In this document: in pieces, positions 1-64,000 of the stretch
How positions within the stretch are numbered: the first letter of the stretch is position 1
Layout of the letters: each line of letters opens with the position of its first letter
Virus record (IMG/VR): IMGVR_UViG_3300032268_000832
Span: 62,001-126,000 of that record
Source: a virus
Reading direction: 5' to 3' (one strand)
DNA: 64,000 nucleotides
The notes under the pieces: generated by a model
Databases searched by the model: none
Seen by the model: the letters and a program-made list of their open reading frames with translations, nothing else
What the model was told of the DNA's origin: nothing
Position numbers and translations under genes: made by a program

Positions 1-509
1 TCATTACCCTTGTCAAAATGTTGTGTTGTTACTGTGATACTAGAAGGTGAACCAGAATAAACACCAGTACCGCCACTCCAATTAAAACCTGTTTTTGGGT
101 TAACCCAGTTTGATGGTCCTGTTGAGTACAGATAATCACCGCTAGTTAATATTGGAACTTCGTAATCATAACCAACACCGTTATCCCAATCTTGGTTTAT
201 TTTAAAGAGTATTAAGTCAAACGAAGTAGCTCTATCTTTGGCAGCCATAGTACCGTTTAATAACCCAGTATCAAAAGATGCAGTGTTTGTAAGTCTAAGT
301 GTATGTTTTAATTTCGATAAATCAGTATAAGTACCACCAGTGTACAACTGTTTTAAATTAGTTTCATCAAAATGAAATAAAAATCTGCTATATTTTTCAA
401 TACCATCATAACCACCATAAAACAATTCAGTAACAGGATTTAAACCTGTGTTTGCTATTGTATTACTGATTATAGTATTATTTTTGTCGAAATATGTACG
501 TATTACCAT
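1..509 (-). CDS. virion-type protein, 5' part only
   Basis: This is an open reading frame that starts at ATG 509-507 and runs off the left edge of the window; 169 residues are visible. I do not recognise a family. The visible part begins MVIRTYFDKNNTIISN and is rich in Gly, Thr, Asn and aromatic residues with alternating short strand-like segments, as in phage fibre or baseplate proteins. A late-type promoter box lies 7 bases upstream of the start, which is the arrangement of most virion genes in this window. It follows the gp5-like gene in the same direction. A virion role is inferred from promoter, composition and neighbours only. Confidence 0.6.
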   Translation of the reverse strand, partial: MVIRTYFDKNNTIISNTIANTGLNPVTELFYGGYDGIEKYSRFLFHFDETNLKQLYTGGTYTDLSKLKHTLRLTNTASFDTGLLNGTMAAKDRATSFDLILFKINQDWDNGVGYDYEVPILTSGDYLYSTGPSNWVNPKTGFNWSGGTGVYSGSPSSITVTTQHFDKGN

Positions 510-515
510 GTTTTG

Positions 516-532
516 TTTTTATTATAAATATC
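516..532 (-). promoter_or_regulatory. late-type promoter
   Basis: Read on the minus strand the box is GATATTTATAATAAAAA, matching the repeated box found before most virion genes here. It sits 6 bases before the ATG at 509. Confidence 0.6.
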
Positions 533-548
533 ACAAAACTTAATAAAA

Positions 549-1550
549 TTAATTGATTCTAATGTTTTTAGATAACATAGTTTCTTCAAGTTTGGCAGCG
601 TTCTTTTGAAATTCAAAAACAGCTTGTTTATTACCATCTATTGTTAAATCAGTTGGTGGTTTACCGTTACCGTTATGTACGTGTGATAAGAAAGCTTCTT
701 TAAGTAAAATAAGGTATTGTAATAACACGTCGCCAAATGGTAATTGATGAGCGGTGGTTAATATTTTTTCCAATTCATCTGTTGATATTAAATCAACGTT
801 ATTTGTAGTGTTAAAATTAGGTGAACCACCATGAGTTATAAAATTTATTTTATTTGATACGATATTGGTTACGCTACCTACTCTATCAGAAACTTCAGTT
901 TCAGTTAATTTTGGTAAATTAACTTTGTTTTTGATTTGAATATAAGCTTGAGTTTCCGTATTAAATTTAATAGGGTAAGGGTTTGTTTGTGTGATTTGAG
1001 ACTCCACAAATTTACCAGCTCTAATAACTATTTCATTATCTTTTTGTGTGATGTCTGTATTGTATCTACCTTGAATTGAAATATCGTTTGGGTTCGGGAA
1101 AACACCTTTTAATTCAGGAATATTAGCTGGTGTAACGTTTGGTGCCACTGGACCAAAGGTAAACCCAGCCAACGCAGTTGTTCTGGCAGAATCAAAACTA
1201 AGTTTATTTAACTGAGAAATAATTGGCCCGATATATAAACGGTCAGCGCTTTCTTTTTGTTTGTTTAGTAAAAAGATTAACACCATTTCACCCACTTTAG
1301 GTTTTATTGATAAGTGTTTTGGTAATAAAGGTAAACACCATGGTAAAGCGTCATATCCACTAACACCTTCACCTAATAACTCGTCATCACCACCAGTTGT
1401 GACTGAACCTTTTACCCAAACTTTAACTCTATCTAAACCCAAAGGGTCATCAACGGCCATAACCTCACCAAATTTTAAATATTGAAAATTTAATGGGTCG
1501 TTGTCGTTGTTTTTTACACCTCTAGTTAATCTATTACTACCTTCTAACAT
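549..1550 (-). CDS. baseplate spike/hub protein, gp5 OB-fold-like
   Basis: The protein has 333 residues. Residues about 20-115 read like the N-terminal OB-fold of T4 gp5 and related spike proteins: a strand containing DRVKVWVKG, an LPW motif before a second strand (DALPWCLPLLPK), then VGEMVLIFLL and RLYIGPIIS. In T4 this domain sits on the gp27 hub at the tail tip. The gp5 lysozyme domain and the C-terminal triple beta-helix repeats are not visible; the remaining 200 residues are unassigned. The start ATG overlaps the stop of the upstream gene by one base, so the genes are translated from one late message. The fold call is moderately sure; the exact baseplate position is inferred. Confidence 0.6.
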   Translation of the reverse strand: MLEGSNRLTRGVKNNDNDPLNFQYLKFGEVMAVDDPLGLDRVKVWVKGSVTTGGDDELLGEGVSGYDALPWCLPLLPKHLSIKPKVGEMVLIFLLNKQKESADRLYIGPIISQLNKLSFDSARTTALAGFTFGPVAPNVTPANIPELKGVFPNPNDISIQGRYNTDITQKDNEIVIRAGKFVESQITQTNPYPIKFNTETQAYIQIKNKVNLPKLTETEVSDRVGSVTNIVSNKINFITHGGSPNFNTTNNVDLISTDELEKILTTAHQLPFGDVLLQYLILLKEAFLSHVHNGNGKPPTDLTIDGNKQAVFEFQKNAAKLEETMLSKNIRIN

Positions 1551-1732
1551 TAAGCTTCGTTTTTAAGTCTTTTTAAAATAATTTTATTAGCACTTTCAAA
1601 TCGTTTTTCAATTTCGATTAATTTATCGTAATCTTGAACCATTTTTAATTTTAAAGCTTCATAATCAGCTTCCATTTGTTTTATTTCAAACAAGATTTCA
1701 TTGTTTGATTTTTCTTCTAAATCTTCATTCAT
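1550..1732 (-). CDS. small coiled-coil protein
   Basis: This is a 60-residue, highly charged protein (MNEDLEEKSNNEILFEIKQM...) with heptad-like spacing of Ile, Leu and Met through almost its whole length, so it is probably one long coiled-coil helix. It has no recognisable family. It lies between a 155-residue virion-type gene and the gp5-like gene, overlapping the latter by one base, which suggests a small assembly factor or baseplate subunit. The function is unknown. Confidence 0.55.
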   Translation of the reverse strand: MNEDLEEKSNNEILFEIKQMEADYEALKLKMVQDYDKLIEIEKRFESANKIILKRLKNEA

Positions 1733-1736
1733 AATA

Positions 1737-2204
1737 TTATCTAATTATTCCATTACCAATACCCATAGTTGTTGTAACACCTTGTATTAATACTGGCGCA
1801 CCTAAGTTTCCAATACCCACACCCATTATACCAACTCCAGGTGGGATGACAACATTAACAACACTTTCGGTTAATATGGCATTTATTATTTCCTCACATT
1901 GAATCGCTAACATAGCTTCAGAAGTGTTTGGACCGTCAGCAAAAACATCACCAACAACTAAACCAGCTTCTGATTGTCTAGAGATAATTCTAGAAGCAAT
2001 TTGTTTACTTGAAACCCCTGGTCTTAAATTACTACCAACCATAATCAATGGTGGTGGTAATGGTTCCACTGGTGTTTCTGGTAATTTAAATGCTGATAAA
2101 ATCATATTTAAAACACCGTATATTGATGTTAAATTAAAATTACTTTCTTTGTTTATTCCAGTTTCTGAAAATTTTTCTTTTACATTTTTACCTAAGTCAC
2201 TCAT
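1737..2204 (-). CDS. glycine-rich virion-type protein, unknown
   Basis: The protein has 155 residues. The N-terminal third is polar, followed by a proline run (PVEPLPPPL) and a C-terminal 45 residues that are hydrophobic and glycine-rich (VIPPGVGIMGVGIGNLG), with no charged residue until the last Arg. The pattern suggests a compact beta structure or a membrane-active segment. Its stop and the start of the upstream 473-residue gene share one base (2204). Its place directly before the gp5-like spike gene makes a tail-tip or baseplate role reasonable, but I do not recognise a PAAR or other tip signature. Confidence 0.5.
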   Translation of the reverse strand: MSDLGKNVKEKFSETGINKESNFNLTSIYGVLNMILSAFKLPETPVEPLPPPLIMVGSNLRPGVSSKQIASRIISRQSEAGLVVGDVFADGPNTSEAMLAIQCEEIINAILTESVVNVVIPPGVGIMGVGIGNLGAPVLIQGVTTTMGIGNGIIR

Positions 2205-3625
2205 TATATTAAACCTTTTATTGTTCTTAAAGCCTCTTGTGAAACACCTACTAGGCTTAATAATTGTTGTTTTCTATTTTGGGTTTTTTCATTTAATTTA
2301 ATTAACGCTGCTTCACCTGCTAACCTAGTCACTTCTTTCATAGCATACGCCATTAATTCTTTAACAATAATTTGAGTAACTTCTTTAAATATTGCTGTGA
2401 ACAAACTTCTGTTCTTTTTTATAAAATCTTTAGCGTCAGTGTATTCAGCGTTTTCACCATATAATATTTTAAAATTAATTAAAAATATTATAATAATTTT
2501 TGGTGAAATAACAACATTAGCGATTGATTTGATTAAACTTTTTATCATATCACCAACAAAACTTATTTTGATAGTTTGTTTGTCTTGATTGTCTGGTGTT
2601 TGAGACGCTAAGTCTTCAGCCATGTTGTTTATAGAATTTGTGATAACTGTTCTTTTTTCAACTAAACTTGATGTTTGATTGTATTCATCAGTAAAACTAG
2701 TTAATTGTTCAATTGGCATCGACCCATTAAACGAAACGCTAGTTTTTAATTTTATTATACCATTTTTTCTATTGTTAGCAATTTCTTGTTGTCTAGCAAT
2801 TTCTGAATTTGTAAATGTAAAATAATCATCATTTATTTCACTATTAACATCAGCATTTGCTAACCTATCTATAATATCATTTATCTCGGTTTCTTTTTCT
2901 AATTGCTTTCTTGTTTTAGGAGTTTGAACCGTAATAGAACCAAATAATATATCGATAATTTTGTTTATGATATTTTGCGCGCCAATTATATTTAATGAAC
3001 CAACATAATTATCGTTTAATTGATTAATTGATTTATTATTATAACTTGGATTAACTTTTATGATTAATGAATTGTTTGGGTTATTTCCTGTACCGTTTTG
3101 TTCAAATTTAACATCTAAAATATTTTGCCATGTATGTGTTACATCAGGGTCTTGGATAACACCATATAAAAAAGTGTTAAAATCACTACTATCAGTTAAT
3201 GGTGATGTTATATCATTATATAATAAACCACCGACAGGTGTGTTAGGGTCTATTTTTAATTGGTCAAAAAAATCTATTTTATTAACACTAATCACCACTC
3301 CGTTACCAGATGGTGGTTTTAAAAAACTAGGTATACTTGGGTTTAGACCACAAGAAACCATACTTTTTAAAACTGTTTTTATTGTTTGTTTTAAATCTTT
3401 TTCAATTCTATCTAAATATTTTGTTAAAGTTTCAACAATCACCTTAACAAATTCTTTTTGACCCACCAAAGATTTAACCAAATCGCTTAAAAACAAAATA
3501 ATATCGTTCCCATTGTTTACCGATGGGAACGAATTAGTTGTTTTTAGTTTTGGTAACCCAGAAACCATTGTTTTTGCAGCGGCAATTTCACCAAAAACTT
3601 TTTGTTTTTTATCTTTGATACTCAT
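2204..3625 (-). CDS. large virion-type protein, unknown
   Basis: This 473-residue protein has no family I recognise. The N-terminal 110 residues are helical and charged, the middle holds Asn/Gly-rich strand-like segments, and the C-terminal third is helical with one strongly hydrophobic stretch (about residues 375-395, VVISPKIIIIFLINFKILYG) that could be membrane-inserting or buried. It lies in a tightly packed late operon with the gp5-like spike gene, so a baseplate or other tail role is likely. The next gene upstream ends 6 bases away. Confidence 0.55.
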   Translation of the reverse strand: MSIKDKKQKVFGEIAAAKTMVSGLPKLKTTNSFPSVNNGNDIILFLSDLVKSLVGQKEFVKVIVETLTKYLDRIEKDLKQTIKTVLKSMVSCGLNPSIPSFLKPPSGNGVVISVNKIDFFDQLKIDPNTPVGGLLYNDITSPLTDSSDFNTFLYGVIQDPDVTHTWQNILDVKFEQNGTGNNPNNSLIIKVNPSYNNKSINQLNDNYVGSLNIIGAQNIINKIIDILFGSITVQTPKTRKQLEKETEINDIIDRLANADVNSEINDDYFTFTNSEIARQQEIANNRKNGIIKLKTSVSFNGSMPIEQLTSFTDEYNQTSSLVEKRTVITNSINNMAEDLASQTPDNQDKQTIKISFVGDMIKSLIKSIANVVISPKIIIIFLINFKILYGENAEYTDAKDFIKKNRSLFTAIFKEVTQIIVKELMAYAMKEVTRLAGEAALIKLNEKTQNRKQQLLSLVGVSQEALRTIKGLI

Positions 3626-3630
3626 CGTGG

Positions 3631-4014
3631 TTATTCGTCTGTTTCTGTGTTGTCGTGTTTATTCTTAAACAGTTCTCTAATTGATTTGAAATCATCTAAA
3701 GATACTTTTCCATCACTTCTTTCAGCGATAGCGGCATTAGCGTCCCCTCTATTCTTAATAATATCACTTTGTAATTTAGCAATTTCTAATTTTACTCTTA
3801 TTGCAGAATCTTTAACTTTAAGTAAGTTACCTTTTTCTTTTGCTATTTTAGTCAAATCATCAACCCCATCTGGGTTTACACCAGTTGTTAATTCGTTGAT
3901 TGTTCTTTGAACGTCGTTGATTTGTAAACACGCGTCATTATAAGTTTCTTGCATAAGACCTTCTAATGATTCGTTATTGTTTACTTTAACATCATGTTTT
4001 CTTTTTCTAGGCAT
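3631..4014 (-). CDS. small helical protein, first gene of late operon
   Basis: The protein has 127 residues, begins with a basic patch (MPRKRKHDVK) and is otherwise mostly helical with coiled-coil character in the middle (GNLLKVKDSAIRVKLEIAKL). It is the first gene after a late-type promoter box at 4024-4040 and heads the operon that leads to the gp5-like gene. Its size, basic N-terminus and coiled coil are compatible with a small terminase subunit or an assembly scaffold, but I see no diagnostic motif. The function is unknown. Confidence 0.5.
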   Translation of the reverse strand: MPRKRKHDVKVNNNESLEGLMQETYNDACLQINDVQRTINELTTGVNPDGVDDLTKIAKEKGNLLKVKDSAIRVKLEIAKLQSDIIKNRGDANAAIAERSDGKVSLDDFKSIRELFKNKHDNTETDE

Positions 4015-4023
4015 TGTTATTAG

Positions 4024-4040
4024 TTTTTATTATAAATATC
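4024..4040 (-). promoter_or_regulatory. late-type promoter
   Basis: The minus strand reads GATATTTATAATAAAAA, identical to the box before the gene at 509. It abuts the stop codon of the sigma factor gene and lies 9 bases before the ATG at 4014. Confidence 0.65.
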
Positions 4041-4768
4041 TACAAGCCTCGTTTTGTTAAGATTTCATACAAATCTTTAAATCTTTTCATCGCAATACGT
4101 ATGTCTTTGGTTGAAAGATTTGTGTAATTTCTCATAGTTTCTAAAACAGAGTTTTTATTATATTTTGAACCACCGTCAAAACCTTCAAAAGCAGATTCCC
4201 AATTTTCCAATATGTAAATTAAGGCTAAACCTACTTTCTTTTCGTTTTCGTTTAGTTTCTTTTTTGGTGGTAGTTTTTCGTCGTTCATTTCTTCTTTGAT
4301 ACCTTCAATAAGGTTTAAGATGAAATCATCCATAACAAAACTATCATTATCAATTACATAAGTTAAATCTTGGCGTTCCTCAAAATCAGTCATCATATCT
4401 TCGTAAGATGATGTTTGTCTTAAGTGTTTTTCGTCTTTGATTAATAAACCTAATATATAATTTTTACTAATGGTCCCGAAGTATGAATAAGCTTTTTTAC
4501 CTCGTCCAGCTTCAAATTTATGTACTTTCGTCATCAAGAAAGAAACGGTGTCACTATGAAGTTCTTCATAAGTTTCACCCTTTCTATATAATTTATATCT
4601 CCTGATGATTGCTTCTATCATTTTATCCAAAGGGGCTTTTAACCATTCATTGAATATTAAATTTCTTTCGTTGGAATCTTCTGATTCTAAAAATCTGATA
4701 ACTGCTTCTTCTTCTTCGGGACCAAAATACATTTCATTTGTTCTTTTGCGTCCTCGTTTAGTAGCCAT
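4040..4768 (-). CDS. gp55: gp55-like late sigma factor
   Basis: The 242-residue protein resembles T4 gp55, the divergent sigma-70-family factor that directs late transcription. The key stretch is about residues 85-120 (FEAGRGKKAYSYFGTISKN followed by a basic helix), which matches the region 2-like part of gp55 where a conserved 'F...K..N.YAY' segment precedes a helix carrying charged residues. A long N-terminal helix and an acidic middle precede a C-terminal helical domain that gp55 itself lacks. It would recruit RNA polymerase to late promoters, and the repeated late-type box before virion genes is its expected target. It ends the operon that begins at phoH. The identity is from pattern similarity only. 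Confidence 0.6.
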   Translation of the reverse strand: MATKRGRKRTNEMYFGPEEEEAVIRFLESEDSNERNLIFNEWLKAPLDKMIEAIIRRYKLYRKGETYEELHSDTVSFLMTKVHKFEAGRGKKAYSYFGTISKNYILGLLIKDEKHLRQTSSYEDMMTDFEERQDLTYVIDNDSFVMDDFILNLIEGIKEEMNDEKLPPKKKLNENEKKVGLALIYILENWESAFEGFDGGSKYNKNSVLETMRNYTNLSTKDIRIAMKRFKDLYEILTKRGL

Positions 4769-4777
4769 TTATCATTC

Positions 4778-5572
4778 TTATACTTCATACGTTATTTTTC
4801 TATCATTAGCAAAATAATATTCTTTTTTAGCTGTTTGTAGCCACCATTTTGCTTCGGCTGGGTTCATAGTTTCTTTGTAACTAGAAAATAAAGATTTTGG
4901 TCTTTGATTTACGTGTTTATACCCAAATTTTGGTACTGTCATGATTCTAACATCTTTAAATGTTAATCTTAACAAGAATTCATAAATAAACGTTAATTTG
5001 ATACTAGGTTTAAGTTTACCCATATCTTCATAGGTTGATTTTCTAACCACCATTCCATCAATGTTAAAGTTTTGATAAGCTAACAAAGCGTTGTTATCTA
5101 AAACACCTAATTCATCTGAAAAACTATTAGCCCAAACAGCTTCGTTTGTAAAACCAATAAAACGACCTTCAGAATCAACATCGATAACAATTGGTAAGAA
5201 TAAATCTACATTAGGATGAGCTTCTCTGTATTCAACAGCGTTTTTAAACCAAATCTTAGCATATTCATCATCATACTCTAAGATAGAAATCCATTCTGAT
5301 TTAGCAGCAGCTACACCAAAGTTAATTTGTGAACAAAAATCTGTTTCACCGTCATTTTCGACAATAGTTACAATGTCTTTAATTTCACCAAAATCTAATT
5401 TTTTAACATATTTTGAAACATCGCTACCTTTAGGTGTAACAATGATAAGTTCATCAGGTCTAACAATTTGTAGTTCAACACTTTTAATTGCGTTAGATAA
5501 TGAATTTTTAGTCACGTCGTCTAATTCGTGAATTGGTAAAATTACCGAGATATCTGTTTTTTTATTTTCCAT
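4778..5572 (-). CDS. family 2-like glycosyltransferase
   Basis: The 264-residue protein has the opening of a GT-A fold family 2 glycosyltransferase (ISVILPIHELDDVTKNSL, then a run of strand-helix units) and an acidic metal/nucleotide-sugar site around residue 98 (SILEYDDEY). A later FNIDGMVVRKSTYEDMG segment matches the usual acceptor-side loop. It likely moves a sugar from a nucleotide donor to an acceptor in the host cytoplasm. It is separated from the sigma-factor gene by 9 bases and from another glycosyltransferase by 5, so these are co-transcribed. Donor and acceptor are unknown. Confidence 0.75.
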   Translation of the reverse strand: MENKKTDISVILPIHELDDVTKNSLSNAIKSVELQIVRPDELIIVTPKGSDVSKYVKKLDFGEIKDIVTIVENDGETDFCSQINFGVAAAKSEWISILEYDDEYAKIWFKNAVEYREAHPNVDLFLPIVIDVDSEGRFIGFTNEAVWANSFSDELGVLDNNALLAYQNFNIDGMVVRKSTYEDMGKLKPSIKLTFIYEFLLRLTFKDVRIMTVPKFGYKHVNQRPKSLFSSYKETMNPAEAKWWLQTAKKEYYFANDRKITYEV

Positions 5573-5577
5573 TTTTA

Positions 5578-6726
5578 TTAAGCGTTTGTAGTTTCTTTTA
5601 GAGCGTCTTCAAATCTCTCTAAAGTTATTTTTAATTCTGAAGTTCTATTTTCAAAAATAGCCCCATATACATCAGTAATTGCTTGTTTTTGGTTTTCTAA
5701 AGTATAAAGACCTTTAGATTCAGCCATACCTTCTAATAAATCACTTGGCACCGCGTCTTCTAACCATATTTTTAAGTAAGTTGCAATTAATTCAGGTATG
5801 TTTAAAGTTGTGTTAGTCCAAACACCATTATTTTTTACTGAAACATCACCGTTTTCATCTACACTTTCTAACCACTCTGGAACCATATTAGGTATTTTTC
5901 CAATTACTGGTGTATTACATTCAATAGCTTCTAAAGGGAAGGTACCAAACCCAGCTTGGTCATCAATCCAAACAGCTAAACAACATTTTTCTAATTCTCT
6001 AGCGAATTTTTCTCTAGAAAAACCTCTTAATTCTTTAAAAGTAACCCATTTGTAAATAGGGAATTGTAAATAAAACGCTTTAGCTAATTTTGTTGCATCA
6101 CCAGCATTTCTAGTTAACAAAGCAACAACTGGTGTTTTAGGTTTATCTGAAGGTTTAAAATATTCAGGGATTGACACTGGAACAACGTGTGTCATAATTG
6201 AAGGGAAAAGAGATTTGATATAATCTGCTTGTTTTTTTGAAGTTGTAATAACATCATTAAATCCAAAATCAAAATCCCATTTTTTACCAATAGGTAAAAG
6301 TTCTAATAAATAATCATAACTTTGTGATAATACAATTTTTTTACATGGGAAGCTTTTTACTTGGTCCATAATATTCGCGAAGATTTCTGGGATTATAATA
6401 AAATCTGAAGGTGTAATCATTAGTTCTTGACCTTCAATAGATGCATGTGGTAATTGTGCGTATTCTTCGCCTAACCAATCTGCAACACCTTGCCCGTTTT
6501 CGTCACCTCTAAGTTTATAATCATTTTTTTCGTGTAAGATACTTGCGTTGTAACCTAATTCGTTAAGAATTTTTACATGTTCGTAAATGTTAGCAATACC
6601 TGCTGTTGGGTTACCTTTAGTATCCAACGTGAAAAAATACATTTTAAAATTTTTATTTTCTAAATTACCGATAATTTCTTTTAATTGAGAAATTTGGTTT
6701 TCAATTTGGTTTTTATTTTCTTCCAT
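5578..6726 (-). CDS. GT-B glycosyltransferase, group 1 type
   Basis: The protein has 382 residues. Its C-terminal half has the GT4-type donor site with GFGTFPLEAIECNTPVIG, the E-x7-E-like element of GT-B glycosyltransferases, preceded by the linker strand VVALLTRNAGDATKLAKAF. The first 35 residues form a separate predicted coiled-coil helix (MEENKNQIENQISQLKEII). The N-terminal acceptor half is diverged. It follows the unknown gene at 6745 and precedes a family 2 enzyme, so the pair may act in one glycan pathway. Substrates are unknown. Confidence 0.75.
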   Translation of the reverse strand: MEENKNQIENQISQLKEIIGNLENKNFKMYFFTLDTKGNPTAGIANIYEHVKILNELGYNASILHEKNDYKLRGDENGQGVADWLGEEYAQLPHASIEGQELMITPSDFIIIPEIFANIMDQVKSFPCKKIVLSQSYDYLLELLPIGKKWDFDFGFNDVITTSKKQADYIKSLFPSIMTHVVPVSIPEYFKPSDKPKTPVVALLTRNAGDATKLAKAFYLQFPIYKWVTFKELRGFSREKFARELEKCCLAVWIDDQAGFGTFPLEAIECNTPVIGKIPNMVPEWLESVDENGDVSVKNNGVWTNTTLNIPELIATYLKIWLEDAVPSDLLEGMAESKGLYTLENQKQAITDVYGAIFENRTSELKITLERFEDALKETTNA

Positions 6727-6744
6727 TTTTTTTATTATTAATTA

Positions 6745-7116
6745 TTATTGTACCTCTACTAGTATTTCGTAGTGTATTAGTGTGTTAAAAGCTATTTTAT
6801 ATGAAATACTCATTTTATCTAAGGCTCTTTCAGAACCTAATTCTTCATCCATTTCATCTGTTTCATTTAAAACGATATCAATCATTTCTCTTAGTAGTTC
6901 GTACATTGTTTGTTGAATGTACATCTCTCTTTCTTTTTTTGTTGTTACAACTTCAGATGTAATTGTTTTACCCTTTTCATCTTTAATTTCTTTGGTTACC
7001 GATTCGGTAATGAAATTACCGTTTGGGTGGTCTATTTTAATAATTTCTGTGAACTTGTCCACGTCAAAATAATATACCGAACCACCAAAATCTAGCAGGT
7101 TATCATAGTTCTTCAT
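6745..7116 (-). CDS. unknown protein
   Basis: This 123-residue acidic protein has an N-terminal beta-like part (NLLDFGGSVYYFDVDKFTEI) and a C-terminal helical part (REMYIQQTMYELLREMIDIV). No family is recognised. Its start overlaps the end of the upstream gene by 14 bases, which points to translational coupling. It lies between the HAD-like gene and two glycosyltransferases in the operon that begins with phoH. Confidence 0.5.
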   Translation of the reverse strand: MKNYDNLLDFGGSVYYFDVDKFTEIIKIDHPNGNFITESVTKEIKDEKGKTITSEVVTTKKEREMYIQQTMYELLREMIDIVLNETDEMDEELGSERALDKMSISYKIAFNTLIHYEILVEVQ

Positions 7117-7732
7117 AAGTAGTGATTTTTGTGTTTAAAATTTTATTTCTTAAATCTTCATCGTTAATAAATTCTAAGATTGAATTTAGTTCATAATCAC
7201 CTTTTACATCATGATTATACGATGAATTAATTTTAACAGATATTTTACTGTTAGGTTTTTTTGAAAGCGAAATTGGGTTTGATGTGATTAAAACATCAGC
7301 GTCTCCCCATTCATCTTCATTGTCCTTAACAAATCTAATTTTATCAATTAAACATGCTGTTTTAGATAAAAAGAAAAAGGTTGATGGGATGCTTTTATCG
7401 ACTTCTCGACTTACTAATTCAATTTCATGTTCTTCATCATCTTTTATGTCTGATAAAAAACGATTAAAGTGAATCATCAACCCATCTGACATCAAATCAG
7501 CGTGACCAAAAATTTCTAGAGGTGCTTCTTTATAAAGAAACGTATTGAGTCTGTTGATGTCACCAAACTCAAAATGGTCTAATAAATTAAAACTGGTTAC
7601 ATCTTCAATTTCTACTTCTGAATATTTTTTACCTTCTTTTTCTAATTCTGGTACAATGTATTTTTCATAAGTATAAATGAATTGGCCAATATAATCTCGT
7701 AAAACCTCATTTATGCTAATAGCTATTTTCAT
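7103..7732 (-). CDS. HAD-like fold protein, catalytic Asp missing
   Basis: The protein has 209 residues. The layout recalls small HAD-superfamily nucleotidases: an N-terminal strand MKIAISINEVLRDYIGQF at the place of motif I, a middle strand with Ser/Thr (TFFFLSKTACLIDKIRFV) and a late strand ADVLITSNP. In a real HAD phosphatase motif I is DxD; here that position reads ISINE, without the nucleophilic Asp, so it would not be an active phosphatase if the fold call is right. I am not sure of the fold. It lies just after phoH and overlaps the next gene by 14 bases. Confidence 0.4.
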   Translation of the reverse strand: MKIAISINEVLRDYIGQFIYTYEKYIVPELEKEGKKYSEVEIEDVTSFNLLDHFEFGDINRLNTFLYKEAPLEIFGHADLMSDGLMIHFNRFLSDIKDDEEHEIELVSREVDKSIPSTFFFLSKTACLIDKIRFVKDNEDEWGDADVLITSNPISLSKKPNSKISVKINSSYNHDVKGDYELNSILEFINDEDLRNKILNTKITTYEEL

Positions 7733-7781
7733 AAACGAAATTTACTGGCTAAATACCTATAAGTAAAGTAAAAATAACTCT

Positions 7782-8663
7782 TTATTTAAAAAAATTAATA
7801 ATTTTTCTAATAAACGGCGAGCCACCCTCATTAATAACACTAGGTTGTGTTTTTATTACCTTATCAAGTTCAGGTACAAAATGTTGTTTCTTTTTATAGT
7901 TAGGATGTTCAAAAAGTCTTACGAAATACTTTGTAAGTCTGTGTCTAACAATTTCATCTTCAACAAATTCTACTATTGAAACACCTTCTTCTGGTAAATC
8001 TTTAATCATTTTAATTAGTTCACTTAAAGAACTATCTTCTTTCTTTTTAAGGTCTATTTGATTAGTATCACCTAATAAAACTATTCTAGTGTCTTCAGAA
8101 AAACGAGTAAGGAAAGTTTTAGCATTACCATCGTTTACGTTTTGAAATTCATCAAATAATAGAATGGTGTTGGCTAATGACCTACCTCTCAAAGAACCAA
8201 AAACTTCCATTTTAATATAACCAGCATCTAACATTTTATTTGTCAACTCTTCACCAATCAATTTGTAGAACGCGTCAAAAAATGACATCATGATAAATTT
8301 TAATTTATCACGCTCATCACCTGGCAACGTACCTAAATCTTCGTCTTTTAATTGAACTATTGATTTAACTAGTTTAATGTCGTGGTATTTATCTGGGTTT
8401 GTTTTAAGTAACAATAAAGCTTCAGCTACACTAAGAAGGGTTTTACCAGTACCAGCTGGGCCAATACAAACGGTTACATCACCATTTTTAATAGAATTAG
8501 TTAATTTCTTTTGAGTTTCGTTTTTGTGTTTTAAATCTATTTTAATTTGAGACAATAAATCTTGTTTAAGGTTAATTGTTGATTCTTTAGGTGAAACCGC
8601 TTTTTTAGCTCTAGTGGTTTTTGTGGTACCACTTTTTGGAGCTGGTGTAACTTTTCTAGTCAT
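7782..8663 (-). CDS. phoH: PhoH-like ATPase
   Basis: The 293-residue protein has a clear Walker A, GPAGTGKT, at residues 68-75 and a Walker B/DEAD-like strand ILLFDEFQN, followed by LLGDTNQID (sensor-like) and DEIVRHRLTKYF, the usual PhoH C-terminal arginine motif. PhoH-like proteins are widespread in phages of phosphate-poor waters and are predicted RNA-associated ATPases; their role in infection is not settled. The first 35 residues are basic and low-complexity. A late-type promoter box lies immediately upstream, and phoH is the first gene of the operon that ends in the sigma-factor gene. Confidence 0.9.
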   Translation of the reverse strand: MTRKVTPAPKSGTTKTTRAKKAVSPKESTINLKQDLLSQIKIDLKHKNETQKKLTNSIKNGDVTVCIGPAGTGKTLLSVAEALLLLKTNPDKYHDIKLVKSIVQLKDEDLGTLPGDERDKLKFIMMSFFDAFYKLIGEELTNKMLDAGYIKMEVFGSLRGRSLANTILLFDEFQNVNDGNAKTFLTRFSEDTRIVLLGDTNQIDLKKKEDSSLSELIKMIKDLPEEGVSIVEFVEDEIVRHRLTKYFVRLFEHPNYKKKQHFVPELDKVIKTQPSVINEGGSPFIRKIINFFK

Positions 8664-8670
8664 ACGCTTT

Positions 8671-8687
8671 TTTTATTAATAAATATC
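8671..8687 (-). promoter_or_regulatory. late-type promoter before phoH
   Basis: The minus strand reads GATATTTATTAATAAAA, a one-base-longer variant of the common box. It begins directly after the stop codon of the GDP-fucose synthase gene and ends 7 bases before the phoH ATG. Confidence 0.55.
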
Positions 8688-9623
8688 TTATTGTTTTATG
8701 TTAGGGTAGTTTTTTTCAAACCATTCAACTGTTTCTTTTATACCAACATCAAAAGGTGTAAATTTAAAATCTGGTAAATAACTCATTAACTTTGAGTTAT
8801 CACTAGGTTTTCTAAATTGTCCATCTGGTTTTGTTTTATCAAAAATAACATTACCTTTAAAATTCATAGCTTCTACGATAACACCAACAACATCTTTTAT
8901 TGAAATTTCTTCTGAAGTTGATAAAATGATTGGTTCTGATTCGTTATAATTTTCTAAAACCCATAAAGTTAATTCAGCGACATCTTTAGAATATATAAAC
9001 TCTCTAAGTGGTTGACCAGAACCCCAAATTTTTAAATCGGTACCGTTTTCTCTAGCCAAATAACATTTGTGAATCAAAGAAGGTATAACATGTCCGTTTT
9101 CAATGTCAAAATTGTCATTAGGACCATAAATATTTGTTGGTATTACCGAAGTATAGTTTAAACCATATTGTTCTCTATAAGCTCTTATTTGAACTTCTGA
9201 CATTCTTTTAGAATAAGCATACGCATCATTTGAATTGTGTGGTGGTCCTAAATGAATTTTAGATTCTGTTAATGGATATTCAATATCGTTAGGAAACACA
9301 CATGTCGATAAAAAGGCTACCAACTTTTTAACACCATATTTTCTAGCTGCTTCAATAACATTGGTATTAATCATGATGTTATCGTAAAAAAAATCACCTT
9401 TGTATTTCATGTTACCACCAACACCCCCAACTTTAGCCGCACAATGAATAATTTTATCAACAGCAAAATCTTTTTGTGTTTCTATATTAGTGTAAAAATT
9501 AAAAACGTCTTCAGTCTGTTTTTTATCTCTAAGGTCACAAACTTTAGATGTAATCGCAATTAAATCTCCTTTGAATTGTGAGCCAACTAATCCATTTGAA
9601 CCTGTTACTAATAATCTACCCAT
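8688..9623 (-). CDS. fcl: GDP-L-fucose synthase
   Basis: The 311-residue protein is a short-chain (extended SDR) epimerase/reductase. It has the nucleotide-binding GSNGLVG at residues 8-14 and the catalytic Y135-x3-K139 (YAYSK), with the STCVFP segment that carries the active Ser and Cys of GDP-4-keto-6-deoxymannose epimerase/reductases. The length is that of bacterial Fcl/WcaG. It converts GDP-4-keto-6-deoxymannose to GDP-L-fucose using NADPH. The enzyme making its substrate is encoded by the adjacent gene (2 bases apart), and two fucosyltransferases lie further upstream in the same island. Confidence 0.92.
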   Translation of the reverse strand: MGRLLVTGSNGLVGSQFKGDLIAITSKVCDLRDKKQTEDVFNFYTNIETQKDFAVDKIIHCAAKVGGVGGNMKYKGDFFYDNIMINTNVIEAARKYGVKKLVAFLSTCVFPNDIEYPLTESKIHLGPPHNSNDAYAYSKRMSEVQIRAYREQYGLNYTSVIPTNIYGPNDNFDIENGHVIPSLIHKCYLARENGTDLKIWGSGQPLREFIYSKDVAELTLWVLENYNESEPIILSTSEEISIKDVVGVIVEAMNFKGNVIFDKTKPDGQFRKPSDNSKLMSYLPDFKFTPFDVGIKETVEWFEKNYPNIKQ

Positions 9624-9625
9624 AA

Positions 9626-10606
9626 TTAACTTAATTTATTTAACCAATATTCTATCATTTCATCTAACATACTTTCGAAAGTATATTTAGGTTGCCAACC
9701 CAATTTAGTTTTAGCTTTAGTTGCGTCACCTCTTAGATAATGTAATTCTTCAGCTCTTTCAAATTTTTTATCTGATTTAACATATTTTTCAGAATCTAAT
9801 TCTAATTTATTAAAAACATACTCAACTAAATCTTTAACTTTATTTGACATACCAGTCGCTAATACATAATCATCTGGTTTTTCTTGTTGTAACATTAACC
9901 ACATACCTTCAACATAGTCTTTAGCGTGACCCCAATCTCTCATAGCATCTAGATTACCCAGCACAAGCTCATTAGAGAGCCCTAGTTTAATCTTTACCGC
10001 TTCAAGTACTACTTTGTTAGTCACAAAATTTATCCCTCTTCTAGGGCTCTCGTGGTTAAATAAGATACCAGAACTTATAAACATATTGTAAGAGTTTCTA
10101 TAGTTATGGCAAAGACTGTGAGCGTAAAGTTTACTACAACCGTATGGTGATACTGGAATCATTTTAGTGGTTTCTCTTTGGAAATAATCTTGGTCTGATT
10201 GGTTTCCGAACATCTCAGAAGTTGCAGCGTGATATACTTTAGAATTAGGTGAAAATTTTCTTACAGCTTCTAAAACAGCTAAGGTTCCACCAGAATTAAC
10301 ATCTAGCGTATACTTTGGTAATTCAAAACTAATTTGGACATGACTTTGCGCCGCCAAATGATAAATTTCATCTGGTTTTAATTCATTTATAATAGACTCA
10401 ACACTTATTGGGTCTGTTAAATCCATATAATGTAATGTTATTTGGTTTGAGTCTCTTAAATGCTGTATTCTAGTAGTTTGAGATTCTGGTACTGAATTTC
10501 TTCTAATAGTACCATGTACCACATACCCCTTTTCTATCAATAATTCAGCAAGATAAGAAGCGTCTTGTCCATTGGCACCCAATATTAAAGCTATTTTATT
10601 TTTCAT
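9626..10606 (-). CDS. gmd: GDP-mannose 4,6-dehydratase
   Basis: The 326-residue protein begins with the NADP-binding GANGQDASYLAELL and has the Gmd signatures GTIRRNS, the active-site Thr-Ser-Glu (AATSEMFG), Y155-x3-K159 (YGCSK) and FNHESPRRG. It turns GDP-mannose into GDP-4-keto-6-deoxymannose, the first committed step to GDP-fucose, GDP-rhamnose and related sugars. The fcl gene follows, so GDP-L-fucose is the expected product. Its length matches bacterial Gmd. Start and the stop of the upstream methyltransferase gene share one base. No mannose-side enzymes are in the window, so GDP-mannose presumably comes from the host. Confidence 0.95.
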   Translation of the reverse strand: MKNKIALILGANGQDASYLAELLIEKGYVVHGTIRRNSVPESQTTRIQHLRDSNQITLHYMDLTDPISVESIINELKPDEIYHLAAQSHVQISFELPKYTLDVNSGGTLAVLEAVRKFSPNSKVYHAATSEMFGNQSDQDYFQRETTKMIPVSPYGCSKLYAHSLCHNYRNSYNMFISSGILFNHESPRRGINFVTNKVVLEAVKIKLGLSNELVLGNLDAMRDWGHAKDYVEGMWLMLQQEKPDDYVLATGMSNKVKDLVEYVFNKLELDSEKYVKSDKKFERAEELHYLRGDATKAKTKLGWQPKYTFESMLDEMIEYWLNKLS

Positions 10607-11199
10607 TATAAATATTTTTCTTTAAACGCTTCTATTGAAATTAAATTTATTGCCTTTTCTCTATTTTTTTCTAAAAAACTATAATCATAACAATTTTCAC
10701 CATCATTAATTTTTAATAATTCTTGAGAACCCTTTTTAATAATACCACAACCTTCATCAGTGTTTACGGTAAATATTTCCAATTCTGGGTTTTCCATTCT
10801 TAATTGTACAATAGCTTTCCACACATCACCATGCCATGCATCACTCGCGCGCTCTCTTCTTTGAGTTATTTCGGTAACTGGATTACAATCGTGTACAACA
10901 ATAACACCATTGTCATTTAAAAATTCTAAGGAATTTGTTATGTCTCTATAAACTTGTTCATGTAAATGTAACCCATCAACAAAAACAATATCATATTTTT
11001 GAGAAACATGTTTTTCAAAAAAGTCATCCGAGGTCATTTTGTAAGTTGTATCCACATTTGGGTCGACACCGTGTTTAGTTGGAACGTTAACACCAACCCA
11101 ATTATACCCAGGTTGTGCTGGTGTGTTTACACCAATCTCTAAATAAGAAGTGTATTTATTTTTTTCAATTAATCCGTTTATTATTTCTGTTCTTGTCAT
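10606..11199 (-). CDS. class I SAM methyltransferase
   Basis: The 197-residue protein has a short Rossmann-type core of the Methyltransf_24 kind: SYLEIGVNTPAQPG as motif I, DIVFVDGLHLHEQVYRDI with the acidic post-strand 4 motif, and GVIVVHDCNP at strand 5. Such enzymes often methylate sugars in surface-glycan clusters. It overlaps the upstream GT17-like gene by 4 bases (ATGA) and abuts gmd, so it probably modifies a sugar or glycan end in this pathway. The acceptor is not visible from sequence. Confidence 0.75.
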   Translation of the reverse strand: MTRTEIINGLIEKNKYTSYLEIGVNTPAQPGYNWVGVNVPTKHGVDPNVDTTYKMTSDDFFEKHVSQKYDIVFVDGLHLHEQVYRDITNSLEFLNDNGVIVVHDCNPVTEITQRRERASDAWHGDVWKAIVQLRMENPELEIFTVNTDEGCGIIKKGSQELLKINDGENCYDYSFLEKNREKAINLISIEAFKEKYL

Positions 11200-12035
11200 T
11201 TTATTAAATGTTTATATTTTTCTAAATTATTTTTAATGTATAACGGTAGATTGTCATTATCAATTGTTAATATATGATTTCTACCGAAAATGTCAATAGA
11301 GCTTTCCATTCTACTTGATATCCTTGATTTGATATCTTCTCTATTTAATTCTTGGTGACCATAAGATTCTATTTTATTTTTTATCATAGTTTCACCACCT
11401 TGAAAAGTAAAATGCCAACCAGCGTTTAAAACTTCTTCGTAAACATTTCTGTTTGGTGTTCTTATATGGTTAATACTGTAGTTTTTTAAATTAACATATT
11501 TTGTAGCTACGGTTCCAAACCAATATTCAGAAGAACGAATATTTAAAAAATATGTGTAGACTTTTTGGTTAAGTCTAAATATTTTACCCGATTCCATATC
11601 TAATTTTATTTCTGGTAACCAAATTTCATCTAAATCAGAAACATAAATAAAATCATTGTCAGAAGCTTCTCTTAAACCTTGTTTTATTTGTTCTTTTTGA
11701 TAAAATTCTCTTAACCAATGTACCTCATTTTTTGGTACATTAGGTGTAGTTAAACAATCATGATGAATAGATTTATCTAATTCATCACCACTTCTAGATA
11801 TTAATTCATCAAAAGAATCTGGCATATCATTAACTATAATATGGATTATTTTATCATTAAATTTTTCAAATCTAGCTTTATTTTCTAGGTAATATAAAGG
11901 TTTATCTTTACCAGTAAATGTTTTAGTCGCTTCAACTAAAACGAAATAGTCAACATAATCGTTAAGTATGTTTAGCCTAATTTCTAACAAATCCAATTCG
12001 TTAAAAAAAATAAATGTATCATAAATTTTTGCCAT
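11196..12035 (-). CDS. GT17-family glycosyltransferase
   Basis: The 279-residue protein matches family 17 (beta-1,4-N-acetylglucosaminyltransferase type): IYDTFIFFNELDLLEIRL at the start, then DYFVLVEATKTFTGKDKPLY, a WLREFYQK segment and the acidic site YVSDLDEIWLP. These motifs cover the usual family length. It probably adds an amino-sugar or hexose to a glycan acceptor. It is embedded in the sugar island, overlapping the methyltransferase gene downstream by 4 bases and separated from the upstream gene by 1 base. Confidence 0.8.
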   Translation of the reverse strand: MAKIYDTFIFFNELDLLEIRLNILNDYVDYFVLVEATKTFTGKDKPLYYLENKARFEKFNDKIIHIIVNDMPDSFDELISRSGDELDKSIHHDCLTTPNVPKNEVHWLREFYQKEQIKQGLREASDNDFIYVSDLDEIWLPEIKLDMESGKIFRLNQKVYTYFLNIRSSEYWFGTVATKYVNLKNYSINHIRTPNRNVYEEVLNAGWHFTFQGGETMIKNKIESYGHQELNREDIKSRISSRMESSIDIFGRNHILTIDNDNLPLYIKNNLEKYKHLIK

Positions 12036-12036
12036 A

Positions 12037-12741
12037 TTAAAATGATTTATGTATATAATAAGAGTTGTTTTTGATTATACCCCTATATTTTTTATTGGTA
12101 ATTAAATAATTGGTTAATCGATATTCAAACGAATTAACACCATATGATGGAAAATTATGTAATGGACTATCGTTGGTAAAATCGACCGACATACCTTTAT
12201 TTTTTGATATGAAGTAAACTTGGTCGCTAAAAATTTTAGATAGAAAAAAATCATCGTGTTTTTTATCTATTGTTGCCTCTTCATGTTTTATTGTTTCAGG
12301 TAAGAATTTTATGTTATCCCAAAATAATGTGGTTGATATTATATCATTGTCGTTATCAATGGTTTTTATTGATTTTTTAAAAAAACCACTTAAATCTTCT
12401 GAATAAATTTCACAATCAGGACCAACATAAAAAATATATTTCGTTTTACCTAAAAGTAACCCACAATAATGTTGTACTGAGTAATAATATGATTTTTCGT
12501 TTTGATTGATGTTTAAGTTAAAACACTCATTAATCTCATCCAAATATTGGTTAGTATAATAGAAATCAAAATGTTTATCAAATTTTTCTTTTAACAAATT
12601 AAATTTGTCTAAACTTTCTATATTATTTATTAATACTATTTTTTTAGTAATCAAATCATGAGAATAATTAAAAAACCAACCATCAAAATTTAAAACATGT
12701 TCAAAATCTTTTTCGTAAACAGTAGTAATTAAAGTAATCAT
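12037..12741 (-). CDS. glycosyltransferase-like protein
   Basis: This 234-residue protein starts with MITLITTVYEKDFEHVLNF, like a family 2 GT-A enzyme, and keeps a strand followed by an acidic site (YIFYVGPDCEIY) where the DxD motif is normally found; here it reads PDCE, so metal binding may differ. A C-terminal HNFPSYGVNSFEYRLTNYL segment is typical of neighbouring phage enzymes of this type. It overlaps the upstream... gene order places it after a GT11 fucosyltransferase, with a 4-base overlap. A glycosyltransferase role is likely but the substrate is unknown. Confidence 0.6.
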   Translation of the reverse strand: MITLITTVYEKDFEHVLNFDGWFFNYSHDLITKKIVLINNIESLDKFNLLKEKFDKHFDFYYTNQYLDEINECFNLNINQNEKSYYYSVQHYCGLLLGKTKYIFYVGPDCEIYSEDLSGFFKKSIKTIDNDNDIISTTLFWDNIKFLPETIKHEEATIDKKHDDFFLSKIFSDQVYFISKNKGMSVDFTNDSPLHNFPSYGVNSFEYRLTNYLITNKKYRGIIKNNSYYIHKSF

Positions 12742-13646
12742 TGTATTTCTTTTTTACATGTTTCATAATCACTAACAACTCCATTAACATCAATATAATT
12801 CCATCTATCAACTAAAGATTCACCGCATGACCAATAACCAGCATTAAGTTTATGTGCAGCCCAATATTTTGGTGCTATAACATTTGGGTTATTTTGATTT
12901 GTCCAAACTGGCCACCAACTAAAACTTGATGCTGATATTATTATGTTTTTAGCGTTGTTTAATATTGCATAATCCAACCATATTGGTCCACCTAAATGAT
13001 GTGAAGCTTTGTTAGCATCTGTATAATTAGTAACGGACGAACCTATGATTTCAACTGATGGTAATATTTGTCTAGCTGTGTTGATGTCATCAGTAACGAT
13101 ATAAAAAACAATGTCTTTGTTTTTTTCTCTAAAATAATTCATTGCATTGGTGTAATAACTTGAATACAACATAGCGGAACTATTTCTAAAATCACCACCT
13201 CTGATATGTATAATACAAACATTATCATCATATTTTAAAATTTCACTAGGGTAAGATGTTTTAAAATAACTAACTATTTTATCCCTATCATTCTTAACAT
13301 ATTCAAAGGATTGCATCGTACCATCAATTTTAGTGTTATCAGGTATTGCTATTAAGTTATCATCTTTTGGTGAAATATCTAAACCACTAGTTTGATGTCT
13401 AATTAAATTTTCTTTGTAATAATTTACTATACCGTCAGGTAATGATGTTGGTGGACCGCCTTCTGGACCTGAGCCGTTAATAACCGTTTTACCAAAATCT
13501 AAATTAATAAATTCTTTACCTTTAAATTTGTTAGTTGACATAATACCAAAATCATAACCATTTTTTTCAGCTATTAACCTAGTTACCGTGTAACACCATA
13601 ATTGATTACCTAATCCTTGACCATCATATAGTTCTGTAATTATCAT
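12738..13646 (-). CDS. GT11 alpha-1,2-fucosyltransferase-like
   Basis: The 302-residue protein has family 11 hallmarks: GQGLGNQLWCYTVTRLIA near the N-terminus, the donor-binding IHIRGGDFR (H-x-R-x-GD), and a C-terminal SASSFSWWPVW followed by VIAPKYW. GT11 enzymes transfer L-fucose from GDP-fucose, usually in alpha-1,2 linkage. The HxRRGD motif is present as HIRGGD, with Gly in place of the second Arg. This fits the GDP-fucose pathway encoded by gmd and fcl in the same operon. It overlaps both neighbours by 4 bases. Confidence 0.85.
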   Translation of the reverse strand: MIITELYDGQGLGNQLWCYTVTRLIAEKNGYDFGIMSTNKFKGKEFINLDFGKTVINGSGPEGGPPTSLPDGIVNYYKENLIRHQTSGLDISPKDDNLIAIPDNTKIDGTMQSFEYVKNDRDKIVSYFKTSYPSEILKYDDNVCIIHIRGGDFRNSSAMLYSSYYTNAMNYFREKNKDIVFYIVTDDINTARQILPSVEIIGSSVTNYTDANKASHHLGGPIWLDYAILNNAKNIIISASSFSWWPVWTNQNNPNVIAPKYWAAHKLNAGYWSCGESLVDRWNYIDVNGVVSDYETCKKEIQ

Positions 13647-14632
13647 AATATTTTTTTAAGTTCGTTTGTTTTTTTGTCGTTATACTCTTTAGTTGTGAAA
13701 CCTAAGTAATTAGAACCAGATTTATAGTGAACAACAAAATAATCATCGCTACCAATAAAACCAATAAACCCAATATGTTTTGGGTTTGGTAAATCCACAC
13801 CATATTTGTCCAATATGTCAATAATCTTATTCACCTTACTTAAAATATACGAAGAGTAATCTAAAAAATCTGGTTCGTGTGGGAACGATTTGTTGTCAAA
13901 AACTTTATCACCACCTATGTGTGAAAAAGATAATAAATTATTATTTTGGTCTAACACCAAATTATAGTTTATATTCCCATTTAAAATGAAATGTATTTTT
14001 TTAGTAGACCCGTCATTTAAATAATCGTAAATACAATATTCTTCCATTATACTAGCGTCTAATTGGTTTTCAGCTAAAAAATGTCTGGTTTTTCCACCGA
14101 CATCTAAACCTATCTTACCAACATAATCACAATTCCAATCTAAATTTTTTAATTTTTCGTTTCTTTCAAAATTTAAACAAACTAAAGCGTTCCACATATA
14201 TTTTAAATTATTATTATCTCTATATTGTGGTATATAAGCAACGTCTTTATCTGCCATTAATTCTTCAAAATTAATATCTTGTATAAAAAACATATCTGAA
14301 TCTATGATACAAATTTTTGGTTCATCAGTTAAATAATGTTTAAATGTGTAGATAATAGGATAAGAAGTTCCGACGTTTGCGTTACTATATTGATTATTTG
14401 ATATATGACCCATTATTAATGACGATGCAATATTTTGGTCAATAACAATATCAACACATTTAACGTTTAGTTCTTCACATATTTTATGGATTTCATTATA
14501 TTGTTCAATAGAATCAATTGCGTTGTTAAAAACAACGTATTCATATTCACTTTTAACATGTTTTTTAATAGACTCAAATTGAAGTTTTATAAAATCTGGT
14601 CTTTTATGTGCATAAGTAAAAATATGTATCAT
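13643..14632 (-). CDS. GT-A glycosyltransferase-like protein
   Basis: The 329-residue protein begins MIHIFTYAHKRPDFIKLQFE, a family 2-type opening, and has a clear DxD site in ICIIDSDMFFIQD. The C-terminal third contains a repeated Gly-Phe-Ile-Gly segment and ends HYKSGSNYLGFTTKEYN. The acceptor loop is unlike well-known families. It is coupled by 4-base overlaps to a GT11 gene downstream and an FkbM methyltransferase upstream. The likely role is a sugar transfer in the island's glycan; donor and acceptor are unknown. Confidence 0.65.
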   Translation of the reverse strand: MIHIFTYAHKRPDFIKLQFESIKKHVKSEYEYVVFNNAIDSIEQYNEIHKICEELNVKCVDIVIDQNIASSLIMGHISNNQYSNANVGTSYPIIYTFKHYLTDEPKICIIDSDMFFIQDINFEELMADKDVAYIPQYRDNNNLKYMWNALVCLNFERNEKLKNLDWNCDYVGKIGLDVGGKTRHFLAENQLDASIMEEYCIYDYLNDGSTKKIHFILNGNINYNLVLDQNNNLLSFSHIGGDKVFDNKSFPHEPDFLDYSSYILSKVNKIIDILDKYGVDLPNPKHIGFIGFIGSDDYFVVHYKSGSNYLGFTTKEYNDKKTNELKKIL

Positions 14633-15249
14633 AAACTTTTATTTTTTAATAATACGTCAGAACCAAAATCTCTTATTAGCTCCCAATTATCACCCATTAA
14701 ATTTAATAGGTTTTCTAATTTTAACTGACCTTCATAATATTCTTTATTTGAATATTCGGTATACAAATACCTAACTTTTGCGTTTAAAGTATTTAAACCA
14801 CCTAAAATTAAATTTTCTTCAGCTCCTTGTACATCAGCCCAAATAAAATCTATTAATTCAATGTTTTTATCTTCACAGAATTTATCTAAAGTAATTGATT
14901 CAACGGTAATTTGTTCGTCAAATTTAATAAAAGACCATTCATTTAAATGTTCTTTCGGTTTTTTAATACTTCCAGAGTAAGATAAATCATCTGGGTTATC
15001 AGTTCTAGAACGATTAAACGTTAATTGACCATTAACATCAGAGATAACACCTTCAAATAAATGATGTTTTGGGTAATTGATTCTTTCTTTAACTAATTTT
15101 ATGTTTTTTGGTTCTGGTTCGAAACAATAAATTTCTAAATCGTTAAAAGTGTTTATAAATTCTAGTGTGTCACCACCATCAGCACAACCTATTTCAAATA
15201 TAATAGGGTTTTCTTTGTTAATTAAATTTTTAATTTCTAATTTGTTCAT
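14629..15249 (-). CDS. FkbM-family methyltransferase
   Basis: The 206-residue protein has FkbM-type features: IIFEIGCADGGDTLEF (motif I), IYCFEPEPKNIKLVKE with the acidic residue after strand 2, SITLDKFCEDKNI and FIWADVQGAEENLI, the last being the signature 'D.qGaE..vL'. FkbM enzymes O-methylate sugars and other hydroxyls, and are common in surface-glycan loci. It lies between two glycosyltransferase genes (3 bases and a 4-base overlap). It probably caps or decorates a sugar in the same glycan. Confidence 0.82.
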   Translation of the reverse strand: MNKLEIKNLINKENPIIFEIGCADGGDTLEFINTFNDLEIYCFEPEPKNIKLVKERINYPKHHLFEGVISDVNGQLTFNRSRTDNPDDLSYSGSIKKPKEHLNEWSFIKFDEQITVESITLDKFCEDKNIELIDFIWADVQGAEENLILGGLNTLNAKVRYLYTEYSNKEYYEGQLKLENLLNLMGDNWELIRDFGSDVLLKNKSL

Positions 15250-15252
15250 AAT

Positions 15253-15876
15253 TTATTTTTTATATTTATGAAAACCAAAAGGTTCGGCAACATCTTCATC
15301 GCAATTTGTTTCATGACTGAACATAGCCGCAATTTCTGGTGTTGCAAATTTAACCCCATAGTTTTCTAATTCTCTTCGATAATAATTACATAAAACACCA
15401 TCTTCGTTATAGAAGCCAGTTCCATTATCGGTAAATGGTAAATTAAGTTCGTTTAAACAATTCATTAACTTTTTACTTCTTAGAGTAAAACCACCGTTAC
15501 CAACTCTAATATTCAGGTCTCCATTGAAATGAATATTTTTAGGCCACGGCGCGCCAATGTAATCATAATTTAAAAACTCATCAATCCATTTATGTGGTCT
15601 TAAAACATAACCATCGTATTGTACTAACATAGCATAATCTGTTTTTATGTACTTTGCTAAATCATATAAAATAAACTTACTATATTCATCAATATTTTTA
15701 AGTTTATCACATTTTTCAAACCTAATTCCATTTGGTAGGTTTTCAGGACATTCATCAGATATTAATATAACATCTCCAAATTCAATCCCAGTCATTGAAG
15801 AAGTTAAAGCAAAAATGGTTTCTTCTATTTTAACTGAAGAAACCGAAACTAAGGTTATATTTGGTAATTTAATCAT
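15253..15876 (-). CDS. DUF5672-type glycosyltransferase
   Basis: The 207-residue protein has the features of the DUF5672 family: YAMLVQYDGYVLRP with the acidic site, a YIGAPWP segment, VGNGGFTLRSKKLM and ENEDGVLCNYYRR-like NEDGVLCNYY. Members are found beside glycosyltransferases and are thought to be GT-A enzymes, but little biochemistry is known. It overlaps the family 2 gene upstream by 8 bases. Substrates are unknown. Confidence 0.78.
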   Translation of the reverse strand: MIKLPNITLVSVSSVKIEETIFALTSSMTGIEFGDVILISDECPENLPNGIRFEKCDKLKNIDEYSKFILYDLAKYIKTDYAMLVQYDGYVLRPHKWIDEFLNYDYIGAPWPKNIHFNGDLNIRVGNGGFTLRSKKLMNCLNELNLPFTDNGTGFYNEDGVLCNYYRRELENYGVKFATPEIAAMFSHETNCDEDVAEPFGFHKYKK

Positions 15877-16564
15877 TAAATTTTTGTTTTATATATTCTA
15901 ATTCTTTTATTTCTATTTCACGATTCACTATTGAATTTGTGACTTGATGTTCTCCTATTCTATTAACAACAGTGACAGCATTAAGTATTTTTGGAGACCC
16001 AAATTTTAGATAACACCTCTTATAATAATCACAATCCATTAACCATATCAATTTTTCATCAAAAAATAATGGGTTGTCATTTAATATCGTCAAAACCGAA
16101 GGTGAACTTATAGTGTTCAACCCTAAATGGATGTTATCGTTATAATGTGGTTTAAAATCTCTAATAAATGTTTGACCGTCAGTTGAATGTTCACATCTAC
16201 TCACTAACCACGTGTCTTTTTCTATGTTAAAATTTGAAACAGTAATTTCTAGGCTATCTTCATTAAACAAAAAATCATCTTGAAACAATACTTTTATTAG
16301 TTTACCAGATGCGTGTTTTATAGCGTTATTTATGTTGGCTGAAGAACTACCTAAATTATCTAAATTTTTAACATATTTTATTTTTATTAAATCACTATAT
16401 TTTTCACAAATTTCTTTTATACCATCGTTTGACGAATGGTCTGATATCACAACTTCAAAATCTTTAAAAGTTTGTTTACTTAAAATATTAAAACTATGGT
16501 CTAAAAATATCGTGCCAATATTTTTCATTTCGTATGTCGGTATACATATGCTTAAATAACTCAT
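15869..16564 (-). CDS. family 2 glycosyltransferase
   Basis: With the ATG at 16564-16562 the protein has 231 residues and begins MSYLSICIPTYEMKN, the normal opening of a family 2 GT-A enzyme; a longer form would need a TTG start at 16570. It has VVISDHSSNDGIKEIC as the first nucleotide-binding element and LFQDDFLF and WLMDCDYYK as acidic sites. A host-type promoter (16568-16599) ends only 3 bases before the ATG, so its transcript would be nearly leaderless. It belongs to the sugar island; donor unknown. Confidence 0.8.
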   Translation of the reverse strand: MSYLSICIPTYEMKNIGTIFLDHSFNILSKQTFKDFEVVISDHSSNDGIKEICEKYSDLIKIKYVKNLDNLGSSSANINNAIKHASGKLIKVLFQDDFLFNEDSLEITVSNFNIEKDTWLVSRCEHSTDGQTFIRDFKPHYNDNIHLGLNTISSPSVLTILNDNPLFFDEKLIWLMDCDYYKRCYLKFGSPKILNAVTVVNRIGEHQVTNSIVNREIEIKELEYIKQKFND

Positions 16565-16567
16565 AGA

Positions 16568-16599
16568 CAAATATAGCGTAAAAAAATTTATTTGTCAAG
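16568..16599 (-). promoter_or_regulatory. host-type (Bacteroidota) promoter inside sugar island
   Basis: The minus strand has CTTG at 16599-16596, then 20 bases, then TATATTTG at 16575-16568. This matches the Bacteroidota -33 TTTG / -7 TAnnTTTG pattern and has the same spacing as the boxes before the polymerase and HD genes. It overlaps the end of the GT11 gene. Confidence 0.6.
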
Positions 16600-17337
16600 T
16601 ATTATCCAATCATTAGGGTAGATATCTTGAATATCTTTAGGGCCCGTTAAACCAAACCAATTTTTTGGTGCGATTACTCTCTTGTTTTCATTTTTATTTA
16701 AATAAGCTCCCCACCAACTAAAACTACTATTGGCTATTATATTATTATCACATAAACTCATTAAAGCCATATCTAAGGTTTCATCGTAGTTATTTGAATA
16801 TAATATGTTATCACCTTTGAAGTTATCTTTAACCCAATCCATATCATCTGAGAAAAAAATAAAATTACCACCTAACATTTCCATTGCGGTTAAATAATAT
16901 TCCACACTTAAAACGTTATGATAGTTTTGTAACTTTAAATAATCACCTCTTCTAACATGCACTGATGTTAAATTGTTAATTGGTATTTCTATTTTATCTG
17001 TGGGTAACTGAAATAAATCGATTATTTCTTTTTTGTAATCTGAAAAATATTTTTCAGACTGAAAATAACCGTTTAAGTGTAAATTATCTTCATATTTTAT
17101 TTCATCAAAAGAAAATTTAGGTTCATTGTATATTTTTTCAATGTTTAAATTTTTAGTGTTACATAACTTAGAAAACAAAGTGTCTGAATACATATTCGCT
17201 TCATTCCCTTGTAATGGTGTGTAACAAGTAGATAAATTAAAACACGCTAAATCATTGTTTCTTAATGCCAACGCATGCGCAGCTGATATTTGAAACATTT
17301 GATTTCCTAATCCTCCTTGTAATTTACAACTTATCAT
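16588..17337 (-). CDS. GT11 alpha-1,2-fucosyltransferase-like
   Basis: The 249-residue protein is a shorter, more canonical family 11 member: MISCKLQGGLGNQMFQISAA at the N-terminus, VHVRRGDYLKL (the complete HxRRGD donor motif), FIFFSDDMDWVK, and IANSSFSWWGAYL before VIAPKNWFG. It should transfer L-fucose from GDP-fucose. It is a second, clearly different fucosyltransferase in the same operon as gmd and fcl. It overlaps the upstream family 2 gene by 14 bases. The acceptor is unknown. Confidence 0.9.
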   Translation of the reverse strand: MISCKLQGGLGNQMFQISAAHALALRNNDLACFNLSTCYTPLQGNEANMYSDTLFSKLCNTKNLNIEKIYNEPKFSFDEIKYEDNLHLNGYFQSEKYFSDYKKEIIDLFQLPTDKIEIPINNLTSVHVRRGDYLKLQNYHNVLSVEYYLTAMEMLGGNFIFFSDDMDWVKDNFKGDNILYSNNYDETLDMALMSLCDNNIIANSSFSWWGAYLNKNENKRVIAPKNWFGLTGPKDIQDIYPNDWIILDK

Positions 17338-18037
17338 AAGGTTTTTTACTTCTTATTTTGTCAGCTATCACGTTTACTATGTCCATATTAACTTTGTGGT
17401 CATTTAATGGATTTTCACCATTGTAAACGTAATTTATTTTATCCATAAAAACATAGTGTTCATCACCAGACATTTCTAACATTGGAAACATGAAAGCAAC
17501 GTCACCACTAACTTTCCAAAATACACCATCCTCGTCTTTAAGGTCTTCTTGTTTTATTTTTCTCCATAAAAATGCTCTCCAAGTTCTTATGTGTGATGCT
17601 GTAAATCTTTCGAACCTTAGATTTGAAATATTTTTTTGTCTACTTGAAAAACCTAAACTTCCATCAGAATACCTAAAACTACCATTCGCTATCCAAACAT
17701 TATCATCTGAATAAACTTCATTGATTCTTTCAAGTGTTTTACCGTCTGGTAACCAATCATCACCATCTATTTCAACCACAACTTCATTATCATCTATATC
17801 GGGATTATTTCTAATTACTTGGTCGTAATTACCAGGTTGGTATAATTTTTCAGTATTTTCAATCAATATAAATCTATCATCACCCTTAATCATCTCTTTA
17901 ACAACATTTTTAGAATTGTCCGTAGATAAATCATCAGTTATGTAGCATTTAAAATTGGTGTACGTTTGTCCCATTATTGAAGCTAAACATTGTTCAATAT
18001 ATGGTTCACAATTATATAATGTTGTTACTATTATCAT
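17324..18037 (-). CDS. family 2 glycosyltransferase
   Basis: The 237-residue protein is a typical family 2 GT-A enzyme: MIIVTTLYNCEPYIEQCLAS, the binding element KCYITDDLSTDNSK, and the acidic site VVEIDGDDWLPDG. It ends in a segment with FPMLEMSGDEHYVFMD, the usual catalytic-base region. It lies between another family 2-type gene (2 bases) and a GT11 gene (14-base overlap). Its donor cannot be read from sequence. Confidence 0.85.
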   Translation of the reverse strand: MIIVTTLYNCEPYIEQCLASIMGQTYTNFKCYITDDLSTDNSKNVVKEMIKGDDRFILIENTEKLYQPGNYDQVIRNNPDIDDNEVVVEIDGDDWLPDGKTLERINEVYSDDNVWIANGSFRYSDGSLGFSSRQKNISNLRFERFTASHIRTWRAFLWRKIKQEDLKDEDGVFWKVSGDVAFMFPMLEMSGDEHYVFMDKINYVYNGENPLNDHKVNMDIVNVIADKIRSKKPYDKL

Positions 18038-18039
18038 TT

Positions 18040-18783
18040 TTAAAACGCTTTAATTCTTTTATTTAAATAAGAACGATAATCTTCTTCTTGTTCTTTTTCA
18101 CTTATTAAATAATACAAACCGAAACCATGTTGTTTGTTAAAACTACTAAGACGTTCAGCTCTTATTTTTTGTTTGTATTTATGGTCTTCCATACCTAAAA
18201 ATTTATAATGAAGCATTTTTAAACCATTATGTTGATGAACAACAATATCACCTTCTGGTCTAGCGCTATGACAACCAAAATTATAATTGATGTTTGATAT
18301 TTTATTACAATCAAACATCATTGGTTTGTCTAGCACAGGTGTTCTAACACCTTCTTTAACTTTTTCAAGTAAATTTAATTCTGGTGAAACAATGAAATCT
18401 TCGTCTGCAACCATATGGTAACCTTCTGGTACAAAAAAAGTGATATTTTTTTCTTTTGATTCTTTTAAAAACTCAACCATGTTTTCATGATATAAAAATT
18501 CATCAGTATCACCTAAAATAACATAATCAGCAACACCAACGCTAGACTTCCAAACATGGTTTTTTAATTTAACATGTAACCCATCGTGAAACTCACCTTT
18601 TGAATCGAATGGGATTATATCTGTATTTGAAAAAGATTTAACTATTTCAACACTGTTATCTGTTGAATTGTTATCTAAAATAGTTACTTGTTCGCAAAAT
18701 GACAAATAATGTTTTAATAAATGTGGTAATATGTTAGCCTCGTTGTAACATAAGAAAAAAGCGTGTACTATAGGTTTTTTCAT
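18040..18783 (-). CDS. glycosyltransferase, family 2/92-like
   Basis: The 247-residue protein opens VHAFFLCYNEANILPHLLKH, then TILDNNSTDNSVEIV, and has the acidic site DYVILGDTDEFLYH. The pattern of a DTDEF site followed by a long loop and a basic helix (HKYKQKIRAERLSSF) is that of family 92-like or DUF-type GT-A enzymes. It overlaps the upstream unknown gene by 4 bases. It probably acts in the same glycan pathway as its neighbours. Confidence 0.78.
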   Translation of the reverse strand: MKKPIVHAFFLCYNEANILPHLLKHYLSFCEQVTILDNNSTDNSVEIVKSFSNTDIIPFDSKGEFHDGLHVKLKNHVWKSSVGVADYVILGDTDEFLYHENMVEFLKESKEKNITFFVPEGYHMVADEDFIVSPELNLLEKVKEGVRTPVLDKPMMFDCNKISNINYNFGCHSARPEGDIVVHQHNGLKMLHYKFLGMEDHKYKQKIRAERLSSFNKQHGFGLYYLISEKEQEEDYRSYLNKRIKAF

Positions 18784-19727
18784 TTTTTTAATTTTTTTTC
18801 ATATTTTTTATCTAATTCTTCTACTTTATGTTGTTCTAAAATATCCTTACCATTTATAACAACATCAGATTTAAATTTAATAATATAAAAACCATTAAAC
18901 TCCACAATTTTATCAAATTTAATATTTTCATATCGATACAATAAAAAATCTTCAGAACCGATTGTTTTAAAAGTTAAAAATTCAACAGCTTCAAAATCTA
19001 AAAAAGTACTATGTTTACCGTTAATAACTTTTTTTATTGCTGATAAAAGTAAATTAGTTGTTTTGTTGTATTCGTCTGGGTAACTACTAATATAGAACTC
19101 CAACATTTTTTCTTTTTTATTTATTTTTCTAACATTTAATTTTTTTGTGTAATTTTCAATTAAAAAATTTGGGTAATCGATTCTTTCTATTTTTATAGGT
19201 CTATCACCTTTTTGTGTTGCCATGTGTTCTGTAGCACCTATAGTAGCATGGGAAACGCTGATTAAATTCCCATCATCATCATAATTTTCTAAAACACTAT
19301 CTAATATAGATAATTCTTCATTACCCATAACGTCAGTAGTGTTTAAAGCAATTTCTGTGTTGTCTAAAACCATTTCTAATTTATAATCATCGTAATCGTC
19401 AACTTTTATTTTTTTAAGACCTAATTTTGGATTTTTTTTCGTTGTTTTAACAATTGGCATCCCGTCTTCATCATAACCAATAATTGTCGATTTAACACCT
19501 TCAGTCGCTTTAAGGATTTTATATGTTCTCCATTTTAGATTTAAAACTTCTTGTGTAACAATATTATTTTTCAACGAATGTAAAAGTGTTCCAGTGTCTT
19601 TTTCACTAATAACATTTATATTCTCTTCTAATGAGTTTTTACTTGATAAAATATTTTTTTCTACACCATAAAAACTCATTAATAGCCCCACTATTTTATT
19701 TTTTACCCAATTTATCATATTAATCAT
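18780..19727 (-). CDS. unknown protein in sugar island
   Basis: This 315-residue protein has no recognised family. It is charged, with short repeated motifs such as GYDEDGMPIV and ENYDDDGNLISV in the middle that resemble Asp/Gly calcium-type loops, and a C-terminal Lys-rich helix. The N-terminal 20 residues (WVKNKIVGLLMSFYGV) are weakly amphipathic and could touch a membrane. A second ATG lies three codons in (19718). It overlaps the large glycosyltransferase gene by 8 bases and the family 2/92-like gene by 4, so it is made together with them. Confidence 0.5.
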   Translation of the reverse strand: MINMINWVKNKIVGLLMSFYGVEKNILSSKNSLEENINVISEKDTGTLLHSLKNNIVTQEVLNLKWRTYKILKATEGVKSTIIGYDEDGMPIVKTTKKNPKLGLKKIKVDDYDDYKLEMVLDNTEIALNTTDVMGNEELSILDSVLENYDDDGNLISVSHATIGATEHMATQKGDRPIKIERIDYPNFLIENYTKKLNVRKINKKEKMLEFYISSYPDEYNKTTNLLLSAIKKVINGKHSTFLDFEAVEFLTFKTIGSEDFLLYRYENIKFDKIVEFNGFYIIKFKSDVVINGKDILEQHKVEELDKKYEKKLKK

Positions 19728-21753
19728 TAAATAATTTAATCCATTTATTTATTATTTCTTTGTTTGTTAAACTAGACACTTCATGGTCTGTATTTTCGTT
19801 ACCATAAAATACAGTATTTGTCATGAAACATTCGTCTTTAACTAAACAAGCAACTTCACTTTTAGACGAATGATATACACAACCAATCATGTCATACATA
19901 TCTTGCTTATTATTTAAGAACCCTTTTAAAATAACTTTATCACTCAATAATGGTTTTACCATATTCTCATAATAAACACCATAAGGTTCACCAAATAAAT
20001 AAACCTTATCACATCCGTCAGCTAATGCCCTTTCTATTGAAATATGGGTTTGTTTGTTATCATCAAATGAACCTATGATACCAGCAATTTTTTCTAAACC
20101 AGTTTTGTTTGATGGTTTTAATTCTGTTTTTAAATTAGGTATAATTTCATAAGCGTCATTATAACCACTATGATAATTTTTATGTTTTTCATTTAAAAAT
20201 ACAGCCACATCCCAAAATTTGTTTATATTAGAAACTTCATATAAGTTTTTTTCATGACAAGTAAGAATAACTATACCAGCATTAGGTCTTACTGGTGGTA
20301 CCATAAAATGCATTATCAACCTATCATTTTTATCAACAACAAAATTTTTACTGTCATATAATTCAGATTTACATTTATCTAAATGCCAAGTATGTGGTCC
20401 ATAAAATGTCGCATCATAACCAGATTCATTTAATAAATTTGTTAAATTTATTAACGCTTGTGTCGAACCGCCTTTATCTGACCAACCAGAAACTATTTTT
20501 ACTTTGTTACCGATTAATCTATTTTTTAATTTAAAAAAAGTTTGTTTTTTTAAATTATTAAAATTTTCATTACTTTTTAACGTTTCTATTAAATCGTCTT
20601 CAATTCCATATGTTTTAATTAAATTATCTTTTATAGAATCATTAATCGCTAAATATTTAAAAACATTTTTGTTTTTTATTGGTTCATCTGTGTTAAAATC
20701 GTTAGATGTGATTACGTTAACTACGTCAAAATCTGGGTACAAGTTAGTAAAATGTTCACTTATTTGTTTTTTAATTAGATATAAAAAATCAAAATTAACA
20801 TCTGCTATTTTATACAATGTTTTTTCCTTTGATACCATATCACCATTTTGAGTTTTAAGAACCCATTTCCCATCACCTAGCTTAAATGATGGTGGTTCTT
20901 CAAACGAATATAATTTAACCCCTAATTTTTTAAATTTATTAGCGTTGTTTATATTATAATTTGTTACTAGATGAATATCTGAATTATTTTTAAAACTTTT
21001 TATTATGTCAATAATATTTTTTTCATCATTTGGAGTCATGATAAAACCACTAACCATAATTTTAAGTCTCTGTCCTTGTCTAATAGTTTTTTTTATATTA
21101 GCTGGTAAATTATCTTTAAATTTTTCGGAGAAATTAACTCTGTTTTTTTCCCAAGCTTCGTTAGTCATCCCAATAGATTTGTGATTAACTCTTACTACAG
21201 TAGTAACACCAACCTTAACCCCTTCTATAAAGTTTTCAAACGCAAAAGTTACATCATAAAAATGAAACCCTTCTACATTTTCGTTAAATTGTTTTTTAAT
21301 TCTATTTTTATGTACTGCAAACCAAACACCATCAACAACAACAACTTCTTCTAAGTTTTGACCTAAATCATCACTATAAGTAGATAACCAAGTCTTTCCT
21401 TCGTGCGTGTGCGCGACTCTACCAAACATTTTAGACCTATTTTCCCACCATTGACCAGATACTGGCATGTTTTTACTACCAGCAACACCTATGATGCCAT
21501 ATTCTGGATTTTTACCAAACAATTTAACTAGTTTGTTACCCCATTGTTTAGTTTCCACCGTCAAATCGTCGTGACAGAATACTACTATATCGTATTTCGC
21601 TTGTTTTAAGCCACGATTATACGCGTGAGTTAATGATTCACCATTATTAATGATTTCTATCACCTCGACGTGTTTATGTAAGCCAGAAGACTTAATTAAG
21701 TGTTCTTTATGTTCTGGGTTTGTTTCTCTTGTACAATATACTATACTTACCAT
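19720..21753 (-). CDS. two-domain glycosyltransferase
   Basis: The 677-residue protein joins two domains. Residues 1 to about 230 are a GT-A enzyme of the Glyco_tranf_2_5 kind (MVSIVYCTRETNPEHKEH, IVVFCHDDLTV, VDGVWFAVHKNRIKKQF). Residues about 420-677 look like a GT-B enzyme (KVKIVSGWSDKGGSTQALIN, then strand-helix units with KVYLFGEPYGVYYENM and a CLVKDECFMTNTVFYGN end). The linker of about 190 residues is unassigned. A single chain may perform two successive transfers. It sits directly after the GMP reductase-family gene. Confidence 0.8.
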   Translation of the reverse strand: MVSIVYCTRETNPEHKEHLIKSSGLHKHVEVIEIINNGESLTHAYNRGLKQAKYDIVVFCHDDLTVETKQWGNKLVKLFGKNPEYGIIGVAGSKNMPVSGQWWENRSKMFGRVAHTHEGKTWLSTYSDDLGQNLEEVVVVDGVWFAVHKNRIKKQFNENVEGFHFYDVTFAFENFIEGVKVGVTTVVRVNHKSIGMTNEAWEKNRVNFSEKFKDNLPANIKKTIRQGQRLKIMVSGFIMTPNDEKNIIDIIKSFKNNSDIHLVTNYNINNANKFKKLGVKLYSFEEPPSFKLGDGKWVLKTQNGDMVSKEKTLYKIADVNFDFLYLIKKQISEHFTNLYPDFDVVNVITSNDFNTDEPIKNKNVFKYLAINDSIKDNLIKTYGIEDDLIETLKSNENFNNLKKQTFFKLKNRLIGNKVKIVSGWSDKGGSTQALINLTNLLNESGYDATFYGPHTWHLDKCKSELYDSKNFVVDKNDRLIMHFMVPPVRPNAGIVILTCHEKNLYEVSNINKFWDVAVFLNEKHKNYHSGYNDAYEIIPNLKTELKPSNKTGLEKIAGIIGSFDDNKQTHISIERALADGCDKVYLFGEPYGVYYENMVKPLLSDKVILKGFLNNKQDMYDMIGCVYHSSKSEVACLVKDECFMTNTVFYGNENTDHEVSSLTNKEIINKWIKLFND

Positions 21754-21756
21754 GTA

Positions 21757-22752
21757 TTATTTATTAAAACGATTATAAGCGTTGTCGCTTATTTTTATTG
21801 TATCAGCTTTCCCAATAAATTGAGCTAGGGTTTTAGTATTAGAATAACTCATCGCTGAACGAAGATAATCTTCAAAATTATTAACCCATTGTTTTAGGTT
21901 ATATTCAACCTTTCTAAATCTAACAACACCTTCAGACGTTGTTAATTCTTTTTTACCCCATTTTTTTTGAACTTCTTTGGTACTCATACCTCTGAATTTC
22001 TTATATACAGTAATTTTATTTTTATAACATAAATTAGCAATTCTTTGTGGTATCCATATTTTTTTGAACAAATAGTTTTCACCACAAGAATCGATAGCTT
22101 TGTTAAAAAGACTACCAACCATAACAAAGTTAGCACCTAACGCCAATGCTTTTATAACATCTGAATAATTTTGCATACCACCATCTGCTACAATATACGC
22201 TGCATCATCATATGTTTTAGCTATATCATAACATTCTTTAATCAAAGACGCCATAGGGTAACCAACACCAGTATGTACTGTTGTACTACAACCACCACCA
22301 TTTCCGATACCAATCCTAACAAAATCAGCGCCAGCTAAGGATAATTTTTCATAGGTTTTAGGGTTAGCAACATTACCAACCATTAAAATCAAATTAGGAT
22401 AATTCTCTTTTGTTTTTTTAACAGTTTCTAAAAGCTTACCCATATGACCATTTGCAATATCAATTAAATAAAAACCAGTTTGATTTAATTCTTTTTTATC
22501 AAACAATTCATCAAATTCAGATAATGAAAAAGACATAAAACCAGTTGTGTTTTTTTCACCTCTAGGTGAACATGTGATAATTTTTAACCCATCATATAGT
22601 TTTTCATTATTTTCATCGATAACAGAATCCATTGGTGCTGTTATTAGTGGTAAATAACCATTAATAAACGGTTCTACTTCTTTTCTACTATCTATTTTAG
22701 ATGTTATAGAAGGTTTGATTAAAATATCGTTAAAATCGAATTTTGTTGCCAT
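21757..22752 (-). CDS. guaC: GMP reductase / IMP dehydrogenase family enzyme
   Basis: The 331-residue protein is a TIM-barrel of the IMPDH/GMPR family without the CBS domains of IMPDH. It has LPLITAPMDSV at the N-terminus, the flexible catalytic loop GIGNGGGCSTTVHTGVGYP with catalytic C155, and VADGGMQNYSDVIKALALGA. The TGVGYP segment resembles GMP reductase more than IMPDH. GMP reductase makes IMP from GMP; IMPDH makes XMP, toward GTP. Which way this one works decides whether it feeds or drains GDP-sugar synthesis. It is followed by dUTPase, so nucleotide metabolism is the safe call. Confidence 0.82.
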   Translation of the reverse strand: MATKFDFNDILIKPSITSKIDSRKEVEPFINGYLPLITAPMDSVIDENNEKLYDGLKIITCSPRGEKNTTGFMSFSLSEFDELFDKKELNQTGFYLIDIANGHMGKLLETVKKTKENYPNLILMVGNVANPKTYEKLSLAGADFVRIGIGNGGGCSTTVHTGVGYPMASLIKECYDIAKTYDDAAYIVADGGMQNYSDVIKALALGANFVMVGSLFNKAIDSCGENYLFKKIWIPQRIANLCYKNKITVYKKFRGMSTKEVQKKWGKKELTTSEGVVRFRKVEYNLKQWVNNFEDYLRSAMSYSNTKTLAQFIGKADTIKISDNAYNRFNK

Positions 22753-22753
22753 A

Positions 22754-23329
22754 TTATTTTATACCTGTACTACCAAAACCACCAGAATTTCTTTCAGTGT
22801 TTTCATTTATTTCTTTAACTGTATTTAAAGTTAACACATTTTTACCAATAACTGAAGCGATAACACCTTGTGCTATTCTATCTCCATTTTCAACATAAAA
22901 TTCATTTAAACCATGGTTGATTAGGATTACTTTAATTTCACCTCTGTAATCAGCATCTACAGTTCCTGGGGAATTCAAAACACAAACTTGATTCTTAGCA
23001 GCTAAACCACTTCTACTTCTAACTTGAATTTCAAACCCTTCTGGTAATTCAAAATATAAACCAGTTGGTATGATAGCGAAACCTCCTTGTGGTGACAACT
23101 TAATAGTTTCTGTTAAATTAGCTCTAAGGTCAAACCCAGAAGACCCAGATGTTGCATATTCTGGGTCTGGGTTTGTTGATTCGTTTTTAAAATTAACATT
23201 AAATTTAAAAGGGTTTTCATTTGTTAAATTTTTTTGAGAAAACTCTGAATTAAAATCTTCTTCAGTGTATGGGTCATTAGGGTCAATCATCCTAAGAACT
23301 TTTTCACGCATGTATTCTATATTAAACAT
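22754..23329 (-). CDS. dut: dUTPase
   Basis: With ATG 23329-23327 the protein has 191 residues; a 201-residue form would need a TTG and overlap the next gene. All five trimeric dUTPase motifs are present: SGFDLRA (64-70), RSRSGLA (104-110), GTVDADYRGEI (122-132), GDRIAQ (149-154) and the C-terminal RNSGGFGSTG (180-189). It hydrolyses dUTP to dUMP, keeping uracil out of phage DNA. The first 55 residues form an extension that ordinary dUTPases lack. It is one base after the HD-like gene. Confidence 0.95.
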   Translation of the reverse strand: MFNIEYMREKVLRMIDPNDPYTEEDFNSEFSQKNLTNENPFKFNVNFKNESTNPDPEYATSGSSGFDLRANLTETIKLSPQGGFAIIPTGLYFELPEGFEIQVRSRSGLAAKNQVCVLNSPGTVDADYRGEIKVILINHGLNEFYVENGDRIAQGVIASVIGKNVLTLNTVKEINENTERNSGGFGSTGIK

Positions 23330-23330
23330 A

Positions 23331-23891
23331 TTATTCAGATTTTTCGTGTTTAATTGCAAAAATGTTAGCCATTTTTAATAATTCACCAAGAGTGGTGTTA
23401 TGATATTGTGCCATTTGGTCATCAGTTTTATCAAACATTAAAATAGCAGCGTATTCTTCATCTGTAAACTTAACACCGTTAGATAACGCATAGTAAATAC
23501 TTCTTTCACTAACACGCATTGAAACTAAGTTATTATTAAAGTCATACATTTTACCTTGGTTTTTTCGGTGCCATTCTGAATCACATGGTACGTATAAATT
23601 TGCCTTACCAATTTGGTGAAGTAAACAAATTTTAAGTAATGATGCTTGGTTTACTTGTTTATCCTCAGGTAACGCATTATTAAAACGGACAGCGTAAAAC
23701 GCGACTCTAAGTAAATGGTCAACAAGACCACCTTCAAAGGCATTATGTAAGCTGTCCATTGTAGATGCTGGGGCTTTTATGAAAGATTCACCCAAAAATT
23801 TCATGAGTTCATCTGTCATGAACTCATACTTTGTTGCTGTTTCAAAATATTTTTTAGTATTAGAAACAATTTTTTCTTGTGTTAAAGACAT
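23331..23891 (-). CDS. HD-fold protein with altered metal motif
   Basis: The 186-residue, helical protein resembles HD-superfamily phosphohydrolases: FEGGLVDHLLRVAFYAV provides the first metal His (H59) and CLLHQIGK is at the HD motif. The motif reads H92-Q93 rather than His-Asp, so the usual metal ligand is missing. Phage HD proteins are often nucleotide hydrolases; this copy may be non-catalytic or use another ligand. It is the first gene after a host-type promoter at 23926-23957 and leads dut and guaC, which fits nucleotide metabolism. Confidence 0.6.
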   Translation of the reverse strand: MSLTQEKIVSNTKKYFETATKYEFMTDELMKFLGESFIKAPASTMDSLHNAFEGGLVDHLLRVAFYAVRFNNALPEDKQVNQASLLKICLLHQIGKANLYVPCDSEWHRKNQGKMYDFNNNLVSMRVSERSIYYALSNGVKFTDEEYAAILMFDKTDDQMAQYHNTTLGELLKMANIFAIKHEKSE

Positions 23892-23925
23892 TGATTTTAT
23901 ATTAAATAATTGTTATTCGTTTTTA

Positions 23926-23957
23926 CAAATATACGCATAAAAAACATAAAAATCAAT
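23926..23957 (-). promoter_or_regulatory. host-type (Bacteroidota) promoter
   Basis: The minus strand has ATTG at 23957-23954, 20 bases, then TATATTTG at 23933-23926. It lies 34 bases before the ATG of the HD-like gene and would start the HD-dut-guaC-sugar operon. Confidence 0.65.
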
Positions 23958-23981
23958 GTTTTTTTTAAAATATTTATTTAA

Positions 23982-24344
23982 TTAAGACCTTGTCATACCA
24001 GATGTGACAGTATCCCCATCCTCTTCTAATTTATCTTGTTTTAATGTTTTTTGGATAAAAGATTCTCTTAGTTCTTCAATTTCTTTTTTATAGTCTTTAG
24101 CTTGAGTATTTAAAGCGTGCTTAACAACAGCGTTTTCATGACCTTTGATTTCAATTTTATCCATAATATTTTTAATTCTGGATGGGTCAAAAGAACCAAA
24201 GTTTGTTGTTTTTTGTTTTGGCTCTTCAAACAATAAAGGTCTATTTGATTTTACTTCTGAAATTTTAATATCTTCTTTTTCCTCATCTTTTAACATTTCA
24301 ATCATGAAATTTAAAAGCATTTTTACATCATCTTTTCTAGACAT
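23982..24344 (-). CDS. small charged protein, unknown
   Basis: The 120-residue protein is highly charged and predicted helical, with an N-terminal helix (KMLLNFMIEMLKDEEKEDI) and a C-terminal coiled-coil-like region (AKDYKKEIEELRESF). No family is recognised. Its start overlaps the end of the glycosyltransferase gene 24323-25582 by 22 bases, so translation is probably coupled. It could be a small regulator or assembly factor. Confidence 0.5.
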   Translation of the reverse strand: MSRKDDVKMLLNFMIEMLKDEEKEDIKISEVKSNRPLLFEEPKQKTTNFGSFDPSRIKNIMDKIEIKGHENAVVKHALNTQAKDYKKEIEELRESFIQKTLKQDKLEEDGDTVTSGMTRS

Positions 24345-25582
24345 AGTTCTGATTTTTTATTTTTTGTTAATTGTAAATATAATTCTCTTCTTTGTCCAGT
24401 AACACTTTCCATTGAATAAACATCTTTTACAGTATTGTATAAGTTTTCTTGTAAAACAGAAATCATATCTGGGTTTTGAATAAGTTTTTTAAGTGAAGAA
24501 TACCAGTCTTTGTGGTTTTTTCTAGTTTCAATAAGAATACCGTTGGCTGTTTTATCAAATTCACCACCAAACTTAATCGCGTTGGTTAAATCTAATTTAT
24601 AAGGTCCAAAATCTTGTGCAATAATTGCTTTATGGTGAAAACCAGCTTCAATTACTTTTAATTGACTTTTAACTTTATTAAAAACATTTTCTTCTAATGG
24701 TGCCAAAGAAATATCAAACAAATTATAGTTTGAAGCGTAAGTTGAAATTGGTTTTGTCCAAACTCTTCTATATGGTTCGTTAGCGATATTTGGGAATTCA
24801 TCCTGTGTAAATCTCATTAAAAAGTTTTTATATTCTGGACTAACAATATTGTAATTATCAGTAAAGATTTTTTCATAACGATACCAAACGCTTTCCATAG
24901 GTGTTATTGCTCTAACTTTTTGTTCACCAGTATTTGTGTCAATATCAGTATGTGTACCTCTAGTATCAAAACCACACAATACAAATTGTACTTTATCGAT
25001 AAGGTTATCACTTTTTAATTTTGAAACAACACCACTAAGAATTTCTAAATCTTTTAAGTGAGAAGAACCACCTAACCATCCAATTCTAATTCTATCAGAT
25101 TTTTCTAAATTGGGTGTAAATTGTTTTTCTTTTGGGTCAACAGCGTTAGGGATTACAAATACATTTTTATTGTATTTTTTAATCTCATCAGCAAATAACG
25201 GTGTTGTTGTCGTTACATTTCTAGCAACTTTAATATTATCTAATATTTTTTTATCTAGACCAGCTGATTTAATAATATGATAAGCTGGGTGGTGAGTACC
25301 TGGAGCCCAATAATCATCCAAATCCATAATACTAATAATCCCTAGACTATCTAATTTATCTAACAATTGAGGCATTGTTTCATAAGACCCTAATGTTCTA
25401 TGGTAATGAATAACATCATATTGTTTTAACCATTCATCATCATTTAATTGTGGTTCATAATCGATATCGATTGAAAATTCATCTGAATATAATGTTTCTA
25501 ATGCGATGTGTGGATTTGTAGAACGAAAATAACCAACCCCAGTTCTATCTGAGGGTACTACTAAAACTTTAATTTTTTTCAT
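24323..25582 (-). CDS. GT-B glycosyltransferase, group 1-like
   Basis: The 419-residue protein has GT-B character: an N-terminal KIKVLVVPSDRTGVGYFRST, DVIHYHRTLGSYETMPQLL with a DLDDYW segment, FVIPNAVDP (interdomain linker), IRIGWLGGSSHLKDLEIL at the start of the donor domain and ISLAPLEENVFNKVKSQLK with an E/K-rich donor site. Its relatives occur in many large phages as glycosyltransferases of unknown substrate. It stands alone after the terminator at 25643-25671, without a clear promoter. Confidence 0.78.
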   Translation of the reverse strand: MKKIKVLVVPSDRTGVGYFRSTNPHIALETLYSDEFSIDIDYEPQLNDDEWLKQYDVIHYHRTLGSYETMPQLLDKLDSLGIISIMDLDDYWAPGTHHPAYHIIKSAGLDKKILDNIKVARNVTTTTPLFADEIKKYNKNVFVIPNAVDPKEKQFTPNLEKSDRIRIGWLGGSSHLKDLEILSGVVSKLKSDNLIDKVQFVLCGFDTRGTHTDIDTNTGEQKVRAITPMESVWYRYEKIFTDNYNIVSPEYKNFLMRFTQDEFPNIANEPYRRVWTKPISTYASNYNLFDISLAPLEENVFNKVKSQLKVIEAGFHHKAIIAQDFGPYKLDLTNAIKFGGEFDKTANGILIETRKNHKDWYSSLKKLIQNPDMISVLQENLYNTVKDVYSMESVTGQRRELYLQLTKNKKSELCLEKMM

Positions 25583-25642
25583 AAAAATATTTTAAAACTT
25601 TTTTATTAATTTTAAATATATTAAAGTTAAAATAATAGTAAA

Positions 25643-25671
25643 TAAAAAAGGGGTAAAATACCCCTTTTTTT
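25643..25671 (-). terminator. strong rho-independent terminator
   Basis: A 12-bp perfect stem (AAAAAAGGGGTA / TACCCCTTTTTT) closes a 3-base loop, followed by a T run on the minus strand. It abuts the stop of 25671-26282 and would end the late operon that starts near 28394. Confidence 0.85.
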
Positions 25672-26282
25672 TAATTTTTTCTTTTTGTTTGTATTTTACC
25701 TTCTTTAATTAAAGTGTTTATGGTTTTTTTAATAGTTTCTTCTGTAACTGTTTTATCATAAACTTGTTTAAAAAATCGGTTAATCGATTCGTCAATCATA
25801 TTTTGTAAATCAACTCTACTAATTGTTATCATTTCAGAATTTTCACTTTCTCTTAAAACTTTTCTTTGTCCAATTTCATTAGGTTTTCTAATAGTAGCAC
25901 CTGTTAATTTAGCTATTGCTTCCGCGCTAACTTTTGAAGGTGGTCCACTAAGTCTAGGGATTGGGTTTTTTAACATAGCTTCTTTTACAATTGGTGGTAA
26001 ATTAGATGCCATGATTTGTTCTGCTGTATAATTATTATTTGAGATAACACTATTGGTATTAGTTTGATGATTTTCATACAACGGTTCTTTTTCATCAGAT
26101 TCATTATATATTGGGCTATCATCAAACATAGATTGATTATAAGATTCTCTAGGGTCAAAATCCCTACCTTTAGTCGCTTTCTTTTCAGGTTCTCTGGATT
26201 CAACGACATTCATCACTTGTTTAGCTTTATTTAATATACCAAGTCTTTCTAATGCACTTACGTCAACTGGTTTTGGGTCCAT
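25671..26282 (-). CDS. unknown late protein
   Basis: The 203-residue protein has a low-complexity acidic middle (residues about 40-90) and helical ends; the C-terminal 50 residues (ISRVDLQNMIDESINRFFKQ, then a Lys-rich tail) look like an oligomerisation or binding helix. No family is recognised. It is the last gene of a late operon, ending directly at a strong terminator. A virion or scaffold role is possible but not shown. Confidence 0.5.
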   Translation of the reverse strand: MDPKPVDVSALERLGILNKAKQVMNVVESREPEKKATKGRDFDPRESYNQSMFDDSPIYNESDEKEPLYENHQTNTNSVISNNNYTAEQIMASNLPPIVKEAMLKNPIPRLSGPPSKVSAEAIAKLTGATIRKPNEIGQRKVLRESENSEMITISRVDLQNMIDESINRFFKQVYDKTVTEETIKKTINTLIKEGKIQTKRKN

Positions 26283-26285
26283 ATT

Positions 26286-26987
26286 TTATTTATTTAATTC
26301 TAAATTATTTTCATCATCTTCTTCTGGTTCAACTATTGGTTCAACTGGTTTAGGAACTGGTTTAGGTACAACTCTTTTCATTGGTCTAACCACTGGTTTA
26401 GGTTGTTTGGCTGGTTTAGTTTCTGGACCCACTTGTGGTTTTGCAGTTTGAGATTGTGTAACAGGTGTACCAACTTTTGGAAATAAACTTTGTTGTGTTT
26501 TTTCCATTTTTTTGGTAGTACTTGGTGAATACACGTAATCAAATTGTGCTATAGTTGGTGTTGAAGCAACTGAACTTGAGCGATTACCATCTTTATTAAA
26601 TTTAAATTTAGGTTGATAAAAAGGAACTTTAGTTATTTTTAAATTCGACATTTTAGCTAAATTAAATTTTTTCCAACCTTCAAAACTTTCAATATTACCA
26701 GTTCTTGGGTTGACACCTCTTTCCATCCCATCTCTACTTATTTGATAAGCATCGATTAAGTCATTAGCTATGGGTTTTTTTGTTGAAATGTTTCTTTGAT
26801 GTATTTGAACGAATCTGTTTGATGTGTTACCGTAATCATCAGTATAATCAAATGAAACATGATAAAACTTACCATTATCACCAGCCAATATTTTTTCAAT
26901 ATCACTAACAGGAACCGCTTCTAAAAGCTGAACCGCATTAAAAATTTCTTCTAATATAATGTTTTGATAAATATTGTAAAGTTTCAT
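26286..26987 (-). CDS. tagged protein with WYL-like barrel and Pro-rich tail
   Basis: The 233-residue protein starts MKLYNIYQNIILEEIFNAVQLLEA, with ILE (residues 11-13) and LLE-A (21-24), (L/I)-x-E sites like T4 prohead protease sites. Residues about 38-115 (FYHVSFDYTDDYG; LIDAYQISRDGMERGVN; GWKKFNLAKM) resemble the small beta-barrel seen in WYL-type domains. The last 70 residues are Pro/Lys/Val-rich repeats ending in an acidic run. It is in a late operon. The domain call is weak; the start tag supports a head-internal protein. Confidence 0.5.
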   Translation of the reverse strand: MKLYNIYQNIILEEIFNAVQLLEAVPVSDIEKILAGDNGKFYHVSFDYTDDYGNTSNRFVQIHQRNISTKKPIANDLIDAYQISRDGMERGVNPRTGNIESFEGWKKFNLAKMSNLKITKVPFYQPKFKFNKDGNRSSSVASTPTIAQFDYVYSPSTTKKMEKTQQSLFPKVGTPVTQSQTAKPQVGPETKPAKQPKPVVRPMKRVVPKPVPKPVEPIVEPEEDDENNLELNK

Positions 26988-26999
26988 GTTTTATTTTTT

Positions 27000-27458
27000 T
27001 TAGATGATTACTTGTCCTACGTTTAACGCCGTGTTAGGTGTTACATAGTTTGAACCAGCAATTTGTGTTGGCCCGTAACCCCAAGTACCTGCATTTAAAG
27101 TAACTTGTGGGTTACGTCCAGAACCGATGATAGCTGTTGCGCCATTTATATCTTCAACGTTACCACCGTTATAATTAAAAATAGCACCATAAACACCATT
27201 ACTAACACCATCACCAGTACCTCTACCATTGTAAGGTGATAAAGTATCAGAAACAGCATTTGTGTGACTTAAACCGTATTGGTCATTGATGTCACCAGTT
27301 ATTTGTGGGTTTTTATAAGGTCCTTGAAACGCGTATTTTGTCGTACCAATTCTAGATTGTTGGATTATTGAAAGACGACCCGAACCTGGGTATAACGGAT
27401 TACCGTTTATCGCGTAATATTCTAATGGTGACTGAGCACCGTTATAAATTTGTGGCAT
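27000..27458 (-). CDS. Gly/Asn-rich virion-type protein
   Basis: The 152-residue protein is rich in Gly, Asn, Tyr, Thr and Pro and poor in charge, with repeated YNG motifs (YNGAQ, YNGRG, YNGGN), as in beta-rich structural proteins. No family is recognised. It is the third gene of the late operon from 28394 to 25671. A capsid, decoration or tail role is reasonable from composition and operon only. Confidence 0.5.
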   Translation of the reverse strand: MPQIYNGAQSPLEYYAINGNPLYPGSGRLSIIQQSRIGTTKYAFQGPYKNPQITGDINDQYGLSHTNAVSDTLSPYNGRGTGDGVSNGVYGAIFNYNGGNVEDINGATAIIGSGRNPQVTLNAGTWGYGPTQIAGSNYVTPNTALNVGQVII

Positions 27459-27462
27459 AACT

Positions 27463-27894
27463 TTATATTATTTTATTTATGTTATTGTTATTCATGTATT
27501 CTATTAAATATTTGATATTTGAAATTTCTTCGGTTAAGGCTTGACTATTCGAAAGAATTTTTTTTGTTTCCCCACCAGAGTGGTCAGCTTTTTTAGTAAC
27601 TTTAGCTATACTAACTTCAGTACCGTTTTTTTCATCTTGATATGTATTGTTAGGGTCTGTAGTATTTGTTATTTTTTTAGATAATTTATCTTTTTTTCTT
27701 TCAGCTTGTACTAACCTTTCAATTTCAACATATCTATTTTGCCCACCTAAATTATTATATTCAAAACAGTTTCCGTTTCCTTCACAAACTTTTTTAGCAT
27801 TCTTTAACCTAGAAAATTCCATAGCATATGCTTGATGAGCTTTTGTTTCACCATTTTTACTATTAATTTGCTTATCGGCTATATTACTATTCAT
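27463..27894 (-). CDS. small polar protein, unknown
   Basis: The 143-residue protein is polar and helical with charged low-complexity regions (Lys/Asp/Glu/Asn). It has two cysteines near residues 37 and 43 (KVCEGNGNCFEYNN), a compact C-x5-C. It overlaps the upstream gene by one base. No family is recognised. Its late operon suggests a virion or assembly role. Confidence 0.5.
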   Translation of the reverse strand: MNSNIADKQINSKNGETKAHQAYAMEFSRLKNAKKVCEGNGNCFEYNNLGGQNRYVEIERLVQAERKKDKLSKKITNTTDPNNTYQDEKNGTEVSIAKVTKKADHSGGETKKILSNSQALTEEISNIKYLIEYMNNNNINKII

Positions 27895-28394
27895 TATATA
27901 TTTTTATTTTTAGGTTTATTTTTTTTAGCTTCTATAGCTTTTTTTAATTCATCTAATTGTTCATCTGATAAATTACTATCTTCTATTGAGTCAACAAGTT
28001 TAGCTACTTTAGGATTATAGTTTTTATCGGTAACGTCATTTGTTAACTTTTTTTTAACCAAATCCTCAATAATTTCATCTAAGTCTTTTTTAGATAGAAT
28101 TTTTTTATCTTCACTTAATTTACTAATTTGACCATAGTACATAGGTAAACCACCTGTAGTTGAACCACCAAAGCTATAAACAGCAAACCATGGTATGTTT
28201 TGTCTATATCTAGAAAAAACTTTATCTGTTGTTGTTGACTTACCTTTTTGATAATCTGAATAATCGTTAAAGGGTTTATCAACTGGTCCAGTCTCTATTT
28301 CTTTGTCTTTTACTTGGTTTCTATCACCACCATCTGAAAATATATCACCACCAACTAGTTCGTCCAATTGTTTTTTATTCATAAATCTACTCAT
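27894..28394 (-). CDS. unknown protein, first gene of late operon
   Basis: The 166-residue protein has a Gly/Asp-rich N-terminal part, a beta-like middle (IPWFAVYSFGGSTTGGLPMYYG) and a Lys/Asp-rich helical C-terminus. No family is recognised. A late-type promoter box lies 8 bases before the start. It shares one base with the next gene. Its first position in the operon suggests abundant expression late in infection. Confidence 0.5.
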   Translation of the reverse strand: MSRFMNKKQLDELVGGDIFSDGGDRNQVKDKEIETGPVDKPFNDYSDYQKGKSTTTDKVFSRYRQNIPWFAVYSFGGSTTGGLPMYYGQISKLSEDKKILSKKDLDEIIEDLVKKKLTNDVTDKNYNPKVAKLVDSIEDSNLSDEQLDELKKAIEAKKNKPKNKNI

Positions 28395-28402
28395 AATTTA
28401 TC

Positions 28403-28418
28403 TTTTCATATAAATATA
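28403..28418 (-). promoter_or_regulatory. late-type promoter (minus)
   Basis: The minus strand reads TATATTTATATGAAAA, a variant of the common box, 8 bases before the ATG at 28394. Confidence 0.45.
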
Positions 28419-28430
28419 TTGAAAACATAG

Positions 28431-28447
28431 AATATTTATAATAAAAC
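28431..28447 (+). promoter_or_regulatory. late-type promoter
   Basis: The box reads AATATTTATAATAAAAC and lies 8 bases before the fibre gene ATG at 28456. Together with the minus box at 28403-28418 it forms a divergent pair. Confidence 0.65.
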
Positions 28448-28455
28448 ATATAAAT

Positions 28456-30243
28456 ATGCCTTTTAGAACAAAATTAGACTTTTCAAGTAATAGACAAGTT
28501 AAACAATTTGAGAAAACAAAAACGATTTTATCGGGTGGTACATCATTTGGTTTAACATTTAACGATTTAACAACAGGACCAAACCCTTTAACAAGTGGTG
28601 AAACAACTAGTCAATCATTTGTTGCTAGTACATTCTCTGGAAACAGTGCGACAACAGTTTTCAATTGGTTTAACCCAGCAATGGCTTTGGCTGAACCTTA
28701 TTTTTCTGCGTTAACACCTTCAAACTCAGCGACAACACAAACAGTTGATTCTGTTTTTGGTGTTAGTAGCACAACGGTAATTGATGGGAACACAGTAGCG
28801 CTATCTTATTCTGGTGTTGGTTTTGATATAACAGCTATAGCTATGTATAGTTTAGGTGGTGGTGCTTATTCTGGTACAGTTGAAACCGAAGAATTGGTTT
28901 TTTATTCTGCTACTAGTTTAGATTATACAGGTAGAACTATATGGGTTGATGTTTCTGGAATGACTAGAACTGAAAGACTTATCGTGACTAACAGTCCACA
29001 AATTGGTTATGTTTTAACATGTAATGATTCCGAAGGTATGGCAACATGGAGCCCAGTTACTGGTGTTACTATTAGTGGTGGGTCGATATTATGGTCTTCT
29101 GGTACTGGTACTTATTCTTTAGCAGCTAAAAATCATGGTTCTGTAGCTAGTGGAGATTATTCAGTCGCTTATGGTTTTGGAACGATAGCTAGCGGTAATT
29201 ACTCACATACGGAAGGTTATTTAACTGGAGCTGGTGTTTATTCACACGCTGAAGGTTATTCTACAGAAGCTAAAGGTGATGCATCACATGCTGAAGGTAA
29301 AGAATCAATTGCTAATGGTGATTATTCACATGCTGAAGGTAGCGGTACAACTGCTGATGGTGATTATTCACATGCTGAAGGTGTTGGTAATTTTGCTATC
29401 GGTATTGGTAGTCATGCTGAAGGTGGGTATAGTTTTAAAACTGGGTATTTACCAACTACTGCAACAACTGATAGTTCACACGCTGAAGGTGTTGGAACAA
29501 TAGCTAGTGGTGTTGGTAGCCATGCTGAATGTTACAACACTAAAGCAACTGGTGATGCATCACATGCTGAAGGTGGTGGTACAACTGCTAGTGGTGAATA
29601 TTCACATTCTGAAGGTTTTTTTACTATAGCTAGAGGCAATAATTCACATGCTGAAGGTTCAAATACTATAGCTAGTGGTAGTACAACACATGCTGAGGGT
29701 CAAGGGACAATAGCTAATGGTGATGCTAGTCATGCTGAAGGTTGGTATACGAGAGCGACTGGTACAACATCACACGCTGAAGGTTGGAATACGATAGCTA
29801 GTGGTTTTGCATCACATTCTGAAGGTTTTTTTACTATAGCTAGTAATACTGGTTCACACGCTGAAGGTTCTGGGACAACAGCTAGTGGTATTGCTAGTCA
29901 TGCTGAAGGTGGTGCAACAATAGCTAGCGGTAATTATTCACATGCTAGTGGTTCAGGTTCAACAGCTAGTGGTAATTATTCATTTGTTGGTGGGTTAAAT
30001 TCTAGGGCTTTAGCTGATTTTTCTTTTGTGCATGGTGAGCAGTCAGTTGTTGATAGCGGTGCGACGAATTCAATAGTATTAGGTGCTGGTATTTCAGGTA
30101 CTACTTCAGATACTTTATATACTAATACTTTAAATTTACAGTCAGTACTTGTTGCCGCTGATAACGCAGCAGCTATAGGTCTTGGTTTAGAAGTTGGTAC
30201 AGTTTACAGAACATCAGCAGGTCAATTAATGATTAGATATTAA
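28456..30243 (+). CDS. tail fibre/adhesin with YadA-head-like repeats
   Basis: The 595-residue protein has an N-terminal part without repeats (1-220) and then about 20 tandem 14-residue repeats of the form SHAEGxxTxASGxx (about 230-525), the pattern of YadA-head left-handed beta-roll repeats in trimeric adhesins. The C-terminal part (LADFSFVHG, then a short GLEVGTVYRTSAGQLMIRY end) closes the fibre. In phages such rods bear receptor-binding tips or side fibres. It is the first gene of the fibre cluster after a late-type promoter. The receptor is unknown; the tandem repeats are prone to recombinational length change. Confidence 0.8.
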   Translation: MPFRTKLDFSSNRQVKQFEKTKTILSGGTSFGLTFNDLTTGPNPLTSGETTSQSFVASTFSGNSATTVFNWFNPAMALAEPYFSALTPSNSATTQTVDSVFGVSSTTVIDGNTVALSYSGVGFDITAIAMYSLGGGAYSGTVETEELVFYSATSLDYTGRTIWVDVSGMTRTERLIVTNSPQIGYVLTCNDSEGMATWSPVTGVTISGGSILWSSGTGTYSLAAKNHGSVASGDYSVAYGFGTIASGNYSHTEGYLTGAGVYSHAEGYSTEAKGDASHAEGKESIANGDYSHAEGSGTTADGDYSHAEGVGNFAIGIGSHAEGGYSFKTGYLPTTATTDSSHAEGVGTIASGVGSHAECYNTKATGDASHAEGGGTTASGEYSHSEGFFTIARGNNSHAEGSNTIASGSTTHAEGQGTIANGDASHAEGWYTRATGTTSHAEGWNTIASGFASHSEGFFTIASNTGSHAEGSGTTASGIASHAEGGATIASGNYSHASGSGSTASGNYSFVGGLNSRALADFSFVHGEQSVVDSGATNSIVLGAGISGTTSDTLYTNTLNLQSVLVAADNAAAIGLGLEVGTVYRTSAGQLMIRY

Positions 30244-30253
30244 TAAAAATAAA

Positions 30254-32119
30254 ATGGGAAATATTAAAAATTTTAACTTCGACAAACTAAAATTACAAAT
30301 CTCTAATAGTGATTATTGGGATTTTTATTTGGCCAATGATGAAACATCAGGTGGTTGTGATTCGTTGTTGTCAGGTTCATGTTTTGTTGTTTGGTATGAT
30401 TTTAATAACCCAGATACGTTTTTAAGCGGTTCTACTAACAACATACATAGTCTTGTTAGTTGGTCTGGGGCCACAAATTCTGGTTATACGTTAAACACAA
30501 TAGGTCTTACTGGTATTGATAACGGTTTGATAACTTTTGATAAACAAAGCGGTGATACAACGAACCAAGCATTATTATCAGCATTAACAACTAGCACTTT
30601 AGTAATAGAATCTGGTGACAATGGTTTAATTATGAATAGGGTTACTGGAACAACATCTGGTTTAACGTATACTTTATTACCTACATCTGGTCCTGAAGGT
30701 GAATATATTCAATTTTTAGGTGGTTTTTATCAAGGATTCTTTAAGTTAGATGGTTACACTTATGAAGTATTACCTACTAGAGTAAATCAATCATGGGGTG
30801 CTGAATTTTGGTTAAAACCTGAGGATATTGACCCAGTAGGAACAACACTTAATGACTTATACCCTAATAATAAAGGTTTTTTCTTTTATATGGGTACTAG
30901 AGCTGAAAACAAATTTTGGAATCAATTTTACGGTGCTGATACAGGTTGTACTAGCGCGTGTACTGCAACCGCGTGTACTAGTGGAGAAACCGTTAGTGAA
31001 TGGTGTACAATACCTAAAGAAACAGACATTACAATTGTGGGTGATTTTGGAATCGGAATACCTTTATCACCACCTCAAGTTACAATTGATTTAATAACAA
31101 ATCAATTCCTTATATATGGTAGAGGTTCTGGTCGAAAAAATTTTGAAACGTATACTGGTGACACTGGTAGTTTAGTTATACACGATGAAAGTCATGAAAT
31201 ATATAACCCTAATTGTAGATGTAGTAGATGTAATGGTCCTATGGATGGTTTGGGTTCTAAGCATGTTTGTAATTATGATGGAAAAGGAATAGCTGTTGCT
31301 AGAACTAGAATGGTGATTTCAAATGAAAATAACCCATTTTTAGTATACGGTAGAGCAGCACTAAGTGGTGGTTGTTCAACTTATTGTCATGGCCCTAACG
31401 ATGGTTTTGGTAATCAAACAGTACATTCATTTAGTGGTTTTTCTAAACCTATGACTGAATTAGATTATAAATTAGACATAATAGATAATGCTTTAGGGTT
31501 CAGAATTACTGATGATGGTAAAATAGGTTATAGGTTATTAACTGTAACTGGCGGTTGTCAAACAATTAACAACGAAAGAGTATATGTTAGTGGAATCACT
31601 ATTGAAGAAAAATACTCGCTACCAGATATGGTTAATTTCGATGAATGGAATTATATTGTTATTAAATTTGTAACAGATTATAAAGATGATTGTGATTTAA
31701 AAACAGCATCTAGGCGTAAGGGTAAACTTATGTTTTATGTAAACGCTAAACTTAAATTTGTTGTTAACGATTTTGATGAATTTATCGCTAAAAGACTTCA
31801 AGAATATAAGGATAAACAAATTGGTGTTCCTTTTAACTTTAGTCTTGGTGGTGGTTCTCAAGGTCTTATGGAAAGTCAGACCTTTGATGGGTTAGACCCA
31901 AGAGACAGGGATTTACCAATCGAAACAAATTTTGCTGGTACTTTTGTTGGTTCTATTTCTCAATTTAAATATAATATATGTGAATTGAAATATTGTAATA
32001 TAGTAGAAAATTACAATGCTGGGTTAAACCAATATGGGTTAAGTGCAACAAATTATTTGTTAACTGAAAACGAATTTGATATAGTGACTGAAGACGATGA
32101 AAATATTTCGTTAGAATAG
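30254..32119 (+). CDS. large Cys-containing fibre protein with LamG-like part
   Basis: The 621-residue protein is probably a fibre or tip protein. Residues about 170-240 and 470-605 contain strands like a concanavalin/LamG-type jelly roll (WGAEFWLKPEDI; FDEWNYIVIKFVTDYKD; GSISQFKYNICELKY). Between them two related blocks occur, each with a Tyr-Gly-Arg strand (LIYGRGSGRKN, LVYGRAALSGG) and a Gly-Pro-x-Asp-Gly loop; the first block has Cys-x-Cys-x2-Cys (CRCSRCNGPMDG) and the second CSTYCHGPNDG. These cysteines may bind zinc or form disulfides. It lies 10 bases after the repeat fibre. Confidence 0.7.
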   Translation: MGNIKNFNFDKLKLQISNSDYWDFYLANDETSGGCDSLLSGSCFVVWYDFNNPDTFLSGSTNNIHSLVSWSGATNSGYTLNTIGLTGIDNGLITFDKQSGDTTNQALLSALTTSTLVIESGDNGLIMNRVTGTTSGLTYTLLPTSGPEGEYIQFLGGFYQGFFKLDGYTYEVLPTRVNQSWGAEFWLKPEDIDPVGTTLNDLYPNNKGFFFYMGTRAENKFWNQFYGADTGCTSACTATACTSGETVSEWCTIPKETDITIVGDFGIGIPLSPPQVTIDLITNQFLIYGRGSGRKNFETYTGDTGSLVIHDESHEIYNPNCRCSRCNGPMDGLGSKHVCNYDGKGIAVARTRMVISNENNPFLVYGRAALSGGCSTYCHGPNDGFGNQTVHSFSGFSKPMTELDYKLDIIDNALGFRITDDGKIGYRLLTVTGGCQTINNERVYVSGITIEEKYSLPDMVNFDEWNYIVIKFVTDYKDDCDLKTASRRKGKLMFYVNAKLKFVVNDFDEFIAKRLQEYKDKQIGVPFNFSLGGGSQGLMESQTFDGLDPRDRDLPIETNFAGTFVGSISQFKYNICELKYCNIVENYNAGLNQYGLSATNYLLTENEFDIVTEDDENISLE

Positions 32120-32128
32120 AAAAAATTT

Positions 32129-32145
32129 AATATTTATATAAAAAC
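32129..32145 (+). promoter_or_regulatory. late-type promoter
   Basis: The box reads AATATTTATATAAAAAC and lies 7 bases before the fibre gene ATG at 32153. Confidence 0.6.
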
Positions 32146-32152
32146 ACATAAA

Positions 32153-33535
32153 ATGCCAAATAGAAAAATAAGTCAATTACAAGCAAACGCTAATCTAACA
32201 GTTAGTGATATATTCCCTATTGTTAACAGTGGGACAACAAAAAAACAAGACATACAAGGGTTATTAAATTTTTTAACACCTTATTTTAGTGGTAACACAG
32301 AACTTTATATCACAGGTGGTACATATTCTGCTGGTACTGCTGTGTTTACCAACAGCACTGGCGGTACATTTAGCGTTTCTGGGTTTAGTACTGGTAGTTC
32401 ATTTACTGGAGGTACGGTATCTGGTGCAACTAGATTTACTAACGGATTAACAGCAAGTACAATATCAGCTACTACATATCAAAATTTACCATCATTTACT
32501 GGAGGTACGGTATCTGGAGCAACTAGATTTACCAACGGATTAACAGCGACTACAATATCAGCTACTACATATCAAAATTTACCTTTAGATATTAGAGTAA
32601 CTGGTGGTACTTATGATGAAAATAGTCGTGTTGCCACATTCACTAACAACACTGGTGGTACATTTGAAGTTCCTGGTTTTTATAAACCTTTATGGTATGC
32701 TGAACCTAGTTCAGCACCTGGCGCCTCACCAATTGTGGCTGGTACTAACAGTATTGCAATTGGTGATAGTGCAAATGCATCGGCTGAACATATGTTTGTT
32801 GTTGGTAATAGTGCTGGTGTTGCGGCTAATGGTTCTGCTTTCTCTAATTTTATTGGGACTTCTGCTGGTCGTGATGCTGGTGAATCTTATTATTCTAACT
32901 TTATTGGTAGAGAAGCTGGTGATGGGTCTAATGGTTCTAATCAATCTAATTTTATTGGGTATCAAGCTGGTTATAGGGCTACAAATGCTAGAAATTCTAA
33001 TTTTTTAGGTAATAGCGCTGGTATTAGAACCGATGTTGCTGAATACTGTAATTTTATTGGATATCAGGTAGCATCTGGGGCTACTAAGACTAGATATTCA
33101 ACATTTATTGGATATCAAGCTGGTTATAATACTAATTCAGATTATTCTATTATAATCGGTCACAAAGCTGGTTTAAATTCAGCTGGTAGTGTTAGTGACA
33201 ATAACATTATCATAGGTACTAATATAACATTACCACCAAATACTAAACGTCAAATTAACATTGGTGGTATATTGTTTGGTGCAAATGTTTACAATAACAC
33301 TGAAACTGAACCTATTTATTCAGCTAGAACAGATGGTGCTATTGGTATAAATGTTGTTGAACCACGAGCTAATTTACATATAGGTCCATCAACAACAGAC
33401 CAAGCTCTTATGAGACTTGAAGTTGGACCAGCACCTTCAAGTCCAAATGACGGTGATATTTGGTTAGAAAGTAATACTTTAACTGGTTTAAAAATAAGAA
33501 TAAGTGGTGTAACAAGAACAATAAATATAACTTAA
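32153..33535 (+). CDS. tail fibre with NFIGYQAGY repeats
   Basis: The 460-residue protein has an N-terminal virion-binding-like segment (MPNRKISQLQANANLTVSDI), then Gly/Thr-rich strands including two 31-residue tandem repeats (SFTGGTVSGATRFTNGL...), then a rod of 16-residue repeats of the form SNFIGYQAGYxATxAx (about residues 225-340). The end (GINVVEPRANLHIGPSTT) is a tail-tip-type segment. It is a paralogue of the fibre at 42838-44886, sharing the repeats and the NIIIGTN / GINVV end. It follows the Cys-containing fibre gene under its own late-type promoter. Confidence 0.75.
   Translation: MPNRKISQLQANANLTVSDIFPIVNSGTTKKQDIQGLLNFLTPYFSGNTELYITGGTYSAGTAVFTNSTGGTFSVSGFSTGSSFTGGTVSGATRFTNGLTASTISATTYQNLPSFTGGTVSGATRFTNGLTATTISATTYQNLPLDIRVTGGTYDENSRVATFTNNTGGTFEVPGFYKPLWYAEPSSAPGASPIVAGTNSIAIGDSANASAEHMFVVGNSAGVAANGSAFSNFIGTSAGRDAGESYYSNFIGREAGDGSNGSNQSNFIGYQAGYRATNARNSNFLGNSAGIRTDVAEYCNFIGYQVASGATKTRYSTFIGYQAGYNTNSDYSIIIGHKAGLNSAGSVSDNNIIIGTNITLPPNTKRQINIGGILFGANVYNNTETEPIYSARTDGAIGINVVEPRANLHIGPSTTDQALMRLEVGPAPSSPNDGDIWLESNTLTGLKIRISGVTRTINIT
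32399..32584 (+). repeat. tandem 93-bp repeat within fibre gene
   Basis: Two adjacent 93-bp units (32399-32491 and 32492-32584) are nearly identical and encode the same 31-residue segment. The copies differ at only a few bases, which points to a recent duplication. Confidence 0.85.
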
Positions 33536-33543
33536 AATTATTT

Positions 33544-33561
33544 TTATAATTATAATAAAAC
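33544..33561 (+). promoter_or_regulatory. possible late-type promoter
   Basis: The sequence TTATAATTATAATAAAAC resembles the common box in its second half but not its first; it lies 20 bases before the ATG at 33581. Weak. Confidence 0.3.
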
Positions 33562-33580
33562 AAATAAAATAATTAAAAAT

Positions 33581-33952
33581 ATGGAATTCTCAATAAATAA
33601 AAACTCTACACTTCCTGTGTTAAAATTAGAATTAATACAGGACGGTAGAAACGATTTTCAAAAGTTTCACGAAAAAGTGCAAAACGCTAGCATTTATTTT
33701 ACTATGACAGATGTTATCACAGGTGTTAAACGTATAGCAAAAAAACCTACTGGAATTGAACAAGTAGAACCAACTAATTGTGTTGGTGATGAATTTTATC
33801 TAACTTATCAATTTACTGAAAGAGATTCTTCAGTATCTGGTAGATATGTTGGTCAGTTTGAAATTGATTTTTTAGACGGTACTGGAACCCTTATAGTTCC
33901 AATTAGAGAAGAACTTTTTATTAACATTTTAGAAAGAACAATAAAAAAATAA
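33581..33952 (+). CDS. small beta-rich virion protein
   Basis: The 123-residue protein is compact with alternating strands (NASIYFTMTDVITGVKR; FYLTYQFTERDSSVSGRYVG; GTLIVPIREELFINI). The pattern resembles small immunoglobulin-like domains found beside phage tail fibres and baseplate upper proteins. It follows the fibre genes and ends before a strong terminator. Likely role: fibre or baseplate accessory; not proven. Confidence 0.5.
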   Translation: MEFSINKNSTLPVLKLELIQDGRNDFQKFHEKVQNASIYFTMTDVITGVKRIAKKPTGIEQVEPTNCVGDEFYLTYQFTERDSSVSGRYVGQFEIDFLDGTGTLIVPIREELFINILERTIKK

Positions 33953-33984
33953 CATTAAAAACTTGCTTTTTTAAAAATAAAATC

Positions 33985-34018
33985 ATAACTTTGTGTGTCA
34001 CAAAGTTATTTTTTTTTA
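33985..34018 (+). terminator. strong rho-independent terminator
   Basis: An 11-bp perfect stem ATAACTTTGTG / CACAAAGTTAT with a TGT loop is followed by eight T. It ends the fibre cluster before the polymerase gene. Confidence 0.9.
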
Positions 34019-34029
34019 CACTCATTTTA

Positions 34030-34061
34030 CTTGTCTAATAATAAAATGTTTAGTATATTTG
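34030..34061 (+). promoter_or_regulatory. host-type (Bacteroidota) promoter for polymerase
   Basis: CTTG at 34030-34033, 20 bases, TATATTTG at 34054-34061; the polymerase ATG follows 16 bases later. It matches the Bacteroidota -33 TTTG / -7 TAnnTTTG consensus. Confidence 0.75.
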
Positions 34062-34077
34062 CAATAAAAAATAAATT

Positions 34078-37000
34078 ATGAGCCATACTGAACAAAAAGT
34101 TAGCAATGAAAGAATAGAATCTTTCTTACAAGGTAGTGACCCTCAAAAATATATTGTCGCTGTTGAGTCTTATTATGATAAACCTTACGTATCATTAGTA
34201 GTTAATGATGTAGAGGAAGGTAATAAACGAATAGAGGAACACAATTTCCAACCATTTCTTTGGTTTAAAGAAGATGTGACACAATATCTTTATCAAGGAA
34301 AACGAATGAAAGTTATTGAGGCTAGTAAACATTTTGGTGTTAAAATCACCAAATTAAGAACATGGTCTGAAGATGGTTTTATTCCTGATAGGATGGAAAA
34401 TGGTTATATTTATATGGCTAAGTGTAAAAAAAACTCTAACGATTTAATTAATTTTTTTAAAAACGGTGGTGTCGATATCTTTAGTAAAGAACACCAAAAA
34501 TCTTTTATCATGTTCAGCCCTACTGAACAATTTTTAATTCAATCAGGTAAGCGTTTATTCAAAGGGTTTGAGGATTACGATGATTTGCATAGATTACAAT
34601 TTGACTTGGAAACCGAGGGGTTATTTGCAACTAGAGATGCAATATTTCAAATCGGTGTTAAAGACAATAAGGGTAACGAAGCGGTTATAGAAACAATAGG
34701 TGATTCACCTAAAGATAAACGTGAAAGTGAACGTCAAAATATTATTAAATTCTTTAAAATAATAGAATTTTTAAAACCAGACATTATTGCTGGTTACAAT
34801 TCTGAAAATTTTGACTGGCCTTTTATATTTGAGCGCGCCGAAAGACTTGGATTACCAGTTACTGAGGTTGCAATTACTCTTAGCAGAGCATCAAAGATTA
34901 AAAGAAAACCAGCAACACTTAAATTAGGTGGTGAAACAGAAGCTTATAATCAAACACATATGTTTGGTTATAATATTTTGGATATTTCACATGCTGTTCG
35001 TAGAGCAATGGCTATCAACTCTGAGATTAAGTCTTGGGGATTGAAGTATATTACACAATATTCTGAAATTGCAAAACCTAATCGTGTTTATGTGCCAGGT
35101 GATAAAATAAACGCAACATGGGCCGATAAAGAAAACAAATACGCGTTTAATGATACCAATGGTGATTGGTATAAAATAACTGAGACAAATCAAATACAAG
35201 ATGGTTATGTGGTTAAAACAGGTGCTTTCATTGTTCAAAGATATTTGATTGATGACCTTTGGGAGACTGAACAAATTGATAATATTTTCAATCAAGCTAG
35301 TTTTCTTATCGCAAAAATTTTACCTACTACGTTTCAACGTTCATCAACTATGGGAACGGCTGGACAATGGAAACTTATTATGGCCGCATGGTCATATGAA
35401 AATGGATTGGCTATTCCAGAAACACAACCTAAAAGAGATTTTACTGGTGGTTTGTCACGTTTGTTAGAAGTAGGTTTTGCTAGAAACGTATATAAATTAG
35501 ACTTTGCTGCATTATACCCTAAAACACAGTTAACTTGGGATATTTTCCCAGAATTAGATATAACTGGTGTGATGAAAGGTACATTAACATATGTTGTGGA
35601 TACGCGTGATAAATACAAGTTCTTAAATGGTAAAGAGAAGGGTGTTTTTAAATCTTTGGAGAAAAAATTAAAAGAAGAAAGTGCTAATATGTCACAAGCT
35701 GAGATTGATAAACTTAAAAAAGAAATTCAAGAGCATAAGGCTTTGGCTAACTTGTATGATAAAAAACAGTTACCTCTTAAGATTCTTGCAAACTCATGGT
35801 TTGGTTCATATGGGGCACCATATATCTTTAACTGGGGTGATACAGATTCAGCTGAAGAAACAACATGTCGTGGTCGTCAATACTTGAGGCTTATGGTACG
35901 TCATTTTACGGAAAAATACGGATTTAGAGCGCTAGTATTAGACACTGATGGTTGTAACTTTGCAGCTCCTGATAATTTAAACGATTTTTCATATGTTGCT
36001 AACGGTACTCATTGGAAAACTGAGGGTGAAGGTGGTAAAACACTTTATGGTATCGATGCTGTATTGGCTGAATTTAACGAAACATTTATGATTGGCCGAA
36101 TGGGTCTGGATTTAGATGACGTGTGTACCTCTACAATTAATTTTGCTAGAAAGAATTATGCTAATGATATTGGTGGTAAGATTAAATTAGTAGGAAACTC
36201 TATTAAATCTAAGAAAATGCCAGTTTATATTGAGGAATTCTTAAATAAGGGTATTAGAATGTTATTAGATGGTGATGGTTATTCATTTATTAACCATTAT
36301 TATGAATACGTTGATAAAATATACAACTATAAAATCCCATTGATTAAAATGGCTTCTAAATCTAAGGTTAAATTATCAATAACTGATTATAAGAAAAAAG
36401 CAAAAATGAAAAACAAAGCTGGTAACCCTATGCCAAAACAAGCGCACATGGAATTAGCTATGTTAAATAATTTGGATACTAGTTTAGGTGATGTATTGTA
36501 TTATATAAACACTGGTACTTCTAAATCTCAAGGTGATTTGCAAACTATCTGGGAAAATAAAATGACCAAAAAACAGCTTGAAAAATGGTATATTAACAAT
36601 GGTCAAGACTCTACTCCACCTGAAGCTAAAAGCACTCTTAAAATAAACTGTAAGCTAATCATGCCTGATACGGTTGAGCGAGATTTTGAGGCTATTAAAG
36701 AACTTGAAATGTTGAAAAAAGCTGTTGAAAAAGTAGGTGAAGAAGGTGGTGATGTTAACCAATTTGATGCTAGAATAAAAGAACTGGAATCTACTTTATT
36801 TACTGATGAATACAACGTTGCTAGATATTTAGAAGCTTTCAATAAAAAAGTTAAACCATTGTTAGTTTGTTTTAGTCCAGAAATCAGAGACCAAATTCAA
36901 TTATCTATAATTAAAATTAAAGATAAGGAAACTAAAAAAACATTTGAGGTCTTAAAGGATAGAATTATTTTTACTAAATCTCAATGTAGTTTAATTTCAG

Positions 37001-37839
37001 GTAAACCTTTTAGACCAGTCGACCAAGATTCATATGAGGATTTAATGGTTATGGAAGATAAAGAGATTAAGTTCTGGGAACGCGTTAATAAAGTCCCAAA
37101 TAATATGGAACTATCTGAGTGGGAAGAAATCAAAATAGATTACTATGAAAGAATGAGAATAGCTAAAGAAGAGGGTGTCGTAGAAGAAAAAGAAAAATTA
37201 GATGAAATCTTTAAAAGATTAGAAGTTAAGGATTTTTCACTTATAAGAAAAAAAGGTGAATTACCTATCGATATTTTTATATTATGTGATATTGGTGAGA
37301 ACGGAACTTTGATTTCTAGAAAGTGGGGAGAAACTTTGTGTCATATTAGAGAAATCTTTAAATATGAAAAAGAATCTAGAGAAAGAGATAATTTTTACAA
37401 ACTTAAAAAATATTCAGATGGAGATAATCGTTATGATTTATGGCTTGATTATTTAGAAGAATGTAGAATCATGAGTGGTGAAACAATTAATATTAACACA
37501 GAAGAAGTTGAAATTGATGATTTGACTTTATTGGGTAAATTAAAAGAAAAAGCTGATAGTATTGTAATTGAAAAACCAGTCATTGAAAAGAAAAAGAGAA
37601 CTTACTCTGAAAATGAGGATGATGAAGAAGAATTAGAAGAAGATGAAGAAGGAAACCTTATCAGAAGTGATGAAGAATTATTGTTAGATGATGAATTTGA
37701 TGATACATTCAGTGAAGTACCTGAAGGTTACGTTGTGGATGAAACAGCAATTGTAAATGTTATGGATAAAGAAGCTGAACTTCATGAAACTCCTGAAGTT
37801 GTAGTTAAAGAAGAATCAGAAGAAGATTGGGGTTTTTAA
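34078..37839 (+). CDS. family B DNA polymerase
   Basis: The 1253-residue protein replicates phage DNA. It has exonuclease motif I FDLETEG (D176-E178), exonuclease II in NSENFDWPF, polymerase motif A DFAALYP (D475), motif B KILANSWFGSYG, and motif C LDTDG (D622-T-D624). This is the T4 gp43-type order. It is about 350 residues longer than T4 gp43: part of the excess is an N-terminal segment with a helix-turn-helix-like piece (residues about 78-110) and part is a C-terminal region ending in a strongly acidic tail (about 1190-1253). I see no intein splice motifs. A host-type promoter precedes it and a terminator follows at 37847. Confidence 0.95.
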   Translation: MSHTEQKVSNERIESFLQGSDPQKYIVAVESYYDKPYVSLVVNDVEEGNKRIEEHNFQPFLWFKEDVTQYLYQGKRMKVIEASKHFGVKITKLRTWSEDGFIPDRMENGYIYMAKCKKNSNDLINFFKNGGVDIFSKEHQKSFIMFSPTEQFLIQSGKRLFKGFEDYDDLHRLQFDLETEGLFATRDAIFQIGVKDNKGNEAVIETIGDSPKDKRESERQNIIKFFKIIEFLKPDIIAGYNSENFDWPFIFERAERLGLPVTEVAITLSRASKIKRKPATLKLGGETEAYNQTHMFGYNILDISHAVRRAMAINSEIKSWGLKYITQYSEIAKPNRVYVPGDKINATWADKENKYAFNDTNGDWYKITETNQIQDGYVVKTGAFIVQRYLIDDLWETEQIDNIFNQASFLIAKILPTTFQRSSTMGTAGQWKLIMAAWSYENGLAIPETQPKRDFTGGLSRLLEVGFARNVYKLDFAALYPKTQLTWDIFPELDITGVMKGTLTYVVDTRDKYKFLNGKEKGVFKSLEKKLKEESANMSQAEIDKLKKEIQEHKALANLYDKKQLPLKILANSWFGSYGAPYIFNWGDTDSAEETTCRGRQYLRLMVRHFTEKYGFRALVLDTDGCNFAAPDNLNDFSYVANGTHWKTEGEGGKTLYGIDAVLAEFNETFMIGRMGLDLDDVCTSTINFARKNYANDIGGKIKLVGNSIKSKKMPVYIEEFLNKGIRMLLDGDGYSFINHYYEYVDKIYNYKIPLIKMASKSKVKLSITDYKKKAKMKNKAGNPMPKQAHMELAMLNNLDTSLGDVLYYINTGTSKSQGDLQTIWENKMTKKQLEKWYINNGQDSTPPEAKSTLKINCKLIMPDTVERDFEAIKELEMLKKAVEKVGEEGGDVNQFDARIKELESTLFTDEYNVARYLEAFNKKVKPLLVCFSPEIRDQIQLSIIKIKDKETKKTFEVLKDRIIFTKSQCSLISGKPFRPVDQDSYEDLMVMEDKEIKFWERVNKVPNNMELSEWEEIKIDYYERMRIAKEEGVVEEKEKLDEIFKRLEVKDFSLIRKKGELPIDIFILCDIGENGTLISRKWGETLCHIREIFKYEKESRERDNFYKLKKYSDGDNRYDLWLDYLEECRIMSGETININTEEVEIDDLTLLGKLKEKADSIVIEKPVIEKKKRTYSENEDDEEELEEDEEGNLIRSDEELLLDDEFDDTFSEVPEGYVVDETAIVNVMDKEAELHETPEVVVKEESEEDWGF

Positions 37840-37846
37840 AAATAAT

Positions 37847-37868
37847 AAAGGGGCTTTCGCCCCTTTTA
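37847..37868. terminator. bidirectional terminator between convergent genes
   Basis: An 8-bp stem AAAGGGGC / GCCCCTTT with a TTTC loop is followed by T-rich sequence in both directions. It lies between the end of the polymerase gene (plus) and of the gp13-like gene (minus). Confidence 0.8.
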
Positions 37869-37871
37869 TTT

Positions 37872-39011
37872 TTAATATACCCAGAACCCTAATGGTCTGT
37901 ATTTCATAGCTTTATTAAGACTCTCAGCTTCTGTCGCACCTCTTTCTAATTGTTTTGTACTAGAAAGTCTTTCAAGTCGCGCGTCTAGTCTTTCCAGAAC
38001 TGCTTTTTTCTCTTCGTTACCCTCAGATATCAATGTTTCATAATCCATAGTTCTTTCAGCCTCAGGCGGTCCTACAATACCACCAAATTTACCTCTAGTT
38101 CTACCCAACGCTCTTTTAGCTTCAGCAATAAATAATTGACGGATAAGAGTTTTTGTTGGTTCGTTAAAATCAGCAAAATCCAGTTTTGCCAACGGAACTT
38201 GGTTAGGCATTTTTATAATATCTGGGTTGTCTTGTCTACATTGGTCAATATTTTCTGGTGTAGTATCATAATAGTGGTACCATACTTGACATCCTGTCAT
38301 GTTAATAGAACTACCAACACCACCAATACCTTGACCGAAAGAAAGTTTAGAACCTGGGGTGCTCATTAAATGTAATAATTTAGTACCTTCAGGTCCAGCG
38401 GTTATTTTATAAACCAACTCACTTCTAATGATTCTGTTTTTTAAATTCATATCAGCAGCGGTAAGTAAAATATCAAATGCTGGTGCAACATAATACCCCA
38501 TTCTTCCGTTAGGACCACCAGTACCAACACCACCACCAACTTGTGAAAAACCACCACCAAAACCATAATCGATACCACCATAATTAGCTAACAATGCTTG
38601 ACTAGTCGCTGGAGGTGTTATCCAAAGAACTTCGTTTATTTCACGGCCAGCTGGTATTTGATATACTTGACGACCAGATTCTAATTCAACATAGTCTTTT
38701 TTAAGTTCCCATGGTCCTCTAGTTTGTAAACCAACTTGTTTTGAATACGCATAAGTATATTGTGTCATAAAATCAAAATTTCTAACACTTAAAGCAAATG
38801 CCATATCAATAGTATCCATGTTTTGACCTATAATTGATTGCCATTGATGTTCTATAAGCCATTCTTGCACATATTGTGCGTAGTCTTCTATTGAAATCTC
38901 CAATAGAGTACATAGTTGTTCATCTGTCAATTCTATTTGACGGATTGGAGCACCTACTGAATGTCTAAATTGTCTAAAAAGTTTATCTTTTTCTTCTAAA
39001 CTAACGCCCAT
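37872..39011 (-). CDS. gp13: gp13-like neck protein
   Basis: With ATG 39011-39009 the protein has 379 residues. It opens with SVGAPIRQIELTDEQLCTLLE, then a helix (EDYAQYVQEWLIEHQ), closely following the start of T4 gp13 (LGAPIINVELTPDQ plus a helix), and ends with an Arg/Glu-rich helix and a PLGFWVY tail, like the PFGILVG end of gp13. The middle has a Gly-rich insert (YGFGGGFSQVGGGVGTGG). gp13 and gp14 close the head after DNA packaging and bind the tail. It is behind its own late-type promoter, convergent with the polymerase. It was probably separated from gp14/gp15 by an insertion. Confidence 0.65.
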   Translation of the reverse strand: MGVSLEEKDKLFRQFRHSVGAPIRQIELTDEQLCTLLEISIEDYAQYVQEWLIEHQWQSIIGQNMDTIDMAFALSVRNFDFMTQYTYAYSKQVGLQTRGPWELKKDYVELESGRQVYQIPAGREINEVLWITPPATSQALLANYGGIDYGFGGGFSQVGGGVGTGGPNGRMGYYVAPAFDILLTAADMNLKNRIIRSELVYKITAGPEGTKLLHLMSTPGSKLSFGQGIGGVGSSINMTGCQVWYHYYDTTPENIDQCRQDNPDIIKMPNQVPLAKLDFADFNEPTKTLIRQLFIAEAKRALGRTRGKFGGIVGPPEAERTMDYETLISEGNEEKKAVLERLDARLERLSSTKQLERGATEAESLNKAMKYRPLGFWVY

Positions 39012-39019
39012 ATTTTTTC

Positions 39020-39037
39020 TTTTCTTATAAATATAAG
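39020..39037 (-). promoter_or_regulatory. late-type promoter before gp13-like gene
   Basis: The minus strand reads CTTATATTTATAAGAAAA, a nearly palindromic variant of the common box, 8 bases before the ATG at 39011. This placement supports the shorter start rather than one at 39047. Confidence 0.55.
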
Positions 39038-39048
39038 AAAAAATCAAA

Positions 39049-39309
39049 TTAAACTAAAAACTTCTTAGTTAATTCGACGGCTTCGGTAATGGTTTTAAAC
39101 GAAACGTTTGGTACAAATAGTTGTTTTTCAATTCTAACAATCGGCACTTCTTCGGCGTTAGATACTTCTAATATTTGTTGAAATTCTTCTTGATTTTCTG
39201 GTAAATCTATATCAACATTTCTATATTCAATATTTTCTTGTTCTAACAAGTTTTTTAATTCCGTACAATAAGGACATTCACTCATTGTGTAAATAGTTAC
39301 TTTATTCAT
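39049..39309 (-). CDS. glutaredoxin
   Basis: The 86-residue protein has the dithiol active site CPYC (C12-C15) after a beta strand, VPIVRIEKQLFV with the cis-Pro (VP), and the usual four-strand/three-helix size. In T4-like phages the glutaredoxin passes electrons to ribonucleotide reductase; no reductase gene is in this window. It overlaps the helicase gene by 8 bases and is downstream in the same operon. Confidence 0.9.
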   Translation of the reverse strand: MNKVTIYTMSECPYCTELKNLLEQENIEYRNVDIDLPENQEEFQQILEVSNAEEVPIVRIEKQLFVPNVSFKTITEAVELTKKFLV

Positions 39310-41128
39310 ATAATTTTTCTATTAATTTTTCTGTTATTTCTTCTTCGGTAAATTCTTTTTCACCCATTATAATTGATATTACATCTTTTTTAGTGTTAAG
39401 CATATCCCACATTCTAGTTGATATGGTATCATCGAATAATTGATAGTAAACATTAACATCGTTTTTTTGACCTATACGGAATGCTCTATCTTCGGCTTGC
39501 TCGTTATTCCCTGGCACCCAATCAAATGAGTTAAAAATAACAACCGTACCCTCAGTAAGTGTAATCCCAACACCAGCTGATTTAATATTACCAACAAAAA
39601 CTTTAACCTTATCATTGTTTTGAAAAGCGTCAACAGATTTTTGTTTCATAGAATTAGACATAGGTCCGTTATGTTTAACAGCCGCTTTACCAAAATGGTC
39701 AGCAATTGTATTTAATTCATCTGTGAAACTTGTAAATACAATAACCTTACGACCCATTTCGATTGCATTTTCAACCATTTCAATTGTGTAGGGTATTGCT
39801 TGTTGTGCAATAAATTGTCTAAGAAGAATTAATTCTACTAAATCCTTCTGTTCTTCTCTCACTTTTTTACCAGCAGCTTTTTTAGCCAATATGTATTCTT
39901 CCCATAAATATTCATATTGTTTTTTTTGCTTACTATCCAACAAATGATACATTGGAGAAACAACTTTATCTGGCATATCCAAAACTTCTGTTTTAAGTCT
40001 TCTAAGAATAATATTTTTAGTCTTAGATGCCAATTCTTCTAAATTACTAGCACCATCAGTAAGCCATATTTGTTTTTTTTGACCATTTTTAAGCGTTCTA
40101 AAGAACTTTCTACCTTCACAGTATCTAGTTGCATAGTGTTGCCAATTATTAGCTATAGGAGACTTTATAATCTTTAATAAATTAAAGAAATCCATAGGTC
40201 TGTTAGCAACTGGTGTACCAGTTAATAACCAAACTTTTTCTATATTATGTTTAGTTGATAGTTCGACCATAATTTTACCTCTAATACTATCATTATTTTT
40301 AAGATAGTGAGCTTCATCTATTATACATAAATCATAACCAGCTTCAGCTAATTGTCTATGTATTGTAGGGTGTTCGTTTTCTTTACCTTTTTTTACTAGT
40401 GTGTGAAAATTTTTAAGGATATCAAAGTTTATTATCGTGAATTTAGAATCTGAAAATTTCTTTCCATCAATAATTGTTGTTTCATTAGAAAAAACGTTTA
40501 TTTCTCGTTCCCAGTTAATCTTTGTTGATGATGGGCATACGATAAGTATTTTTTTTGCACCACTTTCTATTGCAGCGATAATTGATTGGATAGATTTACC
40601 TAGACCCATATCATCAGCAAGTATACACCCGTTTCTAGATAATAAAAATTTTATACCTTCTTCTTGGTGTTGATATAATTTTTTACCTAATTTACTTAAC
40701 ACATCATTGTATTTAGTAAAATCAACATTGACATTTATGGATTCAAAATATGGGTCATCTGTTACTTGTGTTTTTGGTAACCAAAGCAATTTAGATTCAC
40801 TTTTTTTAGTTAGTTTCCCATAAACGTGGTAAGCTTTTTCTGTTTCAGCTAACATAAATTCGATAAGAATTCTTTTGGGTGTAAAATCTAATTCCATTTT
40901 TGTTTTTAATTCTTCACCTAAATATTCGGTAATATTAACCACACGATTCATGAATTGTGGGTCTCTATCTACATTATCTATAATATATCTTGATTGCGTG
41001 TCAGTTAACAGCAATTTTTTTGTCTTTAAATATTCAGCCTTAAGTGTTAGTATGTATGGATTATACCCATCATATGTTTCTAACATATCTAATGCTGAAC
41101 GACCTTTTATATCGTCTAATTTAATCAA
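39302..41128 (-). CDS. SNF2-type DNA helicase/translocase
   Basis: The 608-residue protein is a superfamily 2 ATPase of SNF2 kind: motif I DDMGLGKS (K178), motif Ia ILIVCPSST, motif II IIDEAHYLKN, motif III WLLTGTPVANRP, and a C-terminal domain with VIVFTSFTDEL, FVGNIKSAGVGITLTEG and RAFRIGQ. In phages such enzymes remodel replication forks or rewind annealed DNA. The start used is TTG at 41128; ATG at 41086 is the next possible start. A host-type promoter (41162-41193) fits 33 bases upstream of the TTG. Confidence 0.88.
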   Translation of the reverse strand: MIKLDDIKGRSALDMLETYDGYNPYILTLKAEYLKTKKLLLTDTQSRYIIDNVDRDPQFMNRVVNITEYLGEELKTKMELDFTPKRILIEFMLAETEKAYHVYGKLTKKSESKLLWLPKTQVTDDPYFESINVNVDFTKYNDVLSKLGKKLYQHQEEGIKFLLSRNGCILADDMGLGKSIQSIIAAIESGAKKILIVCPSSTKINWEREINVFSNETTIIDGKKFSDSKFTIINFDILKNFHTLVKKGKENEHPTIHRQLAEAGYDLCIIDEAHYLKNNDSIRGKIMVELSTKHNIEKVWLLTGTPVANRPMDFFNLLKIIKSPIANNWQHYATRYCEGRKFFRTLKNGQKKQIWLTDGASNLEELASKTKNIILRRLKTEVLDMPDKVVSPMYHLLDSKQKKQYEYLWEEYILAKKAAGKKVREEQKDLVELILLRQFIAQQAIPYTIEMVENAIEMGRKVIVFTSFTDELNTIADHFGKAAVKHNGPMSNSMKQKSVDAFQNNDKVKVFVGNIKSAGVGITLTEGTVVIFNSFDWVPGNNEQAEDRAFRIGQKNDVNVYYQLFDDTISTRMWDMLNTKKDVISIIMGEKEFTEEEITEKLIEKLYE

Positions 41129-41161
41129 TCTACATATTCTTTTTTTTTACGTTATAACATT

Positions 41162-41193
41162 TAAATATAATAAAAAAATAAATAAAAATCAAG
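41162..41193 (-). promoter_or_regulatory. host-type promoter, variant
   Basis: The minus strand has CTTG at 41193-41190, 20 bases, then TATATTTA at 41169-41162. The final base is A instead of G, so it is a weaker match. Divergent with the late-type box at 41220. Confidence 0.5.
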
Positions 41194-41219
41194 GGTTTTA
41201 AGTTATTATTTAAAATATA

Positions 41220-41236
41220 AATATTTATAATAAAAA
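41220..41236 (+). promoter_or_regulatory. late-type promoter
   Basis: The box reads AATATTTATAATAAAAA and lies 7 bases before the gp14-like gene ATG at 41244. Confidence 0.65.
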
Positions 41237-41243
41237 TACATAT

Positions 41244-41771
41244 ATGAACAATCAAAATAACAATATCACACCCATAACTAGAATCAATAAATTTTTCTCT
41301 GAAGAAGATTTTAATTTAGAGATTTCAATGGGTCGCGAGGCAATTGAAGGTGATGGAAATTTTACAGTTATCCTTTATAGAGTTGACCGCGATATGACAG
41401 AATTCGATAATGTTTATGGTGAAGCATCGGCTGATGGTATAAGATATTTCCCACCAGTTGAGTTAAAGGTAATTCCTATAATGGCTGAAGCTGAAAATAA
41501 AGCGTATAATGGAAACGGTAGCCTTAGATACTTACAAGATGGGCAATTGACTTTTGGAATTTATGATGCTCAACTAACTGATTTAAAAACACAGATAAGT
41601 TATGGTGATTATATTGGATACCCAGTTACTGAAACTGAAATAAGATATTTTAGTGTTGTTAATGATGGTGTGAAAAACTATGACAATAAACATACAATTA
41701 TGGGTTATAAGGGTGCCTTTAGAACTATATTGTGTGCAAGTGTTGAATATAACGAATTTAAAGGAGTTTAA
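41244..41771 (+). CDS. gp14: gp14-like neck protein
   Basis: The 175-residue protein parallels the N-terminal two-thirds of T4 gp14: VILYRVDRDMTEFDNVYGEA corresponds to the 'Y.pR......D..fGE' stretch, followed by strands and a small domain around YGDYIGYPVTETEIRYFSVVN that matches 'GDLIYFP......F.I..V'. gp14 binds gp13 to complete the head neck. A late-type promoter precedes it, and a gp15-like gene follows 5 bases after its stop with GGAG in between. Similarity is by pattern, not search. Confidence 0.6.
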   Translation: MNNQNNNITPITRINKFFSEEDFNLEISMGREAIEGDGNFTVILYRVDRDMTEFDNVYGEASADGIRYFPPVELKVIPIMAEAENKAYNGNGSLRYLQDGQLTFGIYDAQLTDLKTQISYGDYIGYPVTETEIRYFSVVNDGVKNYDNKHTIMGYKGAFRTILCASVEYNEFKGV

Positions 41772-41776
41772 TAATT

Positions 41777-42838
41777 ATGATGCCAAAAGGATACATAACA
41801 AATATAGATATTACCAATGGTAAGATTGGTCCAGAGAGACGTCAAGAAATTCTTGACGGTATTGCTGACCAAGGTACTTTTTTACCTAGGGGTGTAAACG
41901 CTGAAGATATGGATTCTTCAGTTGTTGATTTTTTTAATTCTGAAGATGGTTTATCTATCAGTATTGATGGAGAGAAGGTACCTGTTATATTTTTAACGAT
42001 ACAAAGATGGAATGAATTTACTAAAACATGGAGTTTCACCGATAAGTATAAAAATATAAGCATGCCATTTATAACAATACTTAGAAAACCAGATATACAA
42101 CAAGGTCAAAATCAAGCTGGTTTATGGAACATCCCAGGTCGTCGTACTTACACTTATATGAAAGTACCAACATGGGATGGTGCTAGAAGTGGTGTTGATT
42201 TATACAAAGTACCACAACCAGTCTCAGTTGATTTAACTTATGAGATTAGAATCTTTACAACTAAAATGAAAGACTTAAATTTATTTAATACAGCTATTCA
42301 ATTAGCCTTTCAATCTAGACAATGTTATATAAACGTAAAAGGTCATCCGATGCCATTGCATTTAGAGTCTATAGGTGATGAGAGTAATATTGATGACTTT
42401 GAAAATAAAAGATTTTATGTTCAAACTTTTGAAGTGACTTTATTGGGTTATTTGTTAGATGAATCTCAATATGAGGTAATTCCAACTATAAATAGAACTG
42501 TAATGGCTTTAGAAATTGATGAGAGAAAAATATTTAACGATGTTTTATTTGATGCGTCTAGAAAAGATAATATAGCTAATTATGCTTTTATTTTTAAACC
42601 TAGGTCTAATAATCAATTTAGTTTTACTTTACAATATGATGTAAACTTTACTCAATTAATAGATGTTAAGAATATATCTAGAATAACAATTATATCTAAT
42701 GGTTCAACGATATTTGATGGTACAATAATGAACACACCTTTAATATTAAGTGCAAATGATATTATAACAATAAAAGTCACTAAAAACTATTTAGCTGTAA
42801 GTGAATTTAAATTAGTAGGAACAACAATTACATCATAA
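41777..42838 (+). CDS. gp15: gp15-like tail terminator / sheath stabiliser
   Basis: The protein has 353 residues, longer than T4 gp15 (272), mainly by a C-terminal extension. The central part follows gp15: RWNEFTKTWSFTDKYKNISM, then VDLTYEIRIFTTKMKDLNLF, and IGDESNIDDFENKRFYVQTF followed by EVTLLGYLL, matching gp15 'YELSIFTR' and 'AIDGDNLSRRRIEWSLTFE'. gp15 caps the tail and joins it to the neck. It lies directly after the gp14-like gene, as in T4. The C-terminal 110 residues form an extra beta domain. Confidence 0.65.
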   Translation: MMPKGYITNIDITNGKIGPERRQEILDGIADQGTFLPRGVNAEDMDSSVVDFFNSEDGLSISIDGEKVPVIFLTIQRWNEFTKTWSFTDKYKNISMPFITILRKPDIQQGQNQAGLWNIPGRRTYTYMKVPTWDGARSGVDLYKVPQPVSVDLTYEIRIFTTKMKDLNLFNTAIQLAFQSRQCYINVKGHPMPLHLESIGDESNIDDFENKRFYVQTFEVTLLGYLLDESQYEVIPTINRTVMALEIDERKIFNDVLFDASRKDNIANYAFIFKPRSNNQFSFTLQYDVNFTQLIDVKNISRITIISNGSTIFDGTIMNTPLILSANDIITIKVTKNYLAVSEFKLVGTTITS

Positions 42839-44886
42839 TGAATAATGGAACAAAATCTTTAAGTATAAACGAAACGTTTATTATAGAACCAGTAGACGGT
42901 GTTGAAGTGTATAGTGCATGTACAGCATTTTATACTAACAACCTTATATCATGTAGTGGAAACACTGAAATAATTATGGGTATTGGTGGAGTGAGCACTA
43001 ATTTAGCTTTTAGTGCTGTTACTTTTTATGGTGATGGTTCAAATTTAACTGGTATTTCAACTCAAGATACGTATATTACTGGTGGTACATATTCTGCTGG
43101 TACTACTAGATTATTTGATAGTAGTGGAAACACAATTACAATTGGTGGGTATTTTACACCGTCAGATGACATATATGTTAGTGGTTTAACGTTTAATACG
43201 TCTAATTATGATTTAACAGTAAAAAGAAATGATGGTGTTAATTTTACGCAAAGCCTTTCTATTCTTGCAAGTGACCTTACTATAACTGGTGGTACTTATA
43301 ACCCATCGACAGGTACCGCTACTTTTACTAATAATACTGGTGGAACCTTTAATGTTACTGGTTTTTTAACTGGTTTTACAGATATTTTTGTTACTGGTGC
43401 AACATTTAATAATGATAATTTAAGGTTAACTAGAAACGATAACAACAATATTAATGTAGCCATAAATAAATTTGATTCATTAACTGCTAACACAATATCA
43501 GCTACAACATATGAAAATTTACCAATAAAATACTATGCTGAATTTTCTGGTTCACCAAGCATTAGACCTATAGTGTATTCGGCTAATAGTATTGCAATAG
43601 GTGATGGCGCTGAAGCCTTAAATGAAAATATGTTTGTTGTTGGACAATATGCTGGTAGTGGTACAACTGCTAATAATTCTAACTTTATAGGTTATGAAGC
43701 TGGTTTTGATTCAACCGAAGCGGAAAGTTCTAACTTTTTTGGTTATCAAGCTGGATATAATGCAACTACTGTAAGTGATTCTAACTTTTTTGGTTATGTT
43801 GCTGGTAACAGTGCAACCAATGCGTCTAATTCAAACTTTTTTGGCAATGGTGCTGGTCGTGAAGCAACCGATGCAAGTAATTGTAATTTTTTAGGTAATA
43901 GCGCTGGTTTTTCTGCAACTACTGTAAGTGGTTCTAACTTTATTGGTAATAGTGCTGGTTATCAAACAATAGAAGCAAATTATTCTAACTTTTTTGGTTA
44001 TGCTGGTGCTCTAGCAACCGATGTTAATAATTCTAACTTTTTTGGTAATCAAGCTGGTGTTTATGCAACCGATGCAAGTAATTCAAACTTTATTGGTGAA
44101 AATGCTGGTTTTTATGCAACCAATGCTAATGATTCAAACTTTTTAGGTCAAGAAACTGGTCGTGAGGCAACTAATGCTACTTTTTCTAACTTTTTTGGGT
44201 ATAGAGCTGGTTATAAAACTATAAATTCAAGTAGTTCTAACTTTATTGGTTATCTAGCTGGTTCTCAAGTAACAGGTGCCAGTTATTCAACACTTATTGG
44301 TTTTAATGTTGGGAGTGCTACTGGTGCTAGTTTATCAATAGGTTCAAATAATATAATTATAGGGACTAATATTAGTTTACCAACTGGTACACAAGATAGT
44401 ATCAATATAGGTGGTGTGTTGTTTGGTTCTAACACATATTTTAACAGTAATGGTAGTACCAATCCATTTACTGGTGCTTTATCCACTGGTAGAATTGGTA
44501 TTAATGTGGTGCAACCAACACATTCATTACATGTATCTGGTGATACAAGGATACAAGGTGGTCTTACTGCGACAACATATAACGGATATAACCCTTTACC
44601 GACACAAGCGGCAATTAGTAGTGGTGTTACATTATCTTTTATTACAGATACTGTATATGGAACACTTTTAACACCAGAAACTAGCAGCGCTATTACAGCA
44701 AATGTTACTGGTGCTCTTTTGGGTGTTACAAACATTTTAATACATAGTGGTAGCACTACACCTACATTTGAGAGTCAATATAAAAAATTAAGTGGTAGTG
44801 GTAATTATTCTGCTGGTACGATAAATTATATTTTTTGTACATATATAGCACCAACAGAAATTATTTATTCTATAAATCAAAGGTAA
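42838..44886 (+). CDS. tail fibre with NFFGYQAGY repeats
   Basis: The 682-residue protein has Gly/Thr-rich strands (1-230), then about 13 tandem 16-residue repeats SNFFGYQAGYxATxAx (about residues 275-485), then a NIIIGTNISLP segment and a GINVVQPTHSLHV tip-type end. It is a paralogue of the fibre at 32153-33535 with more repeats. It overlaps the gp15-like gene by one base, so the fibre genes are transcribed with the neck genes. It probably forms a side or long tail fibre; receptor unknown. Confidence 0.75.
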   Translation: MNNGTKSLSINETFIIEPVDGVEVYSACTAFYTNNLISCSGNTEIIMGIGGVSTNLAFSAVTFYGDGSNLTGISTQDTYITGGTYSAGTTRLFDSSGNTITIGGYFTPSDDIYVSGLTFNTSNYDLTVKRNDGVNFTQSLSILASDLTITGGTYNPSTGTATFTNNTGGTFNVTGFLTGFTDIFVTGATFNNDNLRLTRNDNNNINVAINKFDSLTANTISATTYENLPIKYYAEFSGSPSIRPIVYSANSIAIGDGAEALNENMFVVGQYAGSGTTANNSNFIGYEAGFDSTEAESSNFFGYQAGYNATTVSDSNFFGYVAGNSATNASNSNFFGNGAGREATDASNCNFLGNSAGFSATTVSGSNFIGNSAGYQTIEANYSNFFGYAGALATDVNNSNFFGNQAGVYATDASNSNFIGENAGFYATNANDSNFLGQETGREATNATFSNFFGYRAGYKTINSSSSNFIGYLAGSQVTGASYSTLIGFNVGSATGASLSIGSNNIIIGTNISLPTGTQDSINIGGVLFGSNTYFNSNGSTNPFTGALSTGRIGINVVQPTHSLHVSGDTRIQGGLTATTYNGYNPLPTQAAISSGVTLSFITDTVYGTLLTPETSSAITANVTGALLGVTNILIHSGSTTPTFESQYKKLSGSGNYSAGTINYIFCTYIAPTEIIYSINQR

Positions 44887-44892
44887 TAAGTT

Positions 44893-46872
44893 ATGAGTTT
44901 AAGAAGACTGATGTTATTTACACTGACATCAAAAATAAGAAATATTATTCTATTGTTTAAAAATAGAATTTTTTCAGATTTAGGTAGATTTGAAGCTGAG
45001 AATTGTTTGTACACACAACTTAATGGTTTAGAATATAAGGGGTTACTAGATTCGGCAAGTTTAGTTATAACACCAAACGGTTATGAAGAGACTAAATTAT
45101 TTAGTGTTGTTCCAAATGATGGAACAACAGATTTTGCAGTTACAAGAGCTACAGTAGCAACAAGGGTTAATTCACAGGGTCTTCTAGAAACCGTTCCGTA
45201 TAACCAACTTCAATATACATCTCAATTAGAAAACTCAACATTTACAAAAAGAAATGTAACAATAACTAATAATACACTAACCGACCCTAACAACAGTAAC
45301 ACAGCTTATAATATAGTAGGTAACTCAGGTGTTACTTATAGTTACGCTGGAAGTACTTCAATAACATCGATAATTTCAGAAGGGTTTGCAAATACATTAT
45401 TCAATCCATTTATCGGTAATGCTTCAGTTTATTTAAAATACAATGGTTTAAATAGTGTCAGATTTATTTTATCGGTTTCAACTTCTCTAAACCTTACTAC
45501 ATTAGTTTTTGTTCAAGTAAATTTACAATCAGGTGAAATCACAAATTCTCAACTTACGTCATCTGATGGTTTAACAAATATTTCTAATAGTTTTATTGAA
45601 AATGTAGGTAATGGTTGGTTTAGAATAGGATTTAAGATACTCACAGCGTCATCAACTACAAACAATAGATTGGCAGTATCTCTAGGTGACACAATAAAAA
45701 CAACAGGTAATGGTGTGGATGGTGTGTATATTTGGGGTTTGCAACTTACAGTTGGGGGTAATGTACAAGACTATTGGCCAACAAGTACAAGAATAAATAT
45801 ACCTAGATTGGATTATAGTGGTACCACATGTCCGACACTCCTTACTGAACCACAACTTACAAATAGTTGGACAAATAACAATATTACATCTGGTTATACA
45901 AATAACACAAACGCTATTCAAGTGGCAACAATACCTAATGCATTTGGGGAAGGTTTTGATGGGTTTGATTATAATTTCAGTAGTGGAACGTTTTTGTCGA
46001 GCACTTTTAGTATAAGACAATTTGATACTAGAGGGTTTCCAATTCAACGTTTGTGTTTTTTTGTTAAAAATCCATCATCAGATTTTTTTGGAATAAACTA
46101 CACAAACGCAACACAAGTTATTTATCAATTTAGTACATTAACAGCAAGAGATTATTATTTAAGTGGTAATACAGGTACTATTACTAAAATAAATGAAAAC
46201 ACATATGCGTTATACATGCATATGGATAACGCCTCAACTGGACAATTTTCTCAAGTTAGGGTAGGGTTTGTAGGGGACTTGACTAGTCAAGTCCCAATTA
46301 CGGGTAGTACTATTTTAGGGTTAGGGTACCAACAAGGTGCGGCAGCAGGTTCTACACTACCTCTAACCTATAACCCAATAACAACAGGTGCCTCATCAGT
46401 TACAAAAAACGCTGAAACACTTACTAAGGTAGGTATTGAAAATCTTATAGGTCAAACAGAAGGTACTTTGTTAGTTAAGGGGTACCAGTTTGATAGAGGG
46501 ATTGTTTTAAGAATAAGAAACAGTGGAAGTACAACACTTAACAGAATCGCAATATTCTGTGCAAGTAATGATGGAAAAGTTGAATGCGCAATAACTAAAA
46601 ATGGTACAGCTGTAAATTCAACTGTTCTGACATCACCAATTGTTTTTAAAAAAAACATTGCCTTTGTTTATTCAAATTTAGGTTTTAAAGTTTTTATTAA
46701 TGGTGCTATAATTTTTACACACACATACGCAACACAAACCGATTTTACCGCAGTACTAAATGAACTAAACTTAGGTTCAGTAAGCGAAAGAGCTACAGCT
46801 AGATTTGAATTAGTAGCTTTATGGAAAACACAATTAACAGATGAACAAGTAATACAATTAACCACATTATGA
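44893..46872 (+). CDS. fibre/spike protein, jelly-roll type
   Basis: The 659-residue protein is probably a fibre or head-spike: RATVATRVNSQGLLETVPYN and LDYSGTTCPTLLTEPQ are segments seen in Bacteroidota phage fibre proteins, followed by three to four beta sandwich-like blocks. The last block (residues about 480-659; TEGTLLVKGYQFDRGIVLRI to LVALWKTQLTDEQVIQL) resembles a concanavalin/LamG-type domain that could bind sugars. It is flanked by fibre genes, with 6 bases to the one before and a 4-base overlap to the next. Confidence 0.65.
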   Translation: MSLRRLMLFTLTSKIRNIILLFKNRIFSDLGRFEAENCLYTQLNGLEYKGLLDSASLVITPNGYEETKLFSVVPNDGTTDFAVTRATVATRVNSQGLLETVPYNQLQYTSQLENSTFTKRNVTITNNTLTDPNNSNTAYNIVGNSGVTYSYAGSTSITSIISEGFANTLFNPFIGNASVYLKYNGLNSVRFILSVSTSLNLTTLVFVQVNLQSGEITNSQLTSSDGLTNISNSFIENVGNGWFRIGFKILTASSTTNNRLAVSLGDTIKTTGNGVDGVYIWGLQLTVGGNVQDYWPTSTRINIPRLDYSGTTCPTLLTEPQLTNSWTNNNITSGYTNNTNAIQVATIPNAFGEGFDGFDYNFSSGTFLSSTFSIRQFDTRGFPIQRLCFFVKNPSSDFFGINYTNATQVIYQFSTLTARDYYLSGNTGTITKINENTYALYMHMDNASTGQFSQVRVGFVGDLTSQVPITGSTILGLGYQQGAAAGSTLPLTYNPITTGASSVTKNAETLTKVGIENLIGQTEGTLLVKGYQFDRGIVLRIRNSGSTTLNRIAIFCASNDGKVECAITKNGTAVNSTVLTSPIVFKKNIAFVYSNLGFKVFINGAIIFTHTYATQTDFTAVLNELNLGSVSERATARFELVALWKTQLTDEQVIQLTTL

Positions 46873-47159
46873 TAAAGATATATAAATTAAAATATAATGA
46901 TAGAGAATCGGGTATAAACGATTTAATAAATAAGGAAGTTATAGATAGTGACGGATTGTTTGGTACAGGTATAAACGCTGTAGTAGAAGTTGGTAGAATA
47001 ATATTACTAAATGGAGTTTGTGATGATGAAGGAAATGAGGTTGAACCGACTCAATATTATGATGGGTATCACTTTGATGTCATGAGTGAAAGAGAAATAG
47101 ATTTTGGTTATAATGAAATAATTGTTAATAACCCAAAACACACTTTTTACGGTTTTTAA
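46869..47159 (+). CDS. small unknown protein in fibre cluster
   Basis: The 96-residue acidic protein (MIKIYKLKYNDRESGINDLI) has no recognised family. It overlaps the spike gene by 4 bases (ATGA), so it is translationally coupled to it. Such small genes after fibre genes are often fibre-assembly chaperones; nothing in the sequence proves that here. Confidence 0.5.
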   Translation: MIKIYKLKYNDRESGINDLINKEVIDSDGLFGTGINAVVEVGRIILLNGVCDDEGNEVEPTQYYDGYHFDVMSEREIDFGYNEIIVNNPKHTFYGF

Positions 47160-47178
47160 ATTAAATTAAAATACTCAT

Positions 47179-47195
47179 GATATTTATTTATAAAT
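47179..47195 (+). promoter_or_regulatory. late-type promoter
   Basis: The box reads GATATTTATTTATAAAT, 9 bases before the fibre gene ATG at 47205. Confidence 0.55.
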
Positions 47196-47204
47196 AAATA
47201 AAAT

Positions 47205-50200
47205 ATGGGACAAAAAATTAATTCAACACCAATAAGTTCAATATATTACCAAACTGGTAATGGTACACCATCACATATAGCTACTATAGGTTGTGTATAT
47301 ACTGACGTTGATACTGGGAATATGTATATAAATAAAGATGGTTTAGTTAATTGGGTACCTTTTTCAGATTCAAGTTCATCAATATTTGGAAATTATTTAC
47401 CATTGTCTGGTGGTACTGTATATGGTAATACTATCTTTACTAGCGGTCTTACTGTTAATTATTTAGATTTTGATACTACACCAATAGTTCCATCACCAAC
47501 TGGTGGTACACTATATTTTGATTCAACTGAAAACGCTTTATCCTATAAACCTGTTACAAATCAAAATGATGTTACGGTAAATTTGGGTCAAGAAAGTTTA
47601 ATTAAAATTTACAATAATTTAGGATACCAAATCAACAATGGTCAAGTTTTACATATTACAGGGTCTACTATAACAGGTGGTACACCAACAGTTGCGTTGG
47701 CTAACGCATCAAAATTAGGAACCGTATTTACTGTAGGTTTAGCACAAACTTCAGGTGTTGCAACTCACGATATACCTAGCGGACAATATGGTTTTATGAC
47801 AAACTTTGGCGTAGTTAGAGATTTAAACACATCAGCGTTTACCGCAGGGCAAGAGGTATTTTTATCTGATACTATTGATGGGGCTTTAACCAACGACCCA
47901 AATGATATTGCATACACTTCAAGGGTTTCAACCGTTGGTTATTGTTTGGAATCAAATGCAACAACAGGTAAAATATTAGTTCAAATTACTAATGAAAACG
48001 CTGTACAAAGTTTGACACAACTACAAGTAAATGTGTTGTTGGGTAATACAATATCGACAGGTGTTTTTAATTTTACTGGAATAACGTTGGCGTCAAGCAA
48101 CACGTTTAACGTTGCACCAGTAGATGCTTGGTTGGTTGACAATACAACAAATCCTTTAGTTCCAGAAGTTCTTTATGTTAAGTATTCTGGTCAAACAAAT
48201 ATTCCATCACTTTATTATAATACGGCAACAGAAACATACCTGTTACTTACTAGTGCTGGTACTATAACACAACAGACAACATTTCCAACACCGCAACAAA
48301 GAAGACAAAATATTTATTTGGGTAAAATGGGTCATGGTAATAGAACTAGTCTTATTAACGCATTTAACGAACCCGATTTAGACGTATCACCATTATCACA
48401 ACTTCGTGATATGTTTACACCGATTAAATTAATAAATGAAAATATTTATCCAAGCCCTAATTCAAATCTAACATTTAATACTAGTAGTGGAACTTTATTT
48501 GGGTTAGGTATTGGGTTTACGACAAATCAACTTAACCCAAGTAGTATAAGTGTATCAGGAAACTCACCAACAACATTTCAATATAGAACACAAACAGGTG
48601 GTACAGCAACCAATAGAACTACAATAGACCCAGCAAATTATGATTTAAATGGTGTAGTCACTTCAATTGGAAGTCCAGCAAAACAAGCGACAAACCAAAG
48701 AATATATTTGTTACAAAATGGTCAATTTAGGATACAATATGGTCAAACTAAATATGCTGATTTAACAACAGCAATTGCAGCGGTTAATACAGAAGCATTT
48801 ACAACATTTTCAAACTTTAGGGATAACGCAGTATTAATTGCAATATTATCTGTTAGGTCAGATGCAACAATTTTAAGTAATATAGCACAAGCCAAAATTA
48901 CGTTTGCATCAAAATTTGGTGAAACAGTAGGTGGAACTGGTGGTATTTCAACCACTACACTTCAACAAGCGTATGATAATTCAGCAACACCTGAGATTGT
49001 AACAAATTCGGCAGAAGGTGCATTATCTATTAAAAATGGTACTGGTAATGCTGATAACGTAACTAGATTACTTGAGGGTCTTAATGCTGCTGGAAATGCA
49101 ACTAGTTTTATTAGAGCTGATGGTGATATATCTGGAACAACAATACAAACAAATAATTTAACAGCTACTACAATTTCAGCTACAACAGTAACAGCAAATA
49201 ATCTTAATGGTTTATCGTCTTCAGCAACAACCGCGGTAAATGTTAATATCACAGAAATTACAAATGCACCTATTGATTATAATATAACTTTTGTAGGTAG
49301 TGTCTCGGGTAGTAATGGTTTAGGTGTTGATTCAACCACTTTAACTTATAATCCAAGTATTAGTACTTTTAAAACCCCAGTTATGTCTGCATCATCAACA
49401 ATAAATTCTGGTACTCTTACAACAACTACAATAAATGGTTCTAATAACCAATCAGGTATCGTTGTTGTTGGTAGTAACACAGTTGGTGGGTCTGGTTATG
49501 TAGATTTCATAAAAGTCACAAATACGTCTGCTGGTGCAACAAATATAAATAAAACAATTCGTGTAAACAACACAGGTGCTATAGAATTCATCAACAGCAC
49601 ATATCTTGCAACAACATTTAGTATTTCAGATAATGGTATCATAACAATTACTAGCCCAGCAAGCGTTACAAGTAATTCTGCGACTAACAATGCGTTGAAT
49701 GTTGGAACTAAAGGTCAATTATTTGATGATGGTAACTTTCATATACACAGTAATAGTGGTTCTGTATGGATTAATTCATTGGATGGTAATCCTATTCGTT
49801 TAGGTACACAAACCAATACAGGTAACTCGGCTGTTATTGTAGATACAACTACTGTTGGACATAGTTTCTTCACAAAAGTTCAGAGTGGTTTTAACGTGGC
49901 TTTTGGTACCGAGATAACCATGGATAACTTAAAGATTCGTATTAACGGAACTGGTGGTTCTGGTGGTCTTGTACAAGCTGGTGCTGTGAGTGGTAGTTTT
50001 GCTGCTTATACAACTTTAGTTGGTAATGTTGCTGGTGCAGCACTACAAGGTGATACTAATTCTGGTGGTATTACATTTACAACAACTTATCAAAACATAA
50101 GTGGTGTTCAGAAGACTTTATCCGCTGGTGGTGACACTACAACGTTACACCTTATTGATACCACAAACAGTAGAATATATAGAATAACAGCGATACACTG

Positions 50201-50246
50201 TCAAGGCACAACTGGTGGTTACACTAGTATTGAACGTATGTCATAA
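47205..50246 (+). CDS. large tail fibre protein
   Basis: The 1013-residue protein has no close family I can name. Its N-terminus (MGQKINSTPISSIYYQTGNG; GCVYTDVDTGNMYIN) is like virion-bound fibre starts. The middle (LGQESLIKIYNNLGYQINNG; TAGQEVFLSDTIDGALT) and the C-terminal Gly/Ser/Thr-rich beta part suit a long fibre; a LTATTISATTVTANN segment repeats the motif seen in the fibres at 32153 and 42838. It follows a late-type promoter. It is the largest fibre in the window and likely bears a receptor-binding end (GGDTTTLHLIDTTNSRIYRI). Confidence 0.7.
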   Translation: MGQKINSTPISSIYYQTGNGTPSHIATIGCVYTDVDTGNMYINKDGLVNWVPFSDSSSSIFGNYLPLSGGTVYGNTIFTSGLTVNYLDFDTTPIVPSPTGGTLYFDSTENALSYKPVTNQNDVTVNLGQESLIKIYNNLGYQINNGQVLHITGSTITGGTPTVALANASKLGTVFTVGLAQTSGVATHDIPSGQYGFMTNFGVVRDLNTSAFTAGQEVFLSDTIDGALTNDPNDIAYTSRVSTVGYCLESNATTGKILVQITNENAVQSLTQLQVNVLLGNTISTGVFNFTGITLASSNTFNVAPVDAWLVDNTTNPLVPEVLYVKYSGQTNIPSLYYNTATETYLLLTSAGTITQQTTFPTPQQRRQNIYLGKMGHGNRTSLINAFNEPDLDVSPLSQLRDMFTPIKLINENIYPSPNSNLTFNTSSGTLFGLGIGFTTNQLNPSSISVSGNSPTTFQYRTQTGGTATNRTTIDPANYDLNGVVTSIGSPAKQATNQRIYLLQNGQFRIQYGQTKYADLTTAIAAVNTEAFTTFSNFRDNAVLIAILSVRSDATILSNIAQAKITFASKFGETVGGTGGISTTTLQQAYDNSATPEIVTNSAEGALSIKNGTGNADNVTRLLEGLNAAGNATSFIRADGDISGTTIQTNNLTATTISATTVTANNLNGLSSSATTAVNVNITEITNAPIDYNITFVGSVSGSNGLGVDSTTLTYNPSISTFKTPVMSASSTINSGTLTTTTINGSNNQSGIVVVGSNTVGGSGYVDFIKVTNTSAGATNINKTIRVNNTGAIEFINSTYLATTFSISDNGIITITSPASVTSNSATNNALNVGTKGQLFDDGNFHIHSNSGSVWINSLDGNPIRLGTQTNTGNSAVIVDTTTVGHSFFTKVQSGFNVAFGTEITMDNLKIRINGTGGSGGLVQAGAVSGSFAAYTTLVGNVAGAALQGDTNSGGITFTTTYQNISGVQKTLSAGGDTTTLHLIDTTNSRIYRITAIHCQGTTGGYTSIERMS

Positions 50247-50248
50247 AT

Positions 50249-50398
50249 TTATTCACCGTATAAGTCTTTTTTAGGTGTGCAACCCTCTCTAATCAGTTTT
50301 TCCACAAACTGAAACATCTTTAACCCATTTTCTTCACAATATTTTTTAAGAAGTTCATGGGTTAAAGGTGTTATTTTTATGTTTTTATCCCTTTTCAT
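50249..50398 (-). CDS. small ribbon-helix-helix-like protein
   Basis: This 49-residue reading frame starts at ATG 50398-50396. The sequence (MKRDKNIKITPLTHELLKKY, then CEENGLKMFQFVEKLIREG) has the RHH layout: one short strand with alternating residues (KNIKITPL), helix 1 (THELLKKYCEENG), a turn and helix 2 (KMFQFVEKLIREG). RHH proteins bind operator DNA as dimers. It is antisense to the flanking tail genes, and an 8-bp inverted repeat lies upstream of its start. Translation is inferred from the fold-like pattern and codon use only. Confidence 0.65.
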   Translation of the reverse strand: MKRDKNIKITPLTHELLKKYCEENGLKMFQFVEKLIREGCTPKKDLYGE

Positions 50399-50414
50399 AT
50401 GTCTTTTACCTATA

Positions 50415-50445
50415 AGTATGATAAAAATATGAAAAAAATCATACT
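50415..50445. promoter_or_regulatory. inverted repeat upstream of RHH gene
   Basis: Arms AGTATGAT (50415-50422) and ATCATACT (50438-50445) are perfect 8-bp inverted copies, centres 23 bp apart (about two helical turns). It sits 17 bases before the small gene's ATG, as an operator for an autoregulator would; a hairpin in RNA is the alternative. Confidence 0.5.
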
Positions 50446-50491
50446 AAAAGTGATTATTATTTTTTTACAAACCCACTTTTGAAAAATCAGT

Positions 50492-50508
50492 GATATTTAT
50501 TATAAAAC
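50492..50508 (+). promoter_or_regulatory. late-type promoter before tail sheath
   Basis: The box reads GATATTTATTATAAAAC. It is 42 bases before the sheath ATG, farther than the other boxes, so the leader is longer. Confidence 0.6.
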
Positions 50509-50550
50509 AAAACATTAAATTTAATAATATCACTTAAAAAGTAAAAAAAT

Positions 50551-53406
50551 ATGGCAACAAAAGTGTTCGTAAGTCCAGGGGTTTATACCTCAGAAAAAGA
50601 CTTATCATTTATTACACGTCAAATCGGTGTTACAACTTTAGGTTTAGTTGGGGAGACTACAATAGGTCCTGCATTTCAACCAATTTTTGTAGGCAATTAT
50701 GGCGAATTCCAATCTTTTTTTGGTGGCCAAAATGCTACTAGAGTAAAAGATAACGGTGCACCAAGATATGAATTACCTTATATCGCTAAATCGTATTTAT
50801 CTCAATCAAACCAATTATTCGTAACTAGAGTATTAGGGTTTTCTGGATATGATGCAGGTAAAGCATGGGGTATAACATTACAAGGTACATTAGACCCTGA
50901 TACTGTTGGGGTAACTTCATCAGGAACCACATATAGTCCTATAATTTCATATACAGCAATAACTGCTACTAATGAGGTTGTTAGTGTTGTTTCAAACGTA
51001 CCTTTAATTCAACAATTATATAATGATGGTACTTTAGTAAATCCATTGAATATATTGGGTACTTTCAGTGCTACAGGTAATGTCGCATCTATAGATGTAG
51101 AGTACAAAAAAACAGGTGCTACTTATAGTGGTGTATCATTTAATTTATTTGTTAATTCAATCGGTACTACTGGTTTATATACAACTGGTACAACAACAGG
51201 TGCTACAGTTACTTATTCTGGTTCAGCATATTCTGATGTTGAAAACAAGTTGGTAACTTTATTACGTTCTAGAGGTACAATAAATTCAGCTACACAGTTA
51301 CCTAACTTTGAAGTTAGTGCGGCTACAGGTAATTTAGGTTTTAACCCTACTTATACCGCTGCAAATAGTGACGCTTTAGGTGATTTCGCGTTGACTGGTA
51401 CATCTAATACTCAAGGTGCTTTTAGTTATGTATTATCGTTTGATAAAACAAAACAAAACTACATTACTAGAGTATTGGGTAGAGAAGCTCAAGATGGAAC
51501 AACAGCAATTTTTGTTGAAGAGTTCTATAACAATATGTTTACTGATTTAAACGCTGCTGAAAAAATAGCTGGTATTAATTTAAGTCTTGTGAATTATAGT
51601 GGAGAATTTTCTGATTATCAAAAAGAATACCAACCAGCAGTTACACCTTATGTAGTTTCTGAATTACGTGGTACTAACTTATTTAGATTATTTAGATTCT
51701 GGACAATATCAGACGGTAACGCTGCTAACGAACAATTTAAAATATCTATTAGAAATATTAATTTAGATTCTGGTGAATTTGATGTTGTTGTTAGAGGATT
51801 CTACGATACTGATGCTCAACCAACTGTATTGGAAACATTCAGTCGTTGTACTATGAGCCCAACATCTAATAATTACGTTGCTAGAAGAATAGGTACACTT
51901 GATGGTGAATACCCATCTAAATCATCTTATGTTCTTATTGAGATGGATACTGATTCAGATACTAGCGATATGGTTCCAGCTGGTTTCGTAGGTTTCCCAA
52001 TTAGAGATTACCAAGAAAATAGCAATACAACAGTTGTTAACCCTGCTATTGAGTATAAAAAAGCTTATGGTACATTTGAAAATAAACGTAAATATTATTT
52101 AGGTTTATCTGAAACTGTAGGTATTGATTCGGATTTCTTTGATTATAAAGGGGTTCCTGTAGGACAAACTTATGATATGTGGACTGGTCTTACAAAAGGT
52201 TTCCATATGGACGTTAATGCTACTGGCGCTACAATCGACAATGTATTTGTTGTGATTAACAATAGTGGTGATACATATAATCCAATATTCTTATTTGATA
52301 CTGGTGACGCTGCGTTTAACAGTACTGCTGTAGCAGATGCTAATAATCCATATAATAAAATATATGCGCGTAAATTTACATTTGCACCTTATGGTGGTTT
52401 TGATGGATGGGATATATACAGAACTAGAAGAAGTAACTTAGACTCATTCTTAATCAACGGTACTAATGGTGTTAAAGGTTTAAATAGTGGTGCTTTTACT
52501 AATAGAACACTTACAAACGGTGATTTAGGTATTAATTCAGATTACTACGCATATTTAGAAGCTATTTGGACATTTAAAAACCCAGAAGCAGTTAATATTA
52601 ATGTGTTTGCAACTCCAGGTATTGATACGTTTGATAACAGTAACTTAATTGAGGCTGCTATTGAAATGGTTGAAACTGATAGAGCTGACTCATTATATAT
52701 TTTAACAACCCCAGATACAAATGCTGGTGGTGAGGTTATGTCAGCTGAAGAAATTTCAGATTTCTATTCTGATGGTTCTTTCGATAGTAACTACTCATGT
52801 ACTTATTGGCCATGGATTCAAGTAAACGATACTGAAAATAATGTTTACATTTGGATGCCGCCAACAAGAGATGTAGTTAGAAACATCGCGTTAACTGACA
52901 ACATTGCATTCCCATGGTTTGCTGTTGCTGGTATTCAAAGAGGTGATGTTGACTGTATTCAAGCTCGTAAAAAACTTACTCTTTCTGAAAGAGATGCGTT
53001 ATACGAAAATAGAGTTAACCCAATTGCAACTTTCACATCAGATGGTGTTAAAATCTGGGGTAATAAAACTCTTCAAGTTAAAGAATCTGCTCTTGACAGA
53101 ATCAACGTTAGAAGACTATTGTTACAAGCTAGAAAACTTATCTCTGCTGTTTCTATCAGATTGTTATTTGAACAAAACGATAGTGTTGTAAGAAATCAAT
53201 TCTTATCATTGGTTAACCCAATCTTAGATAATATTAGAGCTGAAAGAGGTCTTACAGACTTTAGAGTGGTTCTTTCAAATGACCCAGAAGATATCGATAG
53301 AAATCAACTTACAGGTCAGATATTCTTGAAACCAACTAGAGCGTTAGAGTTCATCCAATTAGAGTTCGTAATTATGAACACTGGTGCATCTTTCGATAAC
53401 ATCTAA
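50551..53406 (+). CDS. gp18: tail sheath protein, gp18-like
   Basis: The 951-residue protein begins VFVSPGVYTSEKDLSFITRQ followed by GVTTLGLVGETTIGPAFQPI, the classic sheath start, and ends with TFTSDGVKIWGNKTL and RRLLLQARKLISAVSIRLLF, the conserved C-terminal sheath core. T4 gp18 has 659 residues; the excess here lies in the middle (about 130-480, Gly/Thr-rich inserts), where sheath proteins vary and where surface domains are added. The sheath contracts to drive the tube through the envelope. Its own late-type promoter and a terminator bound it. Confidence 0.95.
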   Translation: MATKVFVSPGVYTSEKDLSFITRQIGVTTLGLVGETTIGPAFQPIFVGNYGEFQSFFGGQNATRVKDNGAPRYELPYIAKSYLSQSNQLFVTRVLGFSGYDAGKAWGITLQGTLDPDTVGVTSSGTTYSPIISYTAITATNEVVSVVSNVPLIQQLYNDGTLVNPLNILGTFSATGNVASIDVEYKKTGATYSGVSFNLFVNSIGTTGLYTTGTTTGATVTYSGSAYSDVENKLVTLLRSRGTINSATQLPNFEVSAATGNLGFNPTYTAANSDALGDFALTGTSNTQGAFSYVLSFDKTKQNYITRVLGREAQDGTTAIFVEEFYNNMFTDLNAAEKIAGINLSLVNYSGEFSDYQKEYQPAVTPYVVSELRGTNLFRLFRFWTISDGNAANEQFKISIRNINLDSGEFDVVVRGFYDTDAQPTVLETFSRCTMSPTSNNYVARRIGTLDGEYPSKSSYVLIEMDTDSDTSDMVPAGFVGFPIRDYQENSNTTVVNPAIEYKKAYGTFENKRKYYLGLSETVGIDSDFFDYKGVPVGQTYDMWTGLTKGFHMDVNATGATIDNVFVVINNSGDTYNPIFLFDTGDAAFNSTAVADANNPYNKIYARKFTFAPYGGFDGWDIYRTRRSNLDSFLINGTNGVKGLNSGAFTNRTLTNGDLGINSDYYAYLEAIWTFKNPEAVNINVFATPGIDTFDNSNLIEAAIEMVETDRADSLYILTTPDTNAGGEVMSAEEISDFYSDGSFDSNYSCTYWPWIQVNDTENNVYIWMPPTRDVVRNIALTDNIAFPWFAVAGIQRGDVDCIQARKKLTLSERDALYENRVNPIATFTSDGVKIWGNKTLQVKESALDRINVRRLLLQARKLISAVSIRLLFEQNDSVVRNQFLSLVNPILDNIRAERGLTDFRVVLSNDPEDIDRNQLTGQIFLKPTRALEFIQLEFVIMNTGASFDNI

Positions 53407-53423
53407 TAAAAAATAAACAAAAC

Positions 53424-53456
53424 AAAAAGGCTTCCTTAGTGGGAGCTTTTTTTGTT
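53424..53456 (+). terminator. rho-independent terminator after sheath gene
   Basis: A stem AAAAAGGCTTCC / GGGAGCTTTTTT (with two wobble pairs) closes a 5-base loop and runs into T-rich sequence. Confidence 0.75.
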
Positions 53457-53462
53457 TTATAA

Positions 53463-53478
53463 GATATTTATGTTAAAC
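53463..53478 (+). promoter_or_regulatory. late-type promoter
   Basis: The box reads GATATTTATGTTAAAC and lies 7 bases before the ATG at 53486. Confidence 0.55.
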
Positions 53479-53485
53479 AACTATT

Positions 53486-53857
53486 ATGAAGCTTATAATT
53501 ACAGAAACACAATACAATAGACTTTTTTTAAACGAAGAAAAAGAAGTATCATTCAATTTTGATAATGACACCATATTGGCGTTCGGAAAATTAATTGGAT
53601 TACCAATGAAAGGTCAAAACGGTTTTTTAGCTGATAGAGCGTTAGATAACCAAGAAGTATTATCTAAGATTTATTCAATTATGACAAATGTTAATGAGAA
53701 GAATAAAATTATCGATGATTTGGGGAATAAAGGTATGGTTGATTCAGATAAAAAACTACATGATAATATTGAATCAATCGTTACAAATTTTAACAAATAT
53801 TCAAAGGATAAAACATTAAATTTGGATACCGTGTTAAATAAAATACTTAGAAAATAA
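53486..53857 (+). CDS. small tagged protein, possible head-internal
   Basis: The 123-residue protein begins MKLIITETQYNRLFLNEEKE. Residues 15-17 (LNE) form an (L/I)-x-E site at the end of a short tag, like the cleavage sites of T4 internal proteins. The rest is helical and polar (DRALDNQEVLSKIYSIMTNV) with no recognised family. The tag resembles the start of the 422-residue protein at 58037 (ILTETQY). It lies alone between sheath and tube genes with its own promoter, as a cassette inserted into the tail module. Confidence 0.6.
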   Translation: MKLIITETQYNRLFLNEEKEVSFNFDNDTILAFGKLIGLPMKGQNGFLADRALDNQEVLSKIYSIMTNVNEKNKIIDDLGNKGMVDSDKKLHDNIESIVTNFNKYSKDKTLNLDTVLNKILRK

Positions 53858-53895
53858 AATAATTTTTATTTTTTCTTCAATTTTTTTTCTTTCAT

Positions 53896-53912
53896 GATAT
53901 TTATAATTAAAT
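53896..53912 (+). promoter_or_regulatory. late-type promoter before tail tube
   Basis: The box reads GATATTTATAATTAAAT. It is 56 bases before the tube ATG, leaving a leader of unusual length in this genome. Confidence 0.55.
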
Positions 53913-53968
53913 AATAATTTATTACCAAAAAAAAGGTACTAATACATATCTTAAAAAAAACAAAAATT

Positions 53969-54457
53969 ATGGCTGATTTATTAATGAAAATGCCCCTACC
54001 ATACGAGCCTAAGAAAAAGAATCGTTGGTTAATTACATTTCCAGCTGACTTAGGTATCCAACAATGGTGGTTATCTTCAGCATCTAGACCTTCAATAACA
54101 CAAAATGAGGTTGAGATTCCTTTCCTAAACACATCTACATGGGTTATTGGTAGATTTACTTGGGAAGCAATTGACGTTACATTCCGTGACCCAATTGGTC
54201 CTTCTGCTACTCAAGCAATTATGGAATGGGTTCGTCTTCACTCTGAATCAATCACAGGTCGTCAAGGTTACGCTGCTGGTTATAAAAGACCAGTTGAGTT
54301 AGAAATGCTTGACCCGACAGGTGTTGTTATCGAGAAATGGTTATTAGATGGAACTATGCTTACAAATGTAGGATTTGGTGATTTATCATTTGAGGATGAT
54401 GGTATCGCTGAGATTACAGCAACTCTTAGGTTTGATAGAGCAATCTTATTATTCTAA
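53969..54457 (+). CDS. gp19: tail tube protein, gp19-like
   Basis: The 162-residue protein is the size of T4 gp19 (163). It has KKNRWLITFPADLGIQQWWL at the N-terminus, RFTWEAIDVTFRDPIGPSAT and ELEMLDPTGVVIEKWLLDG, then a final strand TATLRFDRAILLF, the conserved tube fold. Tube hexamers stack inside the sheath to form the DNA channel. The gene follows the sheath as in other contractile-tailed phages, separated by the small tagged gene. A terminator follows at 54498. Confidence 0.93.
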   Translation: MADLLMKMPLPYEPKKKNRWLITFPADLGIQQWWLSSASRPSITQNEVEIPFLNTSTWVIGRFTWEAIDVTFRDPIGPSATQAIMEWVRLHSESITGRQGYAAGYKRPVELEMLDPTGVVIEKWLLDGTMLTNVGFGDLSFEDDGIAEITATLRFDRAILLF

Positions 54458-54497
54458 TATTTAAAAATATATTATCCTAACCCATAAAAAATAAATA

Positions 54498-54530
54498 TAA
54501 AAACCATCTTTTTAGGTGGTTTTTTTATTT
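54498..54530 (+). terminator. rho-independent terminator after tube gene
   Basis: A stem of AAAACCATC and GGTGGTTTT (one wobble pair) closes a 6-base loop and is followed by a T run. Confidence 0.75.
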
Positions 54531-54536
54531 TATAGT

Positions 54537-54553
54537 AATATTTATAATAAAAT
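54537..54553 (+). promoter_or_regulatory. late-type promoter
   Basis: The box reads AATATTTATAATAAAAT, 4 bases before the ATG at 54558. Its position supports that start over one at 54516. Confidence 0.65.
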
Positions 54554-54557
54554 AAAA

Positions 54558-55223
54558 ATGCGAAAATTAGATAAACTAAAAAATATTAGAAAAGTTAATT
54601 TATTAATAGAACAACGATATTTGAGTGAATTTAATGGTGGTGAGAATGAAGTTAGACTTAAACAGTTATACTCTGGTTATTTAGATACTATTTTCCCTAA
54701 TTCTGATATTAAAAAAATACTATACCATGGAACAAAGTCTAAAGAACTTGAAGGTGGGTCTTTTAGGGTATCTCAGGATGGAACATATGGTTCAGGTGTA
54801 TATTTTTTTGATAGAAACCACAAATATAGTGTTGGTGAGTTTGGTGATAATACGATATTTGTTAAGATAAATTCTAGTATGGCGTTTAATAATATATTAC
54901 TTAAACAAGAATGGAGTAAATTAGCAAATAAGTTAAAAGATAGTCCAGATTATCACCATAGGGATTCTTTGAGTGGTTTTATCAACCAATACATTAGAAA
55001 AGAAGGGTATGATACTATTATTGATTATTATGGTTCAGATATAGTTTATGTTGCTTTATATTTAGAAAATATACATATTTTGGGTGATGAAAAAGACATA
55101 TTATCTTTTAAAAAATACGTTGAAGCAAATAAAAATAACCAATTAAATAATGAAATAAAAGATGGTGTTGAAGATTTATTTAACACTAAACCTAATTTAA
55201 AAAATATAAAAATAAATAATTAA
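54558..55223 (+). CDS. tagged ADP-ribosyltransferase-like protein
   Basis: The 221-residue protein opens with a basic tag ending in LLIEQRYL; LIE at 16-18 is an (L/I)-x-E site. The body resembles ADP-ribosyltransferases of the PARP-like kind: LYHGTKS with His57, GTYGSGVYFFDRNHKYSVGE with Tyr82, a strand FVKINSS, and EGYDTII before the last strand VYVALYLENIHIL. The usual catalytic Glu before the last strand is not obvious, so activity is uncertain. T4 packages the ADP-ribosyltransferase Alt in its head and injects it; the same tag plus this fold suggests the same use. It lies after the tube gene under its own late-type promoter. Confidence 0.65.
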   Translation: MRKLDKLKNIRKVNLLIEQRYLSEFNGGENEVRLKQLYSGYLDTIFPNSDIKKILYHGTKSKELEGGSFRVSQDGTYGSGVYFFDRNHKYSVGEFGDNTIFVKINSSMAFNNILLKQEWSKLANKLKDSPDYHHRDSLSGFINQYIRKEGYDTIIDYYGSDIVYVALYLENIHILGDEKDILSFKKYVEANKNNQLNNEIKDGVEDLFNTKPNLKNIKINN

Positions 55224-55231
55224 ATAAAACT

Positions 55232-55648
55232 ATGAGAAGATTTGATAAAAAAATAAATTTAAAAAAAGCAAATATATTAGCAGAACAAAGATATTTGGTG
55301 ACTAAAGGTTTGATTAACGAAGGTCCTATAACAGATGTTGATGGGGTAACCAATGATTTATTAAAAGATTATATTTATGCTTATGATAACGATAAAGATT
55401 TAGGTATGGTTGATGCTAAAATATATGATTTAATGAAAAAAACACTTAGTGTTCATGGTGCTGAACCAGAAATTAAAAAACAAATGTATTTAACCATGGC
55501 TGAAAAATTAAAAAATACAAATATACCTAAATTACAATCGTTTGGTCAAACCTATAGTATGATTGGTAGGTCATTTGGTACTGAAAGCCCTATTGGTGAT
55601 ACTAGTGATATGGTAAATCATATAAAAAGTCAAGGTGGTTTAGAATAA
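55232..55648 (+). CDS. tagged protein sharing start with ART-like gene
   Basis: The 138-residue protein starts with a 22-residue segment almost the same as the ART-like protein (an MR-x-x-DK basic start and L-A-E-QRYL at 16-22), but the rest (GPITDVDGVTNDLLKDYIYA...) is unrelated and helical, with no recognised family. The LAE at 16-18 is in the same place as LIE in the neighbour. Two adjacent genes with one tag and different bodies indicate that the tag is a delivery module. It is 8 bases after the ART-like gene and before a strong terminator. Confidence 0.6.
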   Translation: MRRFDKKINLKKANILAEQRYLVTKGLINEGPITDVDGVTNDLLKDYIYAYDNDKDLGMVDAKIYDLMKKTLSVHGAEPEIKKQMYLTMAEKLKNTNIPKLQSFGQTYSMIGRSFGTESPIGDTSDMVNHIKSQGGLE

Positions 55649-55665
55649 TAATAACAAACTAAAAT

Positions 55666-55711
55666 AAAATGAGTTGATTATTTAATTTAATTTAATCAGC
55701 TCATTTTTTAT
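55666..55711 (+). terminator. rho-independent terminator
   Basis: A 15-bp stem AAAATGAGTTGATTA / TAATCAGCTCATTTT (one wobble pair) with a 12-base loop is followed by TTATTT. It ends the ART-like cassette. Confidence 0.82.
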
Positions 55712-55731
55712 TTACAAAAAAATTAACTTTC

Positions 55732-55749
55732 TTATATTTATTTTTAAAT
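55732..55749 (+). promoter_or_regulatory. late-type promoter
   Basis: The box reads TTATATTTATTTTTAAAT, a weaker variant, 9 bases before the ATG at 55759. Confidence 0.45.
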
Positions 55750-55758
55750 AGTTTTAAA

Positions 55759-56454
55759 ATGAATAAACAAGTTAAAAATAAAAAAGAAATTTTAAGTGGA
55801 GACACCTTAGAGATTAAACATTTAAATGGTGTTAAAAGTTATTTAAAAAAAACACCACCTATTGGGAATAGACATGAGGATGCGAAAAGTATTAAAGGTG
55901 ATTATCCTAAATCAATTAATGAATATTTAGATAAAAGGAAAAATGAGGTTCCTATGTATGACCCTAAAACAGGTGAACCAAATCCTTATTATGAAAAGTT
56001 AACTGGTAATAAAAATCCTTTGTTAGAAACACCTAAAATGATAAATCCTAATATTAAAGAACCTAAATTAAAAAATAGGTTTTTAGTTCATTTACCAAAA
56101 GAATTTGGTATTGATATATGGGATGTTAAAAATATAAACAGACCTACAGTTATTTTAAAACCAAAAAAAATTTTAGGGTTAACTTATGGTTATGAAAAAA
56201 ATTGTTCTCAAATAAACATTGAATTTTATGACAAAATACAAAATAAAAATAAAAACCTATTAAATTATTTAGAAACCCAAAAAAAATTCTCATTTTATAT
56301 TGAAGAGTTAGACCCAACTGGTGTTGTAATCGATAGATTTGAATTAAGTCATTGTAATTTAACTTATCTTAGTTTTGGTGATTTAGATTATAAATCTAAA
56401 GAAATAAATAATATTATCTTATCAATTAATATTGGTAAATTAGAATTAAAATAA
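55759..56454 (+). CDS. tail tube paralogue
   Basis: The 231-residue protein has an N-terminal polar extension of about 90 residues (KKEILSGDTLEIKHLNGVKS) and a C-terminal domain that follows the tube protein: KNRFLVHLPKEFGIDIWDVK (tube: KNRWLITFPADLGIQQWWLS), then FYIEELDPTGVVIDRFELSH (tube: LEMLDPTGVVIEKWLLDG) and NIILSINIGKLELK. It is therefore a tube-fold paralogue, as gp48 and gp54 are in T4, where they begin the tube at the baseplate. A role as the tube-initiator or adaptor is likely. It shares a message with the chaperone genes. Confidence 0.72.
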   Translation: MNKQVKNKKEILSGDTLEIKHLNGVKSYLKKTPPIGNRHEDAKSIKGDYPKSINEYLDKRKNEVPMYDPKTGEPNPYYEKLTGNKNPLLETPKMINPNIKEPKLKNRFLVHLPKEFGIDIWDVKNINRPTVILKPKKILGLTYGYEKNCSQINIEFYDKIQNKNKNLLNYLETQKKFSFYIEELDPTGVVIDRFELSHCNLTYLSFGDLDYKSKEINNIILSINIGKLELK

Positions 56455-56461
56455 ATAAAGT

Positions 56462-57727
56462 ATGTCAGATATTAAACCAAATGTTTTCCCAAGCAATCAA
56501 CCACAAAAACCTAATTTAACCGAAGCTGAAAAACTTGCAGCGTATGAAGCTGAAAAGATGATGGTTACTAACGAAATTTATTCGTCTCAAATGCAAACAG
56601 ACACACCTTATGAACATATGAGTGCGATTGAACAAATGAGATATAGAACTGAAGCTCAATTAAAACAAAGACAAGACATTGGCGTTGTTAAAGACCCTTC
56701 ATTATCAGAAAAAACCAATTCTAGAGTATTTCAACAACCAACTAAAAAAGACAACAACGAAGAACAAATTAGACTTAGAGATGAGCAGTTAAAAAATAAT
56801 TTACAACAAACTCAGAACTATCAACGTTTATCTCAAGAAGCTATGGATAGAAATAAAGAATATTACGAACAACAAACAATGGAAAATAAACCAAGTTATC
56901 AACCACAACCTAGTAGTCCTGTTATTAAAGATAAGACTACTTATACATCACAACAAGCAATAGACCCATACATATTAGAATTGAGTCAACCAAATTATAA
57001 CGCACCTTTTGATGTTATTCCTTTACCTTCTAAGGGTAAATTATATAGAAATAAAAAACAAAATGTAAGATTAGCTTATATGACAACGGCTGATGAAAAT
57101 ATCCTTACTAGCCCTAATTTATTAAAAAGTGGTGAGTTTTTAGAAATTCTTATAAACAGAAAATTATTAGAACCTGAATTACGTTATAAAGATTTATTAC
57201 CAGGGGACCGTAACGCAATCATGCTTTGGCTTAGAGCGACAGCTTATGGTGAAATGTATCCAGTTACTTTATTGGATGAAAACGACGAAGCTTTTGAAAC
57301 GGAAATAAATTTAAATGAACTTAAAACAATTGATTTAAACGTTGAACCAGATGAAGATGGTTTATTTAATTTTACAATGCCTTTAAGCAAAGCAAATGTT
57401 AGATTTAAATTATTAACATGTGGTGATATTGATAATATTGAAGAAATGTTAGAGAGAGATAGGGAAAACAATATTTTAGTTAACAACGCGAATACTTACA
57501 AATTAGAAAAAATGATTATTGAAGTTAATGGTGATACCAATAAAACTATGATTAGAGATTTTGTTAATTATATGAGAATACAAGATTCAAAAGAATTCAA
57601 TAAATTTGTTGAATCCATTGAGACTGGTATTGATTTAGATATTGAGGTTGGGACTCCTGGAGGTGGGTCCATAAAAACCTTTCTTCCCCTTAACGTCAGA
57701 TTTTTTTGGCCTGACTTCCGAGTATAA
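56462..57727 (+). CDS. tail assembly/baseplate hub chaperone, gp26-like
   Basis: The 421-residue protein has a polar, Gln-rich N-terminal half with helices, and a C-terminal domain (about 180-421) opening with FDVIPLPSKGKLYRNKKQNV then LAYMTTADENILTSPNLL and LLPGDRNAIMLWLRATAYGE; the LPSKG-x-x-Y element and MTTADE are features I associate with the T4 gp26-type hub assembly family. It lies between the tube paralogue and the tape measure, the place of tail assembly chaperones in many phages. A run of seven T near its end (57701-57707) allows a +1 shift into the next frame. Confidence 0.6.
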   Translation: MSDIKPNVFPSNQPQKPNLTEAEKLAAYEAEKMMVTNEIYSSQMQTDTPYEHMSAIEQMRYRTEAQLKQRQDIGVVKDPSLSEKTNSRVFQQPTKKDNNEEQIRLRDEQLKNNLQQTQNYQRLSQEAMDRNKEYYEQQTMENKPSYQPQPSSPVIKDKTTYTSQQAIDPYILELSQPNYNAPFDVIPLPSKGKLYRNKKQNVRLAYMTTADENILTSPNLLKSGEFLEILINRKLLEPELRYKDLLPGDRNAIMLWLRATAYGEMYPVTLLDENDEAFETEINLNELKTIDLNVEPDEDGLFNFTMPLSKANVRFKLLTCGDIDNIEEMLERDRENNILVNNANTYKLEKMIIEVNGDTNKTMIRDFVNYMRIQDSKEFNKFVESIETGIDLDIEVGTPGGGSIKTFLPLNVRFFWPDFRV

Positions 57728-57744
57728 ACCAATTGTTTTGGAAG
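57701..57744 (+). promoter_or_regulatory. probable +1 frameshift site
   Basis: Seven T (57701-57707) are read as TTT TTT TGG; the Phe tRNA on the second TTT can slip forward one base onto TTT (705-707), giving GGC CTG ACT in the frame of the next ORF. CTTCC (57715-57719) and GGAAG (57740-57744) form a 5-bp stem 7 bases downstream. The second frame is open upstream of the slip with no good start before 57759. Confidence 0.6.
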
Positions 57745-57758
57745 AAACTTTTATCGTT

Positions 57759-57980
57759 ATGCAACAATTGAAAACACCTTATATTGACGTAATGTCAATG
57801 CCAGTGTATGAAAGAAGGTTTTTTATTAATTTATTATTAAACCAACATGAAAAACAGCAACAATACATTGAAGATAATGCGGGTACAACAAATTCAAACG
57901 CTAAGGGTTCTAGAAAAACAAAAATATCTGGAGATGCTTTAAAATCAAAAATGAAATCTGGAGAAATCCCATTAAATTAA
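57759..57980 (+). CDS. C-terminal chaperone extension or gp51-like protein
   Basis: The 73-residue ATG form (MQQLKTPYIDVMSMPVYERR...) starts inside a longer frame that is open from 57675. If made by +1 frameshift at 57701-57707, the frame is a C-terminal extension of the gp26-like protein, beginning FFGLTSEYKPIVLEETFIVM. A MPVYERRFFINLLLNQH helix is the main feature, followed by a basic tail. In T4, gene 26 is followed by gene 51 in the same place. Frameshift fusion of an upstream chaperone gene before the tape measure is the usual arrangement in tailed phages. Separate translation from ATG 57759 is the alternative; its upstream GGAAG is 14 bases away. Confidence 0.55.
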   Translation: MQQLKTPYIDVMSMPVYERRFFINLLLNQHEKQQQYIEDNAGTTNSNAKGSRKTKISGDALKSKMKSGEIPLN

Positions 57981-57981
57981 T

Positions 57982-58005
57982 TAATCCCCATTTTGGGGAT
58001 TTTTA
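57982..58005 (+). terminator. rho-independent terminator
   Basis: AATCCCC / GGGGATT pairs around the loop ATTTT, followed by a short T run. It ends the tube paralogue-chaperone unit. Confidence 0.78.
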
Positions 58006-58013
58006 ATTTATAA

Positions 58014-58030
58014 GATATTTATAAATAAAA
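58014..58030 (+). promoter_or_regulatory. late-type promoter
   Basis: The box reads GATATTTATAAATAAAA, 6 bases before the ATG at 58037. Confidence 0.6.
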
Positions 58031-58036
58031 CTTATC

Positions 58037-59305
58037 ATGAAAAAGAAAATAATTTTAACTGAAACACAATATCTTAAGTTAACTAAATTTTTATTGGAAG
58101 ACATAAATAATGATTTTAAATACATTAAGAATGGTGATATTTTAAGTTTTACGTTAAAAAATAATCAAAACGTAAATTTAAAAATCACTAGCGTAAACAT
58201 ACCTAATAATGAAATTTTAGCTTATGGTCCAAAAAATGAAAAAATAATGTTAAGGATTGGTGAATTCAACGAAAAAAACGATTTTTTAACTTATCATCAA
58301 TTTGATGATGTTGCTAAAAAATACATACCTAAAAAAGTTTATGTTAAAGATATGAATATTTGGAGAGATAATGATTTATTTGTCGCTCCAGAAAATATTA
58401 CTAAACCAACAAATAATCAGTCAAATAACAACATAAATGTAAATCAACAACAAAATAATCAATCTAAAAATTTAAGTGGTTTAGAAGTTAATAATGTAAT
58501 AACAGTTAAAAATCAAAATGATGAAACTTATTCTATTACAATAACTTCTATTGAAGGTGATGATGTTTATGGTAAAGACCAAGATAATTTTGATGTTGTT
58601 ATTAAAAATATAGATGATAAAAATAAAGAAATGACAATTATTAAAAATGATGGTGATAATCAAATTGAAGAAATTATAAAATTTGAAGAGATTAACATAG
58701 AAAAAAATAAAAATAAAATTAACCCTGATTATTATAATGATTTATTTAATAAGTATTATAAAGAAATCATAAACGACCCTAATTTAAAGAAAGCTTTTTA
58801 TAAAGCACCTTCATTTTGGAATTATTTCACGTCTGCTTTAAATAACGAAAAAGCTAGAGGTAAAGGTATTTTTCCCGCATATGAAATAATTAACGGTTAT
58901 TTTAATAAAAAAATTGATGAAAAATTACCAGGATTTGCTAATAAAGAAAATAAAAGAGCTAGTTTTTATTTATTTGATGATATTAATATAAGGTATAAAA
59001 AAATAAATGAAGAAGAATTTAAAAATTTTACTTTAAACGCTGGTTATTATAAAGCAACTGTTAGACAATATGAAGCTGGGTTAGGTGACGTAAAAGTTTT
59101 AACATATAGAAGTAGTGGTGGGTCTTTTGGTTTCAAGATAATTGTAAAAAAACCAACTGGTGAAAGACCTGATGAATATTTTTGTGACGTATATGTTAAT
59201 AAAAATAATGTCGAGGAAAATAAATATTTTGTTGAAAATGTCAGAATTAAATTTTTAGATTCTGAAGGTTATACATCTTATGAAAAATTAAAAAAAAATA
59301 GTTAA
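58037..59305 (+). CDS. large tagged protein, possible head-internal
   Basis: The 422-residue protein starts MKKKIILTETQYLKLTKFLL followed by ED; the (L/I)-x-E site is L19-L20-E21. It then has a beta-like part, an Asn/Gln-rich linker (about 118-150) and a second beta-like repeat related to the first (NVITVKNQNDETYSITITSI parallels FTLKNNQNVNLKITSVNIPN), and a C-terminal part with a long helical segment and a RSSGGSFGFKIIVKKPTGER sheet. No family is recognised. It sits between the chaperone and tape-measure genes with its own promoter, 2 bases before the latter. Confidence 0.55.
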   Translation: MKKKIILTETQYLKLTKFLLEDINNDFKYIKNGDILSFTLKNNQNVNLKITSVNIPNNEILAYGPKNEKIMLRIGEFNEKNDFLTYHQFDDVAKKYIPKKVYVKDMNIWRDNDLFVAPENITKPTNNQSNNNINVNQQQNNQSKNLSGLEVNNVITVKNQNDETYSITITSIEGDDVYGKDQDNFDVVIKNIDDKNKEMTIIKNDGDNQIEEIIKFEEINIEKNKNKINPDYYNDLFNKYYKEIINDPNLKKAFYKAPSFWNYFTSALNNEKARGKGIFPAYEIINGYFNKKIDEKLPGFANKENKRASFYLFDDINIRYKKINEEEFKNFTLNAGYYKATVRQYEAGLGDVKVLTYRSSGGSFGFKIIVKKPTGERPDEYFCDVYVNKNNVEENKYFVENVRIKFLDSEGYTSYEKLKKNS

Positions 59306-59307
59306 TA

Positions 59308-61776
59308 ATGGCTGAAATGAATGAAGAAGAATTAAAAGCATTCGAAAAAGCTTTAGCTAAGGCTAGGGCTGAATTAAAAGAAATGTATAACATCCAGAAA
59401 GAAATAAATAGTGGATGGGATGGGTTTACAAAGGGTGTTAAAGATGTTAGTAATTTAACTTCTGATATTAAAAATGTTAATAAACAAATATTAGAATTAG
59501 AGAAAGACCAAACAGAAGAAGGTAAATTAAAAGTAGCCGCATTAAAAAAAGAACTTGCTTTATTAGAAAAGAATAGAGATGTTATTAAACAAACTATAAA
59601 AGACGTTAATAAATTTAAATTAGCTGGTGGTACAGCAATGGCTGGTGTTGTTAAAGGTGCTTCTAATCTTGATAAAATACCTAATTTTATTACAGGTAAA
59701 TTAGGCCTTTTAAAAGGTCTTTTTGAAATGGACAAAGCCATTAGAGTAACCGTTAATCAAATGGGTACTCTTGGTAAACAAAGTGATATAGTAAGACAAA
59801 ATATAAAATCAGCCGCTGTAAACACAGTATCCTTTGGTGTTGGTATTAAAGAGATTGCTGAAATTCAAGCACAATACGCAGAGTCTTTAGGTAGAAATGT
59901 ATTAGTTTCTCAGAAGGGTCTTGAATCAATTGCTGAAATGGGTAAATCTAGTGGTCTAGGTATTGAAGGTGCAACAGAAATGGCTGCTCAGTTTGACAAA
60001 ATGGGTGTGTCAGCAGATAGGACTGGAGAATTTATGGAAGAAACTTTAAATAATTCTAGCGCTATGGGGTTAAACACTACCAAAGTAATGAAGAATTTAA
60101 ACCAAAACTTTAAAATGCTTAATAAGTATCGTTTTAAAGATGGTATTAAGGGTATCACTAAAATGGCTCAAATGGCGACTAAATTAGGTGTTGAAATGGA
60201 TTTTGCTGCTGGTATGTCTGATAAGCTTTGGAACGTTGAAGGTGCTGTTGAGATGTCGGCACAATTAAATGTTATGGGTGGTGCATGGGCTCAAATGGCC
60301 GACCCTTTCAAATTAATGTATCAAGCGCGTAATGACATACAAGGTTTAACAGAAGATATTGCTAAGGCTGCATCCCAATCAATGACTTTCGCTAAAGATG
60401 GTAGTATTGAAACTAACGCTATGGAAATGCATAGGTTAAAAATAATTGCGGAGCAAACTGGTCTTGAATATGAAAAATTGGTTGAGTTAGGTAAAACTCA
60501 ATTTAAAATGGGTAAAATTGAAATGCAAGCTTCTAACTTACCTGATGACGTAAAAGAGTTTGTTGCAAATACAGCTGAATTTAAAAACGGTAAAGCTTAT
60601 ATCCAAGTTGAAAGTGGTGATAAAAAATTATTAAGTCATATAACAAAATCTGATAGAGATTATTTAAAACGTCAAGTAGAAGAGAAAAAAACAATGAAAG
60701 AAAGGGCAGATGCTGCACAATCTTTTGATGAAACGTTAAATAACTTGTTAAACATGGTTAAAATTTATATGATGCCAATTGTTGAAGGGTTATCAAACGT
60801 ATTAAAACCAGTTATAGATGATTTAATGGGAGAAAAAGGTACGGCCTTTAAAAACGAATTAAAAAGTTTAGGTGAACAACTTGGTAATTTTATTTCAGGT
60901 GCAGCTGAATGGGTTAAACCTTTAATACAAATGGCTGTCGCTTTAGGTCCTAAAGGTATATTTTATACATGGTTAACAGGTAAAGCTCTTATGGGTTTAT
61001 TTGAAGTGGGGAAATGGTTTTTAAATGGATTGTCCTTATCTAAAGGATTTTTAATGGGAACTAAAGGTTTTATGGGTGGTTCTGGTAATAGTACACCTAA
61101 CACCACTACTTCTAAAGGTTCTGGTAAATTTGGAAAATTTGGGTCAACAAAGGGTGGTATGTCTTTTGGTAAATCTTTAATGAGAGGTTTAGGTAGTGGT
61201 GCTGTTTTAGGTGTTGGTGGTGCCGCTATGGATTATGGTAGAAGTAAAATGGATAACCCAGAAAGTACTGGTGGTAAATGGCTTGGGGCTGGAGCTAAAG
61301 CAGCTGAGTTTGCTAGTTATGGTGCTATGATAGGTAGTATTATACCAGGTTTAGGGACTGGAGCTGGTGCTATAATAGGTGGTTTGATTGGTGGTGGTAA
61401 AGGTATCTATGATGAATTTTTTGATAAACCACAAAACGATGTTAAATTTCCAAAATTAGGACCTAACCATTCTAAAGGTAGAATGTTAACACAAGGAGGT
61501 AAAATAACACCAATTGATAACAAAGATGAATTATTAGCTATGAAACCTGGTGGTGTTGTTGATAAGACTCTAAATAACACAAACACTGGGATTTCTTCGA
61601 CAAAAATTGAATTTGGTGATTTAAATATTACTGGAGAAATCAAGATTAATTTACCAGGTGGAACACAAATTGGTTCTGAATTGTTAAAAAGTTCTGAATT
61701 TAAATCATCAATTACTAGAGTTGTTCAATCTCAACTTGAAAAAAATATAAATGGTAAAAATTCTGATAGAAAATAA
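59308..61776 (+). CDS. tail tape-measure protein
   Basis: The 822-residue protein has a coiled-coil N-terminal region (EEELKAFEKALAKARAELKE), long helical and Met/Ala-rich parts (TEMAAQFDKMGVSADRTGEF; VEMSAQLNVMGGAWAQMADP), and a glycine-zipper C-terminal part (VLGVGGAAMDYG; YGAMIGSIIPGLGTGAGAII) typical of tape-measure proteins that later contact the membrane. A PGGVVDKTLNNTNTG loop near the end also fits. Tape measures set tail length and pass out ahead of DNA. Its place after tube and chaperone genes is the normal one. Confidence 0.8.
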   Translation: MAEMNEEELKAFEKALAKARAELKEMYNIQKEINSGWDGFTKGVKDVSNLTSDIKNVNKQILELEKDQTEEGKLKVAALKKELALLEKNRDVIKQTIKDVNKFKLAGGTAMAGVVKGASNLDKIPNFITGKLGLLKGLFEMDKAIRVTVNQMGTLGKQSDIVRQNIKSAAVNTVSFGVGIKEIAEIQAQYAESLGRNVLVSQKGLESIAEMGKSSGLGIEGATEMAAQFDKMGVSADRTGEFMEETLNNSSAMGLNTTKVMKNLNQNFKMLNKYRFKDGIKGITKMAQMATKLGVEMDFAAGMSDKLWNVEGAVEMSAQLNVMGGAWAQMADPFKLMYQARNDIQGLTEDIAKAASQSMTFAKDGSIETNAMEMHRLKIIAEQTGLEYEKLVELGKTQFKMGKIEMQASNLPDDVKEFVANTAEFKNGKAYIQVESGDKKLLSHITKSDRDYLKRQVEEKKTMKERADAAQSFDETLNNLLNMVKIYMMPIVEGLSNVLKPVIDDLMGEKGTAFKNELKSLGEQLGNFISGAAEWVKPLIQMAVALGPKGIFYTWLTGKALMGLFEVGKWFLNGLSLSKGFLMGTKGFMGGSGNSTPNTTTSKGSGKFGKFGSTKGGMSFGKSLMRGLGSGAVLGVGGAAMDYGRSKMDNPESTGGKWLGAGAKAAEFASYGAMIGSIIPGLGTGAGAIIGGLIGGGKGIYDEFFDKPQNDVKFPKLGPNHSKGRMLTQGGKITPIDNKDELLAMKPGGVVDKTLNNTNTGISSTKIEFGDLNITGEIKINLPGGTQIGSELLKSSEFKSSITRVVQSQLEKNINGKNSDRK

Positions 61777-61826
61777 TATTGATTATCAAGTAGTTATAAT
61801 ATAATATAAAAAAATAGTTTAATATA

Positions 61827-61857
61827 CTTGATTTTGTCAAAAAAAACCGTATTTTTG
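61827..61857 (+). promoter_or_regulatory. host-type (Bacteroidota) promoter
   Basis: CTTG (61827-61830), 19 bases, then TATTTTTG (61850-61857), a match to TAnnTTTG. No gene starts within the next 170 bases. Confidence 0.5.
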
Positions 61858-61862
61858 TATAT

Positions 61863-61965
61863 ATAAAATTTAAAATAAATAATAATAAAATATATAATTA
61901 TAATAATAAAATATATAATAATAACTTTTTAATAAAAATTGGCACATATTGTGCCTTTTTTTGTT
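61863..61965 (+). ncRNA. possible small AT-rich RNA
   Basis: Between a host-type promoter (61827-61857) and a terminator (61936-61963) lies about 100 bases of almost pure A/T that contains no useful reading frame. A short RNA could be made from it. Two near-copies of AATAATAAAATATATAAT occur at about 61880-61925. This is inferred from the flanking signals only. Confidence 0.3.
61936..61963 (+). terminator. rho-independent terminator after tape measure
   Basis: Stem GGCAC / GTGCC with loop ATATT, followed by seven T. Confidence 0.72.
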
Positions 61966-62010
61966 TTAATATGTTTTAAACATTTATTTTTATAATTTTT
62001 TTGGTAGTTT

Positions 62011-62028
62011 AATATTTATATATAAAAG
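62011..62028 (+). promoter_or_regulatory. late-type promoter
   Basis: The box reads AATATTTATATATAAAAG, 7 bases before the ATG at 62036. Confidence 0.6.
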
Positions 62029-62035
62029 AAATATT

Positions 62036-64000
62036 ATGCCATTATTTTATGACACGGCTTCGCCAACACCAACTTCTAGAAATACAATCAATAGTGTTTC
62101 AATTGATATTAGAGATTTTCTATTACAAAAAAATTTATTACCAACATATCCAACATTATCAACTAGTTTAAATGGTAGTCCACGTATTGGTCAACCAGTA
62201 TTAGATACTGAAACTAATTTCCTTAATTTTTACCCTCAACAAAGACTTGAAGGTAATACATCAAGTTTAGACATACTAGGAAGCATTTTAAACGGTCAAG
62301 GTGTTGGTTTGGGTGCTGGAGGTTCAATCGAACCTAATTTTGACGTTAGAGGGTCTCTATTAGGTCGTGTGTTAGGTTCTACAGGTATTTTAAGTGATAC
62401 TAAGATAGGTACTATTGGTGCAAAGCAATTAGCGTTAGCTTTAGCTAATAATGCAGCGTTCAATGTTCAACAAGAAATATTAGGTACATTAAATGTAAGA
62501 GAAAACATTTATTCACTTATCAAAGATGGAGATTTAGCTGGTTTCAGACCTAATTATAAAATCACGGTACCAAAATCTACAGGTGGTCAAATATTAAATG
62601 GTATCACAAGAGTATTAGGGTTTCAAATACCAAGAAGTTATTTAGATGAAAGTGGTTCTATATTCCAAACAGAAAATGGTGATGCGGCAAATATAGTAAG
62701 AGCTAATGCTATGATTGAAAACACTGGTAAGGGTCAAGTAGCTGCGTTAATTTCGTCTATGTTGAATAATTTAAGTGCTAATGAAGTTAATGGAAGTGTA
62801 GAAATAAATCCTTTTAGAAGTGGTTATTCACCAGCATTCAATGATAAAAAAGGAGAACCGATGAGTGACCCTAAAATTTATGCTTATTATCTAACCAATG
62901 GTCAAGGAACTGTTAATGGTGGTGTAAGTAAATTATTAGGTAATATAGGTGATTATATGCCTAGTCTTAGTTATCTTAGAGAACAAATGACTAGTGATTC
63001 TGGTTTTAAATCACCTGAAGAATTGTTTATTGGTACTGGTCAATTTTTTAATTCTGGATACGATAAAAGAACTATTAGTAGAATAGGATTTTCATGGGCT
63101 AGTGAACAACCAGATGCTGTTAACTCTTTAGCTGGTTTAGATAATACTTCAGATTTTGAATTTTTAACAGGTGTTGATACTAATAACATAAAAGGTGATA
63201 AAAAATCATTATTGGTTAAAACACAGAAATTATTCAATAGTAAAGGTATGAAAAACATTGTCACTGTTAAAGGTGATATGGAAAAAAATTCAACACAAAT
63301 ACAAACAGCTAATGGTAATGGTTTTTCTAAAGGTAGCGCTGTTTTAAAAGCAGAAATGTATGATTTAGAAAAAGGTATTTATATAGGTAAAGAAAATGCC
63401 ACAGCTGATGAAACATATTGTAGAAGTTGGACAACGTTAGACAGATATGATAGTGTAAGTAAATTGATTAGAAACAAGGCGTTATATACAGACCCAAATG
63501 TTGCGTATAGATTTCAAACACAAAACAGTGTGTTAGATGGTCCTTTTGTTAAAATAGCACCATACGCAAATGAAATTGAAGACCCTAAAAAATTCATGTT
63601 ATCAATTGAAAATCTTGCTTGGAAAGATGAAGTTCAAAATTTACCAGAATGTGAACAAGGTCCAGGTGATTTAATATCAGGTGAAAGAGGTAGAATTATG
63701 TGGTTCCCACCATATGATATCCAATTTAGTGAAAATAACACAGTCAATTGGGAAGAAACTAATTTCATTGGTAGAGGTGAACCTATATATACATATAATA
63801 ATACAAAAAGAAGTGGAAATTTATCTTTTAAAATAGTTGTTGACCACCCAAGTTATTATAATGCTTTTAATGCTAGAAAAAACCAAACAGGTTCACCTGA
63901 TGATAATTATATAGCATCATTTTTTGCTGGTTGTGTTGATGTTGATAGAAGATGGGCAGATAAATTAATGTCAACACAAACCGTTAATGAAATAATATCT
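62036..64000 (+). CDS. large virion-type protein, 5' part only
   Basis: The open frame starts at ATG 62036-62038 and runs off the right edge; 655 residues are visible. It begins MPLFYDTASPTPTSRNTINS and continues with Gly/Asn-rich, mixed alpha-beta sequence (PNYKITVPKSTGGQILNGIT; GFSWASEQPDAVNSLAGLD; NIKGDKKSLLVKT). No family is recognised. It follows the tape measure under a late-type promoter, so a baseplate or other tail protein is expected. The stop lies outside the window. Confidence 0.65.
   Translation, partial: MPLFYDTASPTPTSRNTINSVSIDIRDFLLQKNLLPTYPTLSTSLNGSPRIGQPVLDTETNFLNFYPQQRLEGNTSSLDILGSILNGQGVGLGAGGSIEPNFDVRGSLLGRVLGSTGILSDTKIGTIGAKQLALALANNAAFNVQQEILGTLNVRENIYSLIKDGDLAGFRPNYKITVPKSTGGQILNGITRVLGFQIPRSYLDESGSIFQTENGDAANIVRANAMIENTGKGQVAALISSMLNNLSANEVNGSVEINPFRSGYSPAFNDKKGEPMSDPKIYAYYLTNGQGTVNGGVSKLLGNIGDYMPSLSYLREQMTSDSGFKSPEELFIGTGQFFNSGYDKRTISRIGFSWASEQPDAVNSLAGLDNTSDFEFLTGVDTNNIKGDKKSLLVKTQKLFNSKGMKNIVTVKGDMEKNSTQIQTANGNGFSKGSAVLKAEMYDLEKGIYIGKENATADETYCRSWTTLDRYDSVSKLIRNKALYTDPNVAYRFQTQNSVLDGPFVKIAPYANEIEDPKKFMLSIENLAWKDEVQNLPECEQGPGDLISGERGRIMWFPPYDIQFSENNTVNWEETNFIGRGEPIYTYNNTKRSGNLSFKIVVDHPSYYNAFNARKNQTGSPDDNYIASFFAGCVDVDRRWADKLMSTQTVNEIIS

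What the first reader, a model, noticed from the sequence alone, without database searches (positions are those of the whole stretch)
53486..59305. Set of genes sharing a cleavable-tag-like N-terminus, possibly head-packaged injected effectors
Four genes in the tail module (53486, 54558, 55232, 58037) and one in a late operon (26286-26987) encode proteins whose first 13-24 residues end in an (L/I)-x-E motif: LNE, LIE, LAE, LLE, and ILE/LLE-A. The T4 prohead protease gp21 cuts head-internal proteins after such motifs, removing a capsid-targeting segment. Two adjacent proteins (54558, 55232) share nearly the same 22-residue tag with LIE/LAE at the same place (16-18), yet their bodies are unrelated; another two share the segment ITETQY / LTETQY. 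Sharing of a tag among unrelated bodies is what a delivery signal looks like. I infer a family of head-packaged, injected proteins.
Basis: partly seen in the sequence, partly recalled or inferred. Interest (0 to 1): 0.87.

Follow-up and report, generated by a model that had tools for sequence, protein, structure and literature searches.

The report
Capsid-targeting tags on phage cargo proteins
A 306-kb T4-like phage of a Bacteroidota host puts a few short, interchangeable address tags on about 30 unrelated proteins; they look like the phage T4 signal that loads a protein into the virus head and is then cut off, and would let many proteins injected by giant phages be predicted from sequence alone.

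Summary
The five window proteins carry the motifs described; four of them belong to two of three N-terminal tag families found on about 30 proteins of the 306-kb genome: A, MKxxIKxLLRE; B, MRRFDKxxNIxKANLLxEQRYL; C, MK(L/I)IITExQYxxL.

Matches sit at ORF starts, on 46 (A), 25 (B) and 47 (C) unrelated bodies.

Evidence for a cleavable capsid-targeting signal:
- A T4 gp21-type protease lies just upstream of the window; all nine tagged contigs of 250 kb or more encode one.
- The major capsid protein keeps (L/I)xE at its maturation site in 26 of 27 phages.
- An (L/I/V/F)xE not used in retrieval follows tag B in 33/35 and tag C in 96/112.
- Fused genes keep the tag at the junction; one body is tagged N-terminally in one phage, C-terminally in others.
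- Tagged genes share a putative late promoter with structural genes.

Bodies include ADP-ribosyltransferase-like, nucleotidyltransferase and kinase proteins. Packaging, cleavage and injection are inferred, not shown. Best filed as a large new variant of T4 capsid targeting.

The parts
53486..53857 (+). Tag-C protein, 123 aa: small all-helical body of unknown fold behind a separable N-terminal tag
   Evidence: 14 homologues all keep the tag-C core and at least one (L/I/V/F)xE between tag core and body; AF2 body pLDDT about 85, tag about 60
53486..53536 (+). Tag C (MKLIITETQYNRLFLNE), predicted cut after E17
53464..53471 (+). Putative late promoter element ATATTTAT upstream of 53486
54558..55223 (+). 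Tag-B protein, 221 aa, ADP-ribosyltransferase-like body
   Evidence: PF18760 E=0.0028 for itself (below the curated cut-off), best 4.9e-5 among homologues
54558..54611 (+). Tag B (MRKLDKLKNIRKVNLLIE), candidate cut after E18
   Evidence: 22 of 23 matches in tagged contigs begin in the tag and cover only the N-terminal 23-72 residues
54538..54545 (+). Putative late promoter element ATATTTAT upstream of 54558
55232..55648 (+). Tag-B protein, 138 aa, body without known relatives outside close phages
55232..55321 (+). Tag B with two candidate cut sites (after E18 and E30: ILAE, LINE)
   Evidence: second (L/I/V/F)xE after EQRYL in 33/35 tag-B proteins against a shuffled mean of 13.4
58037..59305 (+). 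Tag-C protein, 422 aa; its C-terminal ~170-aa domain is shared with other tag-C proteins of relatives
58037..58099 (+). Tag C (MKKKIILTETQYLKLTKFLLE), predicted cut after E21
58015..58022 (+). Putative late promoter element ATATTTAT upstream of 58037
26286..26987 (-). 233-aa protein with a lone T4-CTS-like N-terminus (MKLYNIYQNIILE); weakest member of the set
   Evidence: fits the T4-derived motif but has no homologues found and no shared tag

Best explanation
The tags are capsid-targeting sequences of the phage T4 kind. Late in infection the phage makes about 30 unrelated proteins with a short N-terminal (sometimes internal or C-terminal) tag. The tag binds the scaffold core of the growing head, so the protein is enclosed. 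The gp21-type (S77) prohead protease then cuts after (L/I)-x-E, as it does in the major capsid protein, and frees the protein inside the head. The freed cargo is ejected with the DNA into the next host cell, where enzymes such as the ADP-ribosyltransferase-like protein can act at once. Shown by sequence: modular shared tags; the protease; a conserved (L/I)xE at the capsid-protein site and at tag/body boundaries; an upstream element shared with structural genes. Inferred: scaffold binding, cleavage, presence in the virion, injection, and what the effectors do.
For: 1. Modularity. The ART-like protein searched in 39 tagged contigs gave 23 matches; 22 begin in the tag and cover only the N-terminal 23-72 residues. 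Tags sit on 46 (A), 25 (B) and 47 (C) unrelated body clusters. 2. A gp21-type protease with conserved catalytic residues lies about 8 kb upstream of the window. All nine tagged contigs of at least 250 kb have one; thirty contigs of 100-250 kb have 13, against 14.3 expected for one per 330-kb genome. 3. The capsid-protein N-terminus keeps (L/I)xE at about residue 60 in G000, 23 tagged relatives and 2 of 3 named phages (VSE in immuto). 4. (L/I/V/F)xE sites not used for retrieval: 33/35 after tag B and 96/112 after tag C, beyond all 500 shuffles; in the 53486 family the site lies at or close to the body boundary despite variable spacers. 5. Fusions: 201709 carries LREG at its junction and its halves are separately tagged genes elsewhere; 14715 and 17834 are fused in L073 with the tag at the junction; multi-domain proteins L087, L100 and L108 carry tags between domains; the DUF5661 body has a C-terminal tag in G000 and G011 and an N-terminal one in immuto. 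6. Putative late promoter ATATTTAT: 15/31 tagged, 13/30 structural, 2/94 early-region and 35/311 other genes (p=2e-6). 7. The same CCA-NTase body carries tag A here, MILKKYKMFLES in LR745206, and no tag in five other phages. 8. Literature: the T4 CTS is 10 residues, of which 4 and 7 target and 8 and 10 process; CTS fusions deliver foreign proteins; Alt is a packaged ART (PMC9026906, PMC3012670).
Against: No virion proteome was available. The generic Phi-x-x-Phi-(L/I)-x-E test is not specific: control contigs without a detected S77 protease show 2- to 4-fold enrichment. Some tagged contigs of 200-250 kb lack a detectable S77 hit; they may be fragments. The tag of LR745206 (KKFNES / KTFES) does not fit (L/I)xE and its S77 match is weak (1.1e-4). 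Two tagged enzymes have host-type rather than late promoters. Tag A was retrieved with R10-E11 forced, so its conservation there is partly built in. Four of the window genes sit in the tail module.
Confidence: 0.8

Rival explanations
1. The tags are assembly signals for head-core (scaffold) proteins: tagged proteins enter the prohead core and are cut, but serve head assembly and are mostly cleared or stay in the head, and are not injected as effectors.
For: T4 gp22, gp67 and gp68 are cut and cleared (PMC5694885); some head-operon proteins here carry similar sites (46327 KLNE|G, 51622 IIAE|G); many tagged proteins have no recognisable enzyme domain.
Against: Several bodies are enzymes with no evident assembly role (CCA/polyA polymerase, kinase plus phosphodiesterase, ART-like). 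The tagged bodies are very diverse between phages, unlike a conserved scaffold.
Confidence: 0.12
2. The tags load proteins into the tail (tube or baseplate) rather than the head; the tail-module genes 53486-58037 would be tail cargo.
For: Four of the five window genes lie between the sheath and tape-measure genes, and several relatives keep tag-B and tag-C genes close together.
Against: Two of the four tag-B genes and most other tagged genes lie elsewhere in G000 (for example 200-214 kb); the end of the tag matches the capsid-protein maturation site; S77 proteases act in the head.
Confidence: 0.05
3. The shared 5' ends are recombination or expression elements (a portable start region), without function at the protein level.
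For: Some shared codon preference in tag A (AGA, CTT).
Against: Synonymous codons vary (ATA/ATT, GAA/GAG, CTT/TTA/CTA). Tags also occur inside fusions and at C-termini, where a start region has no role. Different phages use different tag sequences on the same body.
Confidence: 0.03

Closest known systems
Phage T4 capsid-targeting sequence (CTS) of internal proteins IPI-III and Alt, cut by gp21
   Same: Short N-terminal peptide on unrelated bodies, ending in (L/I)xE; tag A, the immuto tag and T4 MKTYQEFIAE share hydrophobic residues at -6, -3 and -2 from the Glu (T4 sequence from memory; T4 residues 4 and 7 target, 8 and 10 process, PMC9026906). S77 protease and gp23-type capsid protein present. 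ART-like cargo, as T4 Alt.
   Different: At least three unrelated tag families in one genome instead of one; about 30 tagged proteins instead of a handful; internal and C-terminal tags and multi-domain cargo (T4 Alt is also C-terminally processed, PMC9026906); a different host group.
SPN3US / phiKZ head propeptides cut by the S80 protease (e.g. gp53/gp54 MANFVKSKLARESVE)
   Same: Giant phage, Glu-directed prohead protease, short helical N-terminus like tag A, multiple cut sites in propeptides, ejected proteins (PMC5694885, PMC10052503).
   Different: Protease family S80 and motif AxE; most propeptides are 111-254 residues long; the shared N-terminus quoted is between paralogues.
Polyvalent proteins of phages (Iyer et al. 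2017, PMC5512222)
   Same: Multidomain or enzymatic proteins (ARTs, metallopeptidases) proposed to be packaged in heads.
   Different: Recognised there by domain content; the term capsid targeting does not occur in that paper. Here a tag marks mostly small, separate proteins.

Membership tests
T4-type capsid-targeting sequence | Short N-terminal peptide shared by otherwise unrelated proteins | tested here: met
T4-type capsid-targeting sequence | Peptide ends in the (L/I)xE cleavage motif of the same phage's prohead protease | tested here: met
   same motif at the capsid-protein site and after tags; actual cleavage not shown
T4-type capsid-targeting sequence | gp21 (S77) protease and gp23-type capsid protein in the genome | tested here: met
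T4-type capsid-targeting sequence | Cargo made late, with head genes | tested here: inconclusive
   shared upstream ATATTTAT element, p=2e-6; expression itself not measured, and two tagged enzymes have host-type promoters
T4-type capsid-targeting sequence | Mature protein found inside the virion head and injected | not testable with these tools
   needs virion proteomics and infection assays
T4-type capsid-targeting sequence | Tag sufficient to load a foreign protein into the head | not testable with these tools
   shown for the T4 CTS only (PMC3012670, PMC9026906)
ADP-ribosyltransferase (PF18760 ART-PolyVal), for 54558 | Score over the curated family cut-off | tested here: not met
   18.9 bits against 31.2; hence called ART-like only; all three homologues match, best 4.9e-5
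ADP-ribosyltransferase (PF18760 ART-PolyVal), for 54558 | ART fold | tested here: inconclusive
   AF2 model too poor (pLDDT 42)
Peptidase S77 (gp21), for G000 53563-54288 | Family score and catalytic His, Ser, Asp | tested here: met
   88 bits; H104, S168, D194 invariant in the alignment with three other phages; PDB 5jbl E=1e-15

The most novel reading that the evidence does not exclude
Large T4-like phages run a general cargo-loading system: each lineage uses several non-homologous, interchangeable capsid-targeting tags, places them N-terminally, internally or C-terminally, and keeps multi-domain cargo that the prohead protease splits in the head. The tags mark tens of injected effectors per phage (one cluster of 56 proteins in 235 kb of a 634-kb phage), so the injected repertoire of uncultivated giant phages can be read from sequence.
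Probability: 0.6. Interest if true: 0.87.

Novelty: new variant of a known kind. Interest (0 to 1): 0.78.

Why it matters
Which proteins giant phages inject is largely unknown, because their effectors resemble little in databases. A recognisable loading tag does not depend on what the cargo does, so it would turn many anonymous phage genes into testable predicted effectors (host takeover, anti-defence), and give new short tags for loading chosen proteins into phage heads. It would also show that T4's capsid-targeting principle has been scaled up, with different peptides in different lineages. Ten full-text searches of an open-access library found no description of these tag families; that library is incomplete, so this is not proof of novelty.

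Tried and rejected
- A generic CTS motif derived from T4 as proof: rejected, because control contigs without a detected S77 protease are also enriched 2- to 4-fold.
- AF2 model of the ART-like protein 54558: too poor to use.
- Fold search for the 53486 body: fair helical model, no structural match in PDB or viral models.
- S77 presence in tagged against random contigs as a simple proportion: weak because most contigs are fragments; replaced by a length-corrected count.
- Looking for a cultured relative with a published virion proteome: immuto carries tags, but no proteome was found in the held library.
- Window protein 54558 in named phages: no match.
- Tag A as a cellular motif: in 257 billion bases of cellular genomes only 67 matches, several of them recurring start regions on the same body, such as one that looks like asparaginyl-tRNA synthetase.
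Full report
SETTING. The window is bases 62001-126000 of a 306,463-bp virus record, G000. It is a T4-like contractile-tail phage: its sheath matches T4-like phages, and it has a gp23-type capsid protein and a gp21-type S77 protease just upstream of the window, at G000 55681-57510 and 53563-54288. Host-type promoters (TAnnTTTG) upstream of early-region genes point to a Bacteroidota host (that TAnnTTTG is the Bacteroidota promoter element is established knowledge). Below, the five window genes are named by window coordinates (53486, 54558, 55232, 58037, 26286); all other bare numbers are G000 coordinates.

OBSERVATION. The five ORFs and their motifs are as described. Calling all ORFs of the record showed many more proteins with such N-termini. 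They form three families. Tag A: MKxxIKxLLRE, 19 proteins including looser variants. Tag B: MRRFDKxxNIxKANLLxEQRYL, 4 proteins. Tag C: K(L/I)x(I/L)T(E/K)xQYxxL, 5 proteins. With three singletons, such as 26286, about 31 candidates. The clustering is not chance: 62 N-terminal pairs against 4 internal pairs at the same threshold, one cluster being signal peptides; regex counts for A and B far exceed shuffles.

SPREAD. The same patterns read backwards gave 6 (A) and 5 (C). Almost all matches sit at the start of an ORF, on 46, 25 and 47 unrelated bodies. Searching the ART-like protein against 39 tagged contigs gave 23 matches; 22 begin in the tag and cover only the N-terminal 23-72 residues, and one covers the body. 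In cellular genomes tag A is rare.

CLEAVAGE LOGIC. T4 gp21 cuts capsid and internal proteins after (L/I)xE. In T4's CTS, residues 4 and 7 matter for targeting and 8 and 10 for processing (PMC9026906). Here the capsid protein keeps (L/I)(T/N/S/K)E near residue 60 in G000 (LLTE|ATT), in 23 tagged relatives and in two of three named phages; the third, immuto, has VSE. The tags end in the same motif. Sites not used to retrieve sequences are also enriched: 33/35 tag-B proteins carry another (L/I/V/F)xE within 14 residues after EQRYL (shuffled mean 13.4, maximum 20), and 96/112 tag-C proteins carry one within 14 residues after QY (mean 43, maximum 57). In the 53486 family, 14 homologues have spacers of different length, and each keeps one or more such sites between tag core and body (FLNE|EKEVSF, MLVE|DKEISF, LLTE|TTNEVV, LLNE|NINGVL, ILKE|NVKEIV). 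The AF2 model of 53486 shows a compact helical body (pLDDT about 85) behind a loose tag (about 60).

PORTABILITY. (i) Protein 201709 is a fusion of two bodies; relatives encode them separately, each with its own tag A, and the fused form keeps LNEVKNTLREGLITEAL at the junction. (ii) 14715 and 17834 are separate tagged genes here, fused in L073 with ESKVRVKNMLRENFVTEE at the junction. (iii) The DUF5661 protein 31957 (PF18905, 1.2e-15) carries tag A at its C-terminus, as does its G011 homologue; its relative in Flavobacterium phage immuto carries MKKSQLRQIIKEAL at the N-terminus; L087, L100 and L108 place tags between domains. (iv) 14337 is 67% identical to an immuto protein, yet the tags differ except for LLRE. 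(v) The CCA-type nucleotidyltransferase carries tag A here, MILKKYKMFLES or MIITKYAKFLES in two huge phages, and no tag in five other phages. The 235 kb examined of the 634-kb phage LR745206 hold one N-terminal cluster of 56 proteins, mostly of the type MKYLKxFxES.

PROTEASE LINK. The S77 protease has invariant H104, S168 and D194 and matches the solved T4 protease 5jbl (E=1e-15). All nine tagged contigs of at least 250 kb encode an S77 protease. In thirty tagged contigs of 100-250 kb, 13 do, against 14.3 expected if each genome of about 330 kb has one. Random contigs gave 4 of 24. This fits a strict link but is not proof, since S77 may be common in contigs of that size in general and no control contigs of 250 kb or more were available.

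TIMING. ATATTTAT within 70 nt upstream marks 15/31 tagged genes and 13/30 structural genes, but 2/94 early-region and 35/311 other genes (tagged against other: odds ratio 7.4, p=2e-6). The host-type TAnnTTTG element shows the reverse trend (3/31, 0/30, 33/94). I read ATATTTAT as a late promoter; this is inference. I chose the structural and early sets after looking at the genome, and the motif was found on the pooled tagged and structural set, so the p-value is optimistic.

CARGO. Recognisable bodies: polyA polymerase/CCA enzyme (203675, PF01743 2e-37); kinase plus tRNA-ligase-type phosphodiesterase (213762); nucleotidyltransferase (21984); ART-like 54558 (PF18760, sub-threshold, supported by homologues); HELKH and HHELTH metallopeptidase-like motifs (200514, 201709; sequence only). 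This resembles T4 Alt, a packaged and injected ADP-ribosyltransferase (PMC9026906, PMC5512222).

INTERPRETATION. The best explanation is a T4-type capsid-targeting system, widened to several tag types and tens of cargo proteins. Shown: the tags, their modularity, the protease, the matching sites, the shared upstream element. Inferred: scaffold binding, cutting, packaging, injection. The main rival is that some tagged proteins are core components not meant for injection; tail loading and portable start regions are less likely.

LIMITS. No virion proteomics. A generic CTS motif does not separate S77-bearing from S77-lacking contigs. ORF calls are mechanical. Loci for tags A, B and C were retrieved by pattern, so conservation at forced positions is not evidence. 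Membership of 26286 rests on one N-terminus. The LR745206 tag is not a clean (L/I)xE. T4 CTS letters in the comparison are from memory.

Noticed in passing
G000 278273-278839 (outside the window); gp23-like fragments also in G011, G009, G021: A tag-A-like protein (MKKYIVKYLTE|N) whose body matches gp23 pieces in swapped order: its residues 88-139 resemble capsid-protein residues 76-132 of Mel-JY01, and 137-188 resemble that protein's propeptide (10-59). Short gp23 fragments occur in relatives too. Function unknown.
   Followed up: partly
G000 226370-226822 (outside the window): Second gp23-like fragment (PF07068 positions 154-206, E=2e-13) in a 150-aa ORF.
   Followed up: no
upstream of structural and tagged genes, e.g. 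window 53464-53471, 54538-54545, 58015-58022: ATATTTAT(A) element, putative late promoter; TATTTATA is the reverse complement of T4's late TATAAATA.
   Followed up: partly
LR745206 (634 kb), 400-635 kb: One cluster of 56 proteins, mostly with a MKYLKxFxES / MKHLKKFNES-type N-terminus, in 235 kb, with only a weak S77 match in the record.
   Followed up: partly
window 28456-30243: Fibre-like protein with many SHAEG...ASG repeats, reminiscent of trimeric-autotransporter head repeats.
   Followed up: no
window about 4700-25600: Block of glycosyltransferase, sugar-nucleotide and methyltransferase-like genes on the minus strand.
   Followed up: no
Flavobacterium phage immuto MW353175 about 112.3 kb: Homologue of tagged protein 14337 annotated 'tRNA(Ile2) C34 agmatinyltransferase', an implausible name for a protein of about 104 aa.
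   Followed up: no
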